From positions 1,039,763-1,103,762 of the forward strand of contig NZ_SODF01000003.1 of the NCBI RefSeq assembly GCF_004365875.1: a stretch of DNA of 64,000 nt. Reading direction: 5' to 3'. The position numbers were made by a program, and so were the translations under genes. The stretch is from Kribbella kalugense (GTDB taxonomy: Bacteria; Actinomycetota; Actinomycetes; Propionibacteriales; Kribbellaceae). The notes beneath the pieces were generated by a model, which searched no databases, had not been told where the DNA came from, and worked only from the letters and a program-made list of their open reading frames with translations. Positions 1 to 64,000 of this stretch are shown here, one piece after another (the stretch's first letter is position 1; every line of letters starts with the position of its first letter).

Positions 1-113
1 CCGTCGAGCCAGAACGCGACCGGCTCGCCGGCCAGCAGCTCGCGGTAGACCGTCTCACCGTCGAGCGCCCGGTCGAGCGTCCGGACGGACCAGCTCAGCG
101 CACTCACCAGCAC
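1..113 (-). CDS. Chorismate-binding enzyme, PabB-like (5' end only, cut by window edge)
   Basis: Reading leftward from a GTG at 113 (or 107) there is an open frame of about 37 codons that runs off the window. The N-terminal residues end in EPVAFWLDG, which resembles the start of aminodeoxychorismate synthase component I, where an FWLD segment follows a short helical lead-in. That enzyme family makes aminodeoxychorismate for folate. Only the extreme N-terminus is present, with no catalytic residues, so the family call rests on one short motif. No strong ribosome binding site is visible. Confidence 0.4.
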   Translation of the reverse strand, partial: MLVSALSWSVRTLDRALDGETVYRELLAGEPVAFWLD

Positions 114-150
114 ACCGTACCCAGCGTGAGCGCCGAGCGGACCCCAGCGG

Positions 151-930
151 TCAGGAGATGGTCAAAGCGACCTTCGTGCGCATCGCCGTGATGCGGCGGA
201 TCGGGATCGCGACCTCGAGTCCGTCCTTCGATTCCGCGCGGTCCGCGAGCCAACCGGCCGCGGTGTCTCGCCGGACGTCCGGCGTACCCGGGAGGTAGAG
301 GGCGTTCACCAGCCGCATGGCGTCGTCGCGGCTGCGGATCATGTACACGTACCGCTCCCGCTGGCTCTCCATCACGTCGAACCCGGCGTGACGGAGCTGG
401 TCCTTCAGCTCGGTGATCTCGCCACCGGCCGGGAACTGCGGCGTCGACCGCAGCCGCGTGGTCAGACCGCTCAACGTACGGATGTCACCCCGCCGCAGCG
501 GCCGTACGGCGGGCACGATCGCGGCCAGCACTCCGCCGCGCCGCAGTACTCGGGCCGCCTCCGCGAGCACCTCCGTGAGCGGCTGCAGGACCATCAGGCC
601 CATCGAGCAGGTGACGACGTCGAAGACCTCGTTCGCGAACGGCAGGTGCAGCGCGTCGGCCTGCACCTTGGGTCCGGGCGCACCGGCGAGCTGGGCCGGG
701 TTGTTGTCGACACCGACCACCCAGCGTCCGTACAGCTCGCGCGCGACCGGCCCGTTGCCGCAGGCGAGGTCGAGCACCCTGCGCGCCTCGCCGGAAACGG
801 CGCGGACCAGCCAGCGGTACGGCGTATGGTCGCCGGCCACCGCCCGGGACAGCAGGGCCTCGGTGCTACCCGGAGCCGCGGTGTGGAACTCCCGCAGGTA
901 CTCCGGCCAGTTGATCGGATTCTCAGACAT
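151..930 (-). CDS. Class I SAM-dependent methyltransferase
   Basis: This 259-aa protein has the SAM-binding glycine motif VLDLACGNG at residues 52-60, an acidic loop at D75 (VGVDNN), and the motif II-like ADALHLPF at 91-98, as in Methyltransf_11 proteins. The C-terminal third is probably substrate-specific. It is followed after 37 nt by the PabB-like gene on the same strand, and ideR lies 70 nt upstream, also on this strand. No substrate can be read from sequence. The fold is secure; the reaction is not. Confidence 0.85.
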   Translation of the reverse strand: MSENPINWPEYLREFHTAAPGSTEALLSRAVAGDHTPYRWLVRAVSGEARRVLDLACGNGPVARELYGRWVVGVDNNPAQLAGAPGPKVQADALHLPFANEVFDVVTCSMGLMVLQPLTEVLAEAARVLRRGGVLAAIVPAVRPLRRGDIRTLSGLTTRLRSTPQFPAGGEITELKDQLRHAGFDVMESQRERYVYMIRSRDDAMRLVNALYLPGTPDVRRDTAAGWLADRAESKDGLEVAIPIRRITAMRTKVALTIS

Positions 931-1000
931 TGCGGACCGACGCTACCCGCCCGCAACCCGACGTACCGCATCGGGTGCTCAGCGTTAACGCAGCTTTGAC

Positions 1001-1705
1001 TCAGACCAGGCTGACGAAGATGTGGCCGGCCGTCTCGTCGCTGATGACGCCACCGGCTTCGCGGCTGCCCATCAGCACGCCCTCGGCGTCCAGGGTCGAG
1101 TCGACCTCGCGGCCGGGCAGTGCGCCGGCCTTCCGCAGGATCGCCATCGCGAGGTCGTCGGTCTGCACCGGCTCGGCGATTCGCCGGACCAGCACCCGCA
1201 CGCTCTCGCCGGTGGCCTGGTCGAGGACCTGGTCCAGCGGCTCGACGCCGATCCGGAACGCGCCGATGTCACTCGCCGTACCGTCCAGCTGCAGCTCCTC
1301 CAGGCCCGGGATCGGGTTGCCGTACGGCGACTCGGTCGGGTTGTCGAGGATCTTCAGCAGTCGCAGCTCGACCGCGTCACTCATCACGTGTTCCCAGCGG
1401 CAGGCCTCGGCGTGCACGTCTTCCCACTCCAGGCCGATCACGTCGACCAGCAGCCGCTCGGCCAGCCGGTGCTTGCGCATCACCCGGACGGCTTGCTTGC
1501 GACCGACGTCCGTGAGCTCCAGGTGGCGGTCGCCCTCCACCTTGATCAATCCGTCCCGTTCCATCCGGCCGACCGTCTGGCTGACCGTCGGACCGGACTG
1601 GTGCAGCCGCTCGGCAATCCGTGCCCGCAACGGCAGGATCCCCTCTTCTTCCAGCTCGTAGACGGTCCGCAGGTACATCTCGGTGGTATCGATCAGCTCG
1701 CTCAC
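1001..1705 (-). CDS. ideR: Iron-dependent transcriptional repressor of the DtxR/IdeR family
   Basis: A 234-aa cytosolic regulator with an N-terminal winged helix (ARIAERLHQSGPTVSQTV, about residues 28-45), a dimerization/metal domain and a C-terminal SH3-like domain. From the GTG at 1705 the metal ligands fall at the classic DtxR numbers: M10, H79, E83, H98, C102, E105 and H106. That match is why I prefer this start to ATG 1714 or GTG 1720. Family members bind Fe(II) and repress siderophore and iron-uptake genes. An iron-box-like palindrome lies just upstream (1723-1741), suggesting autoregulation, and efeUOB in this window carries matching boxes. Confidence 0.93.
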   Translation of the reverse strand: MSELIDTTEMYLRTVYELEEEGILPLRARIAERLHQSGPTVSQTVGRMERDGLIKVEGDRHLELTDVGRKQAVRVMRKHRLAERLLVDVIGLEWEDVHAEACRWEHVMSDAVELRLLKILDNPTESPYGNPIPGLEELQLDGTASDIGAFRIGVEPLDQVLDQATGESVRVLVRRIAEPVQTDDLAMAILRKAGALPGREVDSTLDAEGVLMGSREAGGVISDETAGHIFVSLV

Positions 1706-1722
1706 GACAACCATTCTCACCT

Positions 1723-1741
1723 ATGTAGGCAAGCCTTACCC
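1723..1741. promoter_or_regulatory. Iron-box-like operator between ideR and the photolyase gene
   Basis: The sequence contains TAGGCAAGCCTTACC around an AGGC-AA-GCCT palindrome. It resembles the second half of the IdeR/DmdR consensus TTAGGTTAGGCTAACCTAA, with several mismatches. It lies in the short gap between divergent ideR and phr, so it could control ideR and perhaps also phr. It is weaker than the boxes at 49932-49966. Confidence 0.5.
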
Positions 1742-1766
1742 AATTCGCGATGGGTACAGGGGGAAG

Positions 1767-3080
1767 ATGGGCTCGGTGACGGCTGTGATGTGGTTCCGGC
1801 GCGACCTCCGGCTGGGCGACAACCCGGCATTACTTGACGCCGTCGCCGCGGGTGGCGGGCGAGTACTCGGAGTGTTCGTACTGGATCCGTTGCTCTGGGA
1901 TCGTTCCGGTGATCCACGGCGGAATCGCTTGGCCGCGTCGCTCCGCAGCCTGTCCGAATCGATCGGCGGGCGGCTCGTCGTACGGCGGGGCGATCCGGCA
2001 ACCGTCGTACCGGCGATCGCGGCCGAGGTCGGGGCGGCGAGCGTGCACGTCAGCGCGGACTACGCGCCCTACGGACAACAACGCGATCAAGAAGTTGAAG
2101 CCTCATTGAAGTGTCCGCTGGTGCGGACAGGATCGCCGTACGCCGTTGCGCCGGGGCGGGTGCTCAATCAGCAGAGGCGTTCGTACCAGGTGTTCACGCC
2201 GTACTTCAAAGCGTGGTTGGCGCACGGATGGCGGCAGCCGGCGGAGGCGCCGGCGGACGTGACGTGGGTGAAGGCGTCCAGCGAGGAACTGCCGCTCGGT
2301 GCTGACGATGCGGGCGAGGGGGCGGCGCTCAAGCACTGGAAGGCGTACCTCGAGGACGTTGCGGCGTACGACGACGAGCGGGACCGGCCCGATCTGGACA
2401 GCACCTCGCGGATGTCGATTCCGTTGAAGTACGGCGAGATCCACCCGCGGACGATGCTCGCCGACCTGGCTCGCAAACGCAGCGCCGGCGCGGAGGCATA
2501 CCGGCGCGAGGTGGCCTGGCGCGAGTTCTGCGCGGACCTCCTCGCGCGGCACCCGCAGGCCGCCTGGAAGCCGCTGCGTCCGGAGTTCGACAAGATGCAG
2601 TACGACGAACCCGGCGAACTGTTCGACGCATGGCGTGCGGGCCGGACCGGGTTCCCTTTCGTGGACGCCGGAATGCGACAGCTGGCCGAGACCGGGTTCA
2701 TGCACAACCGGGTGCGGATGGTCGTCGCGTCGTTCCTGGTCAAGGATCTCCACGTCCATTGGCGGTTCGGCGCCCGCTGGTTCATGCGCTCGCTGCGCGA
2801 CGGCGATCTCGCATCGAACGCGCTCAACTGGCAGTGGGTGGCCGGCTGCGGCGCGGACGCGGCGCCGTACTTCCGGATCTTCAACCCGGTCGGGCAGGGA
2901 CTGAAGTTCGACCCCGACGGTGACTACGTCCGCCGGTGGGTGCCCGAGTTGCGGCACCTCGACGGCAAGGCCGCGCACGAGCCCTGGCGGTACGACGCCA
3001 GCGGCTACCCGGATCCGATCGTCGACCACGCCGAGGCCCGCCGCGAGGCGCTCCGCCGGTACGACGCGATGCGCTCTTGA
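1767..3080 (+). CDS. phr: Deoxyribodipyrimidine photolyase (class I CPD photolyase/cryptochrome family)
   Basis: The 437-aa product opens with an antenna-binding alpha/beta domain (VMWFRRDLRLGDNPAL, about residues 7-22). It ends with the helical FAD domain, including GRTGFPFVDAGMRQL and MHNRVRM near residues 292-318 and LNWQWVAGCGADAAPYFRIFNP near 353-374, the most conserved part of the family. It repairs UV pyrimidine dimers using light. I start at ATG 1767, preceded by GGGGGAAG, because longer in-frame starts overlap ideR and lack similarity. An iron-box-like site lies in the shared promoter region. A photoreceptor-type cryptochrome cannot be excluded. Confidence 0.95.
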   Translation: MGSVTAVMWFRRDLRLGDNPALLDAVAAGGGRVLGVFVLDPLLWDRSGDPRRNRLAASLRSLSESIGGRLVVRRGDPATVVPAIAAEVGAASVHVSADYAPYGQQRDQEVEASLKCPLVRTGSPYAVAPGRVLNQQRRSYQVFTPYFKAWLAHGWRQPAEAPADVTWVKASSEELPLGADDAGEGAALKHWKAYLEDVAAYDDERDRPDLDSTSRMSIPLKYGEIHPRTMLADLARKRSAGAEAYRREVAWREFCADLLARHPQAAWKPLRPEFDKMQYDEPGELFDAWRAGRTGFPFVDAGMRQLAETGFMHNRVRMVVASFLVKDLHVHWRFGARWFMRSLRDGDLASNALNWQWVAGCGADAAPYFRIFNPVGQGLKFDPDGDYVRRWVPELRHLDGKAAHEPWRYDASGYPDPIVDHAEARREALRRYDAMRS

Positions 3081-3120
3081 CGGAGGCTTACCTCGCAGCC
3101 CTATAGTACTAGGTAACTAG
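3077..3120 (+). promoter_or_regulatory. Promoter and overlapping operator of the YtrA-type operon
   Basis: TTGACG at 3077-3082 and TATAGT at 3102-3107 form near-consensus -35 and -10 boxes with a long 19-bp spacer. TAGTACTA (a palindrome) and CTAG-GTAA-CTAG directly follow and overlap the -10, the expected place for a GntR repressor site. The -35 starts in the stop codon of the photolyase gene. Confidence 0.6.
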
Positions 3121-3136
3121 ATGAATGGGGTTGGAG

Positions 3137-3529
3137 ATGATCGAGTTCCATCTGGACGGCCGGTCGGGGGTGTCGCCGTACCAGCAGATCGTCCAGCAGG
3201 TCCGCAACGCGCTCCGGCTCGGTCTGCTGCGCGAAGGGGACCAGCTGCCGACCGTGAAGGACGTGGTCGCGGCGCTGGCGATCAACCCGAACACGGTGCT
3301 CAAGGCGTACCGCGAACTGGAGCACGAGGGCCTGGTCCAGGCCCGGCCGGGCCGCGGCACGTTCGTGACCCGCACGCTCACCGACAACACCCTCGCCGCG
3401 CACGGTCCGCTCCGGCAGGACCTCCGCCGCTGGCTCGCGAAGGCGCGCAAGGCCGGCCTCGACGACGAGAGCATCGAGGCGCTGTTCCTGACAACCTTTC
3501 GGTCCGCCGCTCAGGAGGACATAGCGTGA
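3137..3529 (+). CDS. GntR-family regulator, YtrA subfamily
   Basis: The 130-aa protein has an N-terminal GntR winged helix (SPYQQIVQQVRNALRLG, then VKDVVAALAINPNTVLKAYRELEHEGLV, about residues 14-70) and only a short helical tail, which is the YtrA architecture. These repressors usually control the ABC exporter genes beside them. The next two genes encode an ATPase and a permease, and the stop overlaps the next GTG, so this is one operon. ATG 3137 gives the usual family N-terminus MIEFHLD; ATG 3125 is an alternative. Confidence 0.9.
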   Translation: MIEFHLDGRSGVSPYQQIVQQVRNALRLGLLREGDQLPTVKDVVAALAINPNTVLKAYRELEHEGLVQARPGRGTFVTRTLTDNTLAAHGPLRQDLRRWLAKARKAGLDDESIEALFLTTFRSAAQEDIA

Positions 3530-4404
3530 ATACAGTGCTGCAGGCCCAGGGGTTGGGCAAGAGATACGGTCGGCGGTGGGCGTTGACCGATTGCGACTTG
3601 GAGGTTCCGGCCGGGCATGTGGTCGGGCTGGTTGGGCCTAACGGGGCGGGTAAGAGCACGCTGCTGAATCTGGCGGTCGGGATGCTGACGCCGAGTGCGG
3701 GGTCGGTCGAGGTGCTGGGAGCGGCGGCCGGGACGCAGCAGGCCAAGGTCGGGTACGTCGCTCAGGACACGCCGACGTACGCCCGGTTGAGTGTCGCGGA
3801 TCATCTCCGGCTCGGTGCGCGACTCAATCCCGCGTGGGACGAATCCCTTGCCCAGCGACGACTTCAGCACTTGAAATTCGATCCGAAGCAGCGCGCGGGC
3901 AAGCTGTCCGGTGGTCAGCGAGCCCAGCTCGCGCTCACCCTCGGCCTGGCCAAGCGACCCGAACTGCTGATCCTCGACGAGCCGGTCGCCGCACTCGATC
4001 CGCTAGCTCGGCGTGAGTTCCTGCAGGACCTGATGGAGGCGGTCGCCGAACAAGAGCTCAGCGTCTTGCTGTCCTCGCACCTCGTCTCCGACGTGGAACG
4101 CGCCTGCGACTACCTGATCGTCCTCGTGGACTCCCGGGTGCAGGTCAGCGGCGAGATCGACACGTTGCTGGCAACACACTTCCGGCTGACCGGTCCGCGG
4201 CGCGATCCGAAGGACCTGCCGCGCGACCAGCACGTCGTGACCGAGAGCCACACCGACCGGCAGTCGACGTACCTGATCCGGACCGAGAAACCGATCCTCG
4301 ATCCGGCCTGGAACGTCACCCAACTCACGCTCGAGGATCTCGTGCTGGCCTACATGGGCCGCGACGTCCAGCCGGAGCGTCCCGTGCTGGAGGTGCAGCG
4401 ATGA
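3526..4404 (+). CDS. ABC transporter ATP-binding protein
   Basis: A 292-aa ATPase with Walker A GPNGAGKST near residues 40-48, signature LSGGQRAQ near 127-134 and Walker B LLILDEP near 147-153, followed by an H-loop (SSHL). The GTG at 3526 has a good AGGAGG site and overlaps the regulator's stop codon. The domain after residue 215 is not conserved NBD and is probably a regulatory tail. It should pair with the downstream ABC-2 permease as an exporter; YtrA-linked transporters often respond to cell-envelope agents, but the cargo is unknown. Confidence 0.93.
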   Translation: MNTVLQAQGLGKRYGRRWALTDCDLEVPAGHVVGLVGPNGAGKSTLLNLAVGMLTPSAGSVEVLGAAAGTQQAKVGYVAQDTPTYARLSVADHLRLGARLNPAWDESLAQRRLQHLKFDPKQRAGKLSGGQRAQLALTLGLAKRPELLILDEPVAALDPLARREFLQDLMEAVAEQELSVLLSSHLVSDVERACDYLIVLVDSRVQVSGEIDTLLATHFRLTGPRRDPKDLPRDQHVVTESHTDRQSTYLIRTEKPILDPAWNVTQLTLEDLVLAYMGRDVQPERPVLEVQR

Positions 4405-5462
4405 TCTGGTTGACCTGGCGACAGTTCCGCGTCCAGTTCCTGGTGGTCGCGTCGGTGATCCTGGCCGCCGCGATCGTCCTCGCCCTCAAGGGACCGGGAC
4501 TCGCCGACGAGTACCGGCAGCTCACGACCCAATTCATCCAGAACCTCGCGTTCCAGCGCCTCAACCCCCTGCTGTACGTCGTCGGTCAGGTGATGCTGTA
4601 CGCCGTACCTCCGGTGATCGGAGCGTTCTGGGGCGCACCGCTGATCGCGCGCGAACTCGAGACCGGGACGCACCGGCTGGTCTGGAGCCAGAGCATCTCC
4701 CGGTCGCGCTGGCTCGCGACGAAGGTCGGAGTCACCGGCCTCACCGCGATCGCGATCACCGGCCTGCTCAGCCTCGCCGTCACCTGGTGGGCCGATCCGA
4801 TCGACAAGGCGATCAACGCCGGGCAGGACTCGAACACCTACCTACCGCGGATGTTCCCGCCGGTCTTCTCCGCGCGCGGGCTGGTCCCGGTCGGGTACGC
4901 GGCCTTCGCCTTCGCTCTCGGGGTCGCGGTGGGTCTGCTGGTACGCCGTACCGTGGTCGCGCTCGCGGTCACCCTGGCGGCCGTGATCCTGGTGGAGATC
5001 CTCGCACCGCACTTCATCCGGCCGCACCTGCTCGCGCCGACGGAGCAGTACATCGTCGTGACGTCCGACAACATCCGGGGCTTCGGGCTCAGCGGCGACG
5101 GGCCGAATCCACGGGTGGTGATGATCGAGGTCGCGTCCGGAGCGGTCGGCGGCTGGAAGCTGTCCGACACGACCGTGAATAAGGCCGGCAAGAAGGTGGG
5201 CCTGCCGAACTGGGTGGTCGACTGTGCGCCGCGGCCCCCGGGCGGGTCGGACGGCGCCACCGTGTCGAGCCGGGGCGCCGTGTCGGCGAAGGCGGCCGCC
5301 TGTTACCAGCGGCTGGCCGACGAAGGGTACCGGCAGCACATCAAGTACTTCACTGCCGACAAGTTCTGGCCGCTGCAATGGCGGGAGTTCGGGTTCTTCC
5401 TGCTGCTGGCGTTGGCGCTGACCGGGTTCAGTTTCTGGCGGATCCGGCGCGACCTGTCCTGA
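4401..5462 (+). CDS. ABC-2 type transporter permease
   Basis: The 353-aa membrane protein starts at an ATG overlapping the ATPase stop (ATGA). It has a TM helix near residues 11-30, four more between about 65 and 205, a long extracytoplasmic segment from about 210 to 325, and a final TM before a basic RIRRDLS tail. The large loop between the last two helices is notable and may be a sensing or substrate domain. It forms an exporter with the preceding ATPase. Its end overlaps the convergent APC permease gene by 35 bp. Confidence 0.85.
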   Translation: MIWLTWRQFRVQFLVVASVILAAAIVLALKGPGLADEYRQLTTQFIQNLAFQRLNPLLYVVGQVMLYAVPPVIGAFWGAPLIARELETGTHRLVWSQSISRSRWLATKVGVTGLTAIAITGLLSLAVTWWADPIDKAINAGQDSNTYLPRMFPPVFSARGLVPVGYAAFAFALGVAVGLLVRRTVVALAVTLAAVILVEILAPHFIRPHLLAPTEQYIVVTSDNIRGFGLSGDGPNPRVVMIEVASGAVGGWKLSDTTVNKAGKKVGLPNWVVDCAPRPPGGSDGATVSSRGAVSAKAAACYQRLADEGYRQHIKYFTADKFWPLQWREFGFFLLLALALTGFSFWRIRRDLS

Positions 5463-6687
5463 AACGCCGTACCAGCAGGGCTGCGGCGAGGAGAGCCGCG
5501 GCGACGACGGCCGACGTCCACGGCAGCGTGACTGCGAGGACGAGGCAACCAGTCAGGCCGATCACGTTGACGGCGCGAGGCCAGCGACGTTGATCGGCCG
5601 GCTGGGTGAAGGCCGAGGCGTTCGCAATCGCGTAGTACAGCAGGACACCGAACGACGAGAAGCCGATCACGCCGCGCAGGTCGGTAGTGAGGACGAGTAC
5701 GCCGACGACCGCGGCGAGTGCGAGCTCGGCGTGGTGCGGGACCTGGTAGCGGGGATGTACGGCGGCCAGCCAGCTGGGCAAGTCCCGGTTGCGGGCCATG
5801 GCGAGCGTGGTACGGCCGACGCCGGCGATCAAGGCGAGCAGTGCGCCGAGGCTGGCGAGCGCGGCACCGATCCGGACGACCGGTACCGCCCAGGCCGCAC
5901 CGACCCCGTCGACTGCGGCTGCGAGGGGCGCCGCGGTCGACGCGGGGTCGCCGGTCCTCAACAGCGCAAGGGCGACGGCGAAGTAGATGCCGATGGCAAT
6001 GATCAGCGCGACGGTGATGGCGCGGGGAATGGTCCTGGCCGGCTCGCGGACCTCCTCCCCCATGGTCGCGATCCGCGCGTAGCCGGCGAACGCGAAGAAG
6101 AGCAGTCCGGCCGACTGCAGGACGCCGTACGCCGAGGTGCCGGTGGAGGCGTGGTGATGGGGCTCACCGGTGTAGAGCAGGATCAGTACGAGGGCGAGTA
6201 CGGCGAGGGTGCAGGTGACGAGGATCCTGGTCAGGCGAGCTGTCTTGGTCACTCCTCGGAGGTTCACCGCAGCCAGGCCCAGGACCGCCACCAACGCCAC
6301 CAAACGCCTCAACCAGTCGATGTCCGTGACGTAGGTTGCGAAGGTCAGCGCCATCGCCGCACACGACGCGGTCTTTCCGATGACGAAGCACCAGCCCGCG
6401 GCGAACCCCCACCACTCCCCTAATCGCTCACGTCCATATACATAGGTCCCACCCGAGACCGGGTACACCGCCGCCAGTTGCGCGGAGGACACTGCGTTGC
6501 AATAGGCAACGACTGCCGCGATCCCGAGTCCGATCAGCAACCCGGATCCGGCGGCGCGCGCGGCCGGCGACCAGACCGCGAACACGCCGGCACCAACCAT
6601 CGACCCCAGCCCGATCACTACCGCGTCGCCGACTCCCAGCCGCCGAGCGAGACCGGGGCCGCTCGGCGCGGGCTGGGGCGAGTTCAA
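5428..6687 (-). CDS. APC-superfamily amino acid/polyamine permease
   Basis: The product is about 419 aa with some 12 hydrophobic helices. It begins with the family signature VIGLGSMVGAGVF around residues 17-29, part of the substrate-binding first helix, and has the charged loop EEVREPARTIPRAI typical of APC carriers. I place the start at TTG 6687, one base after the HIT gene's stop, because the frame upstream overlaps that gene and shows no family similarity. The TTG has no convincing ribosome binding site, so translation may be coupled to the HIT gene. The amino acid carried is not determinable. Confidence 0.85.
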   Translation of the reverse strand: MNSPQPAPSGPGLARRLGVGDAVVIGLGSMVGAGVFAVWSPAARAAGSGLLIGLGIAAVVAYCNAVSSAQLAAVYPVSGGTYVYGRERLGEWWGFAAGWCFVIGKTASCAAMALTFATYVTDIDWLRRLVALVAVLGLAAVNLRGVTKTARLTRILVTCTLAVLALVLILLYTGEPHHHASTGTSAYGVLQSAGLLFFAFAGYARIATMGEEVREPARTIPRAITVALIIAIGIYFAVALALLRTGDPASTAAPLAAAVDGVGAAWAVPVVRIGAALASLGALLALIAGVGRTTLAMARNRDLPSWLAAVHPRYQVPHHAELALAAVVGVLVLTTDLRGVIGFSSFGVLLYYAIANASAFTQPADQRRWPRAVNVIGLTGCLVLAVTLPWTSAVVAAALLAAALLVRRFRTGRAGSARN

Positions 6688-6688
6688 G

Positions 6689-7228
6689 TCAGTGATCCGT
6701 CGCCAGCGCCGTGGCGATCTTTCGCTCGGCATCGGCGACGACCTCCTTCGGGGCTTCTGGCAGGACGTTGGCCCACACGGCCAGCATCTCCCGCTTGGCC
6801 TCGAGCATGCCCAACGGCCGCGGGTAGAACCACACGTGGAAATGGGCCGAACCGTCGCCCCAACGATAGACATGCACCCGGGCGATGTCGCCGAGCGCGA
6901 GGATGGCCCGCTCGACCCGTGCGACCATCGGCCCGTAACTGCGTGCGAGGCCGTCCGGCAGATCGGCGAAGGAGTCGTGGTGGGCCCGGCTGGTCAGCCA
7001 GACCACGCCGGGGATGGTGACTCCGGTCGCCCGGCACAGCGCCCAGTCGTCGTCGTACCAGAGCGGCTTGTCCTCGGCGGGCAGAGAGTCCGCGGCGTCG
7101 TCCAGGCCGGACAGCCAGCCGCACAGTCCGCAGGGATCCCCGCCGGGCTCGCCGACGCGCGGCGGTTCGGGGATCACCCTGGGCTGCGGGTCGAGCTGGG
7201 TCAGCGGTTCGGCGTACGGAAGTGTCAT
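6689..7228 (-). CDS. HIT-superfamily-like protein
   Basis: A 179-aa cytosolic protein with a CxxC pair (CGLCGW, about residues 33-38) and the histidine motif AHFHVWFYPRP near residues 128-138, a variant of the HIT His-x-His signature without the third His. HIT proteins hydrolyse or transfer nucleotidyl groups. ATG 7228 is chosen for the GGAGG site just before it. The APC permease gene follows almost directly. A large stem-loop (7268-7308) lies 40 nt upstream. Exact activity is unknown, and the altered motif leaves catalysis open. Confidence 0.75.
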   Translation of the reverse strand: MTLPYAEPLTQLDPQPRVIPEPPRVGEPGGDPCGLCGWLSGLDDAADSLPAEDKPLWYDDDWALCRATGVTIPGVVWLTSRAHHDSFADLPDGLARSYGPMVARVERAILALGDIARVHVYRWGDGSAHFHVWFYPRPLGMLEAKREMLAVWANVLPEAPKEVVADAERKIATALATDH

Positions 7229-7267
7229 GGCGGCCTCCATCGCGGCAGCAGGAGATGATGGCCTCAA

Positions 7268-7308
7268 TGAAACACGACTGTTGCAGTTTGTGCAACAGGC
7301 ATGTTTCA
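7268..7308. promoter_or_regulatory. Nested inverted repeat between TetR 3' end and HIT gene
   Basis: CTGTTGCA and TGCAACAG flank a 5-nt loop, and an outer pair TGAAACA/TGTTTCA surrounds them. The right outer arm includes the stop codon of the TetR gene. There is no T-run, so it is a poor intrinsic terminator by itself. The GTTGCA/TGCAAC element also forms the site at 7882-7901, so the same TetR protein may bind here. Confidence 0.5.
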
Positions 7309-7863
7309 GGCCTCGAGCACGCCGCGGAGCACCAGGTCGAGGGTGAGCCGCCGGGTCCGGGACCGCGACCAGTGATGCCGGCCGCGCATGTGCACGTAGG
7401 TGAAGGCCGCCGAGACCATCAGCACCTCGGCCACATCGCTGACCCGGCCGTGCGGATGCAGCGTGCCGTCCGTCTCGCCCTCGCGCAGAAACCGCTCGAA
7501 CGGGTCGAGGAACGACACCGGCCCGTTGCGCGCCTGCTCCTGGTGGAACACCAGATCCGACGACAGCATCAGCGGCAGATGCCGGTCGATCACGTCGAAC
7601 AGCGCCTCCAGCGTCCGGATCAGGCCCTCACGGCCGGTGCCGGAGCCGGCCAGCACCGGCCACATCGTGTCCCGGTAGTCGTCGGCCAGCGCATCCAGCA
7701 GCGAACTCAGCAGCGCCTCGACGGTCAGTCCCTGCCGCCACAGCGTGACCCGGGACCGGCCGACCTTCTCCGCGACCCGCTCCAGCGTCACGCCGGCCCA
7801 GCCGTACTCGGCCAGGACGGCGATGGCCGCCGTCCGCAGCGTCTCGTCCACCGCCACCGTCAT
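7306..7863 (-). CDS. TetR-family transcriptional regulator
   Basis: The 185-aa protein has an N-terminal TetR helix-turn-helix (AAIAVLAEYGWAGVTLERVAEKVGRSRVTLWR, roughly residues 12-44). Position 2 of the recognition region reads RSRVTLWRQ instead of the common KATLYRHF. The remainder is a helical ligand domain. It diverges from the small gene at 7937, with the palindrome 7882-7901 between them, and HIT and APC genes lie downstream on the same strand. The effector is unknown; a drug or metabolite sensor is typical of the family. Confidence 0.9.
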   Translation of the reverse strand: MTVAVDETLRTAAIAVLAEYGWAGVTLERVAEKVGRSRVTLWRQGLTVEALLSSLLDALADDYRDTMWPVLAGSGTGREGLIRTLEALFDVIDRHLPLMLSSDLVFHQEQARNGPVSFLDPFERFLREGETDGTLHPHGRVSDVAEVLMVSAAFTYVHMRGRHHWSRSRTRRLTLDLVLRGVLEA

Positions 7864-7881
7864 CGCGATCCCTCACCTCTT

Positions 7882-7901
7882 GTGCAACATGGTCGTTGCA
7901 C
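7882..7901. promoter_or_regulatory. Putative TetR operator
   Basis: GTGCAAC and GTTGCAC are perfect 7-bp inverted arms separated by 6 bp. The site lies 19 nt upstream of the TetR start and 36 nt before the divergent small gene. A related TGCAAC element recurs at 7268-7308. Confidence 0.6.
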
Positions 7902-7936
7902 TGCACCATGACTGTATCAACCCTCGAGGAGGCCGT

Positions 7937-8191
7937 GTGGACAGCAGGACCGAGCTCCGGGTGCAGTTCACCGATCAGGAACTGGCCGGGCTGACAGCAC
8001 TCGCCGCCGGGCTGCGAGGAGTGGCCGAGGCCGACCTGTCCGAGGAGGACGCGCTGGTCGCGGCGGTGGAGATGGCCCTCACCCGGTTGATCGACGATTT
8101 CGAGGTCCCCGATCCGACGACCCGCGAGCAGGTTCAGGTCGCCCGCGACGACCTGCGCGCGCACTGGATCCGGGGCAGCGCCGGGATCTAG
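7937..8191 (+). CDS. Small hypothetical protein
   Basis: The 84-aa protein starts at a GTG preceded by CGAGGAGG. It is mostly helical and acidic (VQFTDQELAGLTALAAGLRG, then LSEEDALVAAVEMALTRLIDDFEVPD) with no membrane segment or known motif. It is divergent from the TetR gene across the operator at 7882-7901, so it may be a target of that regulator. The 3' end overlaps the convergent aldolase gene by 4 nt. I do not recognise the family. Good start signals and codon bias support a real gene. Confidence 0.65.
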   Translation: MDSRTELRVQFTDQELAGLTALAAGLRGVAEADLSEEDALVAAVEMALTRLIDDFEVPDPTTREQVQVARDDLRAHWIRGSAGI

Positions 8192-9027
8192 GCCGTCGCC
8201 TTCAGCACACCGAGCAGGCGCGCGACCTCCGCCGCTACCGCGTCGCGGGCCGGGCCAAGGTATTTGCGGGTGTCGACGAGTTTTGGGTTCTCGGTGAGGA
8301 CCTGGCGGACCTTGTCGGTGAAGACGTTGTTGAGGTGGGTGGCGATGTTGACCTTGGTCATGCCGGCCTCAACTGCCCGGGTGAGGTCGGGGTCCGCGAC
8401 GCCGGAGGAGCCGTGCAGGACGAGTGGTACTGCGACGGCTTCGTGGAGGCGGGTGATGAGGTCGAAGTCGAGCGTCGCCGTACGTTCGGTCATCGCGTGC
8501 GAGGACCCGACCGCGACCGCGAGCGCGTCGACCCCGGTGGCCTCGGCGAAGGCGACGGCCTCGTCCGGACGGGTGCGGGCGCCGGGCGCGTGGACGCCGT
8601 CCTTCCCGCCGACCTCACCGATCTCGGCCTCGACGAAGACGCCGTGGTCGTGGCAGAAGGCAGTCACCTCGGTGGTGGCCGCGACGTTGTCGGCGTACTC
8701 GAGCTTGGACCCGTCGTACATGACCGACGTGAACCCGAGCGCGACGGCCTCGTTGACCAGGTCGCGATCCATCGCGTGATCAAGGTGTACGACGACCGGC
8801 ACCGAAGCGGCCGCCGCGGCGGCCAGCGTCGCGACCCCGATCGGCTTGAGCGCTCCGTGGTACTTCACCGCGTTCTCACTGATCTGCAGGATCACCGGTG
8901 CACCGACCTGCTCGGCACCCGCGATCAGCGCGGTCGCGTGCTCCAGCTGGATCACGTTGAACGCACCGACACCACGACCGGCCTTGGCAGCGGCCAGCAC
9001 GACCTCGGCCCCAGAGACCAACGGCAT
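8188..9027 (-). CDS. Class II ketose-bisphosphate aldolase (tagatose/fructose-bisphosphate type)
   Basis: The 279-aa TIM-barrel enzyme carries zinc-site motifs HLDHA (about residues 80-84) and VLHGSSG (about 203-209), plus the acidic EAEIGEVGG loop (about 132-140). These are typical of GatY/KbaY/AgaY and fructose-bisphosphate aldolases. It would split a ketose-1,6-bisphosphate into DHAP and glyceraldehyde-3-phosphate. It is last in the ROK-nagA-pfkB operon, 11 nt after the kinase. That context favours tagatose-1,6-bisphosphate, as in N-acetylgalactosamine use, but sequence alone cannot fix the epimer. Confidence 0.88.
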   Translation of the reverse strand: MPLVSGAEVVLAAAKAGRGVGAFNVIQLEHATALIAGAEQVGAPVILQISENAVKYHGALKPIGVATLAAAAAASVPVVVHLDHAMDRDLVNEAVALGFTSVMYDGSKLEYADNVAATTEVTAFCHDHGVFVEAEIGEVGGKDGVHAPGARTRPDEAVAFAEATGVDALAVAVGSSHAMTERTATLDFDLITRLHEAVAVPLVLHGSSGVADPDLTRAVEAGMTKVNIATHLNNVFTDKVRQVLTENPKLVDTRKYLGPARDAVAAEVARLLGVLKATA

Positions 9028-9038
9028 GAGAACTCCTT

Positions 9039-9953
9039 CTAATTAACGGTTACCTGAGGCTGCCAGCGCCGGTAGGCGGCCAGGTCGATGTCTCCGGCAA
9101 CGGGTGTCAGCACGGCCGCGGCGGATGCGGCGACGGCGGACTTGAGTACGACGGACCAGTCGGGCTCCGGCGATTCCGCGACGGCCGCCGCGACCACCGC
9201 CGTACAGGCATCGCCTGCACCGGTTGGGTTACCGCTCACCGTCTCGACCGGCAGCGCGCGCCACACACCTTTATTGCTGGCAGCAACCATTCCGCGCGGC
9301 CCGTCGGTGATCACGGCTGCGGTCGCACCAAGCGCGACCAGTTCCGACGCGCCTTCCTCGACCTCGGCGTCGCCCACTGCTGCACGCAGTTCGGCCGCGT
9401 TTGCCCGCACCACTGCACCGGTCTTCGCTGCCGCGGTCAACGCAGGACCACCGGCATCGATGACGGACAGTACGTCGTGATGGCGCGCCCGTACCGCGAT
9501 CTCGGCGTACGCATCGGCCGGCAACCCCGGCGGCAGACTGCCCGAGCATGCCAGCACGCCCAGCCGACCCCACGGCATCCGATCCAGCAACGCGCGCCAC
9601 TCGTCCCCGGTGACCGACGGCCCGGCCTCGTTGAAGATCGTCGCGTCCCCGTCCGCTCCGTTGACGATGGCAACGGTACGGCGGGTTTCACCGGCGATCG
9701 GAGTCAGCAGCGCGGTCAGTCCGGCGTCGAACAACTCCTCGGCGACCAGCTCACCGGTGACACCACCGACGAACCCGAGCACCAGCACCTGATGCCCGAG
9801 CGTCGCCGCGACCCGCGCGACGTTCACACCCTTGCCGCCGGCGCGCCGGCGGATCCGGTCGACGCGATGGCTCCCGCCGACCCGCAGTTCGTCGACCTCG
9901 TAGGTGACGTCCAGCGCCAGGTTGAGGGTGACGGTTCCGATCAGTCCAGCCAC
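9039..9953 (-). CDS. PfkB-family sugar-phosphate kinase (1-phosphofructokinase/tagatose-6-phosphate kinase type)
   Basis: The 304-aa enzyme has the N-terminal PfkB signature AGGKGVNVAR near residues 38-47 and the C-terminal anion-hole and base motif NPTGAGDACTA near 239-249, where the Asp of GAGD is catalytic. It phosphorylates a sugar phosphate with ATP. Its start overlaps nagA by 13 nt and the aldolase follows closely, so it should make the bisphosphate that the aldolase cleaves. Tagatose-6-phosphate fits the operon; fructose-1-phosphate or fructose-6-phosphate remain possible. Confidence 0.88.
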   Translation of the reverse strand: MAGLIGTVTLNLALDVTYEVDELRVGGSHRVDRIRRRAGGKGVNVARVAATLGHQVLVLGFVGGVTGELVAEELFDAGLTALLTPIAGETRRTVAIVNGADGDATIFNEAGPSVTGDEWRALLDRMPWGRLGVLACSGSLPPGLPADAYAEIAVRARHHDVLSVIDAGGPALTAAAKTGAVVRANAAELRAAVGDAEVEEGASELVALGATAAVITDGPRGMVAASNKGVWRALPVETVSGNPTGAGDACTAVVAAAVAESPEPDWSVVLKSAVAASAAAVLTPVAGDIDLAAYRRWQPQVTVN

Positions 9954-11071
9954 GACCCGGCCCGCATCACCTTCTGCACGACGTACTCGTCGTCGAACAG
10001 CACCAGGTCCGCCCGCTTCCCGGTCTCGATCGAGCCGACGTCGTACCAGCCGAAGGTCTGTGCCGGGGTCGTCGACGCCATCCGCGACGCGTCCACCAGC
10101 GAGACTCCGGCCTGCACCGCGTTGCGGTAGGCAACGTCCATGGTCAGCGTGCTGCCGGCGATCGAATGCGTGCCGTGGGCAAGCGTCGCCAGGCCGTCCT
10201 TGACGTCGACCTCGAGGTTGCCGATCTTGTAGCGGCCGTTGCCCATCCCGGTCGCCTCCATCGCGTCGGTGATCAGCGCGATCCGGTTCACCCCGGCGGC
10301 GGCGAGCGCGACCCGGACCACCTGCGGGTCCAGGTGCATGCCGTCGTTGATCACTTCCAGCAGCAGCCGGTCGTCGTTCAGCGCGGCGCCGACCGGACCG
10401 GGATCGCGGTGGTGGAACGGCCGCATCCCGTTGAACAAGTGCGTCGCCACGGTCGCGCCGGCATCCGCCCCGGCGACCATCTGCTCGTACGTCGCGTCCG
10501 TGTGCCCGAGCGCCGCGATCGCACCCGCGTCGACGACCTGGCGGATCGCTTCCAGCCCGTTCTCGAGCTCCGGCGCGATCGTCACCATCTTCACCGCGTC
10601 GCTGAGGACCTTGGCCACATCGTCCTTGAGCGGCGGCCGGAGCAGCGAAGGATCATGCGCACCACACCGCGCCTTGGACAGAAACGGTCCCTCAAGATGT
10701 ACGCCGGCAATGACCCCGTCGGCGATCAGCTCAGCCAGACAAGCCGTCTGCGAGACGAGCACGTCGAGCGGCGAGGTGACCAGACTGGCCAGCGTGGTCG
10801 TCGTACCGTGCTTGCCATGGAAGGCCGCGACCTTGCGCGCCTCCTCCGGATCGGTGGTCGAGTACGTCGACCCGCCGCCACCGTGGGTGTGGATGTCGAC
10901 GAACCCAGGAACGACGGTCACGTCACCGAGATCCTCAGGACGCTTGCCGTCGGCCGGCATCCCCTCGGATCGGCGACCGAACGCGTGGATGTCCTCGTCG
11001 ACCACCTGGATCCAGGCGTTCTCGAGAACATCGTCCGGCGTGACCACCCGGCCGACCCGGTACGTCGTCAT
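9941..11071 (-). CDS. nagA: N-acetylglucosamine/galactosamine-6-phosphate deacetylase
   Basis: A 376-aa amidohydrolase with the metal-site opening VDIHTHGGGG near residues 58-67, HLEGPFLS near 124-131, the histidine regions GHTDATYEQ and HLFNGMRPFHHRDPG, and catalytic Asp in LITDAMEATG. It removes acetate from N-acetyl-hexosamine-6-phosphate. It overlaps the ROK gene (ATGA) and the PfkB gene, so it is mid-operon. With a bisphosphate aldolase downstream, the substrate may be GalNAc-6-phosphate (AgaA role), although NagA on GlcNAc-6-phosphate is the default family activity. Confidence 0.93.
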   Translation of the reverse strand: MTTYRVGRVVTPDDVLENAWIQVVDEDIHAFGRRSEGMPADGKRPEDLGDVTVVPGFVDIHTHGGGGSTYSTTDPEEARKVAAFHGKHGTTTTLASLVTSPLDVLVSQTACLAELIADGVIAGVHLEGPFLSKARCGAHDPSLLRPPLKDDVAKVLSDAVKMVTIAPELENGLEAIRQVVDAGAIAALGHTDATYEQMVAGADAGATVATHLFNGMRPFHHRDPGPVGAALNDDRLLLEVINDGMHLDPQVVRVALAAAGVNRIALITDAMEATGMGNGRYKIGNLEVDVKDGLATLAHGTHSIAGSTLTMDVAYRNAVQAGVSLVDASRMASTTPAQTFGWYDVGSIETGKRADLVLFDDEYVVQKVMRAGSWLD

Positions 11072-12015
11072 TCCTGTCCCTCCCCATCGGCGGTGACGCT
11101 GTCCCAGGCCATCTGGGCGGCGCCGAGCATGCCCGCCTCGTCGCCCAGCACCGCGGCCACGATCTCCGGCTCGCGCTGGAACGTCAGGCGCTCGTGCACA
11201 CCTTCGCGCAAGGGCTGCAGAAGGGTCTCACCGGCCCCGATCAGACCGCCGCCGATCGCGATCCGGGTCGGCGCGACCAGGGTCGTGTAGAGGACCAGGG
11301 CGTCGATCAGGAAGGTCAGCGCGTCCTTCCAGACCTGTGCGGCGTCCGGGTCTCCGGCAGCCAGCAGCTCCATCACCTCGCGGGCACCGTCCACGGTCCG
11401 TCCGGTGCGAGTGGAGTATCGCCTGGCGATGGCGGCAGCGGAAGCGACCGTCTCGAGGCAACCCCACTGGCCGCAGGCGCAGAGTTCGGCGGCATCGCCG
11501 TAGATGAACTTCGAGTGGCCGAGCTCACCGGCGTACCCGTCGCCGCTGACCAGCGAGCCGTCGACGACCATCGCGGCCGCGATACCGGTGCCGAGCGGGA
11601 GGAACATCGAGTTCGTGGTGCCGGCCAGGGCGCCTTGACGCAACTCGGCGTACCCGCCGGCGCGGACGTCGTGGGCGAGCACGATCGGGATGTCCTCACC
11701 GATCGCTGCCTTGAGCTCGGCGAAGACCGGCGTACGGACCCACTCCAGGTTCTCGGCGCCGACGGTGCCGTTCTCGGCGTCGATGACCCCGGGTACGACG
11801 ACACCGATCGCACGCACCCGGTGACCGTCGGCAGTCGCCTTCTGGCTCAGCTCGACGACGGTCTCGAGCAGCGCGTCGAGCACGGCACGGCCCCCAGCGT
11901 CCCGGGGAGTAGGCCTGGTCTCGCGGTGCAGCAGGGCACCGTCGGCGGCGACCAGGCCGCACTTCATCCGGGTTCCACCGAGGTCGACGGCAACCACGAC
12001 TTCACAGGGGTCCAC
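11068..12015 (-). CDS. ROK-family sugar kinase
   Basis: The 315-aa protein starts with the ATP-binding VAVDLGGTRMKCGLV (about residues 8-22) and contains the ROK zinc-binding cluster CACGQWGCLE near residues 179-188. It has no N-terminal helix-turn-helix, so it is a kinase, not a repressor. As first gene of the amino-sugar operon it most likely phosphorylates an incoming N-acetyl-hexosamine or glucose at O6. Its 3' end overlaps nagA by 4 nt. Five 12-bp iterons lie 70-130 nt upstream. Confidence 0.9.
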   Translation of the reverse strand: MDPCEVVVAVDLGGTRMKCGLVAADGALLHRETRPTPRDAGGRAVLDALLETVVELSQKATADGHRVRAIGVVVPGVIDAENGTVGAENLEWVRTPVFAELKAAIGEDIPIVLAHDVRAGGYAELRQGALAGTTNSMFLPLGTGIAAAMVVDGSLVSGDGYAGELGHSKFIYGDAAELCACGQWGCLETVASAAAIARRYSTRTGRTVDGAREVMELLAAGDPDAAQVWKDALTFLIDALVLYTTLVAPTRIAIGGGLIGAGETLLQPLREGVHERLTFQREPEIVAAVLGDEAGMLGAAQMAWDSVTADGEGQE

Positions 12016-12084
12016 GGAGCGCCATTATGCAGCGTTACCCGGCGGTCCGAACATCCATGAGCAAAACACGGACAAATGTCACCC

Positions 12085-12144
12085 AGACCACTGCTCAGAC
12101 CAGTGCCCAGATCAGTGCCCAGACTTTGGCCCAGATGAGGGCTC
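12085..12144. repeat. Five 12-bp iterons upstream of the amino-sugar operon
   Basis: Five units in exact 12-nt register start at 12085, 12097, 12109, 12121 and 12133: AGACCACTGCTC, AGACCAGTGCCC, AGATCAGTGCCC, AGACTTTGGCCC and AGATGAGGGCTC. Units become more divergent to the right. AGACCA(C/G)T equals half of the DasR (GntR-family) consensus site, but here the halves are direct, not inverted. The array fills much of the 182-nt gap between the ROK gene and the TetR gene. Confidence 0.75.
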
Positions 12145-12197
12145 CGAGTGGCCGGGAAGCCGCGGGCAGGTATCCACGGTTTCCAGACCTCGTCGAG

Positions 12198-12833
12198 CTA
12201 CGGGCGCAGGCCGCGATCGAACGCCGCGACCAGAAATGCGACCAGGTTCTCGGCCAGCTTGCCGGGATCCTCCGGGTCTCCCACGCCGGCGGCACCCGGC
12301 GTCGGGGACAACGCTTGCGACTGATGCAGGGCCAGCAGGCCGAGCATGTTCACGTACCCGAACGCGACCGCCTCCGGCGATGCCTGCGGCAACGCCCGTT
12401 GCAGCGCGGCCAGGTAGCGGCGCTCGATCGGATCCGACTCGGTCGCGTACAGCTCCCGGATCCGCTTGCTCGGATCGAACGCGATCCGGCCGATGAACCG
12501 CGCGACCACAGCGCCGCGTTCACCACGGCGCAGTACCAGCTCCAGCCCGGGCTCGATGAAAGCCCGGATCAGTTCCTCCGGCGTCGGCGGCCCGCCGGCC
12601 TCCAACTGGTCCAGCCGGCGCCGCCGTTCGGTGTTGACCGGCGCCATCGCCCGCGCCACGGCTGCCCGCAGCAGGGCTTCCTTGGAACCGAAGTGGTAGT
12701 TCACCGCGGCGATGTTCGCGGCTGCCGCGACCGTGATGGCCCGCAGCGACGTTCCTTCGTAACCCCCTTCACCAAATCGCTGTTCGGCGACGTTGAGCAA
12801 TCTCTCCCTGGTCGTTTCGACCGGTGTTTCCAC
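12198..12833 (-). CDS. TetR-family transcriptional regulator
   Basis: The 211-aa protein has a TetR helix-turn-helix (LLNVAEQRFGEGGYEGTSLRAI, then IAAVNYHFGSKEALL, about residues 13-56). The GTG at 12833 has an AAGGAG site 7 nt upstream, so I prefer it to the longer frame, which lacks similarity. The C-terminal domain is of the kind in fatty-acid or drug-responsive regulators. A perfect 10-bp-arm palindrome lies 75 nt upstream, between this gene and the thioesterase-like gene it diverges from. Ligand unknown. Confidence 0.9.
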   Translation of the reverse strand: METPVETTRERLLNVAEQRFGEGGYEGTSLRAITVAAAANIAAVNYHFGSKEALLRAAVARAMAPVNTERRRRLDQLEAGGPPTPEELIRAFIEPGLELVLRRGERGAVVARFIGRIAFDPSKRIRELYATESDPIERRYLAALQRALPQASPEAVAFGYVNMLGLLALHQSQALSPTPGAAGVGDPEDPGKLAENLVAFLVAAFDRGLRP

Positions 12834-12907
12834 TAGTTCTCCTTCCCCCCAGCTACCGCGCGCCCAGGCACCCCACCTGCTCACGCGCAGTAGCCTGCAG
12901 TCAGCAT

Positions 12908-12929
12908 AGTTCAAACGGTCGTTTGAACT
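12908..12929. promoter_or_regulatory. Putative TetR operator, perfect palindrome
   Basis: AGTTCAAACG is followed after GT by its exact reverse complement CGTTTGAACT, giving a 22-bp perfect site. It lies in the divergent gap between the TetR gene and the hotdog-like gene and is the obvious binding site for that regulator. Confidence 0.8.
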
Positions 12930-12953
12930 GGAGGGCTCAGCTCAGTTGTCTGC

Positions 12954-12973
12954 GAGAAATCCTCAGATTTCTC
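12954..12973. promoter_or_regulatory. Inverted repeat upstream of the hotdog-like gene
   Basis: GAGAAATC and GATTTCTC are perfect 8-bp arms around a CTCA tetraloop. It lies between the TetR operator and the gene at 13069, in a locally AT-richer 100-nt leader. It may be an mRNA hairpin or a second operator. Confidence 0.4.
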
Positions 12974-13068
12974 TGAAACCCTTTCCTTCCCCTGTTCACG
13001 CGGCTCACACCTCATCACGCGTTGTGCTCGGACGAGTGATTCTCGTTAGTGGATTAGTGTTCTGGGCC

Positions 13069-13791
13069 ATGAGCTTTGTGCGGGTCGAGCATCGATTCCA
13101 GGGTCCGGAGCGATCCGGCAACGGCGGATACGTGGCCGGTTTGCTAGGTACTGCGCTTGCACCCGAGCTCGACTCCGCATTAGTGCCGAAGGTGACATTG
13201 CGAATGCCGCCGCCATTGGAGAAGGAGCTGGCTCTCGCGGCCGGCGACACTGGCGCGAAACTCACGGACGGTGATGCAGTGGTCGCGGAAGCGATCCCGG
13301 TGGACGCTGATTTCCTCACCGACGCGACGATCGATCCGGTGTTGCCGGACGAGGCGCGCGCAGCAGAGGCGTCGTACCGCGGGCTGAACGACCATCCGTT
13401 TCCGACCTGCTTCGTCTGCGGGCCTGCGAACCAGAGCGGTCTGCAACTCAAACCTGGACCGATCGGCGACGGGCGTACGGCGTGCACCTGGACGCCGGCC
13501 GCTGATCTCGCCACCAACGGCTTGGTCGACGAGCTGTTCCTCTGGGCAGCGCTCGACTGCCCCGGCGGCTGGACGATCGACCTCGAGGGCAGGCCATCGG
13601 TGCTCGGCCAGCTGACCGCATGCATCGACGCGCGACCGCAGGCCGGCGAGGAATGCGTCGCGCTCGGCCGCTATCTCGGCGAGGACGGCCGCAAGACGTT
13701 CACCGCCAGCACCCTGTACGACGCCGACGGCCGCGTGCTCGCTCGCGCGAAGCACACCTGGATCACCGTCGACCCAGCTGCCTTCAACTAG
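13069..13791 (+). CDS. Hotdog-fold thioesterase-like protein
   Basis: The 240-aa protein has a central FPTCFVCGPANQSGLQL segment (about residues 108-124) and a second half reading TNGLVDELFLWAALDCPGGW. This pattern fits a group of double-hotdog acyl-CoA thioesterase-like proteins of actinobacteria with a FVCG element. The start ATG 13069 gives the compact domain; an upstream in-frame start would add a poorly conserved extension. It is divergent from the TetR gene across the 22-bp palindrome. Its end overlaps the CGNR gene by 4 nt. Substrate unknown. Confidence 0.6.
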   Translation: MSFVRVEHRFQGPERSGNGGYVAGLLGTALAPELDSALVPKVTLRMPPPLEKELALAAGDTGAKLTDGDAVVAEAIPVDADFLTDATIDPVLPDEARAAEASYRGLNDHPFPTCFVCGPANQSGLQLKPGPIGDGRTACTWTPAADLATNGLVDELFLWAALDCPGGWTIDLEGRPSVLGQLTACIDARPQAGEECVALGRYLGEDGRKTFTASTLYDADGRVLARAKHTWITVDPAAFN

Positions 13792-14393
13792 CGAACGCGG
13801 GCCGCGTGGGCCCGGACCTTCGCGCGGTTGCCACAGGTCGCCATCGAGCACCACCGCCGACGGCCACGCGGATCAAGGAACAGCCAGCCGCAGGACGGGC
13901 AGGTCCGCACATGGTCGCGAGACGGGCTGGTGAGCAGCTCACCGGCGAGCAGTGCGAGGTTGTGGAGCGGGAGCGCGAGGTCCTCACGCAGTTCCCAGGT
14001 CAGCTCGTCATCCGTTCGCACCAGCCGCCGCCGGCCGGAGGCCTTCTCGATGAGCCGGGCCGCGGCTTCGAAGGTGCTCTCAGTCGCCTGGCCGGTCAGG
14101 ACGTCGTACAGATCGACCCGGAAGTCCAGCGTGGCCTGGAGCCGCCGCGTGACCTCTGTGGGGCTACTGCCGGTCTGCTCGATCAGCCGGAACACGGTCG
14201 CCGGCGACAGCAGGCCGATGTACGAGTTCCAGATCAGGAAGGCCTCGTACGACGTCAGCCACTCGGTCCGGGCGGGGCCACCGTTGGTCCACTCGGACCG
14301 AGTGTTGACGAAGTCGAGCACCGGGTGCGCGCCGACCGGCTTGGGCAGGACGACGCCCTGCACAAGCTCTAGATGCGACGGCAGCCCGGTCAT
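13788..14393 (-). CDS. CGNR zinc-finger protein with ABATE domain
   Basis: The 201-aa protein ends in the zinc-finger pattern CPSCGWLFLDPRGRRRWCSMATCGNR (starts near residue 164), with the diagnostic CGNR box. The N-terminal 140 residues match the stress-linked ABATE domain (VLDFVNTRSEW near 26-36). These proteins are predicted DNA-binding regulators in actinobacteria. It is 3 nt downstream of the SPFH protein gene on the same strand, so co-transcription is likely. No target is evident. Confidence 0.88.
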   Translation of the reverse strand: MTGLPSHLELVQGVVLPKPVGAHPVLDFVNTRSEWTNGGPARTEWLTSYEAFLIWNSYIGLLSPATVFRLIEQTGSSPTEVTRRLQATLDFRVDLYDVLTGQATESTFEAAARLIEKASGRRRLVRTDDELTWELREDLALPLHNLALLAGELLTSPSRDHVRTCPSCGWLFLDPRGRRRWCSMATCGNRAKVRAHAARVR

Positions 14394-14396
14394 GCT

Positions 14397-15371
14397 TTAC
14401 CGGGGTGGTTCGGTTGTGGTGGTGGCGGACGGCGTCGGCACCGGGATGCTGACGTTGCCGTTCTGCGGGATGACCATGAACTGGATCTTGCCCGATTCGA
14501 TCGCGGTCTTCAGCAGGTAGCCGTTCGCGCCGAGCATCGCGACCTGCTGCTTGACCGACTGCAGCTCGACGTTCACCTGCTGGTTCTTCTGCTCCTGGGT
14601 CGCCTTCGCCAGCTCGGCCCGCTGCTTGGCCTCCAGGCCGTCGATGATGCCCTTGTCCAGCGGCATCGGCTTCTGGATCGTGAACGACAGCTCACCGCAG
14701 TCGTTGCTGCCGTTGTAGCCCGGGCCGCAGAAGTAGTCGCCGCCGACGGCGGCCGGCAGCAGCCGGGTGAACTCCTTGGCCGCCGCGCTCTGGAACGCGG
14801 ACTTCTTCGCCTCGTTGTTGTAGAGCTCGGCCCAGTTGTAGTTCGTCGCCACCGCGGACAGCGCGCGGTCGATCTGTGGGCGGAAGTAGCTCTGCAGCAT
14901 GTCGTTCCAGCCGCTCTCCTCGTACGCCTCGGTCTTCAGGCCGATCCGCTCATGGAAGGACTTGATCACGTCCTTGTCCCGGTTCAGCGTGAAGTACACC
15001 TGCACCCGGACGCCGAGCCGGACGTTGTCCTTGCTGACCACGGTGACCTCGTCGGCCGCGTCGGTGTCCGCGCCGTCGCCACCGATGATGTACGAGCGCT
15101 GGTCGATCGGGTAGGTGTAGAGGGTGTCGCCGGGGCCGATCAGCTTGTTCGTCGAGCCCGGCGGGACGATCGACTTGAACTTCTTGTCCTCGATCACACC
15201 GCCGCCGTAGTGCAGGCCGATCCGGTTCGCGTCGGTGTTCGCGAAGTTGAAGATGTTGGCCAGCAGGATGATCACCAGTACGACGAGGATGATGCCGCCG
15301 ATCACCTTCGCCTTGACGCTGCCACCACCCTTGGGCTTGATCGCGGCGGCTGCGTTCCCCAGTTTCACCAT
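14397..15371 (-). CDS. SPFH/prohibitin-like membrane protein
   Basis: The 324-aa protein has one TM helix (GGIILVVLVIILLANIF, about residues 25-41) followed by an SPFH-type beta-rich domain (VSKDNVRLGVRVQVYFTLN, about 112-130) and a helical stretch EAKQRAELAKATQEQKNQQVN near 247-267. The tail is a Pro/Thr-rich disordered segment. SPFH proteins organise membrane microdomains or hold proteases. A pair of cysteines near residues 213 and 222 lies in the extracytoplasmic or lumen-like part. The start overlaps the preceding small coiled-coil gene by one nucleotide. Confidence 0.8.
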   Translation of the reverse strand: MVKLGNAAAAIKPKGGGSVKAKVIGGIILVVLVIILLANIFNFANTDANRIGLHYGGGVIEDKKFKSIVPPGSTNKLIGPGDTLYTYPIDQRSYIIGGDGADTDAADEVTVVSKDNVRLGVRVQVYFTLNRDKDVIKSFHERIGLKTEAYEESGWNDMLQSYFRPQIDRALSAVATNYNWAELYNNEAKKSAFQSAAAKEFTRLLPAAVGGDYFCGPGYNGSNDCGELSFTIQKPMPLDKGIIDGLEAKQRAELAKATQEQKNQQVNVELQSVKQQVAMLGANGYLLKTAIESGKIQFMVIPQNGNVSIPVPTPSATTTTEPPR

Positions 15372-15664
15372 CAGTCGTCGAGCTCCTTGCTACGTTCCAC
15401 CAAGCGCCGTACGTCGGCGAGGGTCAGGTCGGCGGTGACCGCGACGTCGCGCGGCACCGACGGATGCGAGCTGAGCGTACGCAGGCCCTGCTCGGCAGCC
15501 GCGACCGCCCGCTCGAGCGCCCTGACCTCCTGCATCAGTGCCCGGTGCTCGGCATTGACCTCGGCCAAGGCCTGCTCTGCCTGGGCGGCCCGGCGGTACG
15601 ACGCCCACGCCCACCAGGCGGTTCCGACCAGCAAGACGATCACCGGCAGCCCGAGTCTGATCAT
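15371..15664 (-). CDS. Small membrane-anchored coiled-coil protein
   Basis: The 97-aa protein starts at ATG 15664 with a TM helix (LGLPVIVLLVGTAWWAWASY, about residues 4-23). A predicted coiled coil follows (AEQALAEVNAEHRALMQEVRALERAVAAAEQ region, about 28-60), then a short acidic tail. It overlaps the SPFH gene by one base (TGATG) and could be its partner. Longer in-frame starts read into the divergent small-RNA locus and lack similarity. Family unknown. Confidence 0.65.
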   Translation of the reverse strand: MIRLGLPVIVLLVGTAWWAWASYRRAAQAEQALAEVNAEHRALMQEVRALERAVAAAEQGLRTLSSHPSVPRDVAVTADLTLADVRRLVERSKELDD

Positions 15665-15713
15665 GGCTCCGATTGTCGTGCATCCCTGGGTGCGGTGTTC
15701 GTCCTCAGTGAAA

Positions 15714-15747
15714 AACGGTTGAACCGTTGACCGGCTGACAGTAAGTT
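15714..15747 (+). promoter_or_regulatory. Promoter with operator of the small micro-ORF/RNA locus
   Basis: TTGAAC (15719-15724), a 17-bp spacer and TAAGTT (15742-15747) make a good sigma-70-like promoter. The -35 is embedded in AACGGTT-G-AACCGTT (15714-15728), a perfect 7-bp inverted repeat well placed for a repressor. The predicted start of transcription is near 15754. Confidence 0.6.
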
Positions 15748-15779
15748 CTGAGTACACGCGAAGGGAGGTGGTCCAACGC

Positions 15780-15818
15780 ATGAATTGCTATCGGACTCGT
15801 GAGGTGGCGGCGGGCTAA
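15780..15818 (+). CDS. Twelve-codon micro-ORF with extended Shine-Dalgarno
   Basis: ATG to TAA encodes MNCYRTREVAAG. It is preceded by AAGGGAGGTGGTCC (15761-15774), which pairs with nearly the whole 16S rRNA 3' end, unusual for this window. The stop codon sits in a GGCGG/CCGCC hairpin. The micro-ORF lies between a promoter and an intrinsic-type terminator with no other gene on the transcript. It may be a peptide gene or the translated part of a dual-function RNA. I recognise no family. Confidence 0.5.
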   Translation: MNCYRTREVAAG

Positions 15819-15937
15819 CCGCCAACCACAGTTTGTGGGCAAGTGGTCGGCCGAAACCAACGCCAGCCACCGGGCCCGCGGGTAGTCAGGACAGTCCGCC
15901 TGACCCTGAGTTCGGCCACCCGGTCGTGTCTCTGGAA

Positions 15938-15960
15938 GCGCCCGCGGGCTTTTTTCTTTG
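15938..15960 (+). terminator. GC-rich self-complementary stem with T-run
   Basis: GCGCCCGCGGGC is followed by TTTTTTCTTTG. This is the clearest T-tract after a GC-rich palindrome in the window and ends the micro-ORF transcript. The earlier GGGCCCGCGGG at about 15879 could be the 5' partner. Confidence 0.6.
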
Positions 15961-15986
15961 TACCGCCGGTTTCTTTGTACCGCCGG
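15953..15986. repeat. Perfect 17-bp tandem duplication
   Basis: TTTCTTTGTACCGCCGG occurs twice head to tail (15953-15969 and 15970-15986). The first copy starts within the terminator T-run and the second ends 5 nt from the stop codon of the SnoaL-like gene. It looks like a recent slippage or duplication event. Confidence 0.9.
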
Positions 15987-15991
15987 CAGCC

Positions 15992-16408
15992 TCAGGTTGC
16001 GGCATCGCGGACGAGCGCGGTGTCGACGAACTGCTCGAACCTGACGATGAGTCCGCCGCGGACCACGAAGTGATGGGCCACCCGGACAGCCAGTGGCTTG
16101 CCGGTCATCCGATGCCGCGCGGTGTAGCGAGCCAGGACGACGACGTTCTCGCCCTCGACGACGTACGTGTCGTCGTGGGCGGCCCAGCCCTCCCACTCCA
16201 CGGCGAGCTTCTCCATGATATTCGCGGTCACCCCCTCAGGAGTGCGGTAGGTGCCGGCCAGTGGGAACCCGGCCATCTCGGTCCATTCCACGTCCGGAGC
16301 CAGAGTCGCGCGGAGCGCCTCGAGGTCACCCGCCGCCGAGGCCAGGTACTGGCGTCGTACCACGTCCGCCGGGGCGAACTCCGGGTTCGATCCGGGGTTC
16401 AGCCCCAC
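15992..16408 (-). CDS. SnoaL-like (NTF2-fold) protein
   Basis: The 138-aa single-domain protein follows the SnoaL/NTF2 pattern: an N-terminal helix pair (VVRRQYLASAAGDLEALRATLAPDVEW, from about residue 16) and a cone of strands ending in HHFVVRGGLIVRFEQFVDTALV. Such proteins are isomerases, cyclases or binding proteins, or have no known role. The start ATG is inside the end of the MBL-like gene (10-nt overlap), so they are co-translated. It may work with that protein under the AraC regulator divergent from the pair. Confidence 0.8.
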   Translation of the reverse strand: MGLNPGSNPEFAPADVVRRQYLASAAGDLEALRATLAPDVEWTEMAGFPLAGTYRTPEGVTANIMEKLAVEWEGWAAHDDTYVVEGENVVVLARYTARHRMTGKPLAVRVAHHFVVRGGLIVRFEQFVDTALVRDAAT

Positions 16409-17205
16409 GTCATCTCCCCCTTGGCGACCTTGGTACCGAGGCCCGCAGCAATCTGTAGCCCGGCGTCCGGATAAGCCGCCAGCAAGGACGCTTCGGCCTC
16501 GGCCGCGTCCGCGGATGCGGCGATCGTCTTCTCGAAGAGCTCTAGATACTCGCGGGTGTGGGTGATGGCGGTCAGGTCAGTCGGAGCGCCGGCGACCCGG
16601 TGACCCGCGACGACGTAGGCCGGAGCGAGAGCCTCCAGGTCGTTCAGCACCCGGATCCACTCGGCCCTGAGCTCCGGGGTGGCGCTGTCCGCGGTCCACA
16701 CGTGCAAACCCTCGAACAGCAGGACGCCGCCGACCAGCGAACGTGATGCGGGCTCGAACAAGTACCACGACCGGTCGCCGAGCAGATCGCTGCCGCGGTG
16801 CACCTCGATCGTCGTCCCGTCCACGCTGAGCGCAGGCTCGATGAGGGTGGCGATGTCGACCAAGCGCGTGGGCAGGTTCTGGCCGAGGTGAGCCCATGCC
16901 TGGAGCTTGCCCTGATAGCTGTGCCGGATGTGCTCGATCACATCGGCCGGGGCCACGAAGACTGCCTCGGGAAAGGCGTCGGCGATGACCTCGGCACCGA
17001 AGTAGAAGTCAGGGTCGCCCGCGGTGATCACCACGGTCGTGAGCCGAGTACCCGCATCGAGCACCTCGGCGACGATCCGGTGGCCGTCAGCGCGGGTGAA
17101 GGCCGCGTCGACCACCAGGGCCTCGGACTCGCCGGTGACGAGCACGCTGGTCTTGTTCAGCGACGTGTCCGCCGCGTCGATGACGGTGAACGTAAGATTT
17201 GACAT
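16399..17205 (-). CDS. Metallo-beta-lactamase-fold protein with degenerate metal site
   Basis: The 268-aa protein from ATG 17205 has the MBL-fold layout (VLVTGESEALVVDAAFTRADG near residues 19-39, VVAGHR near 195-200). In place of the HxHxDH zinc motif it reads AGDPDFYFG near residues 62-70. All the histidines are replaced and only one Asp remains, so metal hydrolase activity is doubtful. A much longer in-frame start runs through the divergent AraC gene and is rejected. It is followed by a SnoaL-like gene with 10-nt overlap and diverges from an AraC regulator. Confidence 0.75.
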   Translation of the reverse strand: MSNLTFTVIDAADTSLNKTSVLVTGESEALVVDAAFTRADGHRIVAEVLDAGTRLTTVVITAGDPDFYFGAEVIADAFPEAVFVAPADVIEHIRHSYQGKLQAWAHLGQNLPTRLVDIATLIEPALSVDGTTIEVHRGSDLLGDRSWYLFEPASRSLVGGVLLFEGLHVWTADSATPELRAEWIRVLNDLEALAPAYVVAGHRVAGAPTDLTAITHTREYLELFEKTIAASADAAEAEASLLAAYPDAGLQIAAGLGTKVAKGEMTWG

Positions 17206-17260
17206 GCCGGTAACGCTAGGCCGGAGGCCACCGATTCTCACGGTCAGGACGGGAACCCAG

Positions 17261-18163
17261 ATGGTGAAAACAGGACATTCCGCCATTCGGCGCGTCCGGT
17301 TCCTGCCTCCGGCCCGGAGCGTGGGCGACATCGAGGTGAACACGCTGAAAGGCATCCGTGACCGCGGCGGACCGGATGAGTTCCTCACCCCGCAGCGCCT
17401 CGACTTCGACCTGCTGCTGCACCTCGAGCGCGGCGCCGCCGTGCACACGGTCGACTTCACCGACTACCCCTTGCGCCCGGGCGACGTCTTGTGGGTGCGC
17501 GCCGGCCAGGTCCACCGTTGGGGCGCGATCGGGAACATCGAGGGGCCGGTGATCATGTTCGGCCCGCACATGGTCGACAAGCACACCCGCGACGTCATCC
17601 GATCGCACCAGGTCCGCCCGCAGAGCTACTGGCCCGCTTCCGAACTCGCAGACTCGCCGGTCCCGCGAGCCCTCGACCTGCTCACCATCAGCGCCGGTCC
17701 CCGCGCAAGCGAACAGAACGACCTGCGCCAAGCCGCCCTTGCGCACGGACTCGCCTCGCTCCTGGTCCAGCTGACCCTCGTCGGGCCACCCGGCGGCATG
17801 CCGCCGACGCCGCCGACCCACGAGGTCTATGGCTGGTTCCGCGACCACATCGAGGAGCACTTCCACCACTGGCACACTGTCAGCGAGTACGCCGACCGGC
17901 TGGGGTACTCCGCCCGCACCCTCAACCGACTCGCCCGACTGAACACCGGCCTGTCCGCCAAGGAGCTCATCGACGAACGCGTCGTGCTCGAGGCCAAGCG
18001 CCAACTCAGTCACGGTGACGCCTCCGTGGCCGAGATTGCCGAGGAACTCGGCTTCGACGACGCCTCGAACTTCTCGTCGTACTTCCGTCGGCAGACCCAG
18101 ATGACCCCCGGCACCTTCCGGACCCGGAGCCGCGTGGGTAACCCAACGGCGCCGGCAGGTTGA
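17261..18163 (+). CDS. AraC-family transcriptional regulator
   Basis: The 300-aa protein has an N-terminal cupin-like sensor domain (FDLLLHLERGAAVHTVDFTDYPLRPGDVLWVRAGQVHRWG, starting about residue 48). The C-terminal AraC double helix-turn-helix reads YADRLGYSARTLNRLARLNTG, then VAEIAEELGFDDASNFSSYFRRQTQMTP up to about residue 287. The sensor pattern H-x-W with the LRPGD turn suggests a small-molecule cupin. It diverges from the MBL-like/SnoaL-like pair 55 nt away and likely controls them. Effector unknown. Confidence 0.9.
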   Translation: MVKTGHSAIRRVRFLPPARSVGDIEVNTLKGIRDRGGPDEFLTPQRLDFDLLLHLERGAAVHTVDFTDYPLRPGDVLWVRAGQVHRWGAIGNIEGPVIMFGPHMVDKHTRDVIRSHQVRPQSYWPASELADSPVPRALDLLTISAGPRASEQNDLRQAALAHGLASLLVQLTLVGPPGGMPPTPPTHEVYGWFRDHIEEHFHHWHTVSEYADRLGYSARTLNRLARLNTGLSAKELIDERVVLEAKRQLSHGDASVAEIAEELGFDDASNFSSYFRRQTQMTPGTFRTRSRVGNPTAPAG

Positions 18164-18197
18164 GAAGACCGATGGGACTCGCCGCAGGCTGGTCCGA

Positions 18198-18914
18198 TCA
18201 GGTTTTGTCGTCGGGAGGCGGGCAGTCGAGCCCGAGGGCCTCGCCGATCTCCCGTAGCTGGGCCTCGAAGTACGCCGCGGCATCCGGCAGCACCCAGTGC
18301 AGCTGGCCGAAGACCTCCATGCAGATCAGGCCGTACAGCCTGGTCCAGTAGGTCAGCGACAGGTAGATCGCACCGGGCGGCATGCCCTGGAAGTGCTCCG
18401 ACTCCTCCGTAAGCTGGGCGATCAGCTCTTTCCCGAGCAGCTCGTCGGGCGGGTACGGGAACGGTTTCCAGTGCCAGATCTGCGCGACCAGTTCCTTGAA
18501 GACCGCGCCGAACCGCATCGCCGCTTGATGCCCGGGGGTCTCGTCATGATCGTCCGCGTCGGCGATCGGGACCGCCGTACCGAACAGCAGGGCGAACTCG
18601 GCGGGATGCTCTAGTCCCCAGTTCCGCAGGCCGTTGGCCAGCAGGTACAGCCGCTCCCCTAGGTCGGGGACTTCCTCGGTCGTCTGCAACTGCATCAGCG
18701 CAGCGGTCAGTTCGTCGTACAGATCGGCGATCAGGGCGCCGATCAGCGCGTCGTGACTCGGGAAGTATCGGTAGAGCGCCGGCGGGGTCAGGCCGAGCTC
18801 GCGTGCGACCGCGCGCAGACCGACCGCGGTCGATCCGCCGCTGACCAGCAGCCGGCGGGCGGCCGCCTTGATCTCGGCCAGCGTCGCCGCTCGCCGCCGG
18901 TCCCGGCTCTCCAC
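18198..18914 (-). CDS. TetR-family regulator with WHG-type C-terminal domain
   Basis: The 238-aa product from GTG 18914 (AAGGAG 9 nt upstream) has a TetR helix-turn-helix (AAARRLLVSGGSTAVGLRAVARELGLTPPALYRYFPSHDALI, about residues 18-58). The long C-terminal domain includes the WGLEHPAEFALLFGTAVP segment typical of TetR_C_13/WHG regulators. It diverges from the MMPL transporter gene, and a 33-bp near-perfect palindrome lies between them. That layout strongly suggests it represses the exporter. Confidence 0.92.
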   Translation of the reverse strand: MESRDRRRAATLAEIKAAARRLLVSGGSTAVGLRAVARELGLTPPALYRYFPSHDALIGALIADLYDELTAALMQLQTTEEVPDLGERLYLLANGLRNWGLEHPAEFALLFGTAVPIADADDHDETPGHQAAMRFGAVFKELVAQIWHWKPFPYPPDELLGKELIAQLTEESEHFQGMPPGAIYLSLTYWTRLYGLICMEVFGQLHWVLPDAAAYFEAQLREIGEALGLDCPPPDDKT

Positions 18915-18955
18915 TTCGAAACTCTCCTTGACATCGCGGTAGGGCAGGACCTTAG

Positions 18956-18988
18956 AGTGAACACTGTTAACAGTTAACACTGTTCACT
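18956..18988. promoter_or_regulatory. 33-bp near-perfect palindrome, operator of the TetR/MMPL pair
   Basis: The outer arms AGTGAACA and TGTTCACT enclose two inner TGTTAAC/GTTAACA units around a central A. Read against its reverse complement, only three of the 33 positions differ. It is long enough for two TetR dimers and sits 42 nt from both genes. Confidence 0.85.
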
Positions 18989-19029
18989 GAAGCTCCTGCC
19001 GCTCAATCTACTCGCTGGGGGACAGTTTC

Positions 19030-21210
19030 GTGTTCGAGACGCTCGGCCACTTCACGTACCGGCGCCGCCGTCTGGTGCTCACGCTGACCGGACTCTTCGT
19101 CGTCCTCGGGCTGGCCTGGGGCACCGGCGTGTTCGGGTCGCTCGCGAACGGCGGCTTCGACGCGCCGAACACCGAGGCCGCCAACGCGGTCCAGACCATC
19201 GAGCAGAACGTCCGCCGCACCGGCACCGACGTGATCGTGCTCTACCGCAGCTCGACCGAGACCGTCGCCGACCCGGCCTTCAAGCAGTCCGTCGAGCAGC
19301 ATCTCGCCGCGTTGCCGAGCGCCGACGTGACCGGAGTTTCGACGTACTGGAGCACGAAGTCGCCAGCCTTCGTGTCCAAGGATCAGCACAGCACGTACGC
19401 CGTACTGACGCTGGCCGGCGCCGATCCGGAGGCGCGGCTGGACACGTTCCACCGGATCGCCTCGCAGGTCCGGACAGCGCCGGCCGGACTCGAGTCGAAG
19501 GTCGGCGGCGAGGTCGCGGTGTTCGACGAGGTGAATACCCAGACCGAGCACGACATCGTGAAGGCCGAGACGATCTCGACGCCGATCGTGCTGGTGCTGC
19601 TGGTGATCGTGTTCGGCGGGCTGGTCGCGGCCTCGCTGCCGTTGTTCGTCGGCGCGCTCGCGATCCTGGGTGCGTTCGTGCTACTGCGCGGGTTGTCGGC
19701 GATCACCGACGTGTCGATCTTCTCGATCAACATCGTCACGATGATCGGGCTCGGGCTGGCGATCGACTACGCGTTGTTCATCGTCACCCGGTTCCGCGAA
19801 GAACTTGCTCGCGGCAACGATGTCGAGACGGCGCTGACCGCGACGATGGCGACGGCCGGGCGCACGGTCGCGTTCTCCGGTGTGACGGTCGGGGTGGCGA
19901 TCAGCAGCCTGGTGCTGTTCCCGGTGATGTTCCTGAAGTCGATGGCGTACGGCGGTGCGGCCGCGGTGGCGATCGCGATGATCGCGGCGCTGACCGCGCT
20001 GCCGGCGCTGCTCGCCGTACTTGGGCATCGGGTGAACAGTCTGCGGATCTTCAAGCCCCGCAAGGCTTCCACGGACCGGGGTGCCTGGTATCGCCTTGCG
20101 CACAGCGTGATGCGGCGGCCGGTGCGGTATGTGCTCGTACTCGTCCCGCTGCTGCTAGTGCTAGGGATCCCTTTCCTGTCGGCGCAATTGGGCGGGGTGG
20201 ACCATCGATCGTTGCCGCCCGGAGCGACCTCGCGGACGGTGACCGAGACGCTGCAACGCGACTTCCCGGGAGCAGGCGGGTCGGACATTTACGCGGCCGT
20301 GCGGTTCGACTCCGCCCCGAGCGATCCGTCGGCAGCGTTGGCGCCGTACGTCGCTCAGTTGAAGCAGGTGCGGGACGTCGAGGACGTGCGGATCGGCGGT
20401 TATGCCAAGGGGGTCGCGTCCGTCGTCGTACACACTCACTTCACCGGGCAGGAGCTGGCGGCGCGGGACGTCGTACATGGAGTACGGGCGGTTTCGGCGC
20501 CGGCCGGGACGCAGGTCCAGGTTGGCGGCGAGACGGCCGCGGTGATCGATCTGCTGCACGTGCTGAAGGAACGAGCGCCGTACATGGCCGGGTTCATCGT
20601 GGTGGTGACGTTCGTGCTGCTGTTCGTTGCCTTTGGCTCGTTCGTGCTGCCGGCGAAGGCGCTGCTGATGAACGTGCTGTCGCTGTCGGCGGCGTTCGGG
20701 GCGATGGTGTGGATCTTCCAGGACGGGCATCTGTCCGGGTTCCTCGGCTTCACGCCGGCCGGGTTCCTCGACGCGACCAACCCGGTGATGCTGTTCGCCG
20801 TGCTGTTCGGGCTGTCGATGGACTACGAGGTGTTCCTGCTCAGCCGGATCCGGGAGGAGTACGACCGGACCGGCGACAATACCGAGGCGGTCGCGCACGG
20901 GCTGCAGCGGACCGGCGGGATCATCACCAGTGCGGCTTTGCTGCTGATCATCGTGGTGGCGGCGTTCTCCACCTCGGGCATCGTGTTCGTGAAGATGATC
21001 GGGGTCGGGCTGGTGATCGCGATCGCACTGGACGCGACGATCGTCCGGGCGCTGCTGGTGCCGGCGACGATGCGGCTGCTCGGACGCGCCAACTGGTGGG
21101 CACCGAAGCCGCTGGTGCGGTGGTGGGAACGCAACGGCTTCCGGGAAGACGATCAGGGTTGGAGCCGGGACAGCTCCCAGGAACCGTCGCCGGAGTTAGT
21201 ACGGCGATAA
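19030..21210 (+). CDS. MMPL-family RND transporter
   Basis: The 726-aa inner-membrane protein shows the MMPL double repeat: a first TM (about residues 15-35), a large extracytoplasmic domain, five helices around residues 178-335 (including GLGLAIDYALFIVTRFREEL near 238-257), then a second copy with FGLSMDYEVFLLSRIREEY near 595-613. The Asp-Tyr pairs in both repeats fit proton-relay residues of RND carriers. MMPLs export lipids, drugs or peptides. Translation begins at GTG 19030 after a G-rich site. Regulation by the divergent TetR is expected. Its 3' end overlaps pdxH by 58 nt. Confidence 0.93.
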   Translation: MFETLGHFTYRRRRLVLTLTGLFVVLGLAWGTGVFGSLANGGFDAPNTEAANAVQTIEQNVRRTGTDVIVLYRSSTETVADPAFKQSVEQHLAALPSADVTGVSTYWSTKSPAFVSKDQHSTYAVLTLAGADPEARLDTFHRIASQVRTAPAGLESKVGGEVAVFDEVNTQTEHDIVKAETISTPIVLVLLVIVFGGLVAASLPLFVGALAILGAFVLLRGLSAITDVSIFSINIVTMIGLGLAIDYALFIVTRFREELARGNDVETALTATMATAGRTVAFSGVTVGVAISSLVLFPVMFLKSMAYGGAAAVAIAMIAALTALPALLAVLGHRVNSLRIFKPRKASTDRGAWYRLAHSVMRRPVRYVLVLVPLLLVLGIPFLSAQLGGVDHRSLPPGATSRTVTETLQRDFPGAGGSDIYAAVRFDSAPSDPSAALAPYVAQLKQVRDVEDVRIGGYAKGVASVVVHTHFTGQELAARDVVHGVRAVSAPAGTQVQVGGETAAVIDLLHVLKERAPYMAGFIVVVTFVLLFVAFGSFVLPAKALLMNVLSLSAAFGAMVWIFQDGHLSGFLGFTPAGFLDATNPVMLFAVLFGLSMDYEVFLLSRIREEYDRTGDNTEAVAHGLQRTGGIITSAALLLIIVVAAFSTSGIVFVKMIGVGLVIAIALDATIVRALLVPATMRLLGRANWWAPKPLVRWWERNGFREDDQGWSRDSSQEPSPELVRR

Positions 21211-21800
21211 GCCAGGCGGTCGTGCAGTCGGCCGGTGCGGCCCTGCCAGAACTCGAATGCCTCCGGGGCGACCAGATAGCCGCCCCAGAAGTACGGCGTG
21301 GAGATGTCGGTGCCCTCCGGCCACTGCCGCTCGTACGACTCGTACTGCAAGTCGAGCTCCTCGCGGGACGCGACCGGCTGGCTCTGCTGGGATGCCCACG
21401 CACCGAGCTGTGATCCGCGCGGCCGGCTGGCGAAGTACTCGTCGACCTCGTCGGTGGGGAGCTTGGTCACGCTGCCTTCGATACGGACCTGACGCTCCAT
21501 CGCGTGCCACGGGAACACCAGCGCGCAGTGCGGGTTGGTGTCGAGGTCGTCAGCCTTGCGGGACTGCTGGTTGGTGTAGAACACGAACCCGCGCTGGTCG
21601 ACGCGCTTCAGCAGGACGGTCCGCGCCGAGGGCCGCCCGTCGCCGTCGGCCGTGGCCAGCACCATCGCGTTGGGCTCCGCCAGTCCGGCGTCCCGAGCCT
21701 GCTCCAACCACACCTCGAACTGCGCGATCGGGTCAGCATCAACCTGACTCTCGAGCAGCTCCCCGAGGCCGTACGCGCGCCGCATCTCCGCAAGATCCAC
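21153..21800 (-). CDS. pdxH: Pyridoxamine 5'-phosphate oxidase
   Basis: The 215-aa flavoenzyme oxidises pyridoxamine/pyridoxine phosphate to PLP. It shows the FMN-binding segment RTVLLKRVDQRGFVFYTNQQSRKADDL (from about residue 60), VRIEGSV near 105-111, the core SRPRGSQLGAWASQQS near 125-140, and the canonical C-terminal RL-x-P ending (SRLQP). Length and motifs are typical. It is separated by only 9 nt from the asparagine-synthetase-like gene upstream on the same strand, and converges with MMPL with a 58-nt overlap. Confidence 0.96.
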   Translation of the reverse strand: MDLAEMRRAYGLGELLESQVDADPIAQFEVWLEQARDAGLAEPNAMVLATADGDGRPSARTVLLKRVDQRGFVFYTNQQSRKADDLDTNPHCALVFPWHAMERQVRIEGSVTKLPTDEVDEYFASRPRGSQLGAWASQQSQPVASREELDLQYESYERQWPEGTDISTPYFWGGYLVAPEAFEFWQGRTGRLHDRLAYRRTNSGDGSWELSRLQP

Positions 21801-21809
21801 GCTTCGAGC

Positions 21810-23477
21810 CTACTTGCGAAGGTGCTGGTTGACCTCGGCGAGGTGCTGGTCGAAGGTGGCCCGCCAGAGGGCCTGGCGGAGAGTGGCCTCGCCGGTGGCT
21901 GAACTGGCGCCGGCTGCCGATGCGGCCCACAGGGTGCTGAGGGGCTGGAAGCCCTCGACGTCGGTGAGGAGTTGCTCGATCAGGTCGCGGTCGGCGGCGT
22001 CCGCGAGACAGCGGACCTTGGCCGGGTTCCTTCGGGCGCTGACGGCCGGGTTGGGCTCGAAGAACGGGACGTCGGTCCACTCGGGGACAAGTCGTCGTAC
22101 CAGCTCGCGGTGCAGGGTGTTGTCGAGGCGTTGAGCCGGGTCGAGCGCGAGGGCCGCGCGTATGAAGGGCCGGATCAGCAGCGGTGAGACTGCGCCTGCC
22201 CATTGGCGGAGGGGCTCAACGACGTAGAAGTAGTCGAGCATCGTGGCGTTCTCGATGCCTTCGTCGACGGCGGTCCGCAGTACCCGATCGATCTGCTCGG
22301 CCACCATGGCGCGAGCCGGCTCGCTGGGGCCTGCGGCCGGGGTCAGTCGCGTTTGGAGGTGGTTGCTGAAGGCATTCAGTTTTTGGGGCAACGGCAGGGC
22401 GTCGAGTTGCAGTACGTCGCGTGGGTAGAAGTAGCCGTGGGCAACCTCACCGCCGGCGCCGCCGATCGCTCGGTGGTGGCGATCGGGTGGGGACTGGAAC
22501 AGGTCGTTGGCCGGCCGCAGGCCCTCCGCGTACCTGTGCCAGCGGAGGGCTTGGTTGACGAGCTCCAGAGGCTGCGGCCTGGCTGGGGTCGTCTTGCTCA
22601 CCACATGCTCGACCGGCTTCCGCAATGCTTGCACCAGAGACTCAGCCACCTCCAGCTCACCAGGTACCGCGTCACAACTGTTGAGCTTCAGATCGACTCT
22701 AGCCGCTAGAAACGCGGCTGCAACCACCCGTGAGTCCCGGCCGCCACTCAGGTCGACGGTCGGCTGTCCCGGCCACAGGCGGTCCACCGACCGTGCTACG
22801 TCTTGCAGGGCGGCGGCTGTCTCGTCCAGCGTGTCCGCGCTGGTTGTCTCGAGCTTGCCCACGGTCTGTTGCTGACGGTGGCCGTCGGCAACAATGTGTG
22901 CCGCTCCGGGCACGGCCAGCACACCGTCGTACGGCGTGCTGTCGTCCATGAACCACCCGCAGGCCGCGGCGAAGTTCCAGCCCCGCGATGACGCCACAGC
23001 CGGTACGCCCGCGAACAACAGTGCGGCGACCGGCCGATTGGTCCAGACGCACCCGTCCGGCAACTGGAGTTGGAACAGCCGGCCGACACCGAGCGAATCG
23101 GTGAACAGGTCCAGTCGTTCCTCGCCCGGGTCCAGAACCGCCATCGTGAACGGCGGCGCCAATTCGAGGAAGCTGGACGGAGTACGCCGTACTGCTTGGG
23201 CCAACTGGGGCGGGGCGTCGTGCGGTGCGACGTCGCCGATCAGCCGCTCGTAGCCGAGTGGTGCGTGCACGCTGGCGACTCGGAGGTCACCGGTGTCGTG
23301 CCAGGACTGCCAGCGACAGGTGCCGTCTTGGCGGTCCCACAGGTGCAGTCCGACCGCTTTGCCGTCGTAGCCCTGGTGTTGCCACAGGTCGCCGTAGTAC
23401 GCCTCCACCCGAGCACGTCCGGCAGCGGCCCGCGTGGCGCTGTCGTGCGCGAAGGTGTAGGCGACCAGCGTTTCCAT
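21810..23477 (-). CDS. Asparagine-synthetase-like (PP-loop) protein without glutaminase Cys
   Basis: The 555-aa protein has an N-terminal Ntn-like region that lacks the catalytic Cys after Met (it begins METLVAYTF), so it should not use glutamine. An ATP-pyrophosphatase PP-loop VDLSGGRDSR is near residues 243-252, with IGGAGGE near 340-346. This resembles lasso-peptide cyclases, beta-lactam synthetases and AsnB paralogues, which adenylate a carboxylate for amide formation. No precursor peptide, RRE or protease gene is adjacent. pdxH follows 9 nt later. A hairpin abuts the start codon. Substrate unknown. Confidence 0.75.
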   Translation of the reverse strand: METLVAYTFAHDSATRAAAGRARVEAYYGDLWQHQGYDGKAVGLHLWDRQDGTCRWQSWHDTGDLRVASVHAPLGYERLIGDVAPHDAPPQLAQAVRRTPSSFLELAPPFTMAVLDPGEERLDLFTDSLGVGRLFQLQLPDGCVWTNRPVAALLFAGVPAVASSRGWNFAAACGWFMDDSTPYDGVLAVPGAAHIVADGHRQQQTVGKLETTSADTLDETAAALQDVARSVDRLWPGQPTVDLSGGRDSRVVAAAFLAARVDLKLNSCDAVPGELEVAESLVQALRKPVEHVVSKTTPARPQPLELVNQALRWHRYAEGLRPANDLFQSPPDRHHRAIGGAGGEVAHGYFYPRDVLQLDALPLPQKLNAFSNHLQTRLTPAAGPSEPARAMVAEQIDRVLRTAVDEGIENATMLDYFYVVEPLRQWAGAVSPLLIRPFIRAALALDPAQRLDNTLHRELVRRLVPEWTDVPFFEPNPAVSARRNPAKVRCLADAADRDLIEQLLTDVEGFQPLSTLWAASAAGASSATGEATLRQALWRATFDQHLAEVNQHLRK

Positions 23478-23500
23478 GCAGAGCCTGATGCTGGCTCTGC
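23478..23500. promoter_or_regulatory. Hairpin touching the start codon of the AsnB-like gene
   Basis: GCAGAGCC and GGCTCTGC are perfect 8-bp arms with a 7-nt loop, starting one base before the ATG at 23477. In minus-strand mRNA it occupies the expected ribosome-binding region, and no other SD is visible. It could be a terminator for the upstream gene or a translational switch. Confidence 0.45.
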
Positions 23501-23508
23501 CGGGAAAG

Positions 23509-24030
23509 TTATCGGGGTGGTTGCTGCTGCTGACCCGGGTAGCCGCCCCACTGCTGAGGTTGCTGGTAGCCGTCCTGCAGTTGCCCAGGGCCCTGCGTGA
23601 GCTTGGCCAGCTTGGCGTCCACGGCCCAGCGCCGGATCCCGATCAGCAGCAGCGGTATGCCGAACACGATGAACGATCCGTCGAACAGCAGATACGAACC
23701 GAAGTACTTCGTCCCGGGGAACTGGAAGAGCTTGGACAGGTCGAACGCCTGCCGCACCGGCAGCAGCACGATCGCCAGCCCGACCACGGTCAGCAGCAGG
23801 CCGGCGCCAGTGGTCACACCGGAGCCGATGACCGGCACCATCATCAGTACGCCGAGGACCAGCGCGATGGCGGCCAACGCCAGCACCCAGGGCAGCACTT
23901 TGCCGACTGCTGCGTCGTACACCTGAATACGCATCGTGACCCGCATGGTCGCGTAGGACGCGCAGACCATCGCGGCGTAGGTGGCGATGACGCCGATCAC
24001 GAGCCCGAGGGCGGGGAGGGGCTTGGCCAT
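23509..24030 (-). CDS. Small integral membrane protein with Gln/Pro/Gly-rich tail
   Basis: The 173-aa protein from ATG 24030 has four hydrophobic helices (about residues 6-27, 45-66, 70-91 and 112-133) and a cytosolic tail made almost entirely of Q, P and G (QDGYQQPQQWGGYPGQ region). It matches no family I know. The low-complexity tail is common in actinobacterial membrane proteins. It is upstream of, and co-directional with, the AsnB-like gene but separated from it by a hairpin. Confidence 0.7.
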   Translation of the reverse strand: MAKPLPALGLVIGVIATYAAMVCASYATMRVTMRIQVYDAAVGKVLPWVLALAAIALVLGVLMMVPVIGSGVTTGAGLLLTVVGLAIVLLPVRQAFDLSKLFQFPGTKYFGSYLLFDGSFIVFGIPLLLIGIRRWAVDAKLAKLTQGPGQLQDGYQQPQQWGGYPGQQQQPPR

Positions 24031-24189
24031 GCCTGCGAGCCTAGACCTCTGACCGGTCACCGACGCGAGACCTCGAACCGGTCACAAAGCTGTCGTGTCA
24101 TCAGTACGGAGAACTATGCTGCGGGAGCGCCCAGGGCGCGCGGCTCGCCTGGTGGGCCGTGCGGGCCGACACGAGGACGAGGGAGTCGC

Positions 24190-25302
24190 ATGTCTGATCC
24201 GAGGACCGAGGTGCAGCACGGGCTGGAGGGCGTGGTCGCGTTCGATACGCAGATCGCCGAGCCGGACAAGGAAGGTTCGGCGCTCCGGTACCGCGGTGTG
24301 GACATCGAGGACCTGGTCGGCCGCGTGCCGTTCGAGAACGTCTGGGGCCTGCTGGTCGACGGTTCGTTCACTCCGGGTCTGCCGCCTGCCGAGCCGTTCC
24401 CACTTCCGGTGCACACCGGCGACGTCCGGGTCGACGTGCAGTCCGCGCTGGCGATGCTCGCACCTGCCTGGGGTCTGCGCCCGCTCTACGACATCGACGA
24501 CGTACAGGCGCGTGAGGATCTGTCCCGGGCGGCGGTGATGGCCTTGTCGTACGTCGCCCAGGCGGCCCGCGGGGTCGGTCACCCGATGGTGCCGCAACGC
24601 GAGGTGGACAAGGCGACGACGATCACCGAGCGGTTCATGATCCGCTGGCGCGGCGAGCCGGATCCCAAGCACGTACAGGCGGTCGACGCGTACTGGACGT
24701 CCGCGGCCGAGCACGGCATGAACGCGTCGACGTTCACCGCGCGGGTGATCGCATCGACCGGTGCGGACGTCGCTGCAGCGTTGTCCGGTGCGGTCGGCGC
24801 CATGTCCGGACCACTGCACGGCGGTGCGCCGGCCCGGGTGCTGACGATGATCGAGGGCGTGGAGCGGTCGGGTGACGCTCGCTCGTACGTGAAGGGTTTG
24901 CTGGACGCCGGCGAGCGGCTGATGGGCTTCGGGCACCGGGTGTACCGGGCGGAGGACCCGCGCGCTCGGGTACTTCGCCGTACCGCACGGGAGCTGGATG
25001 CACCGCGGTACGAGGTTGCGGAGGCACTGGAGCAGGCTGCGCTCGCGGAGCTGCGGGAGCGGCGACCGGACCGGGTGCTGGAGACCAACGTGGAGTTCTG
25101 GGCGGCGATCGTCCTCGACTTCGCCGAAGTACCGCCGCCGATGTTCACGTCGATGTTCACCTGCGCACGAACGGCCGGTTGGAGCGCCCACGTACTCGAG
25201 CAGAAGCGGACCGGCCGCTTGATCCGCCCGTCGGCGATCTACTCCGGCCCGGCCTCCCGCCCCGCCGACTCGATCGAGGGCTGGAACCCCAACTGGGCCT
25301 AG
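24190..25302 (+). CDS. citA: Citrate synthase 2 (CitA-type)
   Basis: The 370-aa enzyme condenses acetyl-CoA and oxaloacetate. It carries the citrate synthase motifs NASTFTARVIAST (about residues 177-189), GPLHGGAP (about 209-216) and MGFGHRVYRAEDPRAR (about 247-262), plus the late VEFWAAIVLDF segment with catalytic Asp region near 305-315. The length fits the short type II-like CitA of actinobacteria rather than the 430-aa GltA. A GAGGGAG site lies just upstream of ATG 24190. pdxH and serC nearby form an arrangement familiar from actinomycete genomes. Confidence 0.93.
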   Translation: MSDPRTEVQHGLEGVVAFDTQIAEPDKEGSALRYRGVDIEDLVGRVPFENVWGLLVDGSFTPGLPPAEPFPLPVHTGDVRVDVQSALAMLAPAWGLRPLYDIDDVQAREDLSRAAVMALSYVAQAARGVGHPMVPQREVDKATTITERFMIRWRGEPDPKHVQAVDAYWTSAAEHGMNASTFTARVIASTGADVAAALSGAVGAMSGPLHGGAPARVLTMIEGVERSGDARSYVKGLLDAGERLMGFGHRVYRAEDPRARVLRRTARELDAPRYEVAEALEQAALAELRERRPDRVLETNVEFWAAIVLDFAEVPPPMFTSMFTCARTAGWSAHVLEQKRTGRLIRPSAIYSGPASRPADSIEGWNPNWA

Positions 25303-26054
25303 CGGTCCTGGCTGGGTAGGCGGCCGGTGCGTTGCTTGTACTGGCGGCTGAAGTACGGGACGTCGGTGTAGCCGAGGGCGGCGGCTGTCTCGGTGACGGT
25401 CATGCCGCTCTCGGTGAGGAGCTGGTGGGCGCGGTCGATCCGGGCCTGGATCAGGTACTGCGCCGGTGACATCCCGAGCTGGGCGACAAACCGCCGGGTG
25501 AACTGGGCCCTGCTCAGGGAAGCTTTGGAGGCCATCTCCGCCACGGTCCAGTCGCGGCCCGGGTCCTGCCGGAGTTGCCGGGCGATGTCGTCGACAGCGG
25601 TGTCGGTGACGCGGCGGCCTGGGTTGTGGACGGCGTCCCAGATCAGGGCGATCAGTTGCTCGAGGCACAGTTCCGCCTGATGCCGCCCGAGTGCGTCCTG
25701 CCTGCGGTACGCCGCATCACTCGTACGGGCGAGGACACCGAGCAGCTCGCGGTCCATCACCTCGCCCCAGCGTGGATCCGGTGCTGCCTGCTGCGTGGTG
25801 CGGAAGTGCATGCCGAAGACGAGCAGCCGGCGGTGCGGATCGTGGGTGGCTCGTGGTGCGTCACCGGGCTGGAAGACCGCGCAGACGCCGGGGTGCAGCT
25901 CCCGGCGCTCGGTCTCCAGTTCGAGGGCGCCGCGGCCGTCGAGTACGCACCAGAGCAGGTGGTCGGCCAGCGGGCGGGAGGTCCAGGACCAGCTCGGCTC
26001 ACACCGCCAGAAGGTCGGCGCGAGCATCCGCTCGATCTCCAGTCGGTGCGACAA
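25299..26054 (-). CDS. AraC-family transcriptional regulator
   Basis: The protein of about 251 aa has an N-terminal cupin sensor (HLLWCVLDGRGALELETERRELHPGVCAVFQPGD) and a C-terminal double helix-turn-helix (VAEMASKASLSRAQFTRRFVAQLGMSPAQYLIQARI, then VTETAAALGYTDVPYFSRQYKQRTG). I choose TTG 26054 for its AGGAG site 8 nt upstream; ATG 26027 is a good alternative. It diverges from the PhyH-type dioxygenase gene, which it probably controls. Its 3' end overlaps citA by 4 nt. Confidence 0.88.
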   Translation of the reverse strand: MSHRLEIERMLAPTFWRCEPSWSWTSRPLADHLLWCVLDGRGALELETERRELHPGVCAVFQPGDAPRATHDPHRRLLVFGMHFRTTQQAAPDPRWGEVMDRELLGVLARTSDAAYRRQDALGRHQAELCLEQLIALIWDAVHNPGRRVTDTAVDDIARQLRQDPGRDWTVAEMASKASLSRAQFTRRFVAQLGMSPAQYLIQARIDRAHQLLTESGMTVTETAAALGYTDVPYFSRQYKQRTGRLPSQDR

Positions 26055-26155
26055 AAGTTCAACTCCTCGCGCGAATCCTCCGTGGTTCACAACCCGTCCT
26101 GGATCGGAGAATTGGTTCTGACAGGCAGCGTAGAGCACAGATGCGGGAGTCGTGC

Positions 26156-27016
26156 ATGAGCGTTTCATCCAACCTCGACGAGCGAGCCGCCGTACTGCGG
26201 GAGGAGTTCGAGCAGACCGGGTACACGCTGGTGCGCGGGCTGTTCAGCGCCGAGGAGGCCGCCAGGCTGCGGGACCACTACATGGAGGCCCGGAAGCGCG
26301 GACCGCGGTCCCATGACTTCTCCGGGCTCAACTCGACCGACCGGGATCCGCTGAAGCGGTACCCGCGGATGGGCCAGATGCACCGCTGGGACGACGTGTC
26401 GTTGCAGTGGCTGGTCGACCCGCGGATCGACGAGGTGATGACGGCGCTCCTCGGCAGGTCGCCGTACGCCGTGCAGACGATGCTCTACTTCAAGCCGCCG
26501 GGCTCCCGCGGGCAGGCGCTTCACCAGGACAACTTCTATCTGAAGGCCGATCCGGGCACGTGTGTCGCGGCGTGGATGGCGCTCGACCGGGTCGACGAGG
26601 CGAACGGATGTCTCGAGGTCGTACCTGGTTCGCACCGCTGGCCGATTCTCTGCACGGAGAAGGCCGACACCACGGTCAGCTTCACCGACGTCACGGTGCC
26701 GATGCCGTCCGCTGAGTCCGCGGTACCGGTGGAGATGGAGCCTGGGGATGTGTTGTTCTTCCATGGCGCGGTGGTCCACGGCAGCAAGCCGAACGTCACC
26801 ACCGACCGGTTCCGGCGTGCGCTGATCGGCCACTACATCCAGGGCGAGGCCGAGCGGGTGGCGCAGTACTACCACCCTGCTCTGCGCATGGACGGCACCG
26901 AACTCCCCCTCGAGGTGGCCGAGGGCGGCGGCGCTTGTGGCGAGTGGACGGACACTCCGGACGGGCCGGTCGCAGTACTGACGGGCACCCAGACGATCAA
27001 CCGCAAGCACGAGTAG
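26156..27016 (+). CDS. Phytanoyl-CoA dioxygenase (PhyH)-family Fe(II)/2-oxoglutarate oxygenase
   Basis: The 286-aa protein has the iron facial triad: HQD near residues 123-125 (ALHQDNFY) and the distal His in VVHGSKPN near 206. A 2-oxoglutarate-binding Arg lies in RFRRALIGHY near 221. PhyH enzymes hydroxylate diverse small molecules or lipids; members beside AraC regulators often handle carbohydrates or compatible solutes. It is divergently paired with an AraC-family regulator and has no partner enzyme next to it. Substrate cannot be assigned. Confidence 0.87.
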   Translation: MSVSSNLDERAAVLREEFEQTGYTLVRGLFSAEEAARLRDHYMEARKRGPRSHDFSGLNSTDRDPLKRYPRMGQMHRWDDVSLQWLVDPRIDEVMTALLGRSPYAVQTMLYFKPPGSRGQALHQDNFYLKADPGTCVAAWMALDRVDEANGCLEVVPGSHRWPILCTEKADTTVSFTDVTVPMPSAESAVPVEMEPGDVLFFHGAVVHGSKPNVTTDRFRRALIGHYIQGEAERVAQYYHPALRMDGTELPLEVAEGGGACGEWTDTPDGPVAVLTGTQTINRKHE

Positions 27017-27067
27017 CCCCCGGGTGGTGGGTTGGCGCGGGTGTGGGAAGATGGGTTGCGCTGACAG

Positions 27068-28233
<1,166 letters not shown>

Positions 28234-28246
28234 CCCGCTCCACCCC

Positions 28247-28281
28247 GACAGCCGCCGACCCCACCGGGCTCGGCGGCTGTC
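28247..28281 (+). terminator. Strong stem-loop after serC
   Basis: GACAGCCGCCGA and TCGGCGGCTGTC form perfect 12-bp arms with an 11-nt loop, starting 13 nt after the serC stop. No T-run follows, which is common for actinobacterial terminators. Confidence 0.75.
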
Positions 28282-28345
28282 CCATTCCCAACCGCAACCA
28301 GAGAGCGTGACCTGAGACAGGAACTCGTGGCCGGGGACCTGAAAT

Positions 28346-28385
28346 AACCTGTCTCCACCCACCACAACCTGTCCCAAGCCACCAC
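28346..28385. repeat. Imperfect 20-bp tandem repeat
   Basis: AACCTGTCTCCACCCACCAC is followed directly by AACCTGTCCCAAGCCACCAC (three mismatches). GAGACAGG at 28313-28320 is the inverse of CCTGTCTC in the first unit. The 187-nt gap between serC and the next convergent gene contains this and the terminator; I see no gene in it. Confidence 0.7.
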
Positions 28386-28420
28386 ACCCGGCTGGCGGCG
28401 GCTGCGGGACCCGGGCTCGG

Positions 28421-29518
28421 TTAGGGGTTGCGGCGGTGGCCGGTGGGGGTGGATTGGCCGGTTAGGCGGGCGTTTTCGGCCATTCGGTCTTGGCGTTCGC
28501 GGCGGCCTGGGGGGAACGTGACGATGGTGATGATCAGGGCGAACAGGACGGCGCCGATGATGATCCAGCGGAGGTTGTGGCTCTTGCCGGAGCTGGTGCT
28601 GGCGTCGGGGGTGGTGGCCGGCTTGGGGGTCGCGCTCGCGGACGGCGGGGTGGAGACGACTGCCTTGGCCGGCGCGGTGAGTTGGTAGACGGCCGAGTTG
28701 GGGCCTTCGCTGCCGACGAGGACGGTGTTGTCGGTGGGGCCGACGGCAACGGTCTCGCCTTGGCCGAACGGTGCGGCGCCGCGGGCGATGGCGTTGGGGG
28801 TGTCGCCCCAGGCAACGGTCGCCACGTCGGCGTACGTCCGGAGAACCACCCGCTGGCCGTCGGGCAGGAACGTTCCGTCGGTGATGATCCCGGAGGGCGC
28901 CGGCGCGAGCTTGGAGAGCTCGTTCGTGCCTTCGCGGGACGGGGCCGGCGGGGCGGCGTAGATCGCGCCGGTGCCCTTGATCGCCTTCGTCACGATGTAG
29001 AGCTGACTGGTCCCGGGCTCGATCAGCAGCGTCTCGGCGTCATGCGCACCGTCCGGGTACTTGAAGTCGAACTGGTGGTACTTGACGTCCTGGTCCTGCA
29101 GCGTCTCCGGCTCCGGGATCGTGTAGATCTCGATCTGCTCCCGGTCGGCCTTGTTGTCGCCGATGTCCGCGATGTAGATCGTGCCGTCGCGGTCGACCCC
29201 GAGCGCCTCGACGTCGGTCACGTTCGCACCGAACTTCAGGACGGCCTTCACCTTGCCGGTCGTCCCGTCGATCGCGAACACCCGGCCGCTGTCACCGGAG
29301 TCGTTCACCGTGTAGTAGGTGCCGCTGTGCTTGACGCTCTTCGCCAGCCCGGACGACTCCTTGATCCGGTCGTCCCCGATCGTGAACAGCTTCTTCGGCG
29401 CCGCCGCCGTCGGATCCGCGGTCACCGTCGCCGAGGCCGTCGTTGTGGGAAGCGCCACACCCGCCACCGTGAAGAGCGTCGCACCCACCAATGCGAACGC
29501 CGTCCGGAGTTGTCTCAC
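28421..29518 (-). CDS. Secreted, membrane-anchored beta-propeller-like protein
   Basis: The 365-aa protein from GTG 29518 has a signal peptide (TAFALVGATLFTVAGVALPTTTASA, about residues 6-30). A repetitive beta-rich domain follows (VNDSGDSGRVFAIDGTTGKV, then VEALGVDRDGTIYIADIGDN), reminiscent of esterase-like or NHL propellers. A Ser/Thr/Pro linker leads to a C-terminal TM helix (WIIIGAVLFALIITIVTF, about 319-336) and a basic tail. It is probably exposed on the cell surface. The start overlaps the preceding methyltransferase stop by 4 nt (GTGA), though a functional link is not obvious. Confidence 0.8.
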   Translation of the reverse strand: MRQLRTAFALVGATLFTVAGVALPTTTASATVTADPTAAAPKKLFTIGDDRIKESSGLAKSVKHSGTYYTVNDSGDSGRVFAIDGTTGKVKAVLKFGANVTDVEALGVDRDGTIYIADIGDNKADREQIEIYTIPEPETLQDQDVKYHQFDFKYPDGAHDAETLLIEPGTSQLYIVTKAIKGTGAIYAAPPAPSREGTNELSKLAPAPSGIITDGTFLPDGQRVVLRTYADVATVAWGDTPNAIARGAAPFGQGETVAVGPTDNTVLVGSEGPNSAVYQLTAPAKAVVSTPPSASATPKPATTPDASTSSGKSHNLRWIIIGAVLFALIITIVTFPPGRRERQDRMAENARLTGQSTPTGHRRNP

Positions 29519-30768
29519 GACACCACCTCGGCGCCGGCGGCAGGCTCGGCAGGCAGCAGGAGCTGTGCCAGTCGCGGCTTGACCTGCCACTCGGTGACCA
29601 GAGCCTCGTACTCGGCCTGGAGGTCGGCGGTCGGCTTGGCGCCCGTCCGCGCAGCGCGGAGCAGTAGATTGCGCGGCGTGTGCTGACTGTCCACGAACTG
29701 CACGACCTCCACCCGGTAACCGACCTGTCGGAGCACCGCCGCCCGCAGGGAGTCCGTCAGGACGTCGGCGAACCGCTCACGAACGATGCCATATCTCGTC
29801 ATCAGCGCATAAGGCGCCGGTGGTGTGACGCTCTTGAGCTGCTTTTGGATGTCGTGATGACAACATGGGGCCGCGAGCACCAGCGGAGCCTCCCAGCCGA
29901 CGGCCCGCGCCAGCGCGTCGTCGGTCGCGGTGTCGCAGGCGTGCAGCGCCAGTACGACGTCCGGCTGGACGTCGAGCTCCGCCGCCTCGATCGTCGCATC
30001 CACGAACCGCAGGTGCTCCTGCCAGTCGAGCGCTTCGACCACCCGGGTGTTCCGCTTCCGGGCGGCCGGATTGTGGTCGATACCGGTCATCCGGACGTCG
30101 TGCCCGGCCACGGTCAGCAGGTGGTACGCCGCCAGCGTGAGGTACGCGTTCCCGCAGCCGAGGTCGACCACCTGCAACGGCCGCCCAGCAGCGATCCGCC
30201 CCGCCGCGATCGCCTCGTCGAGCGCCGGCGCGAGCAGCTTGCAGAACTCCTCGATCTGCTTGTACTTCGCCTGCCGCGACGGCTTCACCCGGCCCAGGTG
30301 ATCGCTGATCCCGAGCTCGATCAGGAACGGCGCGGCCGGATCGAGCACCCGCTGCTTGACCCGGTCGTGGCTGGTCTCCTGCTCCCGGCTGTCGTCGTGC
30401 CGGTGCAGCAGCTCCTTGCCCTTCTTGGTGTAGCGCAGCCGCAGGGTCTCGCTCGTCGTCTCGACGTGCCACGACCCGTACCCAAGGTCGAGCAGCTCGT
30501 CGACCGCCTTCTCCGCGTCCGGGCCCGCGACGTTCCGCGTGTGGGCCTGGCGCTCGTCGAACTCGGTGATCTGCAGGTGCCGCTGACCCTTCAGGTCGAC
30601 GTACCGCAGCTCGACCCGCAGGTACGACGGAGGCTCCAGGCCGCGGCGCCGGCCGGACGCGAGCCCGCGCACCAGCTCGGTCTGGTCGAGCAGGGCAGCG
30701 CGGATCGCCTCCAGCGCGCCGGTCTCCGCCGGCTGCGCCGGATCGCCCGACCGCACCTGTGACTGCAT
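29515..30768 (-). CDS. SAM-dependent methyltransferase, Methyltransf_32/METTL25-like
   Basis: The 417-aa protein has an N-terminal domain of about 150 residues (VELRYVDLKGQRHLQITEF) and a C-terminal Rossmann domain with VVDLGCGNAYLTLAAYHLL near residues 199-217, acidic GIDHN near 227-231, LALHACDTATDDALA near 272-286 and APCCHH near 298-303. The ALHACD plus CCH combination is characteristic of the METTL25-like group, of unclear substrate, possibly RNA. ATG 30768 is chosen; ATG 30789 is possible. It is translationally coupled to the propeller-like gene. Confidence 0.82.
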   Translation of the reverse strand: MQSQVRSGDPAQPAETGALEAIRAALLDQTELVRGLASGRRRGLEPPSYLRVELRYVDLKGQRHLQITEFDERQAHTRNVAGPDAEKAVDELLDLGYGSWHVETTSETLRLRYTKKGKELLHRHDDSREQETSHDRVKQRVLDPAAPFLIELGISDHLGRVKPSRQAKYKQIEEFCKLLAPALDEAIAAGRIAAGRPLQVVDLGCGNAYLTLAAYHLLTVAGHDVRMTGIDHNPAARKRNTRVVEALDWQEHLRFVDATIEAAELDVQPDVVLALHACDTATDDALARAVGWEAPLVLAAPCCHHDIQKQLKSVTPPAPYALMTRYGIVRERFADVLTDSLRAAVLRQVGYRVEVVQFVDSQHTPRNLLLRAARTGAKPTADLQAEYEALVTEWQVKPRLAQLLLPAEPAAGAEVVS

Positions 30769-30864
30769 CGCGCCATTGTCCCCGACCACCGGACCGGATC
30801 ACAAAAGGGTCTCGCACACCCACTGTCGCGACCGGTGAACTCATCGCGGTTGCGCCCGGCGGAC

Positions 30865-31230
30865 TCATGGCAGCTTCTGGTCGTCGCCGAGCAATCCGAG
30901 GCCCCGGAGGCGAGTGGCGATGCCACCCTCCTGGCGGCCGAGCGCTTCGATCAGCTCCTCCTTGGTGGCGCCGTTGTTGAACAGCTTGACCAGCAGTTGC
31001 TCGTCGTCCTCGGTCCACTGGCGGAACGCGTTCGGGTGGGTCTTGCGGGCCCGCTCGATCCTGCGGGTCATCGAGCGCACGTTCAGCAGCTCGAGTGAGC
31101 GGATCCGGGTCTGGCGGTGGCGGCCGACTTCCTCGCCCTCCCGCCAGAACACCACCGCTCCTTCGTCGAATGTCATCAGGTCGGCCGGGACGTCGCAGTA
31201 GTCGGCGTCCTCGAGCATCACGCGCATCAT
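30865..31230 (-). CDS. Small protein with C-terminal SANT/Myb-like helix motif
   Basis: The 121-aa product starts at one of two adjacent ATGs (31230 or 31227). Its first half (MLEDADYCDVPADLMTFDEGAVVFWREGEEVGRHR) resembles a small beta domain. The second half (HPNAFRQWTEDDEQLLVKLFNNGATKEELIEALGRQEGGIATRLRGLGLL) looks like a trihelical SANT/Myb-type segment with the spaced W and the repeated LxxLF-type core. This suggests a DNA-binding or adaptor role. Longer in-frame starts read through the ArsR operator region. Family not recognised. Confidence 0.6.
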   Translation of the reverse strand: MMRVMLEDADYCDVPADLMTFDEGAVVFWREGEEVGRHRQTRIRSLELLNVRSMTRRIERARKTHPNAFRQWTEDDEQLLVKLFNNGATKEELIEALGRQEGGIATRLRGLGLLGDDQKLP

Positions 31231-31341
31231 CGCTGGTTCTCTCCGTTCTCGGGTGGATGCGTGGTCGACAGAGAAGATGCCGCGATCGCACCCGCCCGGA
31301 GACACCGATCCGAAACCTGTGGACAACCAATTGCAGAACTC

Positions 31342-31375
31342 CTTTGCAAGATCTCTTTGCAAAGAGCCTTTGCAG
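31342..31375. promoter_or_regulatory. CTTTGCA repeats and a 14-bp palindrome, putative ArsR-like operator
   Basis: CTTTGCA occurs three times (31342, 31354 and 31368). The middle copy belongs to CTCTTTGCAAAGAG (31352-31365), a perfect 14-bp palindrome. The array ends 17 nt before the ATG of the winged-helix regulator, so autoregulation is likely. Confidence 0.7.
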
Positions 31376-31391
31376 TTCTACGCTGAAGAGC

Positions 31392-31988
31392 ATGAGCGAC
31401 GAGAGCAAGCCCGACAGCGCAGAGCCGGCCAGGACGGTCCGGCTGGATCGGCACCTCGTCCGGGCGCTGGCACACCCGATGCGAAACCGGATCGTCGGGC
31501 TGCTCCGGGTCTACGGACCACAGACCGCCACGACCCTGGCAGGACGCCTCGGCGTCAACACCGGCGCGACCAGCTACCACCTGCGCCAACTCGCCGACGC
31601 CGGACTGGTGGTCGAGGACGACACCCGCGGCAACGCCCGCGACCGGTGGTGGAAGTCGGCCCACCAAGGGACCGAGTTCGACGCGGCCGAGCTGCTGGAC
31701 CAGGAGCCGGAGCTGGCCCTGGGCTTCCTGCACGGCGTCGGGCAGACCTACACCGAGAACATCTTCGGCTTCATCGACGCGATGCAGACGATGCCGGAGG
31801 ACTGGCGGGAAGCCAGCATGCTCTCGGACTATTTCTTCCACCTGCGGTCCGACCAGCTCGAGGCGATGATGCGCGAGGTCGTGGCGGTGCTGGAGAAGTA
31901 CAAGACACCCGACCTCACCGCTCCCCTGCCCGAGGGCGCCGAGCAGGTGACCGTCCAGATCCAGGCCTTCCCGCGCGAGACGCGCTAA
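31392..31988 (+). CDS. ArsR-type winged-helix transcriptional regulator
   Basis: The 198-aa protein has an N-terminal winged helix (VRALAHPMRNRIVGLLRVYGPQTATTLAGRLGVNTGATSYHLRQLADAGLVVED, from about residue 21), typical of the HTH_20/ArsR group. A longer helical C-terminal domain follows (residues 90-198), without the cysteine metal sites of true ArsR. It lies 20 nt upstream of an MFS transporter gene on the same strand, which it presumably controls together with itself through the palindrome at 31352. Ligand unknown; drug-type inducers are common. Confidence 0.9.
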   Translation: MSDESKPDSAEPARTVRLDRHLVRALAHPMRNRIVGLLRVYGPQTATTLAGRLGVNTGATSYHLRQLADAGLVVEDDTRGNARDRWWKSAHQGTEFDAAELLDQEPELALGFLHGVGQTYTENIFGFIDAMQTMPEDWREASMLSDYFFHLRSDQLEAMMREVVAVLEKYKTPDLTAPLPEGAEQVTVQIQAFPRETR

Positions 31989-32008
31989 CGGGACACGGGG
32001 TGAGGCAA

Positions 32009-33292
32009 ATGAGCAACAAGGGAAACCGGGCGCCGCTGATCGCGTTCCTGGTGGCCAACGTGGTGTCGATCTGTGGCACGAAGGTCAGTGCGATCGCGAT
32101 CCCGTGGTTCGTGCTGATCACCACCGGCTCGCCGGTCAAGACCGGTCTGGTGGCGATGGCCGAGATGGCGCCCTTGGTCGTCGTGAAGGCCGTCGGCGGA
32201 CCGATGATCGACAAGGTCGGAGCACGCCGGATCAGCGTCGTCGCAGATACCGCGAGTACGGCGATTGTCGGCCTCGTGCCGCTGCTGCACACGCTCGGCC
32301 TACTGCACTTTCCGACGCTCCTCGTGCTCGTTGCGATCGCCGGCGCCTTCCGGGGACCAGGTGACTCCGCGAAGGAGACCCTCATCCCGGACATCGCCCG
32401 GGCGGCCAGGGTCCCGCTGGAACGAGTGACAGGCCTGGAGAGTACGACGGAACGCCTGGCCGGCTTCTTCGCGTACGCACTGGCCGGCGGACTCATTACC
32501 CTGGTCGGAGCTGTCAACGCACTCTGGATCGACGCTGCGTCGTTCGGCGTCTGCGCCGTACTCATCGCGCACTGGATCCCCAAGCTCGCCAAGCAGGAGA
32601 CCACCAACGACACCGAGCAGGGCTACGGACAGAGGCTCCTTGAGGGCTGGCACTTCCTCCGCACCGACAAGCTGCTACTTCCACTGGTCAGCATGATCGC
32701 CGTGACCAACCTGCTCGACGCCGCGACCAGCACAGTCCTGCTGCCGGTCTGGATCAAGTCGCACGGCTACGGCCCCGGACACACCAGCCTGATCCTCACG
32801 TCGTTCGGAGTGACCGCTACCGCATTCGCCTTACTGGCTTCGGCAATCGGCGACCGGATCCCCCGCAAGCTGGTCTTCACAGTGGCCTTCCTCATCGCCG
32901 GAGCACCACGCTTCGTCGCGCTGGCGGCAGGCGCACCGATCTGGGCGCTGATGGCTGTGTACGCCGTCGGCGGCATCGGCGCCGGCTTCATCAACCCCGT
33001 ACTCGGCGCGATCCGCGTCGAACGGATCCCCAGCCACCTGCTCGGTCGAGTCAACTCACTCACGAACGCGGCCTGCTGGACCGGCGTACCACTGGGTGGC
33101 GTAGTCGCCGGAGTGGCCATCGCAGCCGTCGGTTTCGCACCTGCCGCGCTCGCCGGTGGTGCGATCTACCTGATCGCGACCATGTCACCGGTGCTGATCG
33201 GCCGACACGAGAAATGGAAGGCTACACAGGATCCGACGGATCCTCCGGGAACGGCGGCAGATCCGGATCGGGTGGCAGTCGCAGCGTCCTAG
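32009..33292 (+). CDS. MFS transporter
   Basis: The 427-aa carrier has about 12 TM helices and belongs to the MFS_3 (EntS/MefA-like) exporter group, with the loop GPMIDKVGARRISVVADTAST near residues 66-86 as motif A region. The C-terminal tail after about residue 400 is hydrophilic. It is transcribed with the winged-helix regulator, an arrangement found for drug or siderophore exporters. The 3' end overlaps the convergent membrane-protein gene by 71 bp, the largest overlap in the window. Confidence 0.9.
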   Translation: MSNKGNRAPLIAFLVANVVSICGTKVSAIAIPWFVLITTGSPVKTGLVAMAEMAPLVVVKAVGGPMIDKVGARRISVVADTASTAIVGLVPLLHTLGLLHFPTLLVLVAIAGAFRGPGDSAKETLIPDIARAARVPLERVTGLESTTERLAGFFAYALAGGLITLVGAVNALWIDAASFGVCAVLIAHWIPKLAKQETTNDTEQGYGQRLLEGWHFLRTDKLLLPLVSMIAVTNLLDAATSTVLLPVWIKSHGYGPGHTSLILTSFGVTATAFALLASAIGDRIPRKLVFTVAFLIAGAPRFVALAAGAPIWALMAVYAVGGIGAGFINPVLGAIRVERIPSHLLGRVNSLTNAACWTGVPLGGVVAGVAIAAVGFAPAALAGGAIYLIATMSPVLIGRHEKWKATQDPTDPPGTAADPDRVAVAAS

Positions 33293-34325
33293 CCTTCGTG
33301 GCGCTCTCCACCTCGCGCCGCATCCGGTCCCGCTCCGCCCGCAGCAGCCCGAGCATCACCAGGTCCAGCAGCATGCCGAAAGCCGCCGCGAACTGCGTAG
33401 CGGCGAACTGGAAGACCTGTGTCATCAGCAACGACACCAGCACCGCCAGCTCGAACAGCCGGACCGCCCTGGCCCGGTTGCCTTTCCGCAGCGCCAGAGC
33501 GCCCCGCACCGTAAAGGTGGCCGACAGCAAGCTCCCTGCGGTAACCCCCAGCACAGGAAGGTGATTGAGCCCATCACCGACGACGATCGCGATGACCAGA
33601 GCACCTACTACCTGCAGGGCCAGCACGGCAACGGCCACGCGCGGAGCCTTCGGGTGGGTGGCGAGCCGCTCGAACCAACGCTGCAACGCCTGCCAGGCCG
33701 CGTCGACCGGAGCGGCCAACTCGACCTCGTCGGCCGGGCAGGCCGCGAGTAGCTCCCGTGTCTCGCGCCGCCCCTGCACCTGCTGGGGCACAGCGCGCAG
33801 CAGCTCCGACGCCTCCGCACGGCGCCGCCGGGACAGCCCGCCGGCAACACCCTCGACCGCGTGGTCGATGACGTTCGCCAGCTCCTCACGCGGGTCGATC
33901 GGCCGCCGCGTGGTGAGGAACCGGAACCCGAGCACGATCAGCACGAAGACGACGTACACGATCGCCGCTGTCGGCTTGTAGAAGTAGTTGTTGTCCGAGG
34001 TGACGAACTTCCCCACCTCGTCGATGAACAGCCCGAACCCGATCCCGCCGACCGTCGCGGCGGCCGGCCGGACCACAGGGCCGACGTACCCGAGCAGCAG
34101 TGAGATCGCGATCAGCATGAGCAGACCGCCCGGCAGCACGTGGGCGATGTGCAGTCCCTTGCCACCGATCTGCGGATAACCGCTGAGGCTGAGCAGCAGC
34201 CGGGTCACCAGGACGGTCGCCACCCCGGACACCACGAACGTGGTCAGGTGCTCCCCCGAACGCACATTGCGGACCAGTCCGGCCCGCATCAGGTACGACG
34301 ACCGCTCGGCGGTGCTGTTCGTCAT
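33222..34325 (-). CDS. Multi-spanning membrane protein of unknown function
   Basis: The 367-aa protein has about four N-terminal TM helices (residues 27-50, 62-80, 84-105 and 118-136), a cytosolic helical section (REELANVIDHAVEGVAGGLSRRRRAEASELL) and three more helices between about 230 and 330. It ends in a charged coiled region and a Pro-rich tail. FIDEVGKF near residues 100-107 is a conserved-looking acidic motif. The start ATG 34325 gives a basic N-terminus. It overlaps the MFS gene 3' end. I do not recognise a characterised family. Confidence 0.75.
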   Translation of the reverse strand: MTNSTAERSSYLMRAGLVRNVRSGEHLTTFVVSGVATVLVTRLLLSLSGYPQIGGKGLHIAHVLPGGLLMLIAISLLLGYVGPVVRPAAATVGGIGFGLFIDEVGKFVTSDNNYFYKPTAAIVYVVFVLIVLGFRFLTTRRPIDPREELANVIDHAVEGVAGGLSRRRRAEASELLRAVPQQVQGRRETRELLAACPADEVELAAPVDAAWQALQRWFERLATHPKAPRVAVAVLALQVVGALVIAIVVGDGLNHLPVLGVTAGSLLSATFTVRGALALRKGNRARAVRLFELAVLVSLLMTQVFQFAATQFAAAFGMLLDLVMLGLLRAERDRMRREVESATKARTLRLPPDPDLPPFPEDPSDPV

Positions 34326-34405
34326 TGGCGGGACGTTACCCGGGCGCCGGACTCAGCACAGGACCCAGAGCGTTTGAGACGTGTGAATACGAATCCACTG
34401 CGCTA

Positions 34406-34434
34406 TTGCGCTTCGTCCAGCGGCGGCCTAATCT
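34406..34434 (+). promoter_or_regulatory. Promoter of the first sugar ABC operon
   Basis: TTGCGC (34406-34411), a 17-bp spacer and TAATCT (34429-34434) form a sigma-70-like promoter. The predicted start near 34441 falls 8 nt before the palindrome at 34449-34469. Confidence 0.5.
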
Positions 34435-34448
34435 CTCGCGTAGCGGAA

Positions 34449-34469
34449 TACCACTTCCACCAAGTGGTA
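34449..34469. promoter_or_regulatory. Putative operator of the first sugar ABC operon
   Basis: TACCACTT and AAGTGGTA are perfect 8-bp inverted arms with a 5-bp centre (CCACC). It lies just after the predicted transcription start, 41 nt before the first permease ATG. No local regulator gene precedes this operon, so the repressor is presumably encoded elsewhere. Confidence 0.65.
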
Positions 34470-34509
34470 CCGCCGGCGCTTCAGAAGCGACTCCTGAGAG
34501 GAGGCCGCC

Positions 34510-35472
34510 ATGAGCACGAGCACCGAGATCTCTGCTCCGGCAGGCCGCGAACCGACAGCCGAGGTCCCTCCCCCGCCCACCCGTCCCAGACCCGGCCGGC
34601 GCACGGACCGGGTCGCCTACCTCTTCCTGCTCCCCTGGTTCGCAGGACTGCTGCTGCTGACAGCCGCACCCCTGCTCGGATCGCTGTACCTGTCGTTCAC
34701 CAAGTTCAACCTGCTGCAGTCACCCACCTGGAACGGCTTCGGCAACTACGTGAAGCTGTTCACCGACGACCCGCGCTACCTGCAGTCGTTGAAGGTCACC
34801 TTCATCTACGTCGCACTGACCGTCCCACTGCAGCTGGGATTCGCACTGGCCGTCGCCGTGATGCTGAACCGGCCGATGCGCGGGATGGCGTTGTACCGCT
34901 CGATCTACTACATCCCCTCGCTGCTCGGCGGCAGCGTCGCGATCGCGGTGATCTGGGGCCAGCTCTTCGACGACGACGGCGTACTCAACGCCTTCCTCGC
35001 GTTCTTCGGCGTCGGCGGCCGCAGCTGGATCTCCAACCCCGACACGGCCCTCTACACGCTGGTATTGCTCAACATCTGGCAGTTCGGTTCGCCGATGGTG
35101 ATCTTCCTGGCCGGCCTCAAGCAGATACCGCAGGAGCTGTACGACGCGGCGTCGGTCGACGGCGCGAACGCCTGGCGACGGTTCTGGTCGGTCACGGTGC
35201 CGCTGCTGACACCGATCATCTTCTTCAACGTGGTGCTGCAGATCATCCAGGCGTTCCAGGCCTTCACCCCGGCGTACGTCGTCAGCGGCGGCAGCGGAGG
35301 TCCGTCGGACTCCACGTTGTTCTACACGCTTTACCTGTACCAGCAGGGTTTCACGAACCTGAACATGGGCTACGCCTCCGCGATGGCGTGGGTGCTGCTG
35401 CTGATCATCGCGATCTTCACGCTGATCAACTTCGGGCTCGCCCGCCGCTGGGTCTACTACGAGGACCGCTGA
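34510..35472 (+). CDS. Carbohydrate ABC transporter permease (MalF-type)
   Basis: The 320-aa membrane protein has a Pro-rich cytosolic N-terminus, six TM helices from about residue 35, and the EAA coupling motif QELYDAASVDGANAWRRFWSVTVPLL near residues 206-231 that docks on the ATPase. It is the first gene of the operon, behind a strong GAGAGGAGG site. It pairs with the permease that follows (stop/start overlap TGATG) and with the binding protein after that. The sugar type is unknown; the CUT1 family usually takes oligosaccharides or glycosides. Confidence 0.94.
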   Translation: MSTSTEISAPAGREPTAEVPPPPTRPRPGRRTDRVAYLFLLPWFAGLLLLTAAPLLGSLYLSFTKFNLLQSPTWNGFGNYVKLFTDDPRYLQSLKVTFIYVALTVPLQLGFALAVAVMLNRPMRGMALYRSIYYIPSLLGGSVAIAVIWGQLFDDDGVLNAFLAFFGVGGRSWISNPDTALYTLVLLNIWQFGSPMVIFLAGLKQIPQELYDAASVDGANAWRRFWSVTVPLLTPIIFFNVVLQIIQAFQAFTPAYVVSGGSGGPSDSTLFYTLYLYQQGFTNLNMGYASAMAWVLLLIIAIFTLINFGLARRWVYYEDR

Positions 35473-36332
35473 TGACGACGCTCCAGCACGCTCCCGCAGC
35501 CCGGCGGCGGACCCGCAGGTGGCTGACCCACCTCGCGTTGATCGCGGGGACCCTGGTGATGGTCTATCCGCTGCTCTGGATGGTCGGCGGGTCCTTCAAG
35601 GACGAGTCCGACATCTTCTCGCAGCTCAACCCGTTCCCCAGTTCGCTCGACCCGCGCAACTACATCGCCGGCTGGACCGCGACCGATCCCACCTTCACCC
35701 GGTTCTACGTCAACTCGACGCTGATCGCGGTACTCGCCGTGGCCGGCAACGTGATCGCCTGCACGCTCACGGCGTACGCCTTCGCCCGGCTGGAGTTCCG
35801 CGGCAAGAAGGTGTTCTTCGCGATCATGCTCGGGTCGATCATGTTGCCGGCGCACGCGCTGCTGATCCCGCAGTACGTGCTGTTCTTCCACCTCGGCTGG
35901 GTGAACACCTATCTCCCGCTGGTGGTGCCGAAGTTCCTGGCCACCGACGCGTTCTTCATCTTCCTGATGGTCCAGTTCATCCGCACGATCCCGCGGACGC
36001 TGGACGAGGCCGCGATGATCGACGGCTGCGGCAAGGTCCGCATCTTCAGCCGGATCATCCTGCCGCTGACCGGACCGGTGCTGATCACCACCGCGATCTT
36101 CACCTTCATCTGGACGTACAACGACTTCTTCTCCCAGCTGATCTACCTGTCCTACCCGAGCAGCGAGACCGTGCCGGTCGCGCTGCGCCGGTTCGTCGAC
36201 GCGACCGGCGACTCGTCGTACGGGCAACTGCTGGCCATGTCGGTGCTGTCGCTGGTGCCGACCTTCATCGTCTTCCTTCTCGCCCAGCGCCGGATCGTCG
36301 AGGGCATCGCCACGACCGGCCTGAAGGGCTAG
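35472..36332 (+). CDS. Carbohydrate ABC transporter permease (MalG-type)
   Basis: The 286-aa protein has six TM helices and the EAA motif RTLDEAAMIDGCGKVRIFSRIILPLTGP near residues 174-201. It ends in the LAQRRIVEGIATTGLKG tail typical of MalG-type subunits. The ATG overlaps the stop of the MalF-type gene by one base. Together they form the translocation pore of a CUT1 importer. No ATPase gene lies in the operon. The binding-protein gene follows 18 nt later. Confidence 0.94.
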   Translation: MTTLQHAPAARRRTRRWLTHLALIAGTLVMVYPLLWMVGGSFKDESDIFSQLNPFPSSLDPRNYIAGWTATDPTFTRFYVNSTLIAVLAVAGNVIACTLTAYAFARLEFRGKKVFFAIMLGSIMLPAHALLIPQYVLFFHLGWVNTYLPLVVPKFLATDAFFIFLMVQFIRTIPRTLDEAAMIDGCGKVRIFSRIILPLTGPVLITTAIFTFIWTYNDFFSQLIYLSYPSSETVPVALRRFVDATGDSSYGQLLAMSVLSLVPTFIVFLLAQRRIVEGIATTGLKG

Positions 36333-36350
36333 CCCGAAAGGAACCCAGTC

Positions 36351-37661
36351 ATGACCACAGATCTCAGCCGCCGGCGCTTCCTGCAGGCCGGACTCGCGGC
36401 CGGCGTCCTCGCACCGCTGCTGTCCGCCTGCAACCTCGACCCCGCGGCCAAGGAGGCGAAGAACTCGGTCCGGTTCTCGAGCTACGGGGACCCGACCAAG
36501 CTCGGCCTGCGCAGCAAGCTCGCGGACCAGTACACCTCGAGCCATCAGAGCGTGAAGATGGTCTTCGAGGGCACCGCGACCGCGGAGTACTGGGACAAGC
36601 TCGCCACCCAGATGGCCGGCGGCAACGCCCCGGACGTGATCAACATCGACGCCCCGCGGATCGGCCAGTACGGCGCAGCCGGAGCACTGCAGTCCCTGCA
36701 GAAGTACATCCCGGACACGATCGACACGAAGCCGATCGACCGCAACCTGCTCGTCCAGGGCCAGCTGAAGGGCGAACAGTTCGGCATCCCGGTTGCGATG
36801 AGCACCTACAGCATCGGGTACGACGTAACCGTGCTCGACCAACTCGGTCTGGAGCACCCGCAGGAGACGTGGACCTGGTCCGACTACGCGACCCTGGCCA
36901 ACCAGATCCGGCTCAAGTCCGGCAAGAAGATCTACGGCGCGGAAGACCCCAGTGGGGACACGGCGTCGTTGCAGATCTTCCTGCGTGGCAAGGGCGAGGA
37001 CCTGTACAAGGACGGCGCGCTCGCGTTCACCGACGCCTCGCTGACCGAGTGGTTCGAGTACTGGGCGGCGCTGCGAGCGACCGGCGGCACGATCCCGGCC
37101 GACATCGCGGCTCAGTCCAAGTACGGCGACTGGCCGACCAGCCCGTTGGTCAAGAAGCAGGCGGCGCTCGCGCACATCCAGACGCCCAACCTCAAGGGCG
37201 GTTTCCAGGACCTGACCAAGAACACCATCGACATCACCCTGCCGCCGCGGCACACGAAGGGCGGCAAGTGCGGGACTTTCCCGGCACCGAGCAGCTTCCT
37301 GTCGCTGAACGCCAAGAGCCAGCGACAGGACGACGCCGCCGCGTTCATCAACTGGTTCGCGAACGGCGCGGATGCCGCGAAGACGTTACGACTGATCAGT
37401 GGGCCGCCCGCCTCGGCCGCCGGCCGGGACGTGCTGTTGAAGGGCAGCGACCTGTCGGCGAGCGAGAAGCAGGTGCTGGCCTACACCGATCTGGCCTTGA
37501 AGAACTCCTCCGCCCCGCCGCAGGCCTCACCGGCCGCCTCGACCGCGGTCGGCGACCTGTTGCTCAAGGTCAGCCAGGACATCGCCTTCAACAAGATCTC
37601 GATCAAGCAGGCCGTGCCGAAGTTCATGGCCGACGCCGGCAAGACCCTCGACGGCAAGTGA
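36351..37661 (+). CDS. Extracellular sugar-binding lipoprotein (Tat-type signal)
   Basis: The 436-aa binding protein starts with a twin-arginine motif SRRRFLQ (residues 6-12), a hydrophobic core and a lipobox LLSAC with the modified Cys at 27, so it is probably exported folded by Tat and lipid-anchored. The mature part is a family 1 solute-binding fold (GGNAPDVINIDAPRIGQYGAAGALQ near residues 90-114). It supplies ligand to the two permeases upstream and is followed 10 nt later by the glycosidase-like gene. Confidence 0.93.
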   Translation: MTTDLSRRRFLQAGLAAGVLAPLLSACNLDPAAKEAKNSVRFSSYGDPTKLGLRSKLADQYTSSHQSVKMVFEGTATAEYWDKLATQMAGGNAPDVINIDAPRIGQYGAAGALQSLQKYIPDTIDTKPIDRNLLVQGQLKGEQFGIPVAMSTYSIGYDVTVLDQLGLEHPQETWTWSDYATLANQIRLKSGKKIYGAEDPSGDTASLQIFLRGKGEDLYKDGALAFTDASLTEWFEYWAALRATGGTIPADIAAQSKYGDWPTSPLVKKQAALAHIQTPNLKGGFQDLTKNTIDITLPPRHTKGGKCGTFPAPSSFLSLNAKSQRQDDAAAFINWFANGADAAKTLRLISGPPASAAGRDVLLKGSDLSASEKQVLAYTDLALKNSSAPPQASPAASTAVGDLLLKVSQDIAFNKISIKQAVPKFMADAGKTLDGK

Positions 37662-37671
37662 TTGGAGCCCT

Positions 37672-40191
37672 ATGAATGAGCAGAACCCCGTCACCACCGG
37701 CCGCACCGCCACCTGGGCGATGGAGCAGCTCGTGCGCGCCCTGGCCGAGAAGGGCATCGCCGCCGGGAACCCACCGGTCCGGCTGGCCACCCCCGACGAG
37801 GTCCCCGCCGCGGACCTCCCAGCTGTGCCCGAGTCGTACGCCATACTCCGAGCCGCCGACGAGATCGTTGTCGTCAGCAACGACGAGATCGGCGTCCGCT
37901 GCGGCGTACTCGAACTCGCGGACCGAGTCGCCGCGGGTCAAGATCTCGCCGGTACGACGCCGTTCGCCGAGCAGCCCGCCGTACCCGTCCGGGGTGTGGT
38001 GCGCTCGTTCTCCAGCGTCGACGAGGACACATCCTGGTTCCACGACAAGCAGTTCTGGACCGAGTACCTGACCTGGCTGGCCGCATCCCGGTTCAACCGG
38101 TTCCACCTGGCGCTCGGCATGCAGTACAACTACGGCGCCGACCGTCGCGGCGCGACCGACAACTACCTGTGCTTCGCCTATCCGTTCCTGTTCGAGGTGG
38201 ACGGCTACGACGTACAGGCCGAAGGGGTTGGCGCGGACGAGCAGAAGCGCAACCTGGACACTCTGCGCTTCATCGCTGCCGAGAGCAAACGTCGCGGGCT
38301 GAAGTTCCAGCTCGGGCTGTGGAACCACGCGTACGACTACGGCCGCGACTCGGTGCACCGGTACCCGATCACCGGGATCGGTCCGGACACTCATGCGGAG
38401 TACTGCAAGGCCGGTATCGCCAAGCTGCTCACAGAATGCCCCGACATCGACGGGCTGACGTTCCGGGTGCACTACGAGGGCGGCATCCCCGACCATCAGC
38501 ACGAGATCTTCTGGCGGGCGGTGTTCGAGGGAGCGAACTCGGTCGGCCGACCACTGGAGATCGACATGCACGCCAAGGGCGTCGACCAGGCCCTGCTCGA
38601 CGCCGTCGACCTGCCGAACCTGTCCCCGGTGCTGTCGGCGAAGTACTGGGCCGAGCACGTCGGGCTGCCGTACCACCAGGCCTCGATCCGGGCCAAGGAG
38701 ACGGCCAAACCGATCCCGGCCGGCCACGAGATGAAGGGCATCACCGAGTTCTCCCGCCGCTTCACCCGCTACGGGTACGGCGACTTCCTGCGCGAGGACC
38801 GCTCCGTCGACCTGATGTTCCGGGTCTGGCCGGGAACCCAGAAGCTGCTGGCCTGGGGCGATCCCGCGATCGCGGCCGGGTACGGGCGGTTGTCGACGTT
38901 CGGTGGATCCCGTGGCGTCGATGTGTGTGAACCCCTGTACTTCAAGGGCCGCCACGGCAGCGGCGAGGTCGGTATGCGCGACCCGTACGTCCGCGAGGAC
39001 CTCAAGCTGCCCGGCAACAGGGAGTGGACCAAGTACCGCTACGGCTACCTGTTGTGGGGCCGGCTGCTCTACAACCCGGATGCCGAACCCGAGACGTGGC
39101 GCCGCCACCTGCGGTCGACGTACGGCGAGGCGGCCGCGCACGTGGAGAACGCGCTGAGCCCGCTCAGCCGGATCCTCCCGCTGGTGACCGTGGTCCACGG
39201 CGTCGGCGGATCGAACAACGGCTACTGGCCCGAGGTCTACCTCAACCTCCCGATCTCGTCGCGGGTCGAGTCGCCTCACTACAAAGGGGACACCGATCCC
39301 CCAGCGAACTGGGGTGGCGTCAGCCCGTTCGACCCGACGACGTTCTACGGCATCGACGAGTACGTCGCGGCGCTGGCCGGCCGCAAGCTCTCGGCGAAGT
39401 ACACGCCGCTGGAGGTGGCGTCGTGGATCGAGCGACTGGTCGCCGACGGACAGGAGGCCCTGGTCCGCGCCCAGGCGACCGCGGACCAGTCAGACCCGCA
39501 AGTCCGCCGGATGTTGATCGACCTGGAGATCCTGGTCCGGCTTGGCCGATTCTTCGCCGGCAAGTTCCGGGCCGCGGTCGACTACTCGATCTACCGGACC
39601 ACCGAGGACGTCAGCTCGCTGGAGTCCGCGCTACGTCACTACCGGCCCGCACGGAACGCGTACGTCGAGATCCCCGCGATCGTCGACGGCGTCTACCAGC
39701 AGGACCTGCGGTTCGGAATCGAGGCGTCGGAACACGGTCACTGGGCAGACCGGGTCCCGGAGATCGACGTCGACCTGGCGGCGTTGGCCGCGGAACTCCA
39801 GGAGGCGTCGGGCACAGAACCGGCCGCGGCGTTGCTGGCGGCACCCGTCCGGCCGAGCACGCCCGGAGTGGAGCACACGGGGCCGGACGGCTTCGAGCGA
39901 GGCAAACCGGTCACGCTGTCGCTGGACGTCGTGGATCCGGACGTGATCGGCGCGACACTGCACTACCGGCACGTGGACCAGTCGAAGCCGTGGCAGCAGG
40001 TCCCGATGGAGCTGTCCGGGCAGACCCTGTCCGCCGCGATCGACGGTGACTACACGGCGTCGACGTACCCGCTGATGTACTTCTTCAGCGTGCGGCACCG
40101 GGCCGGTGGGCAGGCGCTCTACCCCGGTCTGGCGGCCGACCTGTCCAACCAGCCGTACGTCGTCCTGGGCTCGACGACCGTCAGCGGATGA
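37672..40191 (+). CDS. Putative glycoside hydrolase, 839 aa, no assigned family
   Basis: The N-terminal ~110 residues read like the small alpha/beta domain preceding GH20/GH67-type barrels (ADEIVVVSNDEIGVRCGVLELADRV). A TIM-barrel-like core follows (LTWLAASRFNRFHLALGMQYN near residues 132-152, LTFRVHYEGGIPDHQHEIFW near 262-281), then a helical region. A C-terminal beta-sandwich starts near 745 (GKPVTLSLDVVDPDVIGATLHYRHVD). There is no signal peptide, so it is cytosolic and likely acts on imported sugar. The Glu of HYEGG is a candidate catalytic acid. It is last in the importer operon. Family assignment is uncertain. Confidence 0.6.
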   Translation: MNEQNPVTTGRTATWAMEQLVRALAEKGIAAGNPPVRLATPDEVPAADLPAVPESYAILRAADEIVVVSNDEIGVRCGVLELADRVAAGQDLAGTTPFAEQPAVPVRGVVRSFSSVDEDTSWFHDKQFWTEYLTWLAASRFNRFHLALGMQYNYGADRRGATDNYLCFAYPFLFEVDGYDVQAEGVGADEQKRNLDTLRFIAAESKRRGLKFQLGLWNHAYDYGRDSVHRYPITGIGPDTHAEYCKAGIAKLLTECPDIDGLTFRVHYEGGIPDHQHEIFWRAVFEGANSVGRPLEIDMHAKGVDQALLDAVDLPNLSPVLSAKYWAEHVGLPYHQASIRAKETAKPIPAGHEMKGITEFSRRFTRYGYGDFLREDRSVDLMFRVWPGTQKLLAWGDPAIAAGYGRLSTFGGSRGVDVCEPLYFKGRHGSGEVGMRDPYVREDLKLPGNREWTKYRYGYLLWGRLLYNPDAEPETWRRHLRSTYGEAAAHVENALSPLSRILPLVTVVHGVGGSNNGYWPEVYLNLPISSRVESPHYKGDTDPPANWGGVSPFDPTTFYGIDEYVAALAGRKLSAKYTPLEVASWIERLVADGQEALVRAQATADQSDPQVRRMLIDLEILVRLGRFFAGKFRAAVDYSIYRTTEDVSSLESALRHYRPARNAYVEIPAIVDGVYQQDLRFGIEASEHGHWADRVPEIDVDLAALAAELQEASGTEPAAALLAAPVRPSTPGVEHTGPDGFERGKPVTLSLDVVDPDVIGATLHYRHVDQSKPWQQVPMELSGQTLSAAIDGDYTASTYPLMYFFSVRHRAGGQALYPGLAADLSNQPYVVLGSTTVSG

Positions 40192-40267
40192 TCGCTGCGA
40201 TCACGACGATCGCGACGAGCGCTGCCAGCACGACAGAGGTGATGAGTCGACGGCTCCGGGGGTCCAC
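40181..40267 (-). CDS. Very small single-TM membrane protein
   Basis: A GTG start at 40267 opens a 28-codon frame that begins VDPRSRRLITS and continues as an uninterrupted helix of V, L, A and I ending in IIR. The basic juxtamembrane RSRR and clean TM segment resemble the many short MDPRSRR-type membrane proteins of actinobacteria. It overlaps the last 11 nt of the glycosidase-like gene on the other strand, and its start codon lies in the stem of the terminator at 40258-40289. That makes expression uncertain. Confidence 0.4.
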   Translation of the reverse strand: MDPRSRRLITSVVLAALVAIVVIAAIIR

Positions 40268-40289
40268 TCGCTCAGGCTAGTGGACCCCC
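40258..40289 (+). terminator. Operon terminator hairpin
   Basis: GGGGGTCCACT and AGTGGACCCCC are perfect 11-bp arms with a 10-nt loop, 67 nt after the glycosidase-like stop codon. It is symmetrical and could stop transcription from either side. Confidence 0.75.
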
Positions 40290-40372
40290 GTCCGGGTCCT
40301 TCACACCAGTGGGTAGTTGCCGCCACGCCGGGGTGACCAACCTCACCGCGCGGCCGCAGGTGCCGGAGTGGT

Positions 40373-42001
40373 TCAGTGCAGGGTGACGAGCGGTTCGGGG
40401 CGGTGTACGCCGCGGGGGCGGTAGCCGAGGGCGTCGGAGAGGCCTAGGTAGTCGGACAGGAGCCAGATGATGGCCAGCCACATCTCGGTGCCTTGGAGGC
40501 CGGGGATCGCGCGGTCGTCGGTGCCGTCCGGCGCGAACGCGAATCCGGCGCCGTCAACCCAGCGGGGCAGGATCGCGCGCAGTTGCTCCTCGGCCCAGCG
40601 GCGACCTTCCTGCTCGCCGTACGTCGTCTGCTTGCGGGCCAGCCACAGCGGATGGATGACGTCCAGAATGTTGCAGGAGTTGTAGTTGTCACCGGTGAAC
40701 ATCCGCCGGTCGTTGCTGTGGGCAAGAACAGTGGCGACCGCCTGCTCCGGGTACGGCAGCGGAAGGCCGAACTGAGCATAAGTGCCGCGAGTGAGGCGGT
40801 AGAACCCGTTCACGACCTGCAGCCAGCCGTCGTCGGGATGCGGTTCGCTCCAGGCGCCGGTCTTCGGGTCTGCCCGGGTGAGCAGCCAACCCATCAAGGG
40901 CTCCAGCGGGCCGGATTCCTTGTGGTCATGGAGGTTTCGGGCGAGCGCCGTACCGAGGGCGTCGATGGCGGCACCGGCGGACCAGCCTCTCCTCGCCCAG
41001 GGCAAGTTGTCGAGCTCGTCGAGGGTGAAGTCGGTGGTGATCGGGTGCTCGAAGCTGCTGCCGAGGACCTGAAGCGCGTAGCCGACACAGAGGATGTGGT
41101 AGCTCGCCGGCCCTTCCAGGACAGCCAGTTTCGCGTCGGACGGCTTGTCCAGACCGTCGTCGGACAGGTCTCCCGGTGATACCAGTCCGGTGGCCGGATC
41201 CTGGCGGGCGCGCAGCCGGCGGACGAGGTCCTCGGCGGTGTGGCCGGCCGGAGTACGGCGTACCAGCAGGTCAGCGATCTCGATCGCGTCGCACCACGGC
41301 CGGATCTCGGGCTCACGGTCGAGACCGGGCCGGTCGACGAACCGGTCGCCGTCCCAGCATCGCTCCAGTACGTCGTCCACCTGCGAACAGGCCTTGGCGG
41401 CGAAGGCGGTCAATTGGGTGCTGAGGTCACCTGGCACGGGGGCTCCCGTTCGCGAGCGGAGGATGCGGGCCGGGTTGCCGGCCGCGACGGAGTTGGCGGG
41501 GATGTTCTTGGTGACGACCGCGCCGGCGCCGATGATGGTGTGCGGGCCGACCGTGACGCCGTCGAGGATCGTGACATTGGAGCCGATCCAGACGTCGTCG
41601 CCGATCGTGATGCCGAGGGCGGTGTGGGGTTGCTTGAAGATCGGCTGACCAGGAGCGGTGCCGTGGTTGAACGCGAGCAGCGACGTGTGCGCGCCGATCC
41701 GGACGCCGTCGCCGATCGTCACCTTGCCCCGAACGGCGGAGAACGGGTTGATCGTGGAGTCGGAGCCGAGCGTGATCTGCCCGGTCACGTAGGCATGCGC
41801 TGCGATGTACGAGCGCTCGCCCATCCGGAGCTCGTCGCAGTACACGGCGGCCGACTCCGCGACGTACACATCGGCGGCCAGCTCGACCGACCCGCCGAGC
41901 CGCGCCTGCCGTTCGGCCTGGCGATCGCGTTCGGCGTCGGAGGCCGTCCGCTTGTACTCCCAGGGCAGGAAATCGAGTCGCAACGGCTCAGTCGGCAGCA
42001 T
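40373..42001 (-). CDS. Fusion: left-handed beta-helix acyltransferase plus alpha/alpha-toroid domain
   Basis: The 542-aa protein joins two domains. Residues ~40-185 are hexapeptide repeats (ITIGDDVWIGSNVTILDGVTVGPHTIIGAGAVVTKNIPANSVAAGNPARIL), typical of sugar O-acetyltransferases with a catalytic His in HGTAPG near 115. Residues ~190-542 form a helical region with regularly spaced W/H/Y segments (DNYNSCNILDVIHPLWLARKQTTYGEQEGRRWAEEQLRAIL), like an alpha/alpha toroid of the terpene cyclase/glycosidase type. The pairing is unusual. It diverges from the LacI gene and probably modifies a sugar linked to the neighbouring transporters. Confidence 0.65.
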   Translation of the reverse strand: MLPTEPLRLDFLPWEYKRTASDAERDRQAERQARLGGSVELAADVYVAESAAVYCDELRMGERSYIAAHAYVTGQITLGSDSTINPFSAVRGKVTIGDGVRIGAHTSLLAFNHGTAPGQPIFKQPHTALGITIGDDVWIGSNVTILDGVTVGPHTIIGAGAVVTKNIPANSVAAGNPARILRSRTGAPVPGDLSTQLTAFAAKACSQVDDVLERCWDGDRFVDRPGLDREPEIRPWCDAIEIADLLVRRTPAGHTAEDLVRRLRARQDPATGLVSPGDLSDDGLDKPSDAKLAVLEGPASYHILCVGYALQVLGSSFEHPITTDFTLDELDNLPWARRGWSAGAAIDALGTALARNLHDHKESGPLEPLMGWLLTRADPKTGAWSEPHPDDGWLQVVNGFYRLTRGTYAQFGLPLPYPEQAVATVLAHSNDRRMFTGDNYNSCNILDVIHPLWLARKQTTYGEQEGRRWAEEQLRAILPRWVDGAGFAFAPDGTDDRAIPGLQGTEMWLAIIWLLSDYLGLSDALGYRPRGVHRPEPLVTLH

Positions 42002-42061
42002 GGGAAAACGCTATCCAAAACACGGCGACCCCGCCAGTCCCGAAAAGCCGCTGCTAACCTC

Positions 42062-42112
42062 CCGTCTGTGCGGGGACCGACATGAACACTTTTCCGTCTG
42101 TGCGAGGTACCG
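42062..42112. repeat. Direct repeats in the divergent acyltransferase/lacI gap
   Basis: CCGTCTGTGCGGGGACCG (42062-42079) recurs as CCGTCTGTGCGAGGTACCG (42094-42112), 32 nt apart start to start. The second copy ends 4 nt before the LacI start codon. Spacing of about three helical turns fits two proteins binding on one DNA face, or simple duplication. Confidence 0.65.
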
Positions 42113-42116
42113 GGCG

Positions 42117-43190
42117 ATGACGAACGGATCCGTTCCGGACGGTGAGGCCGGCGACGGCCCGGCGAGCAGCACGCGCCGCAACCAGCGAGTCACGATCAGC
42201 GATCTCGCCCGCCGGTTGCACATCTCCAAGGCGTCGGTGTCCTACGCGCTGAACGGCCGGGCCGGCGTCAGCGAGGAGACCCGGCAGCGGGTGCTCAACC
42301 TGGCCGAGGAGCTCGGCTTCCACCCGAACTCGGCCGCGGTCGCGCTCTCGGCCAGCCGGACCCGGACGATCGGGATCGTGATCGCCCGCGACCCGGCGCT
42401 GATCTCGACCGAAGCGTTCTACATGCGCACGCTGGTCGGCATCGAGCAGTACCTGAACGAGGTCGACTCGTCGCTGCTGCTCCGGCTGACGGGCGAGCAC
42501 GGCGAGGATCTCGACGTACTGCGGCGTTGGTCGCGGCAAGGTCGGGTCGACGGGTTCATCCTGTTCGACGAGCACGACGACGACCCGCGGATCCCGCTGC
42601 TGAAGGAGGCCGGGGTGCCCTGCGTGGTGGTGAGTTCGAACGCGCCGGACGACTCGGTCGGGCGGTTGATCAGCTCGCCGGAGGAGACCGTCACGCTGCT
42701 GCTCGACCACCTGGTCGAGCTTGGGCACCGCGACATCGCGCACATCAGCGGGCCGTTCACGTTCATCCACGAGCAGTTGCGGGTGCAGATCCTGCAGGAG
42801 CAGGCCGCGCTGCGTGGGATCGCCGTACGGCATGTCGAAGGCAGCTACCGGTACGACGACGGCGCCGAGCTCACCCGTCAACTGCTGGCCGATCCGAATC
42901 CGCCGACCGCGATCGTGCTCGGCAACGACCTGATGGCGGTCGCCGCGCTGCGGGTCGCGATGGACCTGGGTACGGCGGTGCCGGGCGAGGTCTCGATCGT
43001 CGCGTGGGACGACTCGCCGCTGTGCGAACTCGCCCGGCCCGGCATCACCGCGGTCGACCAGAAGACGATGGAACGCGGCCGGGCCGCCGCCGACCTCCTC
43101 CTCCGCATCGTCACCGGCGACGGAGAGCTGCACGAGGAGGCCCCCGCCGGCGAACTCCGCCCCCGCGCCTCCTCTGGCCCGGCAGCCTGA
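42117..43190 (+). CDS. LacI-family transcriptional regulator
   Basis: The 357-aa repressor has an N-terminal LacI helix-turn-helix (VTISDLARRLHISKASVSYALNGRAGVSEETRQRVLNLAEELGFHPN, about residues 23-69). A periplasmic-binding-like sensor domain follows, with HIDIAHISGP and SIVAWDDSPLCELARPGITAVDQ elements. Sugars are the usual effectors. It precedes the second sugar importer on the same strand and diverges from the acyltransferase fusion. Palindromes with AACCGGTT centres lie between it and the importer. Confidence 0.94.
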   Translation: MTNGSVPDGEAGDGPASSTRRNQRVTISDLARRLHISKASVSYALNGRAGVSEETRQRVLNLAEELGFHPNSAAVALSASRTRTIGIVIARDPALISTEAFYMRTLVGIEQYLNEVDSSLLLRLTGEHGEDLDVLRRWSRQGRVDGFILFDEHDDDPRIPLLKEAGVPCVVVSSNAPDDSVGRLISSPEETVTLLLDHLVELGHRDIAHISGPFTFIHEQLRVQILQEQAALRGIAVRHVEGSYRYDDGAELTRQLLADPNPPTAIVLGNDLMAVAALRVAMDLGTAVPGEVSIVAWDDSPLCELARPGITAVDQKTMERGRAAADLLLRIVTGDGELHEEAPAGELRPRASSGPAA

Positions 43191-43322
43191 AAAGAAACCC
43201 GCTCCGGGCGCAGTTTGAAGACTGTGTGAAATCGGGTGGTTTCGGAGGGTGTTGGATTGCGTTTGCCGGGGTCACGGTAGAGGTTGGATGAGTCACGAGG
43301 TCGTAACGAAGACCCGTGAACT

Positions 43323-43355
43323 GAACCGGTTAGGGTTTCGAAACTTAACCGGTTA
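43323..43355. promoter_or_regulatory. Tandem LacI-type operators upstream of the second sugar operon
   Basis: GAACCGGTTA (43323-43332) and TAACCGGTTA (43346-43355) have the central CG typical of LacI-family sites and lie 23 bp apart centre to centre. GTTTCGAAAC (43335-43344), also a palindrome, fills the gap. A weak -35 TTTCGA and -10 CACTAT with 17-bp spacing would put the second site inside the promoter, so repression is expected. The rest of the 230-nt gap (43191-43420) shows no gene. Confidence 0.75.
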
Positions 43356-43420
43356 GGCCACTATGGGGCCGATCCGCTTCCGCAGGTCTGCGGAGGCTCG
43401 ACGGGACGAGGGAGTCCGAC

Positions 43421-44740
43421 GTGAGACTGCGTTCGCTTGTAGCCGCGGTGGCGGCGACCGCCATGGGAATCAGCCTCGCCGCCTGTGGTGGCGGCGACAA
43501 GAACGATTCCTCCGGCGGTGGTTCGGGTGGTGACCAGACGCTGACCTACTGGGCCAGCAACCAGGGCACCAGCCTGGACAACGACAAGGAGGTGCTGACC
43601 CCGGTCCTGCAGAAGTTCACCCAGGACACCGGGATCAAGGTGAACCTCGAGGTGATCGGCTGGAACGACCTGCAGACCAGGATCCAGACCGCGATCACCT
43701 CCGGGCAGGCGCCGGACGTGGTCAACATCGGTAACACCTGGGCGGCCTCGCTGCAGGCGACCGACGCGTTCCTGCCGTTCGACGGCGACGCGATGGGCGC
43801 GATCGGCGGGAAGGACAAGTTCGTGGCGACGGCCCTGGCGACCGGCGGCAAGGAAGGCACCGACCCGACCTCGGTTCCGCTCTACGGTCTGGCCTACGGC
43901 CTGTACTACAACAAGGCGATGTTCACCGCCGCCGGCCTGCAGCCGCCGAAGACCTGGGAAGAGATGGTCACGGACGCGCAGAAGCTGACCGTCCCGGCCA
44001 AGAAGCAGTGGGGCATGGCGATCGCCGCCGGCAGCTACACCGAGAACGTGCACTTCGCGTTCATCAACGCCGCGCAGAACAAGGCCGAGTGGTTCGACAA
44101 GGACGGCAAGCCGACCTTCACCGGTGACGGCAACGTGCAGGGCGTACTGCGGTACCTCGACCTGATGCAGAAGGACAAGGTCGCGAACCCGTCCAACGCG
44201 CAGTACGACAACGGCACCAAGTCGGTGAACGACTTCGCCACCAAGAAGGTCGCGATGGTCATCAACCAGAACAACGCCGACTCCTCGATCGTTGCCAACG
44301 GCATGAAGGCCGGCGAGTACGGCGTCGTGCCGTTCCCGGCGCCGGCCGGTGCCGAGCAGGTGGCCAGCCACGTCGCCGGTATCAACCTGTCGGTCTTCAA
44401 GAACACCAAGCACAAGGACGCGGCGCTGAAGTTCGTCAAGTACATGACGGACGCGACCACCCAGACCACGCTGGGCAAGCCGTTCTCCTCGCTGCCGGTG
44501 CTGAAGGACGCGAAGCCGGTGTTCACCACCGACGCGACCGAGGCGGCGACGTTCTCCGACATCTACAACACCAAGTCCAAGCCGCTGCCGCTGGTGCCGG
44601 CCGAGGACCAGTTCGAGAGCACCGTCGGCAAGGCGATGAACTCGATGTTCGCCAAGATCGCCACCGGCGGCACGGTCACGGCCGACGATGTGAAGGCGGC
44701 CCTGAAGACCGCCCAGGATCAGGTGGCCGCAGGTAGCTGA
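43421..44740 (+). CDS. Extracellular sugar-binding lipoprotein
   Basis: The 439-aa binding protein has an N-terminal lipoprotein signal ending in SLAAC (Cys 22), then a Gly/Ser linker. The mature domain shows the family 1 solute-binding pattern (TYWASNQGTSLDNDKEVLTPVLQKF, then SGQAPDVVNIGNTWAASL near residues 97-114). Translation starts at GTG 43421. It is the first gene of the importer operon under the LacI-type operators. A strong hairpin follows the stop codon. CUT1-type oligosaccharides are likely ligands. Confidence 0.94.
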   Translation: MRLRSLVAAVAATAMGISLAACGGGDKNDSSGGGSGGDQTLTYWASNQGTSLDNDKEVLTPVLQKFTQDTGIKVNLEVIGWNDLQTRIQTAITSGQAPDVVNIGNTWAASLQATDAFLPFDGDAMGAIGGKDKFVATALATGGKEGTDPTSVPLYGLAYGLYYNKAMFTAAGLQPPKTWEEMVTDAQKLTVPAKKQWGMAIAAGSYTENVHFAFINAAQNKAEWFDKDGKPTFTGDGNVQGVLRYLDLMQKDKVANPSNAQYDNGTKSVNDFATKKVAMVINQNNADSSIVANGMKAGEYGVVPFPAPAGAEQVASHVAGINLSVFKNTKHKDAALKFVKYMTDATTQTTLGKPFSSLPVLKDAKPVFTTDATEAATFSDIYNTKSKPLPLVPAEDQFESTVGKAMNSMFAKIATGGTVTADDVKAALKTAQDQVAAGS

Positions 44741-44749
44741 CCCCGCGCT

Positions 44750-44780
44750 CAGTGGCCCGGACGACCTGTCCGGGCCACTG
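44750..44780 (+). terminator. Intercistronic hairpin after the binding-protein gene
   Basis: CAGTGGCCCGGAC and GTCCGGGCCACTG are perfect 13-bp arms with a 5-nt loop, between the binding-protein stop and the first permease start (44829). In importer operons such hairpins often protect the upstream mRNA and lower permease expression, acting as partial terminators. Confidence 0.75.
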
Positions 44781-44828
44781 TCCGCGTCAGCCCCACCACC
44801 GATCCGACAGACAGGAGGCGACCAGTCG

Positions 44829-45809
44829 ATGTCCGTCGCCACACAGGAAGCGACGCCGGCCGCCGCGAAGCCTGCGAAGAAGAAGACCAGGCGCGGCCCC
44901 GAACACCGGCCCGGCCTGAACCGGTGGCTGCCGTATCTGCTGCTGGCGCCGGCCGTGCTGGCCGAACTGCTGATCCACATCATCCCGATGGTGGTCGGCA
45001 TCTGGATGAGCTTCATCAAGCTGACCAAGTTCTTCATCGCGAACTGGTCCGCCGCTCCGAGCGCCGGGCTCAACAACTACAAGGTCGCGCTGGACTTCAA
45101 CAACGCGGTCGGTGAGGGCCTGCTGAAGTCGTTCGGCGTCACGGTCGTCTTCTCGCTGGTCACGGTCGCGCTGTCGTGGGTGCTCGGGATGGCCGCGGCG
45201 GTCGCGCTGCAGCCGCCGTTCCGCGGTCGCGGCATCATCCGGACCTTCTTCCTGGTGCCGTACGCGTTGCCGGCGTACGCCGGGATTCTGACCTGGAACT
45301 TCATGCTCCAGCGCGACACCGGTGCCGTGAACCACGTGCTGAACCAGCTGCATCTCAGCGACGGCCGGACGTTCTGGCTGATCGGCAGCAATGCGCTGGT
45401 CTCGCTGATCACGGTCGCGACGTGGAAGCTGTGGACGTTCGCGTTCCTCACGCTGATGGCCGGCCTGCAGAGCATCCCGGGCGATCTGTACGAGGCCGCG
45501 TCGGTGGACGGCGCCGGCAACATCCGGCAGTGGCGCAACATCACGCTCCCGTCGTTGCGGCCGGTCAACCTGGTGCTCGTACTCGTCCTGTTCCTGTGGA
45601 CGTTCAGCGACTTCAACACGCCGTACGTGCTCTTCGGTACGGCGCAACCGCCGGCCGGTGACCTGATCACGTTCCACATCTACAACGCGTCGTTCCTGAC
45701 CTGGAACTTCGGCACCGGGGCGGCGATGTCCGTGCTGCTGCTGATCTTCCTGATGATCGTCACCGGCGCGTATCTGCTCGTCACCGGAAGGAGGTCGCGT
45801 CGTGCGTGA
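44829..45809 (+). CDS. Carbohydrate ABC transporter permease (MalF-type)
   Basis: The 326-aa protein has a Lys/Ala-rich cytosolic N-terminus (about 38 residues), six TM helices, and the EAA motif GDLYEAASVDGAGNIRQWRNITLPSLRP near residues 219-246. It works with the second permease, whose GTG start overlaps this gene by 8 nt. The hairpin before it may reduce its expression relative to the binding protein. The transported sugar is unknown. Confidence 0.94.
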   Translation: MSVATQEATPAAAKPAKKKTRRGPEHRPGLNRWLPYLLLAPAVLAELLIHIIPMVVGIWMSFIKLTKFFIANWSAAPSAGLNNYKVALDFNNAVGEGLLKSFGVTVVFSLVTVALSWVLGMAAAVALQPPFRGRGIIRTFFLVPYALPAYAGILTWNFMLQRDTGAVNHVLNQLHLSDGRTFWLIGSNALVSLITVATWKLWTFAFLTLMAGLQSIPGDLYEAASVDGAGNIRQWRNITLPSLRPVNLVLVLVLFLWTFSDFNTPYVLFGTAQPPAGDLITFHIYNASFLTWNFGTGAAMSVLLLIFLMIVTGAYLLVTGRRSRRA

Positions 45810-46641
45810 GACCCAGGGGTTCAAGATCTACCGCGGTGTCGTGCTGATCGTTCTCGGCCTGTTCGTTTTCATCCCGCTGTACGTGATGATCACGTCGTCG
45901 CTGAAACCGCTGAAGGACGTGCAGGGCGCGTTCTCCTGGTGGCCGTCGAACCTGACGCTGGCGCCGTTCGTGGACATGTGGAAGACGGTGCCGCTGGCCC
46001 GGTACTTCGTGAACTCGACGATCGTGTCGGTGTCGGCGACGGTGTTCTCGGTCGCGATCGCGATCCTGGCCGCGTTCGCGGTGTCGCGGTTCCGGTTCCG
46101 CGGGCGGACCGCGTTCACGACGACGGTGTTGTCGACACAGATGTTCCCGGGCGTGCTGTTCCTGCTGCCGTTGTTCCTGATCTTCGTCAACATCAACAAC
46201 TCGTTCGGCCTGCAACTGGTCGGGACGCGACTCGGGTTGATCATCACCTACCTGACGTTCAGCCTGCCGTTCTCGATCTGGATGCTGGCCGGGTACTTCG
46301 ACAGCATCCCGCGCGAGCTGGACGAGGCGGCCCTGGTCGACGGCTGTGGTCCGATGGGCGCTCTGTGGCGCGTCGTACTCCCGGCAGCCCGGCCTGGCGT
46401 GATCGCAGTCGCGATCTACTCGTTCATGACTGCCTGGGGCGAGGTCCTGTTCGCCTCGGTGATGACAACCGAAGCCAACCGGACCCTGTCCGTCGGCCTA
46501 CGCCAGTACTCCACCCAAACCAACATCTACTGGAACCAGATCATGGCCGCAGCCCTGGTCGTCAGCGTCCCCGTAGTAATCGGCTTCCTCCTGGCCCAAC
46601 GCCACTTCGTAGCCGGCGTAACCGCAGGCGCCGTGAAGTAG
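45802..46641 (+). CDS. Carbohydrate ABC transporter permease (MalG-type)
   Basis: The 279-aa permease from GTG 45802 has six TM helices and the EAA motif RELDEAALVDGCGPMGALWRVVLPAARPG near residues 170-198, with the C-terminal LAQRHFVAGVTAGAVK tail of MalG-type subunits. It completes the importer, again without an ATPase. The stop codon abuts the stop of the convergent efeB gene without a single spacer base, so no terminator sits between them. Confidence 0.94.
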   Translation: MRETQGFKIYRGVVLIVLGLFVFIPLYVMITSSLKPLKDVQGAFSWWPSNLTLAPFVDMWKTVPLARYFVNSTIVSVSATVFSVAIAILAAFAVSRFRFRGRTAFTTTVLSTQMFPGVLFLLPLFLIFVNINNSFGLQLVGTRLGLIITYLTFSLPFSIWMLAGYFDSIPRELDEAALVDGCGPMGALWRVVLPAARPGVIAVAIYSFMTAWGEVLFASVMTTEANRTLSVGLRQYSTQTNIYWNQIMAAALVVSVPVVIGFLLAQRHFVAGVTAGAVK

Positions 46642-47892
46642 TCAGACGAAGAGTTTTTCGCCCCAGTGCTCGCCGGGGGTTACTCCCGGCGGGCAGGCGA
46701 AGATGCCGGAGCCTACGTGGTGGATGTATTCGTTCATGGTGTCGCTCTTGGCGAGTTGGGTCTGGATCGGGATGAACTGCTTGCGCGGGTCTCGCTGGTA
46801 GGCGAGGAAGAACAGGCCGGCGTCCAGGCGGCCGAGGCCGTCCGAGCCGTCGACGAAGTTGTAGCCGCGGCGCAGCAGTTCGGCGCCCTTGTTGAAGTCG
46901 GGGTGCGCGAGCCGGACGTGTGAGTCGGCCGGGATCTTCGGGCGGCCGTCGCTCTGCTTGGCGGCGAAGTCGATCGTGTCGAACTCGTCGGCCTTGCCGA
47001 GCGGGGCGCCGGTGCCCTTGCCGCGGCCGATGATGCCTTCCTGCTCGCCGAGCGACGTACGGTCCCAGATCTCGATGTTCATCCGGATCCGCCGCGACAC
47101 CAGGTACGAGCCGCCGACCATCCAGTCCGGGCCGTCCTCGGGCTGCACCCACACCTGCTGCTCGAGCTTGTCGGTGTCCTCGAGCTTGAGGTTGCGCGTC
47201 CCGTCCTTGAAGCCGAACAGGTTCCGCGGCGTCGTCTGCGCCCGCGACGTCGACGACGTACGGCCGAACCCGAGCTGCGAATACCGTACGGCGACCCGCC
47301 CGAACCCGATCCTGGCCAGGTTGCGAATCGCGTGTACTGCGACCTGCGGATCATCAGAACACGCCTGTACGGCGATGTCGCCGCCGGACCGCGTCGGGTC
47401 GAGGTCGTCGCCGATGAAGTGCGGCAGATCGACCAAAGCCTTCGGACGGTGAGCCGCGAGACCGAACCGTTTGTCGAACAACGACGGCCCGAACCCGACG
47501 GTCAGCGTCAACCGCGCCGGCGGCAGACCGACCGCCTCGCCGGTGTCTTCCGGCGGAGCCTCGTCCGGCCCGTTCACCGCGCCGTACTGACCGATGTCGC
47601 GTCCCGCCGTGAGCAATGCGGACGCGGCCGTCCACTCCTTCAGCAGCGCGATCAGGTCGTCCCGGCTGGTCGTGGTCACGTCGAACGCGGCGAAGTGCAA
47701 CCGGTCCTGGACCGGAGTGATGATCCCGGCCTGCCGCGGACCGTGGAACTCGACCGGACCGTTGTTGTCCGCGGCCTGCGACGGCTCACTGGCCAGCGCC
47801 GAGTGAGCGGCGTACCCGGCGACACCGGTCGCGACTGCCGCTCCGGCCGCGCCGAACAGGCCGCGGCGAGAGATTCCTTTGCGTTCGGTCAT
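46642..47892 (-). CDS. efeB: Deferrochelatase/DyP-type peroxidase EfeB
   Basis: The 416-aa heme enzyme has a Tat signal (SRRGLFG, residues 8-14) and the DyP hallmark GFKDGTRN near residue 225, with the distal Asp and a proximal His region in the second half. FFLAYQRDPRKQF near 361 is the family C-terminal signature. EfeB works with EfeU and EfeO in iron uptake, releasing iron from heme or oxidising Fe(II). It overlaps the efeO stop by 4 nt, so it is the last gene of efeUOB, exported folded through Tat. Confidence 0.95.
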   Translation of the reverse strand: MTERKGISRRGLFGAAGAAVATGVAGYAAHSALASEPSQAADNNGPVEFHGPRQAGIITPVQDRLHFAAFDVTTTSRDDLIALLKEWTAASALLTAGRDIGQYGAVNGPDEAPPEDTGEAVGLPPARLTLTVGFGPSLFDKRFGLAAHRPKALVDLPHFIGDDLDPTRSGGDIAVQACSDDPQVAVHAIRNLARIGFGRVAVRYSQLGFGRTSSTSRAQTTPRNLFGFKDGTRNLKLEDTDKLEQQVWVQPEDGPDWMVGGSYLVSRRIRMNIEIWDRTSLGEQEGIIGRGKGTGAPLGKADEFDTIDFAAKQSDGRPKIPADSHVRLAHPDFNKGAELLRRGYNFVDGSDGLGRLDAGLFFLAYQRDPRKQFIPIQTQLAKSDTMNEYIHHVGSGIFACPPGVTPGEHWGEKLFV

Positions 47893-49028
47893 TTCTTCGC
47901 AATCACTCCTGCGACCTTGCTGACCGGCTCGGCCAGCCCGTCGACCACGATGCTGAGCTGCTTCTCCGCGGCCGCGTTCAGGTTGTACAGCTGGAAGCCG
48001 TCACCCTGGCGGTACTTGCCGACCGCGGCGAAGACCGCCTTGAAGTTGGTGTCGAGCGTGCTGACCAGCGCCGCGTCGCGCTTCTGCAGCGCCGGGCGGA
48101 GCGCCTGCACCGCAGCCTGCGAACCCTCGACGTTGGCCTGGAAGTCCCACAGGTCGGTGTGCGAGTAGCGGTCCTCCTCGCCACCGATCTTGCCGGTCGC
48201 GACCTCGTCGAGCAGTTCCTTGGCGCCGTTGGCCAGCTGCAGCGGGGTCAGCTTCACGGTCTTGCTCTTCACCACCAGCGTCTTCACGTCGGTCAGCAGC
48301 TGGTCGGCGTACTTCTCCATGCCCTTGGTGGTGTTCCCGACCCAGAGCCCCTGCTCGATCCGGTGGAAACCGGTCCACTGGGCGCCCGGCTCGACGTCGT
48401 TCACGCGGGCGTCGATCTTCGGGTCGAGGTCGCCGAACGACTCCGCGACCGGCTCCATCCGCTCGTAGTACGTGCGGGCGACCGGGAACAGCGCCTTCGC
48501 CTTGGCGAGGTCGCCGCCCTTGACCGCGGTGACGAACTCGGTCGTCTTCTGCTCCAGCGCGACCGCCTGCGAGTTGATGTACCGCCCGTAGCTCTCGGTG
48601 GCCTGCTTCAGCAGGGTGTCCTCGTCGACCTGCGCGGGCGCGTCACCGGTAACGGTGAGGTCGCCGCGGATCCCGTCGCCGACCATGCCCGGCTTGCAGA
48701 CCGCCTGGTACTTACCGGTCGGCAGCTCGACGATCAGGTCCCGCTTCAGGCCCGGTCCGATGTTCTCGACCTCGCCCATCACCCGGTCCCCGTCGGCGTA
48801 CACGTAGAACTCGGTGATCTTGCTGCCGCCGTTCGACACCGAGAACGTGCTGGTGCCGGATTTCACGTCGCGGCGGCTCAGGTCACAGCCCGAGTCGGAC
48901 GCCTGCACCGACACCGGGCCGGTGCCGTCGTCCTTCGCGGCGGGCGCGTCCTTCGCGCACGCGGTCAGCGCACCGAGACTGATGACGACGCCGAGGACGG
49001 CGGCCCGACGGGGCAATGAGCTGGACAT
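47889..49028 (-). CDS. efeO: Iron-uptake lipoprotein EfeO (cupredoxin plus M75 domain)
   Basis: The 379-aa protein from ATG 49028 (AGGAGAACC site) has a lipoprotein signal with lipobox Cys 24 (LTAC). An N-terminal cupredoxin-like domain (about 45-130) and a C-terminal M75 imelysin-like domain with the HxxE motif (GFHRIEQGLW near residues 217-226) follow. EfeO binds iron, and possibly copper, outside the membrane and delivers it to the EfeU permease. It lies between efeU and efeB. A longer in-frame upstream start runs into efeU and is rejected. Confidence 0.95.
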   Translation of the reverse strand: MSSSLPRRAAVLGVVISLGALTACAKDAPAAKDDGTGPVSVQASDSGCDLSRRDVKSGTSTFSVSNGGSKITEFYVYADGDRVMGEVENIGPGLKRDLIVELPTGKYQAVCKPGMVGDGIRGDLTVTGDAPAQVDEDTLLKQATESYGRYINSQAVALEQKTTEFVTAVKGGDLAKAKALFPVARTYYERMEPVAESFGDLDPKIDARVNDVEPGAQWTGFHRIEQGLWVGNTTKGMEKYADQLLTDVKTLVVKSKTVKLTPLQLANGAKELLDEVATGKIGGEEDRYSHTDLWDFQANVEGSQAAVQALRPALQKRDAALVSTLDTNFKAVFAAVGKYRQGDGFQLYNLNAAAEKQLSIVVDGLAEPVSKVAGVIAKK

Positions 49029-49060
49029 GGTTCTCCTGAGCGGGGATGTGAGGTGGTGGA

Positions 49061-49912
49061 TCAGGCCGCTTCGCCGGCGGTCTTGGCAACCGGTACGGCG
49101 GGCGGGCTGGAGCTCTTCACCGGACGGAAGTAGAGCACCATCACCGGGACGAGATAGACGACCCACGCGCTCGCCTCGAGCACGGTCGGGGTCGGGTTGA
49201 AGTTGAAGATGCCCTTGAGCAGTACGCCGTACCAGCTGTCCGGCGGGATCACGTGCGAGATGTCGAAGGCGACATGCTGCAGCCCGGGCAGGATGCCGGC
49301 CTCCTGCAGATCGTGGAAGCCGTAGGCGAAGATGCCGGCCGCGACCAGGATCAGCACCGCGCCGGTCCACTTGAAGAACACGGCCAGGTTGATCTTGACC
49401 GCGCCTTTGTAGATCGCGACCCCCAGCAGCACCGACGTCCCCAGGCCGAGCAGGACGCCGACGAGCGGTACGGCGGTGGTCGCGGTGGCGGCCGACGCGT
49501 ACACGATGAACGCGGTCTCGATGCTCTCCCGGAACACCGCCAGGAACGCGAGGATCACGACCGCGCGGGAGCCGACCGCGAGGGCCTGGCCCATCCGCTC
49601 CCGCAGCTCTTTGGCGATGCTGCGGGACGCCTTCCGCATCCAGAAGATCATCCAGGTGACGAAGCCGACCGCGAGGATCGACATCACCCCGCCGACGGTC
49701 TCCTGGGTGGTGAACGACTTCGCGGTCAGCGCGGTGACGAACTGCAACAGGCCCCAGGCGACGGCCGCCACGGCGAGGGCCGAGACGACTCCGATCCAGA
49801 CCAGTTTCAGCCGATCGCGATGCCCTGACTTGACCAGGAACGTGGCGAGGATGCTGACAACCAGCGAGGCCTCGAGTCCTTCACGGAGTCCGATCAGATA
49901 ATTCGCGAGCAT
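49061..49912 (-). CDS. efeU: Iron permease EfeU (FTR1 family)
   Basis: The 283-aa integral membrane protein has about seven TM helices and two REXXE iron-binding motifs: REGLE at residues 10-14 and RESIE near 127-131, both in membrane helices as in Ftr1. ATG 49912 fits the canonical MLANYLIGLREGLEASLVV opening; a longer frame adds an unrelated 21-residue extension through the promoter. It starts the efeUOB operon behind two iron boxes. Confidence 0.95.
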   Translation of the reverse strand: MLANYLIGLREGLEASLVVSILATFLVKSGHRDRLKLVWIGVVSALAVAAVAWGLLQFVTALTAKSFTTQETVGGVMSILAVGFVTWMIFWMRKASRSIAKELRERMGQALAVGSRAVVILAFLAVFRESIETAFIVYASAATATTAVPLVGVLLGLGTSVLLGVAIYKGAVKINLAVFFKWTGAVLILVAAGIFAYGFHDLQEAGILPGLQHVAFDISHVIPPDSWYGVLLKGIFNFNPTPTVLEASAWVVYLVPVMVLYFRPVKSSSPPAVPVAKTAGEAA

Positions 49913-49931
49913 GGCGGAAGACTTCCCAGCA

Positions 49932-49966
49932 TTAGGTACGGCTAACCTTGCTGAGGTTAGCCTAAG
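49932..49966. promoter_or_regulatory. Two overlapping iron boxes upstream of efeU
   Basis: Box 1, TTAGGTACGGCTAACCTTG (49932-49950), matches the 19-bp IdeR/DmdR consensus at 15 positions. Just right of it, TGAGGTTAGCCTAAG (49952-49966) is the mirror of a second box. Both lie 20-55 nt upstream of efeU, so Fe-loaded IdeR should block its promoter. The right-hand box overlaps the stop codon of the ThpR gene. Confidence 0.85.
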
Positions 49967-50520
49967 AACGCCCACTCGCCTACTGTGTCGTACGCCGCAC
50001 TTTGTCCCGGACCCTCACCGAGCCGGGATTCGATCAGTTGCAGGCTGCCTGCGGTCCAGACCGGACCCTCGTAGGTATCGAAGATCCGCACCCACCGGGT
50101 GACGTCGATCGGCCGGCGCAGTCGCGCCAGCGTCAGGTGCGGCGTGAACTTGCGGCCGTCCACGGTAACGCCGGCCCGACTGGCTGCCGCACGGGTGGTC
50201 TGCGACAGGTGTTTGAGCGACTCGGTGTCGTCGCCGATCCGGGCGTACAACACCCGTGCTTCCGGTACGCCGGGGAACGCGCCGGCTCCGATCAACTGCA
50301 CCTCGAACGGCTTCTGCCGCTTCGCGATCAGCTCGAGCCGCTCCTCGAGCTCCTCGGTCTTCCAGTCCGGCACCTCGCCGAGGAAGGCCAGCGTGATGTG
50401 CCAGTGCTGCTCGGCCGCCCACCGGATGTCCTCGTCCGGATGCTCCCGCCGCGGCTCGACGAACGCGCGCAGATCCTCCACAACTTCGCTGGGTGGCACC
50501 ACGGCCACGAACAATCGCAT
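49957..50520 (-). CDS. thpR: 2H phosphoesterase, RNA 2',3'-cyclic phosphodiesterase (ThpR-like)
   Basis: The 187-aa protein has the two HxTx motifs of the 2H family, HITL near residues 41-44 and HLTL near 126-129, spaced as in ThpR/LigT. These catalyse opening of 2',3'-cyclic phosphates or 2'-5' RNA ligation in vitro. It is upstream of efeU on the same strand, but the efe promoter is probably in the gap. A P-loop kinase/LLM fusion gene diverges from it 34 nt away. Confidence 0.88.
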   Translation of the reverse strand: MRLFVAVVPPSEVVEDLRAFVEPRREHPDEDIRWAAEQHWHITLAFLGEVPDWKTEELEERLELIAKRQKPFEVQLIGAGAFPGVPEARVLYARIGDDTESLKHLSQTTRAAASRAGVTVDGRKFTPHLTLARLRRPIDVTRWVRIFDTYEGPVWTAGSLQLIESRLGEGPGQSAAYDTVGEWAFLG

Positions 50521-50554
50521 CCCAAAATGCTATCGGTGGTGGAAACTGCTTTCT

Positions 50555-52000
50555 GTGGAACTCACGTTGCCGTCGCCCTGTGTGGTGATCCTGGTCGGTC
50601 CCGGAGCGTCGGGGAAGTCGACCTGGGCGGCCGAGCGGTTCGCGCCGGAGCTGATCGTTTCGAGCGATCGGCTGCGGGCGCTGGTCGGGGCCGGGGAGGA
50701 CGACATCGCGGCGAGTGCTGATGCGTTCGCGTTGCTCGAAGAGGTGGTGCGGCAGCGGATCGGGCGAAAGCTGACGACGGTGATCGACACGCTCGGGCTC
50801 GATCGGGAACGGCGGCTGCGGTGGCTGGGACTGGCACGCGAGGCCGGAATGCCTTGTGTAGCAGTGGCTTTCGACACTCCGGCCGAGGAGTGCCGCCGAC
50901 GGAACCGTTCCCGCTCGAAACGCATCCCCGCCGATGCGCTCACGTCGCAGCTGCGGTCGTGGTCGACGGTGAAGACGGAGTTGCCCGACGAGGGGTACGA
51001 CGACGTACTGCAGCCGACTGCGCTGCGCGTCGTACCGGCGGCGTTTGTCGAGGCGAGTGCGGCTGCCGCACGGCAAGTCGAGACGCCGACCGGGTTGCGG
51101 TTCGGACTGCAGCTGAGCAGCTACACGCACAAGGCCGGTCGGACGGGGACGGCCGAGTGGATTCGTGACGTTGCCGGGCGGGCCGAGGCTGCTGGGTTCG
51201 ACGCGATCTACGTGATGGATCACTTCCGGCAGATACCGCAGGTCGGCCGGGCGTGGGAGGACTTCCTGGAGAGCTGGACCACGCTCGGGTATCTCGCCGC
51301 CTGCACCACCCGAGTGCGTCTTGGCACGCTCGTCTCCGGCATCACCTACCGGAACGTTGCCCATCTAGGAAAGATCGCCGCGACACTCGACGTACTGAGT
51401 GGTGGACGGGCTGTGTGCGGAGTGGGGCTCGCGTGGTTCGAGGCCGAGCACAAGGCTTACGGGTGGCCGTTTCCGCCGGTCAGTGAACGCTACGCGTTGC
51501 TCGAGGATGCGTTACAGCTGCTGCCGGCGTTGTGGGGACCAGGCAACAAACCCTTCCACGGGAAGGTGCTCGACGTACCCGACACCACTTGTTACCCACG
51601 CCCGCTGCAGGACCATCTGCCCGTCCTCGTTGGTGGAAGCGGACCACGGACGCTGCGGCTTGCGGCGAGGTACGCCGATGCCGTCAACGTGTTCGGGGAC
51701 GCCGCAGCGGTTCGCAAGGCTGCCGACTATCTCAAGGACCGGCCGGTCGAGCTGACGCACTTGTCCACAACGCTGGTGGGCAAGGACCACCGCGCTGTCG
51801 ACGAGCTCGTGCAGAAGCTGCGGCCGCGGAACGTGAACCCGGCGAAGTACGCCGCGTCTGTCAACGCCGGCACGGTCGACGATCAGATCGGGCGGTTCCG
51901 CGAGCTGTCCGAGGCGGGCGTGGCCGAGGTGATGATCAGCCTGCCCGACCTCGAAACTCTCGATACCGTCGCCGAGGTGATCTCAGCCTTCCGGGTGTAG
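50555..52000 (+). CDS. Fusion: P-loop kinase plus LLM-class (F420/flavin) oxidoreductase
   Basis: The 481-aa protein from GTG 50555 has an N-terminal polynucleotide-kinase-like AAA domain: Walker A GPGASGKST at residues 15-23, IDTLGLDRERR near 79-89, and an Arg-rich lid with RRRNRSRSKRIP near 112-123. From about residue 178 there is a full LLM (luciferase-like, often F420-dependent) domain: GLQLSSYTHKAGRTG, then GLAWFEAEHKAYGWPFPPVSERYALLEDALQLL. Linking a nucleotide or RNA kinase to an oxidoreductase is odd. It is divergent from thpR and overlaps the mtr 3' end by 18 nt. Confidence 0.82.
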   Translation: MELTLPSPCVVILVGPGASGKSTWAAERFAPELIVSSDRLRALVGAGEDDIAASADAFALLEEVVRQRIGRKLTTVIDTLGLDRERRLRWLGLAREAGMPCVAVAFDTPAEECRRRNRSRSKRIPADALTSQLRSWSTVKTELPDEGYDDVLQPTALRVVPAAFVEASAAAARQVETPTGLRFGLQLSSYTHKAGRTGTAEWIRDVAGRAEAAGFDAIYVMDHFRQIPQVGRAWEDFLESWTTLGYLAACTTRVRLGTLVSGITYRNVAHLGKIAATLDVLSGGRAVCGVGLAWFEAEHKAYGWPFPPVSERYALLEDALQLLPALWGPGNKPFHGKVLDVPDTTCYPRPLQDHLPVLVGGSGPRTLRLAARYADAVNVFGDAAAVRKAADYLKDRPVELTHLSTTLVGKDHRAVDELVQKLRPRNVNPAKYAASVNAGTVDDQIGRFRELSEAGVAEVMISLPDLETLDTVAEVISAFRV

Positions 52001-53386
52001 CTCCAGGTTCAGCAGGGCGTTCTCGAGCACCTCGGGCATCGCCGGGTGGATCCAGTACTGCTCGCGGGCCATCGAGTACGCGTCCAGGCCGAAGCTCATC
52101 GCCTGGATGACCGGCTGGATCACGGTCGGTGCCTGCGGGCCGATGATGTGGCAGCCGATGATCTGGCCGGTCTTCGGATCGGCGAGCACCTTCGCGAACC
52201 CGGTGGTGTCCTCCATCGCCCAGCCGTAGGCAATGTCGGCGTACCGCTCGACGCCTGCTACGTAAGGGATCCCGCGTTCCTTCGCCTGCTCCTCGGTGAG
52301 GCCGACGGAGGCGATCTGCGGCGAGCTGAAGACCGCGTGCGGTACGAAGCGGTGGTCGGACTCGACCCGGTCGTCCGGGTTGAGCAGGTTGTGCTTCACC
52401 ACTCGGGCCTCGTGGTTCGCGACGTGCTTCAGCTGGTGCGGGGTGGTGATGTCGCCGAGCGCGTAGATGCCGTCGACGGTGGTCTGCTGGTACTCGTCCA
52501 CGACGACTCGCGCCTCGCTGTCGACCTCGACGCCGGTGGCGTCCAGGTTCAGCAGGTCCGAGTTCGGCTCCCGGCCGACCGCGACCAGGAGCTCGTCGAC
52601 GATCAGCTCGTCGAGACCGTCCGGGCTCAGCATCTTGACCAGGATCGAGCCGTCGTCACGCCGCTCCACCCTCACGGTCTCGTGACGCGTGCGTACGTCG
52701 TACCGCTGCCGGGCGATCTCGGTGAAGCGCTCGGCCACCTCGGCGTCCTCGTACCGGAGCAGGAGGTCGCCGCGGGCAACGATCGTCACCTCGACCCCGA
52801 ACGACGCGAACACGTGCGCGAACTCGGCCGCGACGAACCCGCTGCCGATGATCGCCAGCCGGCGCGGCAGCTCCGGCAGTCGCATGATCGTGTTCGAGGT
52901 GTGGAACCCGACCTCCTCGAGCCCCGGGACCGGCGGGATGATCGGCCGACTGCCGCCCGCGAGCACGAACTGGTCGGCGCTGAACACGCTGGTCGACCCG
53001 TCCTTGTTGTCGACGGTCAGCTCCTTGAACCCGGTGAACCGGCCGGTCCCGTCGTACACAGTCACGTTCGCGTTGTCGGGGTTGTGGTGCCGGTACTCCG
53101 ACCCGCCGGCCGCGATCGGATCGATCCGGCCGAAGATGCGGTCCCGGACATCGGTCCAGCGGACGTCGAGCAGCTGCTCGTCGACGCCGTACCGCGAGCT
53201 CCCCGACGGGGTCGCGGCCACGTCGGCGGCATGCACGAACATCTTGGTCGGGATGCAGCCGACGTTCAGGCAGGTGCCGCCGAACGTACCGCGCTCGACG
53301 ATCGCCACCTTCCAGTCGGCGAACCGCTTGTTCACGATCGTGTTGCCGGATCCTGTCCCGATGACTACCAGGTCGTAATGCGTCAC
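51983..53386 (-). CDS. mtr: Mycothione reductase
   Basis: The 467-aa flavoprotein disulfide reductase has the N-terminal FAD motif VVIGTGSGNTIV (about residues 7-18), the redox-active disulfide GGTCLNVGCIPTKM (about 35-48), NAD(P)H-binding AIIGSGFVAAEFAHVFASFG near 173-192, and the C-terminal His-Glu active-site pair in HPAMPEVLENALL near 444-456. GTGSGN in place of GxGxxG and the spacing fit mycothione reductase better than dihydrolipoamide dehydrogenase. It keeps mycothiol, the actinobacterial thiol, reduced. Confidence 0.93.
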   Translation of the reverse strand: MTHYDLVVIGTGSGNTIVNKRFADWKVAIVERGTFGGTCLNVGCIPTKMFVHAADVAATPSGSSRYGVDEQLLDVRWTDVRDRIFGRIDPIAAGGSEYRHHNPDNANVTVYDGTGRFTGFKELTVDNKDGSTSVFSADQFVLAGGSRPIIPPVPGLEEVGFHTSNTIMRLPELPRRLAIIGSGFVAAEFAHVFASFGVEVTIVARGDLLLRYEDAEVAERFTEIARQRYDVRTRHETVRVERRDDGSILVKMLSPDGLDELIVDELLVAVGREPNSDLLNLDATGVEVDSEARVVVDEYQQTTVDGIYALGDITTPHQLKHVANHEARVVKHNLLNPDDRVESDHRFVPHAVFSSPQIASVGLTEEQAKERGIPYVAGVERYADIAYGWAMEDTTGFAKVLADPKTGQIIGCHIIGPQAPTVIQPVIQAMSFGLDAYSMAREQYWIHPAMPEVLENALLNLELHPEG

Positions 53387-53450
53387 ACCTCATTGTGGCG
53401 CTTACACGCAAGAACCTGCGTTGGACCCGCTCAGCAGGGAAGATGGCAGG

Positions 53451-54158
53451 GTGGGAAGTGGTGAGCTGACGAGCACGAACGGCACGGTCGTCTGGGACGG
53501 CATCGGCGTCCTCAGGATCCGGTACGACGGAACGCGGCCCGGACTGGATCCGTTGACCAGCTCATTACGGACCCGGCTCGGCGAACGGGTTCTGCCGGTC
53601 GAGGCACTGAAAGCGGTCGAGGTCAGCGAAGCGCGACTCAAGCTGGTCCTTCGCGACGGGGCCGACCCGCTGCGATCGGTGACCGGCACTGACGTCTTGA
53701 TCGATCCCTACGAGTTCCCCGAGGTCGATCCTGCGCTCGCGGAGGAGGTCGCCCGCGGCATCCGGCGTACCCTCGTCCGCCGCGACGTACCGGCGACGGA
53801 TGCGAACCGCTGGTTGCTTGCGCCGCCGGCCGCACCGGACCGGCTCGAGGGCCGGGACGCGACGCTGTCGGTAGCGAACGGGCGGCTCACGTTCACCTAC
53901 AAGCGGTCCGCGGGCCGGAAGAAGAAGGCCCTCGGCAACCCTTGGCAGGTGCCGCTCGGCGACATCGTCGACGTCGAGTGGACGCCGGGCCGCGGCGGGC
54001 TCGGCGGCCGAGGCTTCCTCCGGATCACCACGGACGACGACACACCGGTCGAGCGCCCGAAGCCGAAGCACGACCCGGCGGCGATGGTGACCGAACGCGG
54101 TGCGGACGTCGACGCGTTGTTCTTCGCCGCCCGCCTGCTGACTCGCATCCGGCCTTAG
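53451..54158 (+). CDS. DUF4429-domain protein
   Basis: The 235-aa soluble protein contains two DUF4429-like repeats: NGTVVWDGIGVLRIRYDG (about residues 10-27) and EGRDATLSVANGRLTFTYKRS with PWQVPLGDIVDVEW (about 131-172). A trailing helix with FFAARLLTRI ends it. This domain occurs in actinobacteria, often next to SHOCT domains, with unknown function. I use GTG 53451; TTG 53421 is an alternative. It converges on the MFS gene with a 4-nt overlap and is divergent from mtr. Confidence 0.78.
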   Translation: MGSGELTSTNGTVVWDGIGVLRIRYDGTRPGLDPLTSSLRTRLGERVLPVEALKAVEVSEARLKLVLRDGADPLRSVTGTDVLIDPYEFPEVDPALAEEVARGIRRTLVRRDVPATDANRWLLAPPAAPDRLEGRDATLSVANGRLTFTYKRSAGRKKKALGNPWQVPLGDIVDVEWTPGRGGLGGRGFLRITTDDDTPVERPKPKHDPAAMVTERGADVDALFFAARLLTRIRP

Positions 54159-55474
54159 GCCACTTGCGGGTCCTTCTTCGGGGTGGCGGCGGTCTCGATG
54201 ACAGCCTTGTCAGCTAGCAGTTCGGTCTGCGGCAACACTTCGAGGTGCGGGCGCGGCAGCAGCCGCGGCCGGATCGCGAGACCGCGACGACGGGAGAAGT
54301 ACAGCACCGATCCGATCGTGCCGAGCACGGTCAGCCCACCGCCGACGAGCAGTGAGTAGCGGGCTCCGAACGCTTGCCCGACCCAGCCGATCAGCGGCGA
54401 CCCGATCGGCGTACCACCCATCAGGACGGTCATGTAGAGCGCCATCACCCGGCCGCGCATCGTCGGCTCGATGCTCAGCTGCATGGTCGCGTTCGCCGAA
54501 GTCAGCATGGTCAGCGAGGCGAGCCCGACCAACGGCAGCACCAGCGCGAACGTCAGGTACGTCGGCATCAGCGCACTCACGATCTCGAACGCACCGAAGG
54601 CGATGGCCGCGCCGATCACCAGGCGAGCGCGGATCCGGACCCGGCGGGCCGCCAGCAACGCACCGGCCAGCGAGCCGATCGCGAGCACCGAGCCGAGGAT
54701 GCCGTACTCCCCCGCGCCCTTGTGGAACACACTCGTTGCCATCAGCGCCGAAGTCAGCTGGAAGTTCAGCCCGAAGGTGCCGGCGAAGAAGACCGCGACC
54801 AGCACCATCATCAGGTCCGGCCGGCGCCACAGGTAGCGCATGCCGTCGCGGATCATGCCCTTGTCGCGGGCCGCGACCGCCGGCGTGTGCAACTCGCTGA
54901 CCCGCATCATCCGCAGGGACAGGATGACCGCGGAGTAGGTGAACGCGTTGATCAGGATCACCGGGCCGGTGCCGATCCAGCTGATCAGGAGACCGGCGAG
55001 CGCCGGGCCGAGCAGGCGGGCCGCGTTGAACGATGCCGAGTTCAGGCCGACGGCGTTGGAGAGCTCGTCGCGGCCGACCATCTCGACCACGAAGGACTGG
55101 CGGGCCGGCGCGTCGAAAGCGGTGCCCACACCGAACAGCAGAGCCAGCAGATACACGTGCCAGGTCTGGACCACACTGGCGATCGTGAGACCACCGAGGA
55201 CCAAGGCGATGCTCGCCATCACGATCTGGGTGCAGGTCAGCACGAGCCGCTTCGGGAAGCGGTCAGCGACCAGTCCGGCGTACGGACCGAGCAGGAGGGC
55301 AGGGAGGAACTGGAGTCCGGTGACGATGCCGAGCGCCGTACCGGAGTGGGTCAGCTCCAGGACCAGCCAGTCCTGGGCGACACGCTGCATCCAGGTGCCG
55401 ACGTTGGAGACGATCGCGCCGGTGGCGTAGAGCCGGAAGTTACGGACTTTGAACGCGCGGAAGGTGGGGCTCAT
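54155..55474 (-). CDS. MFS transporter (MFS_3/EntS-like)
   Basis: The 439-aa carrier has 12 TM helices and starts MSPTFRAFKVRNFRLYATGAIVSNVGTWMQRVAQDWLVL, the typical opening of MFS_3 exporters. GPYAGLVADRFPKRLVL near residues 61-77 is motif A, and GTAFDAPARQSFVVEMVGRDELSNAVGLNS near 113-142 is a conserved loop. It overlaps the MarR gene stop by 4 nt (ATGA) and should be controlled by it, a usual pair for drug or siderophore exporters. A longer in-frame start inside marR is rejected. Confidence 0.92.
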   Translation of the reverse strand: MSPTFRAFKVRNFRLYATGAIVSNVGTWMQRVAQDWLVLELTHSGTALGIVTGLQFLPALLLGPYAGLVADRFPKRLVLTCTQIVMASIALVLGGLTIASVVQTWHVYLLALLFGVGTAFDAPARQSFVVEMVGRDELSNAVGLNSASFNAARLLGPALAGLLISWIGTGPVILINAFTYSAVILSLRMMRVSELHTPAVAARDKGMIRDGMRYLWRRPDLMMVLVAVFFAGTFGLNFQLTSALMATSVFHKGAGEYGILGSVLAIGSLAGALLAARRVRIRARLVIGAAIAFGAFEIVSALMPTYLTFALVLPLVGLASLTMLTSANATMQLSIEPTMRGRVMALYMTVLMGGTPIGSPLIGWVGQAFGARYSLLVGGGLTVLGTIGSVLYFSRRRGLAIRPRLLPRPHLEVLPQTELLADKAVIETAATPKKDPQVA

Positions 55475-55920
55475 CGAGCCGCCAGTCGTTCGAGAACAGG
55501 TGCTGCCTTGCGCAGGATGTCGCGCTCCTCGGGGGTCAGTTGCTTCAGTTTGGTCTGCAGCCACTCGTCGCGGCGGCGGCGGTTCGCCATGATCAGCTCG
55601 TCGGCGCGGTCCGTCAGCTCGACGACGATCTGGCGCTTGTCGGTCGGGTGCGGGCGGCGGACCACCAGGCCCGCCTCCTCCATGTTCGTCACGACCCGCG
55701 TCATCGACGGCGGCTTCACCTGCTCATGGGCGGCCAGCTCGCCGATCGTCATCGGGTCGTGCTTGGCCAGCGCGCCGAGCACGCTCAGCTGGTTCGCGGT
55801 CAGGTCGTGACCGGGCTCACGCTGCCGCCGGATCTGCCGGGACAGCCGTAGCGTCGACGACCGCAGGGCGCTCGCCAGCCCCACGTCACTCTTCACTTGC
55901 TGCGCTACGACTTCAGGCAT
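55471..55920 (-). CDS. MarR-family transcriptional regulator
   Basis: The 149-aa winged-helix protein has the MarR core GALAKHDPMTIGELAAHEQVKPPSMTRVVTNMEEAGLVVRRPHPTDKRQIVVELTDRADEL, starting about residue 48, with dimer helices on both sides. It is the first gene of a two-gene operon with the MFS exporter and diverges from the membrane-protein gene at 56003. Short repeats in the gap between them are candidate binding sites. Ligand unknown. Confidence 0.93.
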   Translation of the reverse strand: MPEVVAQQVKSDVGLASALRSSTLRLSRQIRRQREPGHDLTANQLSVLGALAKHDPMTIGELAAHEQVKPPSMTRVVTNMEEAGLVVRRPHPTDKRQIVVELTDRADELIMANRRRRDEWLQTKLKQLTPEERDILRKAAPVLERLAAR

Positions 55921-55924
55921 GTCC

Positions 55925-55975
55925 TTACCTTAACTCATTACCTTTGCTAACTAAAACCAGCACAGCAGCGCTGGT
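55925..55975. promoter_or_regulatory. Repeats in the marR upstream gap
   Basis: TTACCTT occurs twice (55925 and 55938) in an AT-rich stretch. ACCAGC and GCTGGT (55956-55961 and 55970-55975) form a 6-bp inverted repeat with 8-nt loop. These are possible MarR sites, but neither is strong. Confidence 0.35.
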
Positions 55976-56002
55976 ATTCCCGGACCGCTAGAGTTCACCG
56001 CC

Positions 56003-57076
56003 ATGGGGACTAGCGCCGAGCTGGAGCGGTACGAGCAGCGGTTCCGGCGGGCGGGGCTGCCACTGCTGATCGAGGACCTGTCGCCGACGCACGACATCTT
56101 CACCCGGGCGGCGCCGTTGCTCGTGCTGGTGTTCCTGGCCGAGATGATCGGCGCCACCTCGCTCGACTGGCACTGGTGGCAGAACCTGCTCGCCGCGCTC
56201 GGCGCGCTGATCCTGCTCGTCGCCAGCTTCGGCCTGCTGAACGGCTTCCGCGGGCGCAAGTTCTGGTCGTTGCCGACCCGCTTCGGCATCCCGGAGCTGG
56301 TGGTCTTCGTACTGCTGCCCGCTTTGTTGCCACTGGTCACCCAGGGCCAGGTCAAGCAGTTCTTCGGGATTGCCGTCGGCAACCTACTGCTGGTCGCCAT
56401 CGTGTACGTCGTGGTCGGCTACGGACTGATCGCCACGGTGCTCTGGGGACTGCGCCGACTGGCCGGAGAGCTCGGCAACTCGATCGCCAGCTTCGTCCGC
56501 GCGCTGCCGCTGCTACTGGTCTTCTCGCTCGTGCTGTTCATGACCGCCGACATGTGGCAGGTCTTCGCCGGGATGCCGGTCGAGTTCATCATCTTCTCGA
56601 TGATCGCCTTCACTGTGCTCAGCACTCTGTTCCTGCTGATCCGGCTGCCGCGCGAGGTGGACGCGATCGAGCGCGACGCCGGCTCCGGCCCGCCGCTGCG
56701 CCCGATCCAGCGCCTCAACGTCAGCATCAGCCTGGTGATCCGCCAATGGATGCAGGTGCTCGTGGTCAGCGCCGGCGTCGGCTTGTTCTTCATTGCCTTC
56801 GGCATGCTCGCGATCAGCGCCCACGTCTACGAGCTGTGGGGCATCACCAAGGGCAGCTGGTCGTACCAGCTCAACTGGCTGAACCACCCGATGGTGCTGA
56901 GCGCATCCCTGGTGAAGGTTGCCGTCGGCATCGCCAACTTCACCGGGCTGTACTACTCGATCGCGCTCCTGACCGACTCGACGTACCGCACCGACTTCCT
57001 CGACAACATCAGTTCCGAACTCCGTGACGTCTTCACCGCCCGCGCCGAGTACCTCGAGCTGCGCCGTACGACCTAG
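56003..57076 (+). CDS. Integral membrane protein of unknown function
   Basis: The 357-aa protein has about seven or eight TM helices, with a pair near residues 34-76 and further helices at about 92-160, 166-215 and 250-330. A soluble N-terminus contains ERYEQRFRRAGLPLLIEDLSP, and a short amphipathic tail ends it. RLPREVDAIERDAGSGPPLRPIQRLNVSISL between helices is a conserved-looking cytosolic loop. The layout recurs in actinobacterial hypothetical membrane proteins; I know no activity. Its stop overlaps the convergent Dabb gene by 4 nt. Confidence 0.8.
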   Translation: MGTSAELERYEQRFRRAGLPLLIEDLSPTHDIFTRAAPLLVLVFLAEMIGATSLDWHWWQNLLAALGALILLVASFGLLNGFRGRKFWSLPTRFGIPELVVFVLLPALLPLVTQGQVKQFFGIAVGNLLLVAIVYVVVGYGLIATVLWGLRRLAGELGNSIASFVRALPLLLVFSLVLFMTADMWQVFAGMPVEFIIFSMIAFTVLSTLFLLIRLPREVDAIERDAGSGPPLRPIQRLNVSISLVIRQWMQVLVVSAGVGLFFIAFGMLAISAHVYELWGITKGSWSYQLNWLNHPMVLSASLVKVAVGIANFTGLYYSIALLTDSTYRTDFLDNISSELRDVFTARAEYLELRRTT

Positions 57077-57468
57077 ACGTTCGCGCCGAAGATTTCGTCG
57101 ATGCGCTTGGCCCACTCCGGGTACATCTCCATCTTGCGGGCGGCGATGCCGTAAACGGCCTTGCCGAGGTCCGGATCACTGTCGTCGGTGAACCGGACGG
57201 CGCTCAGCTTCTCCAGCTTGTCCATGATCACGTCGTCGCCACTGAGGTGGACCGGGTCGTGCATGTACCTCTCGAGGGCCTCGAGATCCGGGAGCGCGGC
57301 CAGGTACGAGTGCGTGAAACCGTCCGCGGGGTTGCCGAAGTCCTTGCCGACGGCACCGAACGCGACCATCTCCAGCCCGGCGGTGCGCCGCATCACCGCC
57401 AGCACCTCCTCCTGCTCCTCGACACTCACGCCGTCCTTGAACCGGATCCGCAACAGATTGACGATCAT
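57073..57468 (-). CDS. Dabb (stress-responsive alpha/beta barrel) domain protein
   Basis: The 131-aa protein opens MIVNLLRIRFKDGVSVEEQEEVLAVMRRTAGLEMVAFGAVGKDF and contains THSYLAALPDLEALERYMHDPVH, the Dabb ferredoxin-like half-barrel pattern (YMxDPxH). Such proteins are dimeric and of mixed or unknown role. ATG 57468 has an AGGAGG site. It diverges from the TetR regulator at 57544 across a 16-bp palindrome, so it is a likely target of it. Confidence 0.82.
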   Translation of the reverse strand: MIVNLLRIRFKDGVSVEEQEEVLAVMRRTAGLEMVAFGAVGKDFGNPADGFTHSYLAALPDLEALERYMHDPVHLSGDDVIMDKLEKLSAVRFTDDSDPDLGKAVYGIAARKMEMYPEWAKRIDEIFGANV

Positions 57469-57487
57469 GGTGTTGCCTCCTCTGATC

Positions 57488-57503
57488 TGCACTGGTCAGT
57501 GCA
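57488..57503. promoter_or_regulatory. Putative TetR operator
   Basis: TGCACTG and CAGTGCA are perfect 7-bp arms with a 2-bp spacer (GT), in the 75-nt divergent gap between the Dabb and TetR genes. Its position near both starts fits control of both. Confidence 0.7.
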
Positions 57504-57543
57504 TTCTACTGTACGCCGAAGTGCAGCAGGCTACCCTGACTAG

Positions 57544-58158
57544 GTGACGGTCACGCGCGGACGCATCGACAAACGGCAGGCGATCCTGGCTGCTGCCTTC
57601 ACCGTCTTCGCGCGGGACGGTTACCGGCAGGCGAGCGTCGACACCGTCGCGGCCACGGCCGGTGTCGCGAAACACACCATCTACAACCACTTCGGCGACA
57701 AGCAGTCGCTGTTCCGGGAGGCGGTCGGCGCACTCGCCGACGACGCACTGGCCCGCAACCTCGCCGCGGTGGACCTGCTGCGGCCGGACCGCGAGCCCGC
57801 CGAGGCGCTCACCGAGGTCGGACTGCGGCTTGCCGAGTGCTACTGCGACGAGAAGTCGTGGGCGTTGCGTCGCCTGCTCGCCGCGGAGGCCGGCAGCATG
57901 CCGGAGTTGCTCGACATCGTCCGCGACCGCGCCACCGACAAGGTGAACGACGCCCTCGCGGACCGCTTCGCCCGCCTCGCCCTCGCCGGCCGGCTGAAGC
58001 TCACCGACCCGGCCGTAGCGGCCGAGCAGTTCGGCGCCCTACTGACCGGGCCCCTGGAGACACGCTCCCGCCTGGGCACGCGGACGTTGCCCCCGACCGA
58101 ACTCGCCGAGGTCGCGGGCAACGCCGTACAAACGTTCCTGCGTGCTTTCGGGGCCTAG
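57544..58158 (+). CDS. TetR-family transcriptional regulator
   Basis: The 204-aa protein has a clear TetR helix-turn-helix (AILAAAFTVFARDGYRQASVDTVAATAGVAKHTIYNHFGDKQSLFREAV, about residues 11-59) and a TetR_C_7-like ligand domain (LAAEAGSMPELLDIVRDRATDKV). It begins at GTG 57544 close to the operator. It diverges from the Dabb gene and converges on the NCS2 permease with a 4-nt overlap. Regulators of this subgroup often respond to envelope or drug stress; the ligand is unknown. Confidence 0.92.
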   Translation: MTVTRGRIDKRQAILAAAFTVFARDGYRQASVDTVAATAGVAKHTIYNHFGDKQSLFREAVGALADDALARNLAAVDLLRPDREPAEALTEVGLRLAECYCDEKSWALRRLLAAEAGSMPELLDIVRDRATDKVNDALADRFARLALAGRLKLTDPAVAAEQFGALLTGPLETRSRLGTRTLPPTELAEVAGNAVQTFLRAFGA

Positions 58159-59627
58159 GTCAGCCAGTCGGTGAGCGGGCCGATGGCGAAGTAGACGACG
58201 AAGAGGGCGGCCACGACCCACATCAGCGGGTGGATCTGGCGGGCCTTGCCACGGGCCACCTTGAGGATCACGTACGCGACGAAGCCGGCGCCGATGCCGG
58301 CCGAGATCGAGTACGTGAACGGCATCAGAATGATGGTCAGGAACGCCGGGAACGCGACCTCGATGTCCTTGAAGTCGATGTCCTTGACCTGCGTCATCAT
58401 CAGGAATCCGACCAGGATCAGGGCCGGCGTCGCCGCCTCGTACGGGACCAGCGTCACCAGCGGCGCGACCACCATCGAGATCAGGAAGCAGATTCCGGTC
58501 ACGATGCTGGCCAGCCCGGTCCGCGCCCCTTCACCGACACCCGACGCCGACTCGATGTACGACGTGTTGCTGGAGACGGACGCGGCGCCGCCGGCCGCGG
58601 CCGCGACACTGTCCACGATCAGGATGCGCTGCGAGTTCGGCGGAATGCCGTCCTTGTCGTTCAGCCCCGCCTCGGCGCCGATGGCGGTCATCGTGCCCAT
58701 CGTGTCGAAGAAGTCGGCCAGCATCAGCGTGAAAATCAGCAGCAGCGCCGTCACCACGCCGACCCGGTCGAACGCGCCGAACAGGTGGAACTCGCCGATC
58801 AGGTCCAGGTTCGGCTTCGTGAACCACTGGTCCGGCAGCTTCGGAACACTCAGACCCCAACCGCCCGGGTTGTCAGCGGTCCGGGCGCCAATGTTCCCGA
58901 TCGCCTCGATGACGATCGCCAGCACGGTCGCGGCCAGGATGCCGATCAGGATCGCGCCCTTCACCTTCCGCGCGTACAGGATGGCGATCAGGATCAGTCC
59001 GAGGACGAACACCAGCACCGGCCAGCCACGGAGACTGCCGCCGACGCCCAGCTCGACGGGCGGTCCGGTCGGCGCGGCAGGACGCCGTACGAACCCTGCG
59101 TCGATCACGCCGATGAACGCGATGAACAGGCCGATGCCGACGCTGATCGCGACCTTCAGTTGCAACGGCACCGCCTCGAACACCGCTTTGCGGAACCCGG
59201 TCAGCACCAGGATCAGGATGATCAGGCCCTCCAGCACGACCAGACCCATCGCGTCGGCCCAGGTCATGTCGCTGGCCACCGAGAAGGCGATGAACGCGTT
59301 CAGGCCGAGCCCGGTGGCGAGCGCGAGCGGGAAGTTCGCGAACACGCCCATCAGGATCGTCACCACGCCGGCGACCAACGCGGTCGTCACCGCGACCTTC
59401 GCGATCGACACCCCCGGGTCGGTGCCGCCACCGATCAGGGAGCCGTCGCCGTCCTTGACGGTGCCGATGATCAGCGGGTTCAGCACGACGATGTACGCCA
59501 TCGTGAAGAACGTGACCAGCCCGCCGCGAACCTCCCGGCCGAGCGTGGAACCACGTTGGCTGATCTTGAAGAACGAGTCGAGAAAACCGGAACCGGAGCG
59601 GGCCGTCGCGGCCTGGGGCGAGCTCAT
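58155..59627 (-). CDS. NCS2-family purine permease (AzgA/PbuG-like)
   Basis: The 490-aa carrier has about 14 TM helices. Signature segments are EVRGGLVTFFTMAYIVVLNPLI near residues 31-52, GLGLNAFIAFSV near 114-125 (substrate site), LMLADFFDTMGTMTAIGAEAGL near 298-319 and SVSSNTSYIESASGVGEGARTGLASIVTG near 345-373. These match adenine/guanine/hypoxanthine transporters. ATG 59627 is chosen because the frame upstream is non-homologous. It diverges from the DUF2530 gene across a long hairpin. Confidence 0.92.
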   Translation of the reverse strand: MSSPQAATARSGSGFLDSFFKISQRGSTLGREVRGGLVTFFTMAYIVVLNPLIIGTVKDGDGSLIGGGTDPGVSIAKVAVTTALVAGVVTILMGVFANFPLALATGLGLNAFIAFSVASDMTWADAMGLVVLEGLIILILVLTGFRKAVFEAVPLQLKVAISVGIGLFIAFIGVIDAGFVRRPAAPTGPPVELGVGGSLRGWPVLVFVLGLILIAILYARKVKGAILIGILAATVLAIVIEAIGNIGARTADNPGGWGLSVPKLPDQWFTKPNLDLIGEFHLFGAFDRVGVVTALLLIFTLMLADFFDTMGTMTAIGAEAGLNDKDGIPPNSQRILIVDSVAAAAGGAASVSSNTSYIESASGVGEGARTGLASIVTGICFLISMVVAPLVTLVPYEAATPALILVGFLMMTQVKDIDFKDIEVAFPAFLTIILMPFTYSISAGIGAGFVAYVILKVARGKARQIHPLMWVVAALFVVYFAIGPLTDWLT

Positions 59628-59695
59628 CCCCGCATCGTGCCAGTTCCTACCAGCCAGTTGCGAGCACCGACCCCAAACCGTTGCGGTTGGGCCTG

Positions 59696-59760
59696 TCTCC
59701 TGACGCCACGCCGTCGCGAGCAGGTGCTCGGTGCGGTGCAGTAGGCGTGGCGTCGGGAGA
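59696..59760. promoter_or_regulatory. 17-bp-stem hairpin between the NCS2 and DUF2530 genes
   Basis: TCTCCTGACGCCACGCC (59696-59712) pairs with GGCGTGGCGTCGGGAGA (59744-59760) along 17 positions with one G.U-type mismatch. The 31-nt loop contains a smaller GAGCA-GG-TGCTC stem. A left-hand CACCGA at 59675 could pair instead with TCGGTG at 59728. It could be a cruciform operator or a leader structure for either gene. Confidence 0.6.
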
Positions 59761-59781
59761 TGCGCCCTATAAGGTGGAGGC

Positions 59782-60126
59782 GTGACTGAGGAGGAATCCC
59801 GGCGTACCGCCGAGACCGAGGCGGAGCAGGGCGGCTCGAAGAAGCGCAGCGACCCGACCAGCCAGCTGGCCCGGGGCGAACTCGTCCACGCCGAGGTGAA
59901 GCCGCTCGACCTGTCCGGCATCCCCAGCGTCATCACCGGCATCGCCCTCTGGGTGGTCGCCTTCGTCGTACTCCTGATCTTCCGCAGCCACCTCAAAGCC
60001 GACGGCCTCGACTGGTGGCTCTGGGTGCCGGTAGCCGGCTTCGGCCTAGGCCTCATCGGCCTCTGGTACTGCAAACGCCGCTGGACCGCCATCCAAGCCG
60101 GCCACCGCCCCGCCACCGAAGACTGA
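59782..60126 (+). CDS. DUF2530 small membrane protein
   Basis: The 114-aa protein has a charged N-terminus (about 40 residues) and two TM helices (VITGIALWVVAFVVLLIF near residues 50-67 and WLWVPVAGFGLGLIGLWYC near 78-96), closing with KRRWTAIQAGH. This matches the DUF2530 proteins widespread in actinobacteria, of unknown function. It starts at GTG 59782, close after the 17-bp-stem hairpin. The next gene, DUF3027, lies 28 nt downstream on the opposite strand. Confidence 0.8.
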   Translation: MTEEESRRTAETEAEQGGSKKRSDPTSQLARGELVHAEVKPLDLSGIPSVITGIALWVVAFVVLLIFRSHLKADGLDWWLWVPVAGFGLGLIGLWYCKRRWTAIQAGHRPATED

Positions 60127-60154
60127 CTTCGCGGGTTGGGAAGCCCCCGCGGGA

Positions 60155-60934
60155 CTAGTCCTCTGGGCTCAGCTGGAGGGTGTCGTAGCCGGTGGTGTCG
60201 AAGGCGTGGTCTGGGATGGGGGCTTCGGCCAGGTCGATGGTGGCGTCGGAGTGGGCGCCGCAGCCGTAGTCGTAGGCGACGACGCGGGCTTCGCCGGGGG
60301 CCATTTCGTTGGCGCAGACTCCGAAGGCTTGGCCGAGGCTGTCGGCCAGGCGGATCCAGTAGCCGCAGGAGTGGCACTTGTACGGGACGGCCTGGGCGAT
60401 CGGGGACGCCGGTCCGAAGTCTCCGGCGTACCAGCGTTCGGCGGCTTCCTCGCGACCGATCGGCGAGAGGACGCGCTCGCGGCCGAGGCCGAGCTCCTCG
60501 ACGACGGTCAGGACGTCCTCGGGGGTGTCCCCGGTGTCGGTGAAGCCAGGCTCGAGGCGTGGGTCGTCGGGGAGCGTCGGGAACAGGTCGCCGGGGCGGA
60601 GGTCGCCGGGCTGGACGCGTTCGGACCACGGGACCCACTCGGGCGCGACGATCGCGACGTCGCCGGGCAGCATCACGACCTCGTTGACCGTGACGGTCTT
60701 CGCGCGGGATGCGCGGGTGACCGTGACCGCCCAGCGCCAGCCGCGGTACCCGGGATGGGTGGAGGCGAAGTAGTGCGTGACGAGGCGCTCGCCCTCGACC
60801 AGATGACCGAGGTGGTCCCCGACCTGCGCGGCGCCGGCCTCGGCGATCGCGGCCTCGCGGGCCGGCTCGACCGCCGCGACGGCAACGGCGTCGGGCTTGG
60901 CGCGTACCGATTCCGGAGTTCTGACGGGAGTCAC
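60155..60934 (-). CDS. DUF3027-family protein
   Basis: The 259-aa soluble protein matches the actinobacterial DUF3027 family: HYFASTHPGYRGWRWAVTVTRASRAKTVTVNEVVMLPGDVAIVAPEWVPWSERVQPGDL starting near residue 54 is the hallmark core. The second half has a CHSCGYW pair and CANEMAPGEARVVAYDYGCGAHSD, which could bind zinc. Conserved across actinobacteria next to cold-shock or DUF2530 genes; role unknown. It is convergent with the DUF2530 gene. Confidence 0.88.
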   Translation of the reverse strand: MTPVRTPESVRAKPDAVAVAAVEPAREAAIAEAGAAQVGDHLGHLVEGERLVTHYFASTHPGYRGWRWAVTVTRASRAKTVTVNEVVMLPGDVAIVAPEWVPWSERVQPGDLRPGDLFPTLPDDPRLEPGFTDTGDTPEDVLTVVEELGLGRERVLSPIGREEAAERWYAGDFGPASPIAQAVPYKCHSCGYWIRLADSLGQAFGVCANEMAPGEARVVAYDYGCGAHSDATIDLAEAPIPDHAFDTTGYDTLQLSPED

Positions 60935-61051
60935 AATCGGTCATTCTCGCACGCTTGCCGCAGTACGCCGAACCGCCGTCGCCGATCCGCAATCCACAGG
61001 ATCTACGCGCGGTGACTGCGGTCTGTCCCCAGCAAGAGGCAGGATGGTTCT

Positions 61052-62971
61052 ATGCACTCCCCCGACCCCGCCGACCCGAAGGCGACTCCCGGTGGAAACA
61101 CCGCGGACAGTCCGCCGCGCGGTACTGCGGGTAACGGTCCGGACGGAGGGAGCCGGCCGGGCGCGGGGAGCGGGCCGGGCGCCGACAGCGCGAAGTCGAA
61201 GGGCGAGCGACTGAACGACGCCCGCGAGCGGGTCGGCAGCGCGGGCAAGAAGGTCGGACACGCCTCGAAGGTCGGCGCTGAAGGAGTCGCATCGGCTTCC
61301 AAGAAGGCGGCCGAGGTCAGCGGCAAGGTCGGACGCGCCACCGGGCGCAGGATCCGCGGGCTGACCGGAGCGCAGGGTGCGAGCGAGTCCGGCCTGTCGC
61401 GGCTGATCGAGCTGGGCGCGGTCAACGCCGCGGGCGATACCGCGTTCGCTGTCTCCCTGGCAGGGACGGTGTTCTTCACGGTGCCGAGCGACCAGGCGCG
61501 TGACCGGGTGGCATTGTTCCTGCTGCTGACGATGGCGCCGTTCGCGTTGATGGCGCCACTGATCGGGCCGATCCTCGACCGGTTCCGCCACGGCCGGCGT
61601 TGGGCGATCGGCGCGACACTCGGCGCCCGCGCGTTCCTCGTCTGGAGCCTGGCGTCCTCGATCTCCGGCCACGGATCAGCCTGGCTGTATCCGGCCGCCC
61701 TCGGCTGCCTCGTCGCTTCCAAGGCGTACGGCGTGACCCGCGCCTCCGCCGTACCGCGTCTACTCCCCAAACAAATCACACTCGTCACGGCCAACTCGCG
61801 GATCTCGCTGGCCGGTGTCGCCGGCGCGACCATCGGCGCCGGGATCGCGGGAGCGTTCGCCGCGATCGGGCCGCAGTGGTCGCTGCGCTGGGCCGCGCTG
61901 GTCTATATCGTCGGCCTGATCCTCGCGATCCGGCTGCCGACCGCGGTCGACTCCCCGGCCGACGAGGAAGTCACAGGTACGGCGGGACGCGAAGCGCGGC
62001 GGCGGGCGATCACGTCGGCGGTGGCGCGCGGGATCCGGTGCAACCTGGGACTGCGGTTCGTGTCCGGGTTCCTGACTATGTACTTGGCGTTCCTGCTACG
62101 CGATCAGCCGATCAGCGGGGTGAAGGGTGCGGTCGCGGCCGGTGCGGTGATCGCCGCGGCCGGGATCGGGAACAGCCTCGGCACCCTGGCCGGATCGTTG
62201 CTCAAGGCACGTAAACCGGAAGGTGTCGTGCTGGTAGTGCTGCTCGCGGACGCCATCGTGGCTGTCGCGGTGGCGATCCTGTACGGGCTGCCGATCCTGA
62301 TCGCACTGGGGTTCGTCGCGGGCTTGTGCAGTTCGCTCGGGAAGTTGTCGCTGGATGCGATGATCCAGCGCGACGTTCCGGAATCCGTGCGTACGTCGGT
62401 GTTCGCGCGGTCGGAAACGGTGTTGCAGCTCGCCTGGGTGATCGGCGGCGGGTGCGGGATCGTGCTGCCGTTGATCCCGCGGGTCGGGTTCGGGTTCCTC
62501 GCGGTCGTGCTGGTGATCGTGGTTTTCCTGGTACTGCGGATGCGGCCGGCGCCGCGTCCGGCCGACGGGCCGCTGCGACCGGGCGGTCTCGGTGGGCCGA
62601 GGACCGGGCCGCCGCCGGCCGGGCACGGGCGTGATGGCGGGTCGAGTGGTAAGTCGCGTCCGGAGAGTACGACGCGGACGATCCTGACCACGAGTGTCGC
62701 GGAGCAGCGGGCGAACCGGGCGCGGCGCTCGGACTCGCACGACGAGCCGACAGTCGAGTGGCGGGGCCGCGATCAGAAGCCACCCGCCGGTCCCCCACCA
62801 CCGAAAGATCCGCCGACCGGCCGCTGGTGGAGCGGCCAGCCCGACGAGGACGAAGACACCACCAAGAACCAGGCCCCCTGGGCCGAAGAACCAACAGTCG
62901 AACGCAACCGAGGCAATGGCCTCTTCAAACGCCGCCCCGGCGGAGACACCCCCCGCCGCCCACCCCGCTAG
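61052..62971 (+). CDS. MFS transporter with long disordered N- and C-terminal extensions
   Basis: The 639-aa protein places an MFS carrier (about residues 115-500, 12 TM helices, LIGPILDRFRHGRRWAIGATLGAR near 170-193 as motif A) between a Gly/Pro/Ser-rich N-tail of about 110 residues and a C-tail of about 140 residues. The C-tail is rich in Pro, Arg, Asp and Gly, with two short T/V-E-W/R elements (PTVEWRGRD, PTVERNRG). Typical MFS proteins are near 420 aa, so the tails are exceptional. Cargo unknown. Confidence 0.85.
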   Translation: MHSPDPADPKATPGGNTADSPPRGTAGNGPDGGSRPGAGSGPGADSAKSKGERLNDARERVGSAGKKVGHASKVGAEGVASASKKAAEVSGKVGRATGRRIRGLTGAQGASESGLSRLIELGAVNAAGDTAFAVSLAGTVFFTVPSDQARDRVALFLLLTMAPFALMAPLIGPILDRFRHGRRWAIGATLGARAFLVWSLASSISGHGSAWLYPAALGCLVASKAYGVTRASAVPRLLPKQITLVTANSRISLAGVAGATIGAGIAGAFAAIGPQWSLRWAALVYIVGLILAIRLPTAVDSPADEEVTGTAGREARRRAITSAVARGIRCNLGLRFVSGFLTMYLAFLLRDQPISGVKGAVAAGAVIAAAGIGNSLGTLAGSLLKARKPEGVVLVVLLADAIVAVAVAILYGLPILIALGFVAGLCSSLGKLSLDAMIQRDVPESVRTSVFARSETVLQLAWVIGGGCGIVLPLIPRVGFGFLAVVLVIVVFLVLRMRPAPRPADGPLRPGGLGGPRTGPPPAGHGRDGGSSGKSRPESTTRTILTTSVAEQRANRARRSDSHDEPTVEWRGRDQKPPAGPPPPKDPPTGRWWSGQPDEDEDTTKNQAPWAEEPTVERNRGNGLFKRRPGGDTPRRPPR

Positions 62972-62978
62972 ACACCAA

Positions 62979-63005
62979 GCGGCGACCGGACAAGCCGGCC
63001 GCCGC
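62979..63005. terminator. Hairpin between two convergent MFS genes
   Basis: GCGGCGACCGG and CCGGCCGCCGC are 11-bp arms with one mismatch and a 5-nt loop, 8 nt after the first gene's stop. The hairpin can stop transcription from either gene. Confidence 0.65.
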
Positions 63006-63027
63006 TGAGGGTTTGATGGGCTGAGGG

Positions 63028-63054
63028 GGTGCGCTGCCCCGGAGGTGCGCTGCC
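63028..63054. repeat. 11-bp direct repeat near the MFS stop codon
   Basis: GGTGCGCTGCC occurs at 63028-63038 and 63044-63054, 16 nt apart start to start, just before the stop codon of the partial MFS gene. No function is evident. Confidence 0.55.
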
Positions 63055-63062
63055 TAGCGCGG

Positions 63063-64000
63063 TCAGGCTGCTGGGGCTAAGTCGGCCTCCTCGGCGGCGG
63101 GCTCCGGGGTTTCCACTGGGGTTGCGTGGGTGGTGCCGCGGAGGGTGAGGGTGGCGGCTACTGCGGTGGTCAGGAGGAGGAGGGTGCCTACCAGGGCGAC
63201 CACGTTCATGCTGTGGGTGAAGGCGTGGCGGGCGGTGGCCAGGACGGTGTCGGCTAGTTGAGCCGGGAGGTGCGCCGCGGCGGCAGTCGCAGCCGGCAGA
63301 CCCTCGCGGACGGGAGCGGCAACACCGGCGGGCAGTGAGGACGGTACGTCGGCGCGGTAGGCCGCAGTACCGATCGAGCCGAGGATCGCGATCCCGAGCG
63401 CCCCGCCGAACTCCGAGCAGGTTTCCATCACCGCGGATGCCGAGCCGGCCCGCTCCGGGGCGACCGAGCCGACGACGCCCTCGGTGACCAGGGTCATCAC
63501 CATCACCAGACCGGCGGCCAGCAGACCGGCGCCGGCCAGCGGCACGGCCAGCGACGAGTCGGTGTGCACCTGGGTCAGTACGCCGTACCCGGAAGCCGCG
63601 AGTACAAAGGCACCACCGATCACGTACGCCCGGTCCATCTTCCCGGCCAGCGCGGTGGCCAGCGGAGCCGCTCCACCGACCAGCACCGACGGAGCCAGCG
63701 ACCACAGCGCCGCCTTCAACGGGCTGAGCCCCTGCACCAACTGCAGGTACTGAGTGAGGAACACCGCGTTGCCGACCAGCGCCAGAGTGCCGATGGTGTT
63801 GGCCGCCAGCGACCCGCTGAACGCCCGGTTCCGGAACATCGACAGGTCGACCATCGGGTGCGCCGCGGTCCGCTGCCGCTGCACGAACAGCACCCCGAAC
63901 ACCAGCCCGGCCACGATCGCGACCACCGGTAGTGCGGACACACCGTTCGCAGCGACCTCCTTGATCCCCCAGATCACCGGCAGTACGGCGGCCAGCGACA
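63063..64000 (-). CDS. MFS multidrug transporter (DHA2/EmrB-like), 5' part beyond window
   Basis: The C-terminal 312 codons of an EmrB/QacA-type carrier are present. The frame is open through the right edge, so the start lies outside. Visible are seven or eight TM helices, HPMVDLSMFRNRAFSGSLAANTIGTLALVGNAVFLTQYLQLVQG (residue block typical of DHA2 helix 9-10) and SVAPERAGSASAVMETCSEFGGALGIAILGSI, the family's conserved C-terminal motif. It ends in a short acidic tail. Confidence 0.88.
   Translation of the reverse strand, partial: SLAAVLPVIWGIKEVAANGVSALPVVAIVAGLVFGVLFVQRQRTAAHPMVDLSMFRNRAFSGSLAANTIGTLALVGNAVFLTQYLQLVQGLSPLKAALWSLAPSVLVGGAAPLATALAGKMDRAYVIGGAFVLAASGYGVLTQVHTDSSLAVPLAGAGLLAAGLVMVMTLVTEGVVGSVAPERAGSASAVMETCSEFGGALGIAILGSIGTAAYRADVPSSLPAGVAAPVREGLPAATAAAAHLPAQLADTVLATARHAFTHSMNVVALVGTLLLLTTAVAATLTLRGTTHATPVETPEPAAEEADLAPAA

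Follow-up and report, generated by a model that had tools for sequence, protein, structure and literature searches.

Identity and distribution of the element

Between two minus-strand genes of Kribbella kalugense lies a plus-strand block in which a promoter, an extended Shine-Dalgarno (SD) sequence, a 12-codon frame, several stem-loops and a GC stem with a T-run succeed one another. An earlier note on this DNA had picked out these parts from the letters, all of which are in the sequence (Table 1), and had proposed the block as a candidate for an undescribed element. We asked what kind of gene this is, and whether its short frame is there to be translated or is incidental to an RNA structure. 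Throughout, the window is the whole 64-kb stretch of DNA that was analyzed.

A covariance-model search of the window against Rfam, of the kind that the note had proposed, returned a single match, RF02471 (Ms_IGR-5), at 15754–15957 on the plus strand (61.7 bits versus a gathering score of 45, E = 2.9e-11, model positions 1–184 of 184). Membership of the RNA in this family is virtually certain. The element is therefore already described as an RNA family, although its function is not, and homologues had already been detected as transcripts: that of M. smegmatis as IGR-5/ncMSMEG15794c (PMC10454040), that of S. lividans by RNA-seq validation (PMC8079986), and that of S. avermitilis as a separate unit with a mapped start and end (PMC8780764). 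In the open-access literature on Ms_IGR-5, we found no ORF, pseudoknot or function described.

The K. kalugense genome carries one copy, which is chromosomal and intergenic. All 37 sampled congeners (the window's own genome excluded) likewise have one copy each, and matches were found in 152 of 246 genomes of the order and in 70 of 396 drawn across the phylum. Plasmids and phages gave no blastn match to the element and viral contigs lacked its 5' motif, hence a mobile origin was rejected. A pattern scan of contigs allowed five free bases between GGAC and GAGGTG, not four, and covers that spacing only; its matches outside actinobacteria, and also those in Streptomyces and Nocardiopsis, were judged by inspection to be chance. 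For comparative analysis, 120 homologous loci were collected and oriented, and the frame was read in each; their lineage labels (Streptomyces-like, mycobacterial, Nocardioides-like) were inferred from gene content and the literature.

Table 1. Features of the Ms_IGR-5 locus, in coordinates of the window.
Feature	Position	Strand	Details and basis
A-tract upstream of promoter	15711–15715		
Palindrome AACGGTT-G-AACCGTT	15714–15728	.	Perfect, over -35 box; sequence
Promoter	15719–15747	+	-35 TTGAAC 15719–15724, 17-bp spacer, -10 TAAGTT 15742–15747; congener consensus
RF02471 Ms_IGR-5 RNA, full length	15754–15957	+	Covariance-model match
Extended SD GAAGGGAGGTGGTCCA	15760–15775	+	16 contiguous pairs (14 Watson-Crick, 2 GU) with 16S tail
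Micro-ORF MNCYRTREVAAG, 12 codons	15780–15818	+	ATG 15780, TAA 15816–15818; frame, start and stop kept in 119/120
Pseudoknot strand 1 CGGACT (codons 5–6)	15792–15797	+	Covaries with 15893–15898
Internal anti-SD complement GAGGTGG	15801–15807	+	7-bp duplex; first base to stop, 15 nt
Helix A 5' arm GGTGGCGGC, last ORF codons	15803–15811	+	Covariation; minimum-energy fold
Helix B hairpin	15813–15852	+	Arms 15813–15820 and 15845–15852; includes stop codon; minimum-energy fold
Helix A 3' arm GCC(A)GCCACC	15862–15871	+	Covariation
Terminator stem 5' arm GCCCGCGGG	15874–15882	+	Sequence; minimum-energy fold
Inner hairpin GTCAGG-ACAGTCCG-CCTGAC	15885–15904	+	Minimum-energy fold
Pseudoknot strand 2 AGTCCG, inner loop of terminator	15893–15898	+	Covariation
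Terminator 3' arm CCCGCGGGC (15941–15949) and T-run	15941–15959	+	Sequence; minimum-energy fold

A predicted stand-alone transcription unit

The promoter was not scored by a strict sigma-70 scan; a consensus among congeners (CGAAAA..GTTGAA...GTAGGTT) supports it, and the predicted transcript start, ACAC at 15754, is also the first base of the Rfam match. No co-directional gene follows the RNA in the window. Among homologues, the strand of the next gene downstream, assessed by a crude coding score, is mixed, and the neighbors vary by lineage, with pdxH convergent downstream in several, ligA in deep lineages, and an aminotransferase-IV-like gene upstream in mycobacterial relatives (gene names are from our reading of translations). 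The earlier description of the block as a free-standing RNA gene rather than a leader thus holds, and we take Ms_IGR-5 to be a core-like gene that stands alone. A translated leader or attenuator of a downstream gene would resemble this RNA in its short frame, alternative pairings and terminator, but the lack of a downstream partner here, the mixed strands elsewhere and the mapping of the S. avermitilis homologue as a unit with its own start and end make such a role highly improbable.

The palindrome over the -35 box had been proposed as an operator. The perfect repeat is present as claimed, but only 5 of 33 same-genus copies have it, whereas the A-tract, the -35 TTGAA and the -10 are common to nearly all. 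An operator role is therefore unlikely and was rejected; the palindrome is probably incidental.

Two further observations concern the surroundings. Right after the terminator (15953–15986), a 17-bp unit, TTTCTTTGTACCGCCGG, occurs twice in tandem, and the equivalent position in one congener (L075) holds another tandem pair, TTTTTTGAACCAGCACAG. In two congeners (L071 and L074) pdxH comes directly after the RNA; in the window ~5 kb (the 16000–21800 region) separates the RNA from pdxH (21153–21800, minus strand), and the intervening genes read, from their translations, as SnoaL-like, MBL-fold, AraC-like, TetR-like and MMPL-like.

An extended Shine-Dalgarno sequence and a conserved frame

The SD sequence begins 6 nt from the predicted 5' end of the RNA. 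No match to the 3' tail of 16S rRNA longer than its 16 bp exists on either strand of the window, and the core motif of the SD is found only once in the 8.3-Mb genome. The tail used for pairing (...TGGATCACCTCCTTTC) was taken from congeners with 16S genes; the assembly of this genome, otherwise complete, yielded no 16S 3' end. Duplexes of 15–20 bp can form in 119 of the 120 homologues.

The micro-ORF is conserved in relatives too. In 119 of 120 homologues the frame is open, a start codon lies in frame 2–7 nt past GGTCC, and the stop falls exactly 15 nt after an invariant GAG. Most frames have 12 codons and some have 13, 14 or 15, with start and stop always in frame. The start is mostly ATG, followed by TTG and GTG, while CTG, ATT, ATC or ACG appear in deep lineages. 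Frames of 14–15 codons occur in deep-branching loci (L089, L091, L093–L097, L099, L113–L119), often with near-cognate starts only (CTG, ATT, ATC), and at L088 the frame would require an ACG start. Where only near-cognate starts fit, translation would be weaker.

Among the stops of 92 distinct ORFs we counted 65 TAG, 20 TGA and 7 TAA, and not a single TGG (Fisher p = 1e-14 for the exclusion, uncorrected). TGG would be expected here if only purines mattered to the RNA. In frame, none of the 92 has an internal stop, whereas the two alternative frames are interrupted in 73 and 86 of them, and the variable part of the ORF contains none versus a mean of 18 and a minimum of 7 in 2000 shuffles. On this evolutionary evidence, it is highly probable that translation of the Ms_IGR-5 frame is conserved. 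In M. abscessus and M. smegmatis, ribosomal reads on MS_IGR-5 were also significant, albeit in a study that itself cautions that such reads on ncRNAs can be RNP artefacts (PMC4974804).

In Nocardioides-like loci (L031–L058) a 5–6 bp hairpin (GAAGAA-UGAG-UUCUUC) carries the start codon at its tip. The hairpin is clear in these and in some same-genus copies and absent in Streptomyces-like copies; it is thus lineage-specific, and we rejected it as a family-wide element.

Peptide content follows the RNA

If the frame is translated, is the product what matters? A 12–15 aa micropeptide that acts itself would explain why the frame is conserved and why the pattern xxxxEVxxx recurs across the phylum. 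However, the codons for the recurring EV, GAG GTG, are identical in 89 of 89 distinct ORFs with zero synonymous changes, and such fixation at every base, third positions included, points to a constraint on the RNA. The conserved residues fall on paired or anti-SD bases: GTG and the next codons lie within helix A and an ACN codon lies within the pseudoknot. Outside these RNA-constrained positions the residues vary widely among homologues, with codons 2–4 freely variable. A functional micropeptide is accordingly a decidedly improbable reading. Since the amino acids track RNA pairings, it seems to be translation that is conserved and, for the most part, not its product; judged by the comparison of homologues, the frame and its ends are kept, with residues mostly dictated by base pairing. 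A conserved frame with freely changing residues fits the earlier suggestion that translating the peptide may matter more than the peptide itself.

The internal GAGGTG ends 6 nt before the last sense codon and can pair with the anti-SD, a distance at which a ribosome could be waiting on the stop codon. GAGGTG is partly in helix A, hence its invariance need not mean ribosome binding. Inspection revealed no consistent start codon after GAGGTG, and its use as the start site for a second ORF was rejected.

A frame whose content is free could also serve merely to release the initiating ribosome, with a 30S subunit parked on the extended SD protecting an otherwise ordinary regulatory RNA, in the manner of STAB-SD. 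The position of the 15–20 bp match, 6 nt from the 5' end, agrees well with this account. It leaves unexplained the stop at 15 nt after GAG, the exclusion of TGG and the length changes that keep the frame, and we regard it as unlikely.

Helix A and a pseudoknot enclose the end of the frame

The minimum-energy fold of the window copy contains helix A, helix B and the terminator (z = -2.06), of which helix B and the terminator fit the Rfam consensus structure. In that consensus, neither the helix A 3' arm nor either pseudoknot strand is paired, and of 45 distinct homologues only 12 have the whole of its first stem (consensus positions 14–19 with 55–60). Helix A, formed by the last ORF codons, scored 542.5 with its own partners, compared to a shuffled mean of 454.6 and maximum of 477.5 (66 distinct pairs), and shows double changes such as GGTGACCAT/ATGGTCACC, GGTGGCTAC/GTAGCCACC, GGTGGCTCG/CGAGCTACC and GGTGACCGG/CCGGTTCACC. 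In the pseudoknot, N-GGAC-N of the ORF pairs with N-GTCC-N in the inner loop of the terminator. Of 83 distinct pairs, 62 and 42 are Watson-Crick at its two variable ends, versus 23.5 and 19.4 after shuffling, and two loci swap GGAC/GTCC for CGAC/GTCG or CGAT/GTCG.

Both structures were also evaluated together as a 15-pair structure in 54 distinct composite rows, which were hand-anchored with one-base bulges removed and so are biased towards structure. Standard pairs made up 94.4% versus 83.6% shuffled, double-change cells numbered 92 versus 26.4, and the covariation score was 0.314 versus 0.115 shuffled and at most 0.080 when the strands were slid. The permutation tests ignore shared ancestry; nonetheless, the double changes recur in distant lineages. 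We have very little doubt, from this covariation, that helix A and the pseudoknot exist. Both are missing from the Rfam model.

Two other pairings did not withstand analysis. The note had read the double occurrence of CCCGCGGG as a switchable long-range pair, but both copies (15874–15882 and 15941–15949) are arms of the terminator stem; the long-range pair that covaries is instead that of ORF GGAC with terminator-loop GTCC. Pairing of the SD GGTCC with ORF GGAC is always possible, but no covariation is seen at its flanks (p = 0.99 and 1.0). We therefore rejected GGTCC as the conserved partner, and this pairing may at most represent an alternative state.

A conserved A-rich internal-loop motif (15853–15861), mostly GAAUNCC and here GAAACC, separates helix B from helix A. 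Since no partner was found for it, it could be bound by a protein or make a tertiary contact.

Given so strong a fold, could the RNA be purely non-coding, with its SD-like stretch binding 16S rRNA to sequester or monitor 30S subunits and the frame a by-product of structure? Its annotation as an sRNA and the long 16S complementarity would agree. Structure, however, predicts neither three interchangeable stops without TGG nor the absence of internal stops from all 92 ORFs. Moreover, the stop TAA of the window copy costs a mismatch in helix B that the TGA of congeners does not. We consider this account improbable, to much the same degree as a functional micropeptide.

A candidate ribosome-gated RNA

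The SD and start codon lie outside the fold, whereas helix A, helix B and the GGAC/GTCC pseudoknot take up the second half of the ORF together with its stop. With the end of the frame built into the fold in this way, passage of a ribosome and the fold should be mutually exclusive. Furthermore, the stop keeps a constant place with respect to the fold, while the distance from the start codon to the fold changes in steps of whole codons. The best reading of the conserved frame, extended SD and pseudoknotted fold is, in our view, a ribosome-gated regulatory RNA, which we put forward as a serious but still tentative proposal; the gating, its output and its targets are what we infer.

Under this proposal, a separate RNA of ~200 nt would recruit ribosomes via 15–20 bp of pairing with the 16S tail, and its 12–15 codon frame would be translated with largely free amino-acid content. 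To reach the stop, a ribosome would have to unfold the pseudoknot and helix A, along with the 5' side of helix B. When loaded, ribosomes would open the fold and halt at a fixed place inside it, probably held by the internal GAGGTG; if loading fails, the RNA would stay in the closed pseudoknot. A halted ribosome might change RNA stability or expose CACC- and GTCC-rich strands, which could pair with other mRNAs. Candidate outputs of the gate are thus stability, pairing with other mRNAs and ribosome capture. The fuller version, a phylum-wide RNA switch operated by the ribosome, in which the frame is kept for the position of its start and stop rather than for its peptide and termination is held by the internal SD at a set point of the pseudoknotted fold, is possible, though we hold it with more reserve.

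Discussion

Ms_IGR-5 is a widespread actinobacterial RNA, present in Mycobacterium and Streptomyces relatives, which databases have so far carried as a non-coding sRNA with no assigned function. Its conserved frame, exceptional 16S pairing and pseudoknot raise a testable question: does a ribosome decide which state a free-standing RNA takes? The two added structures, helix A and the pseudoknot, correct the structural model by which the family is found. More generally, Ribo-seq signal on 'non-coding' RNAs may reflect real translation.

How does this RNA compare to known systems? As a full-length, single-copy, intergenic match, the window copy is like IGR-5/ncMSMEG15794c of M. smegmatis; the Rfam entry lists RF02471 as an sRNA gene, whereas this copy carries a conserved 12-codon frame. 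STAB-SD elements of Bacillus mRNAs place a strong SD near the 5' end, as is seen here at 15760–15775, but in Ms_IGR-5 a conserved start, frame and stop follow the SD. Dual-function sRNAs such as SgrS/SgrT and SR1/SR1P are likewise separate small RNAs that contain a short translated frame, and Ms_IGR-5 has, by evolutionary evidence, the conserved and apparently translated ORF of that class; a dual function is plausible. The difference is that the peptide is a second product in SgrS/SgrT and SR1/SR1P, while that of Ms_IGR-5 is not conserved beyond RNA pairing. Lastly, extended pairing with the 16S tail is shared with extended-SD mRNAs of Staphylococcus aureus, which start protein genes (PMC13009471); here, the extended SD precedes a 12-codon frame in a pseudoknotted RNA.
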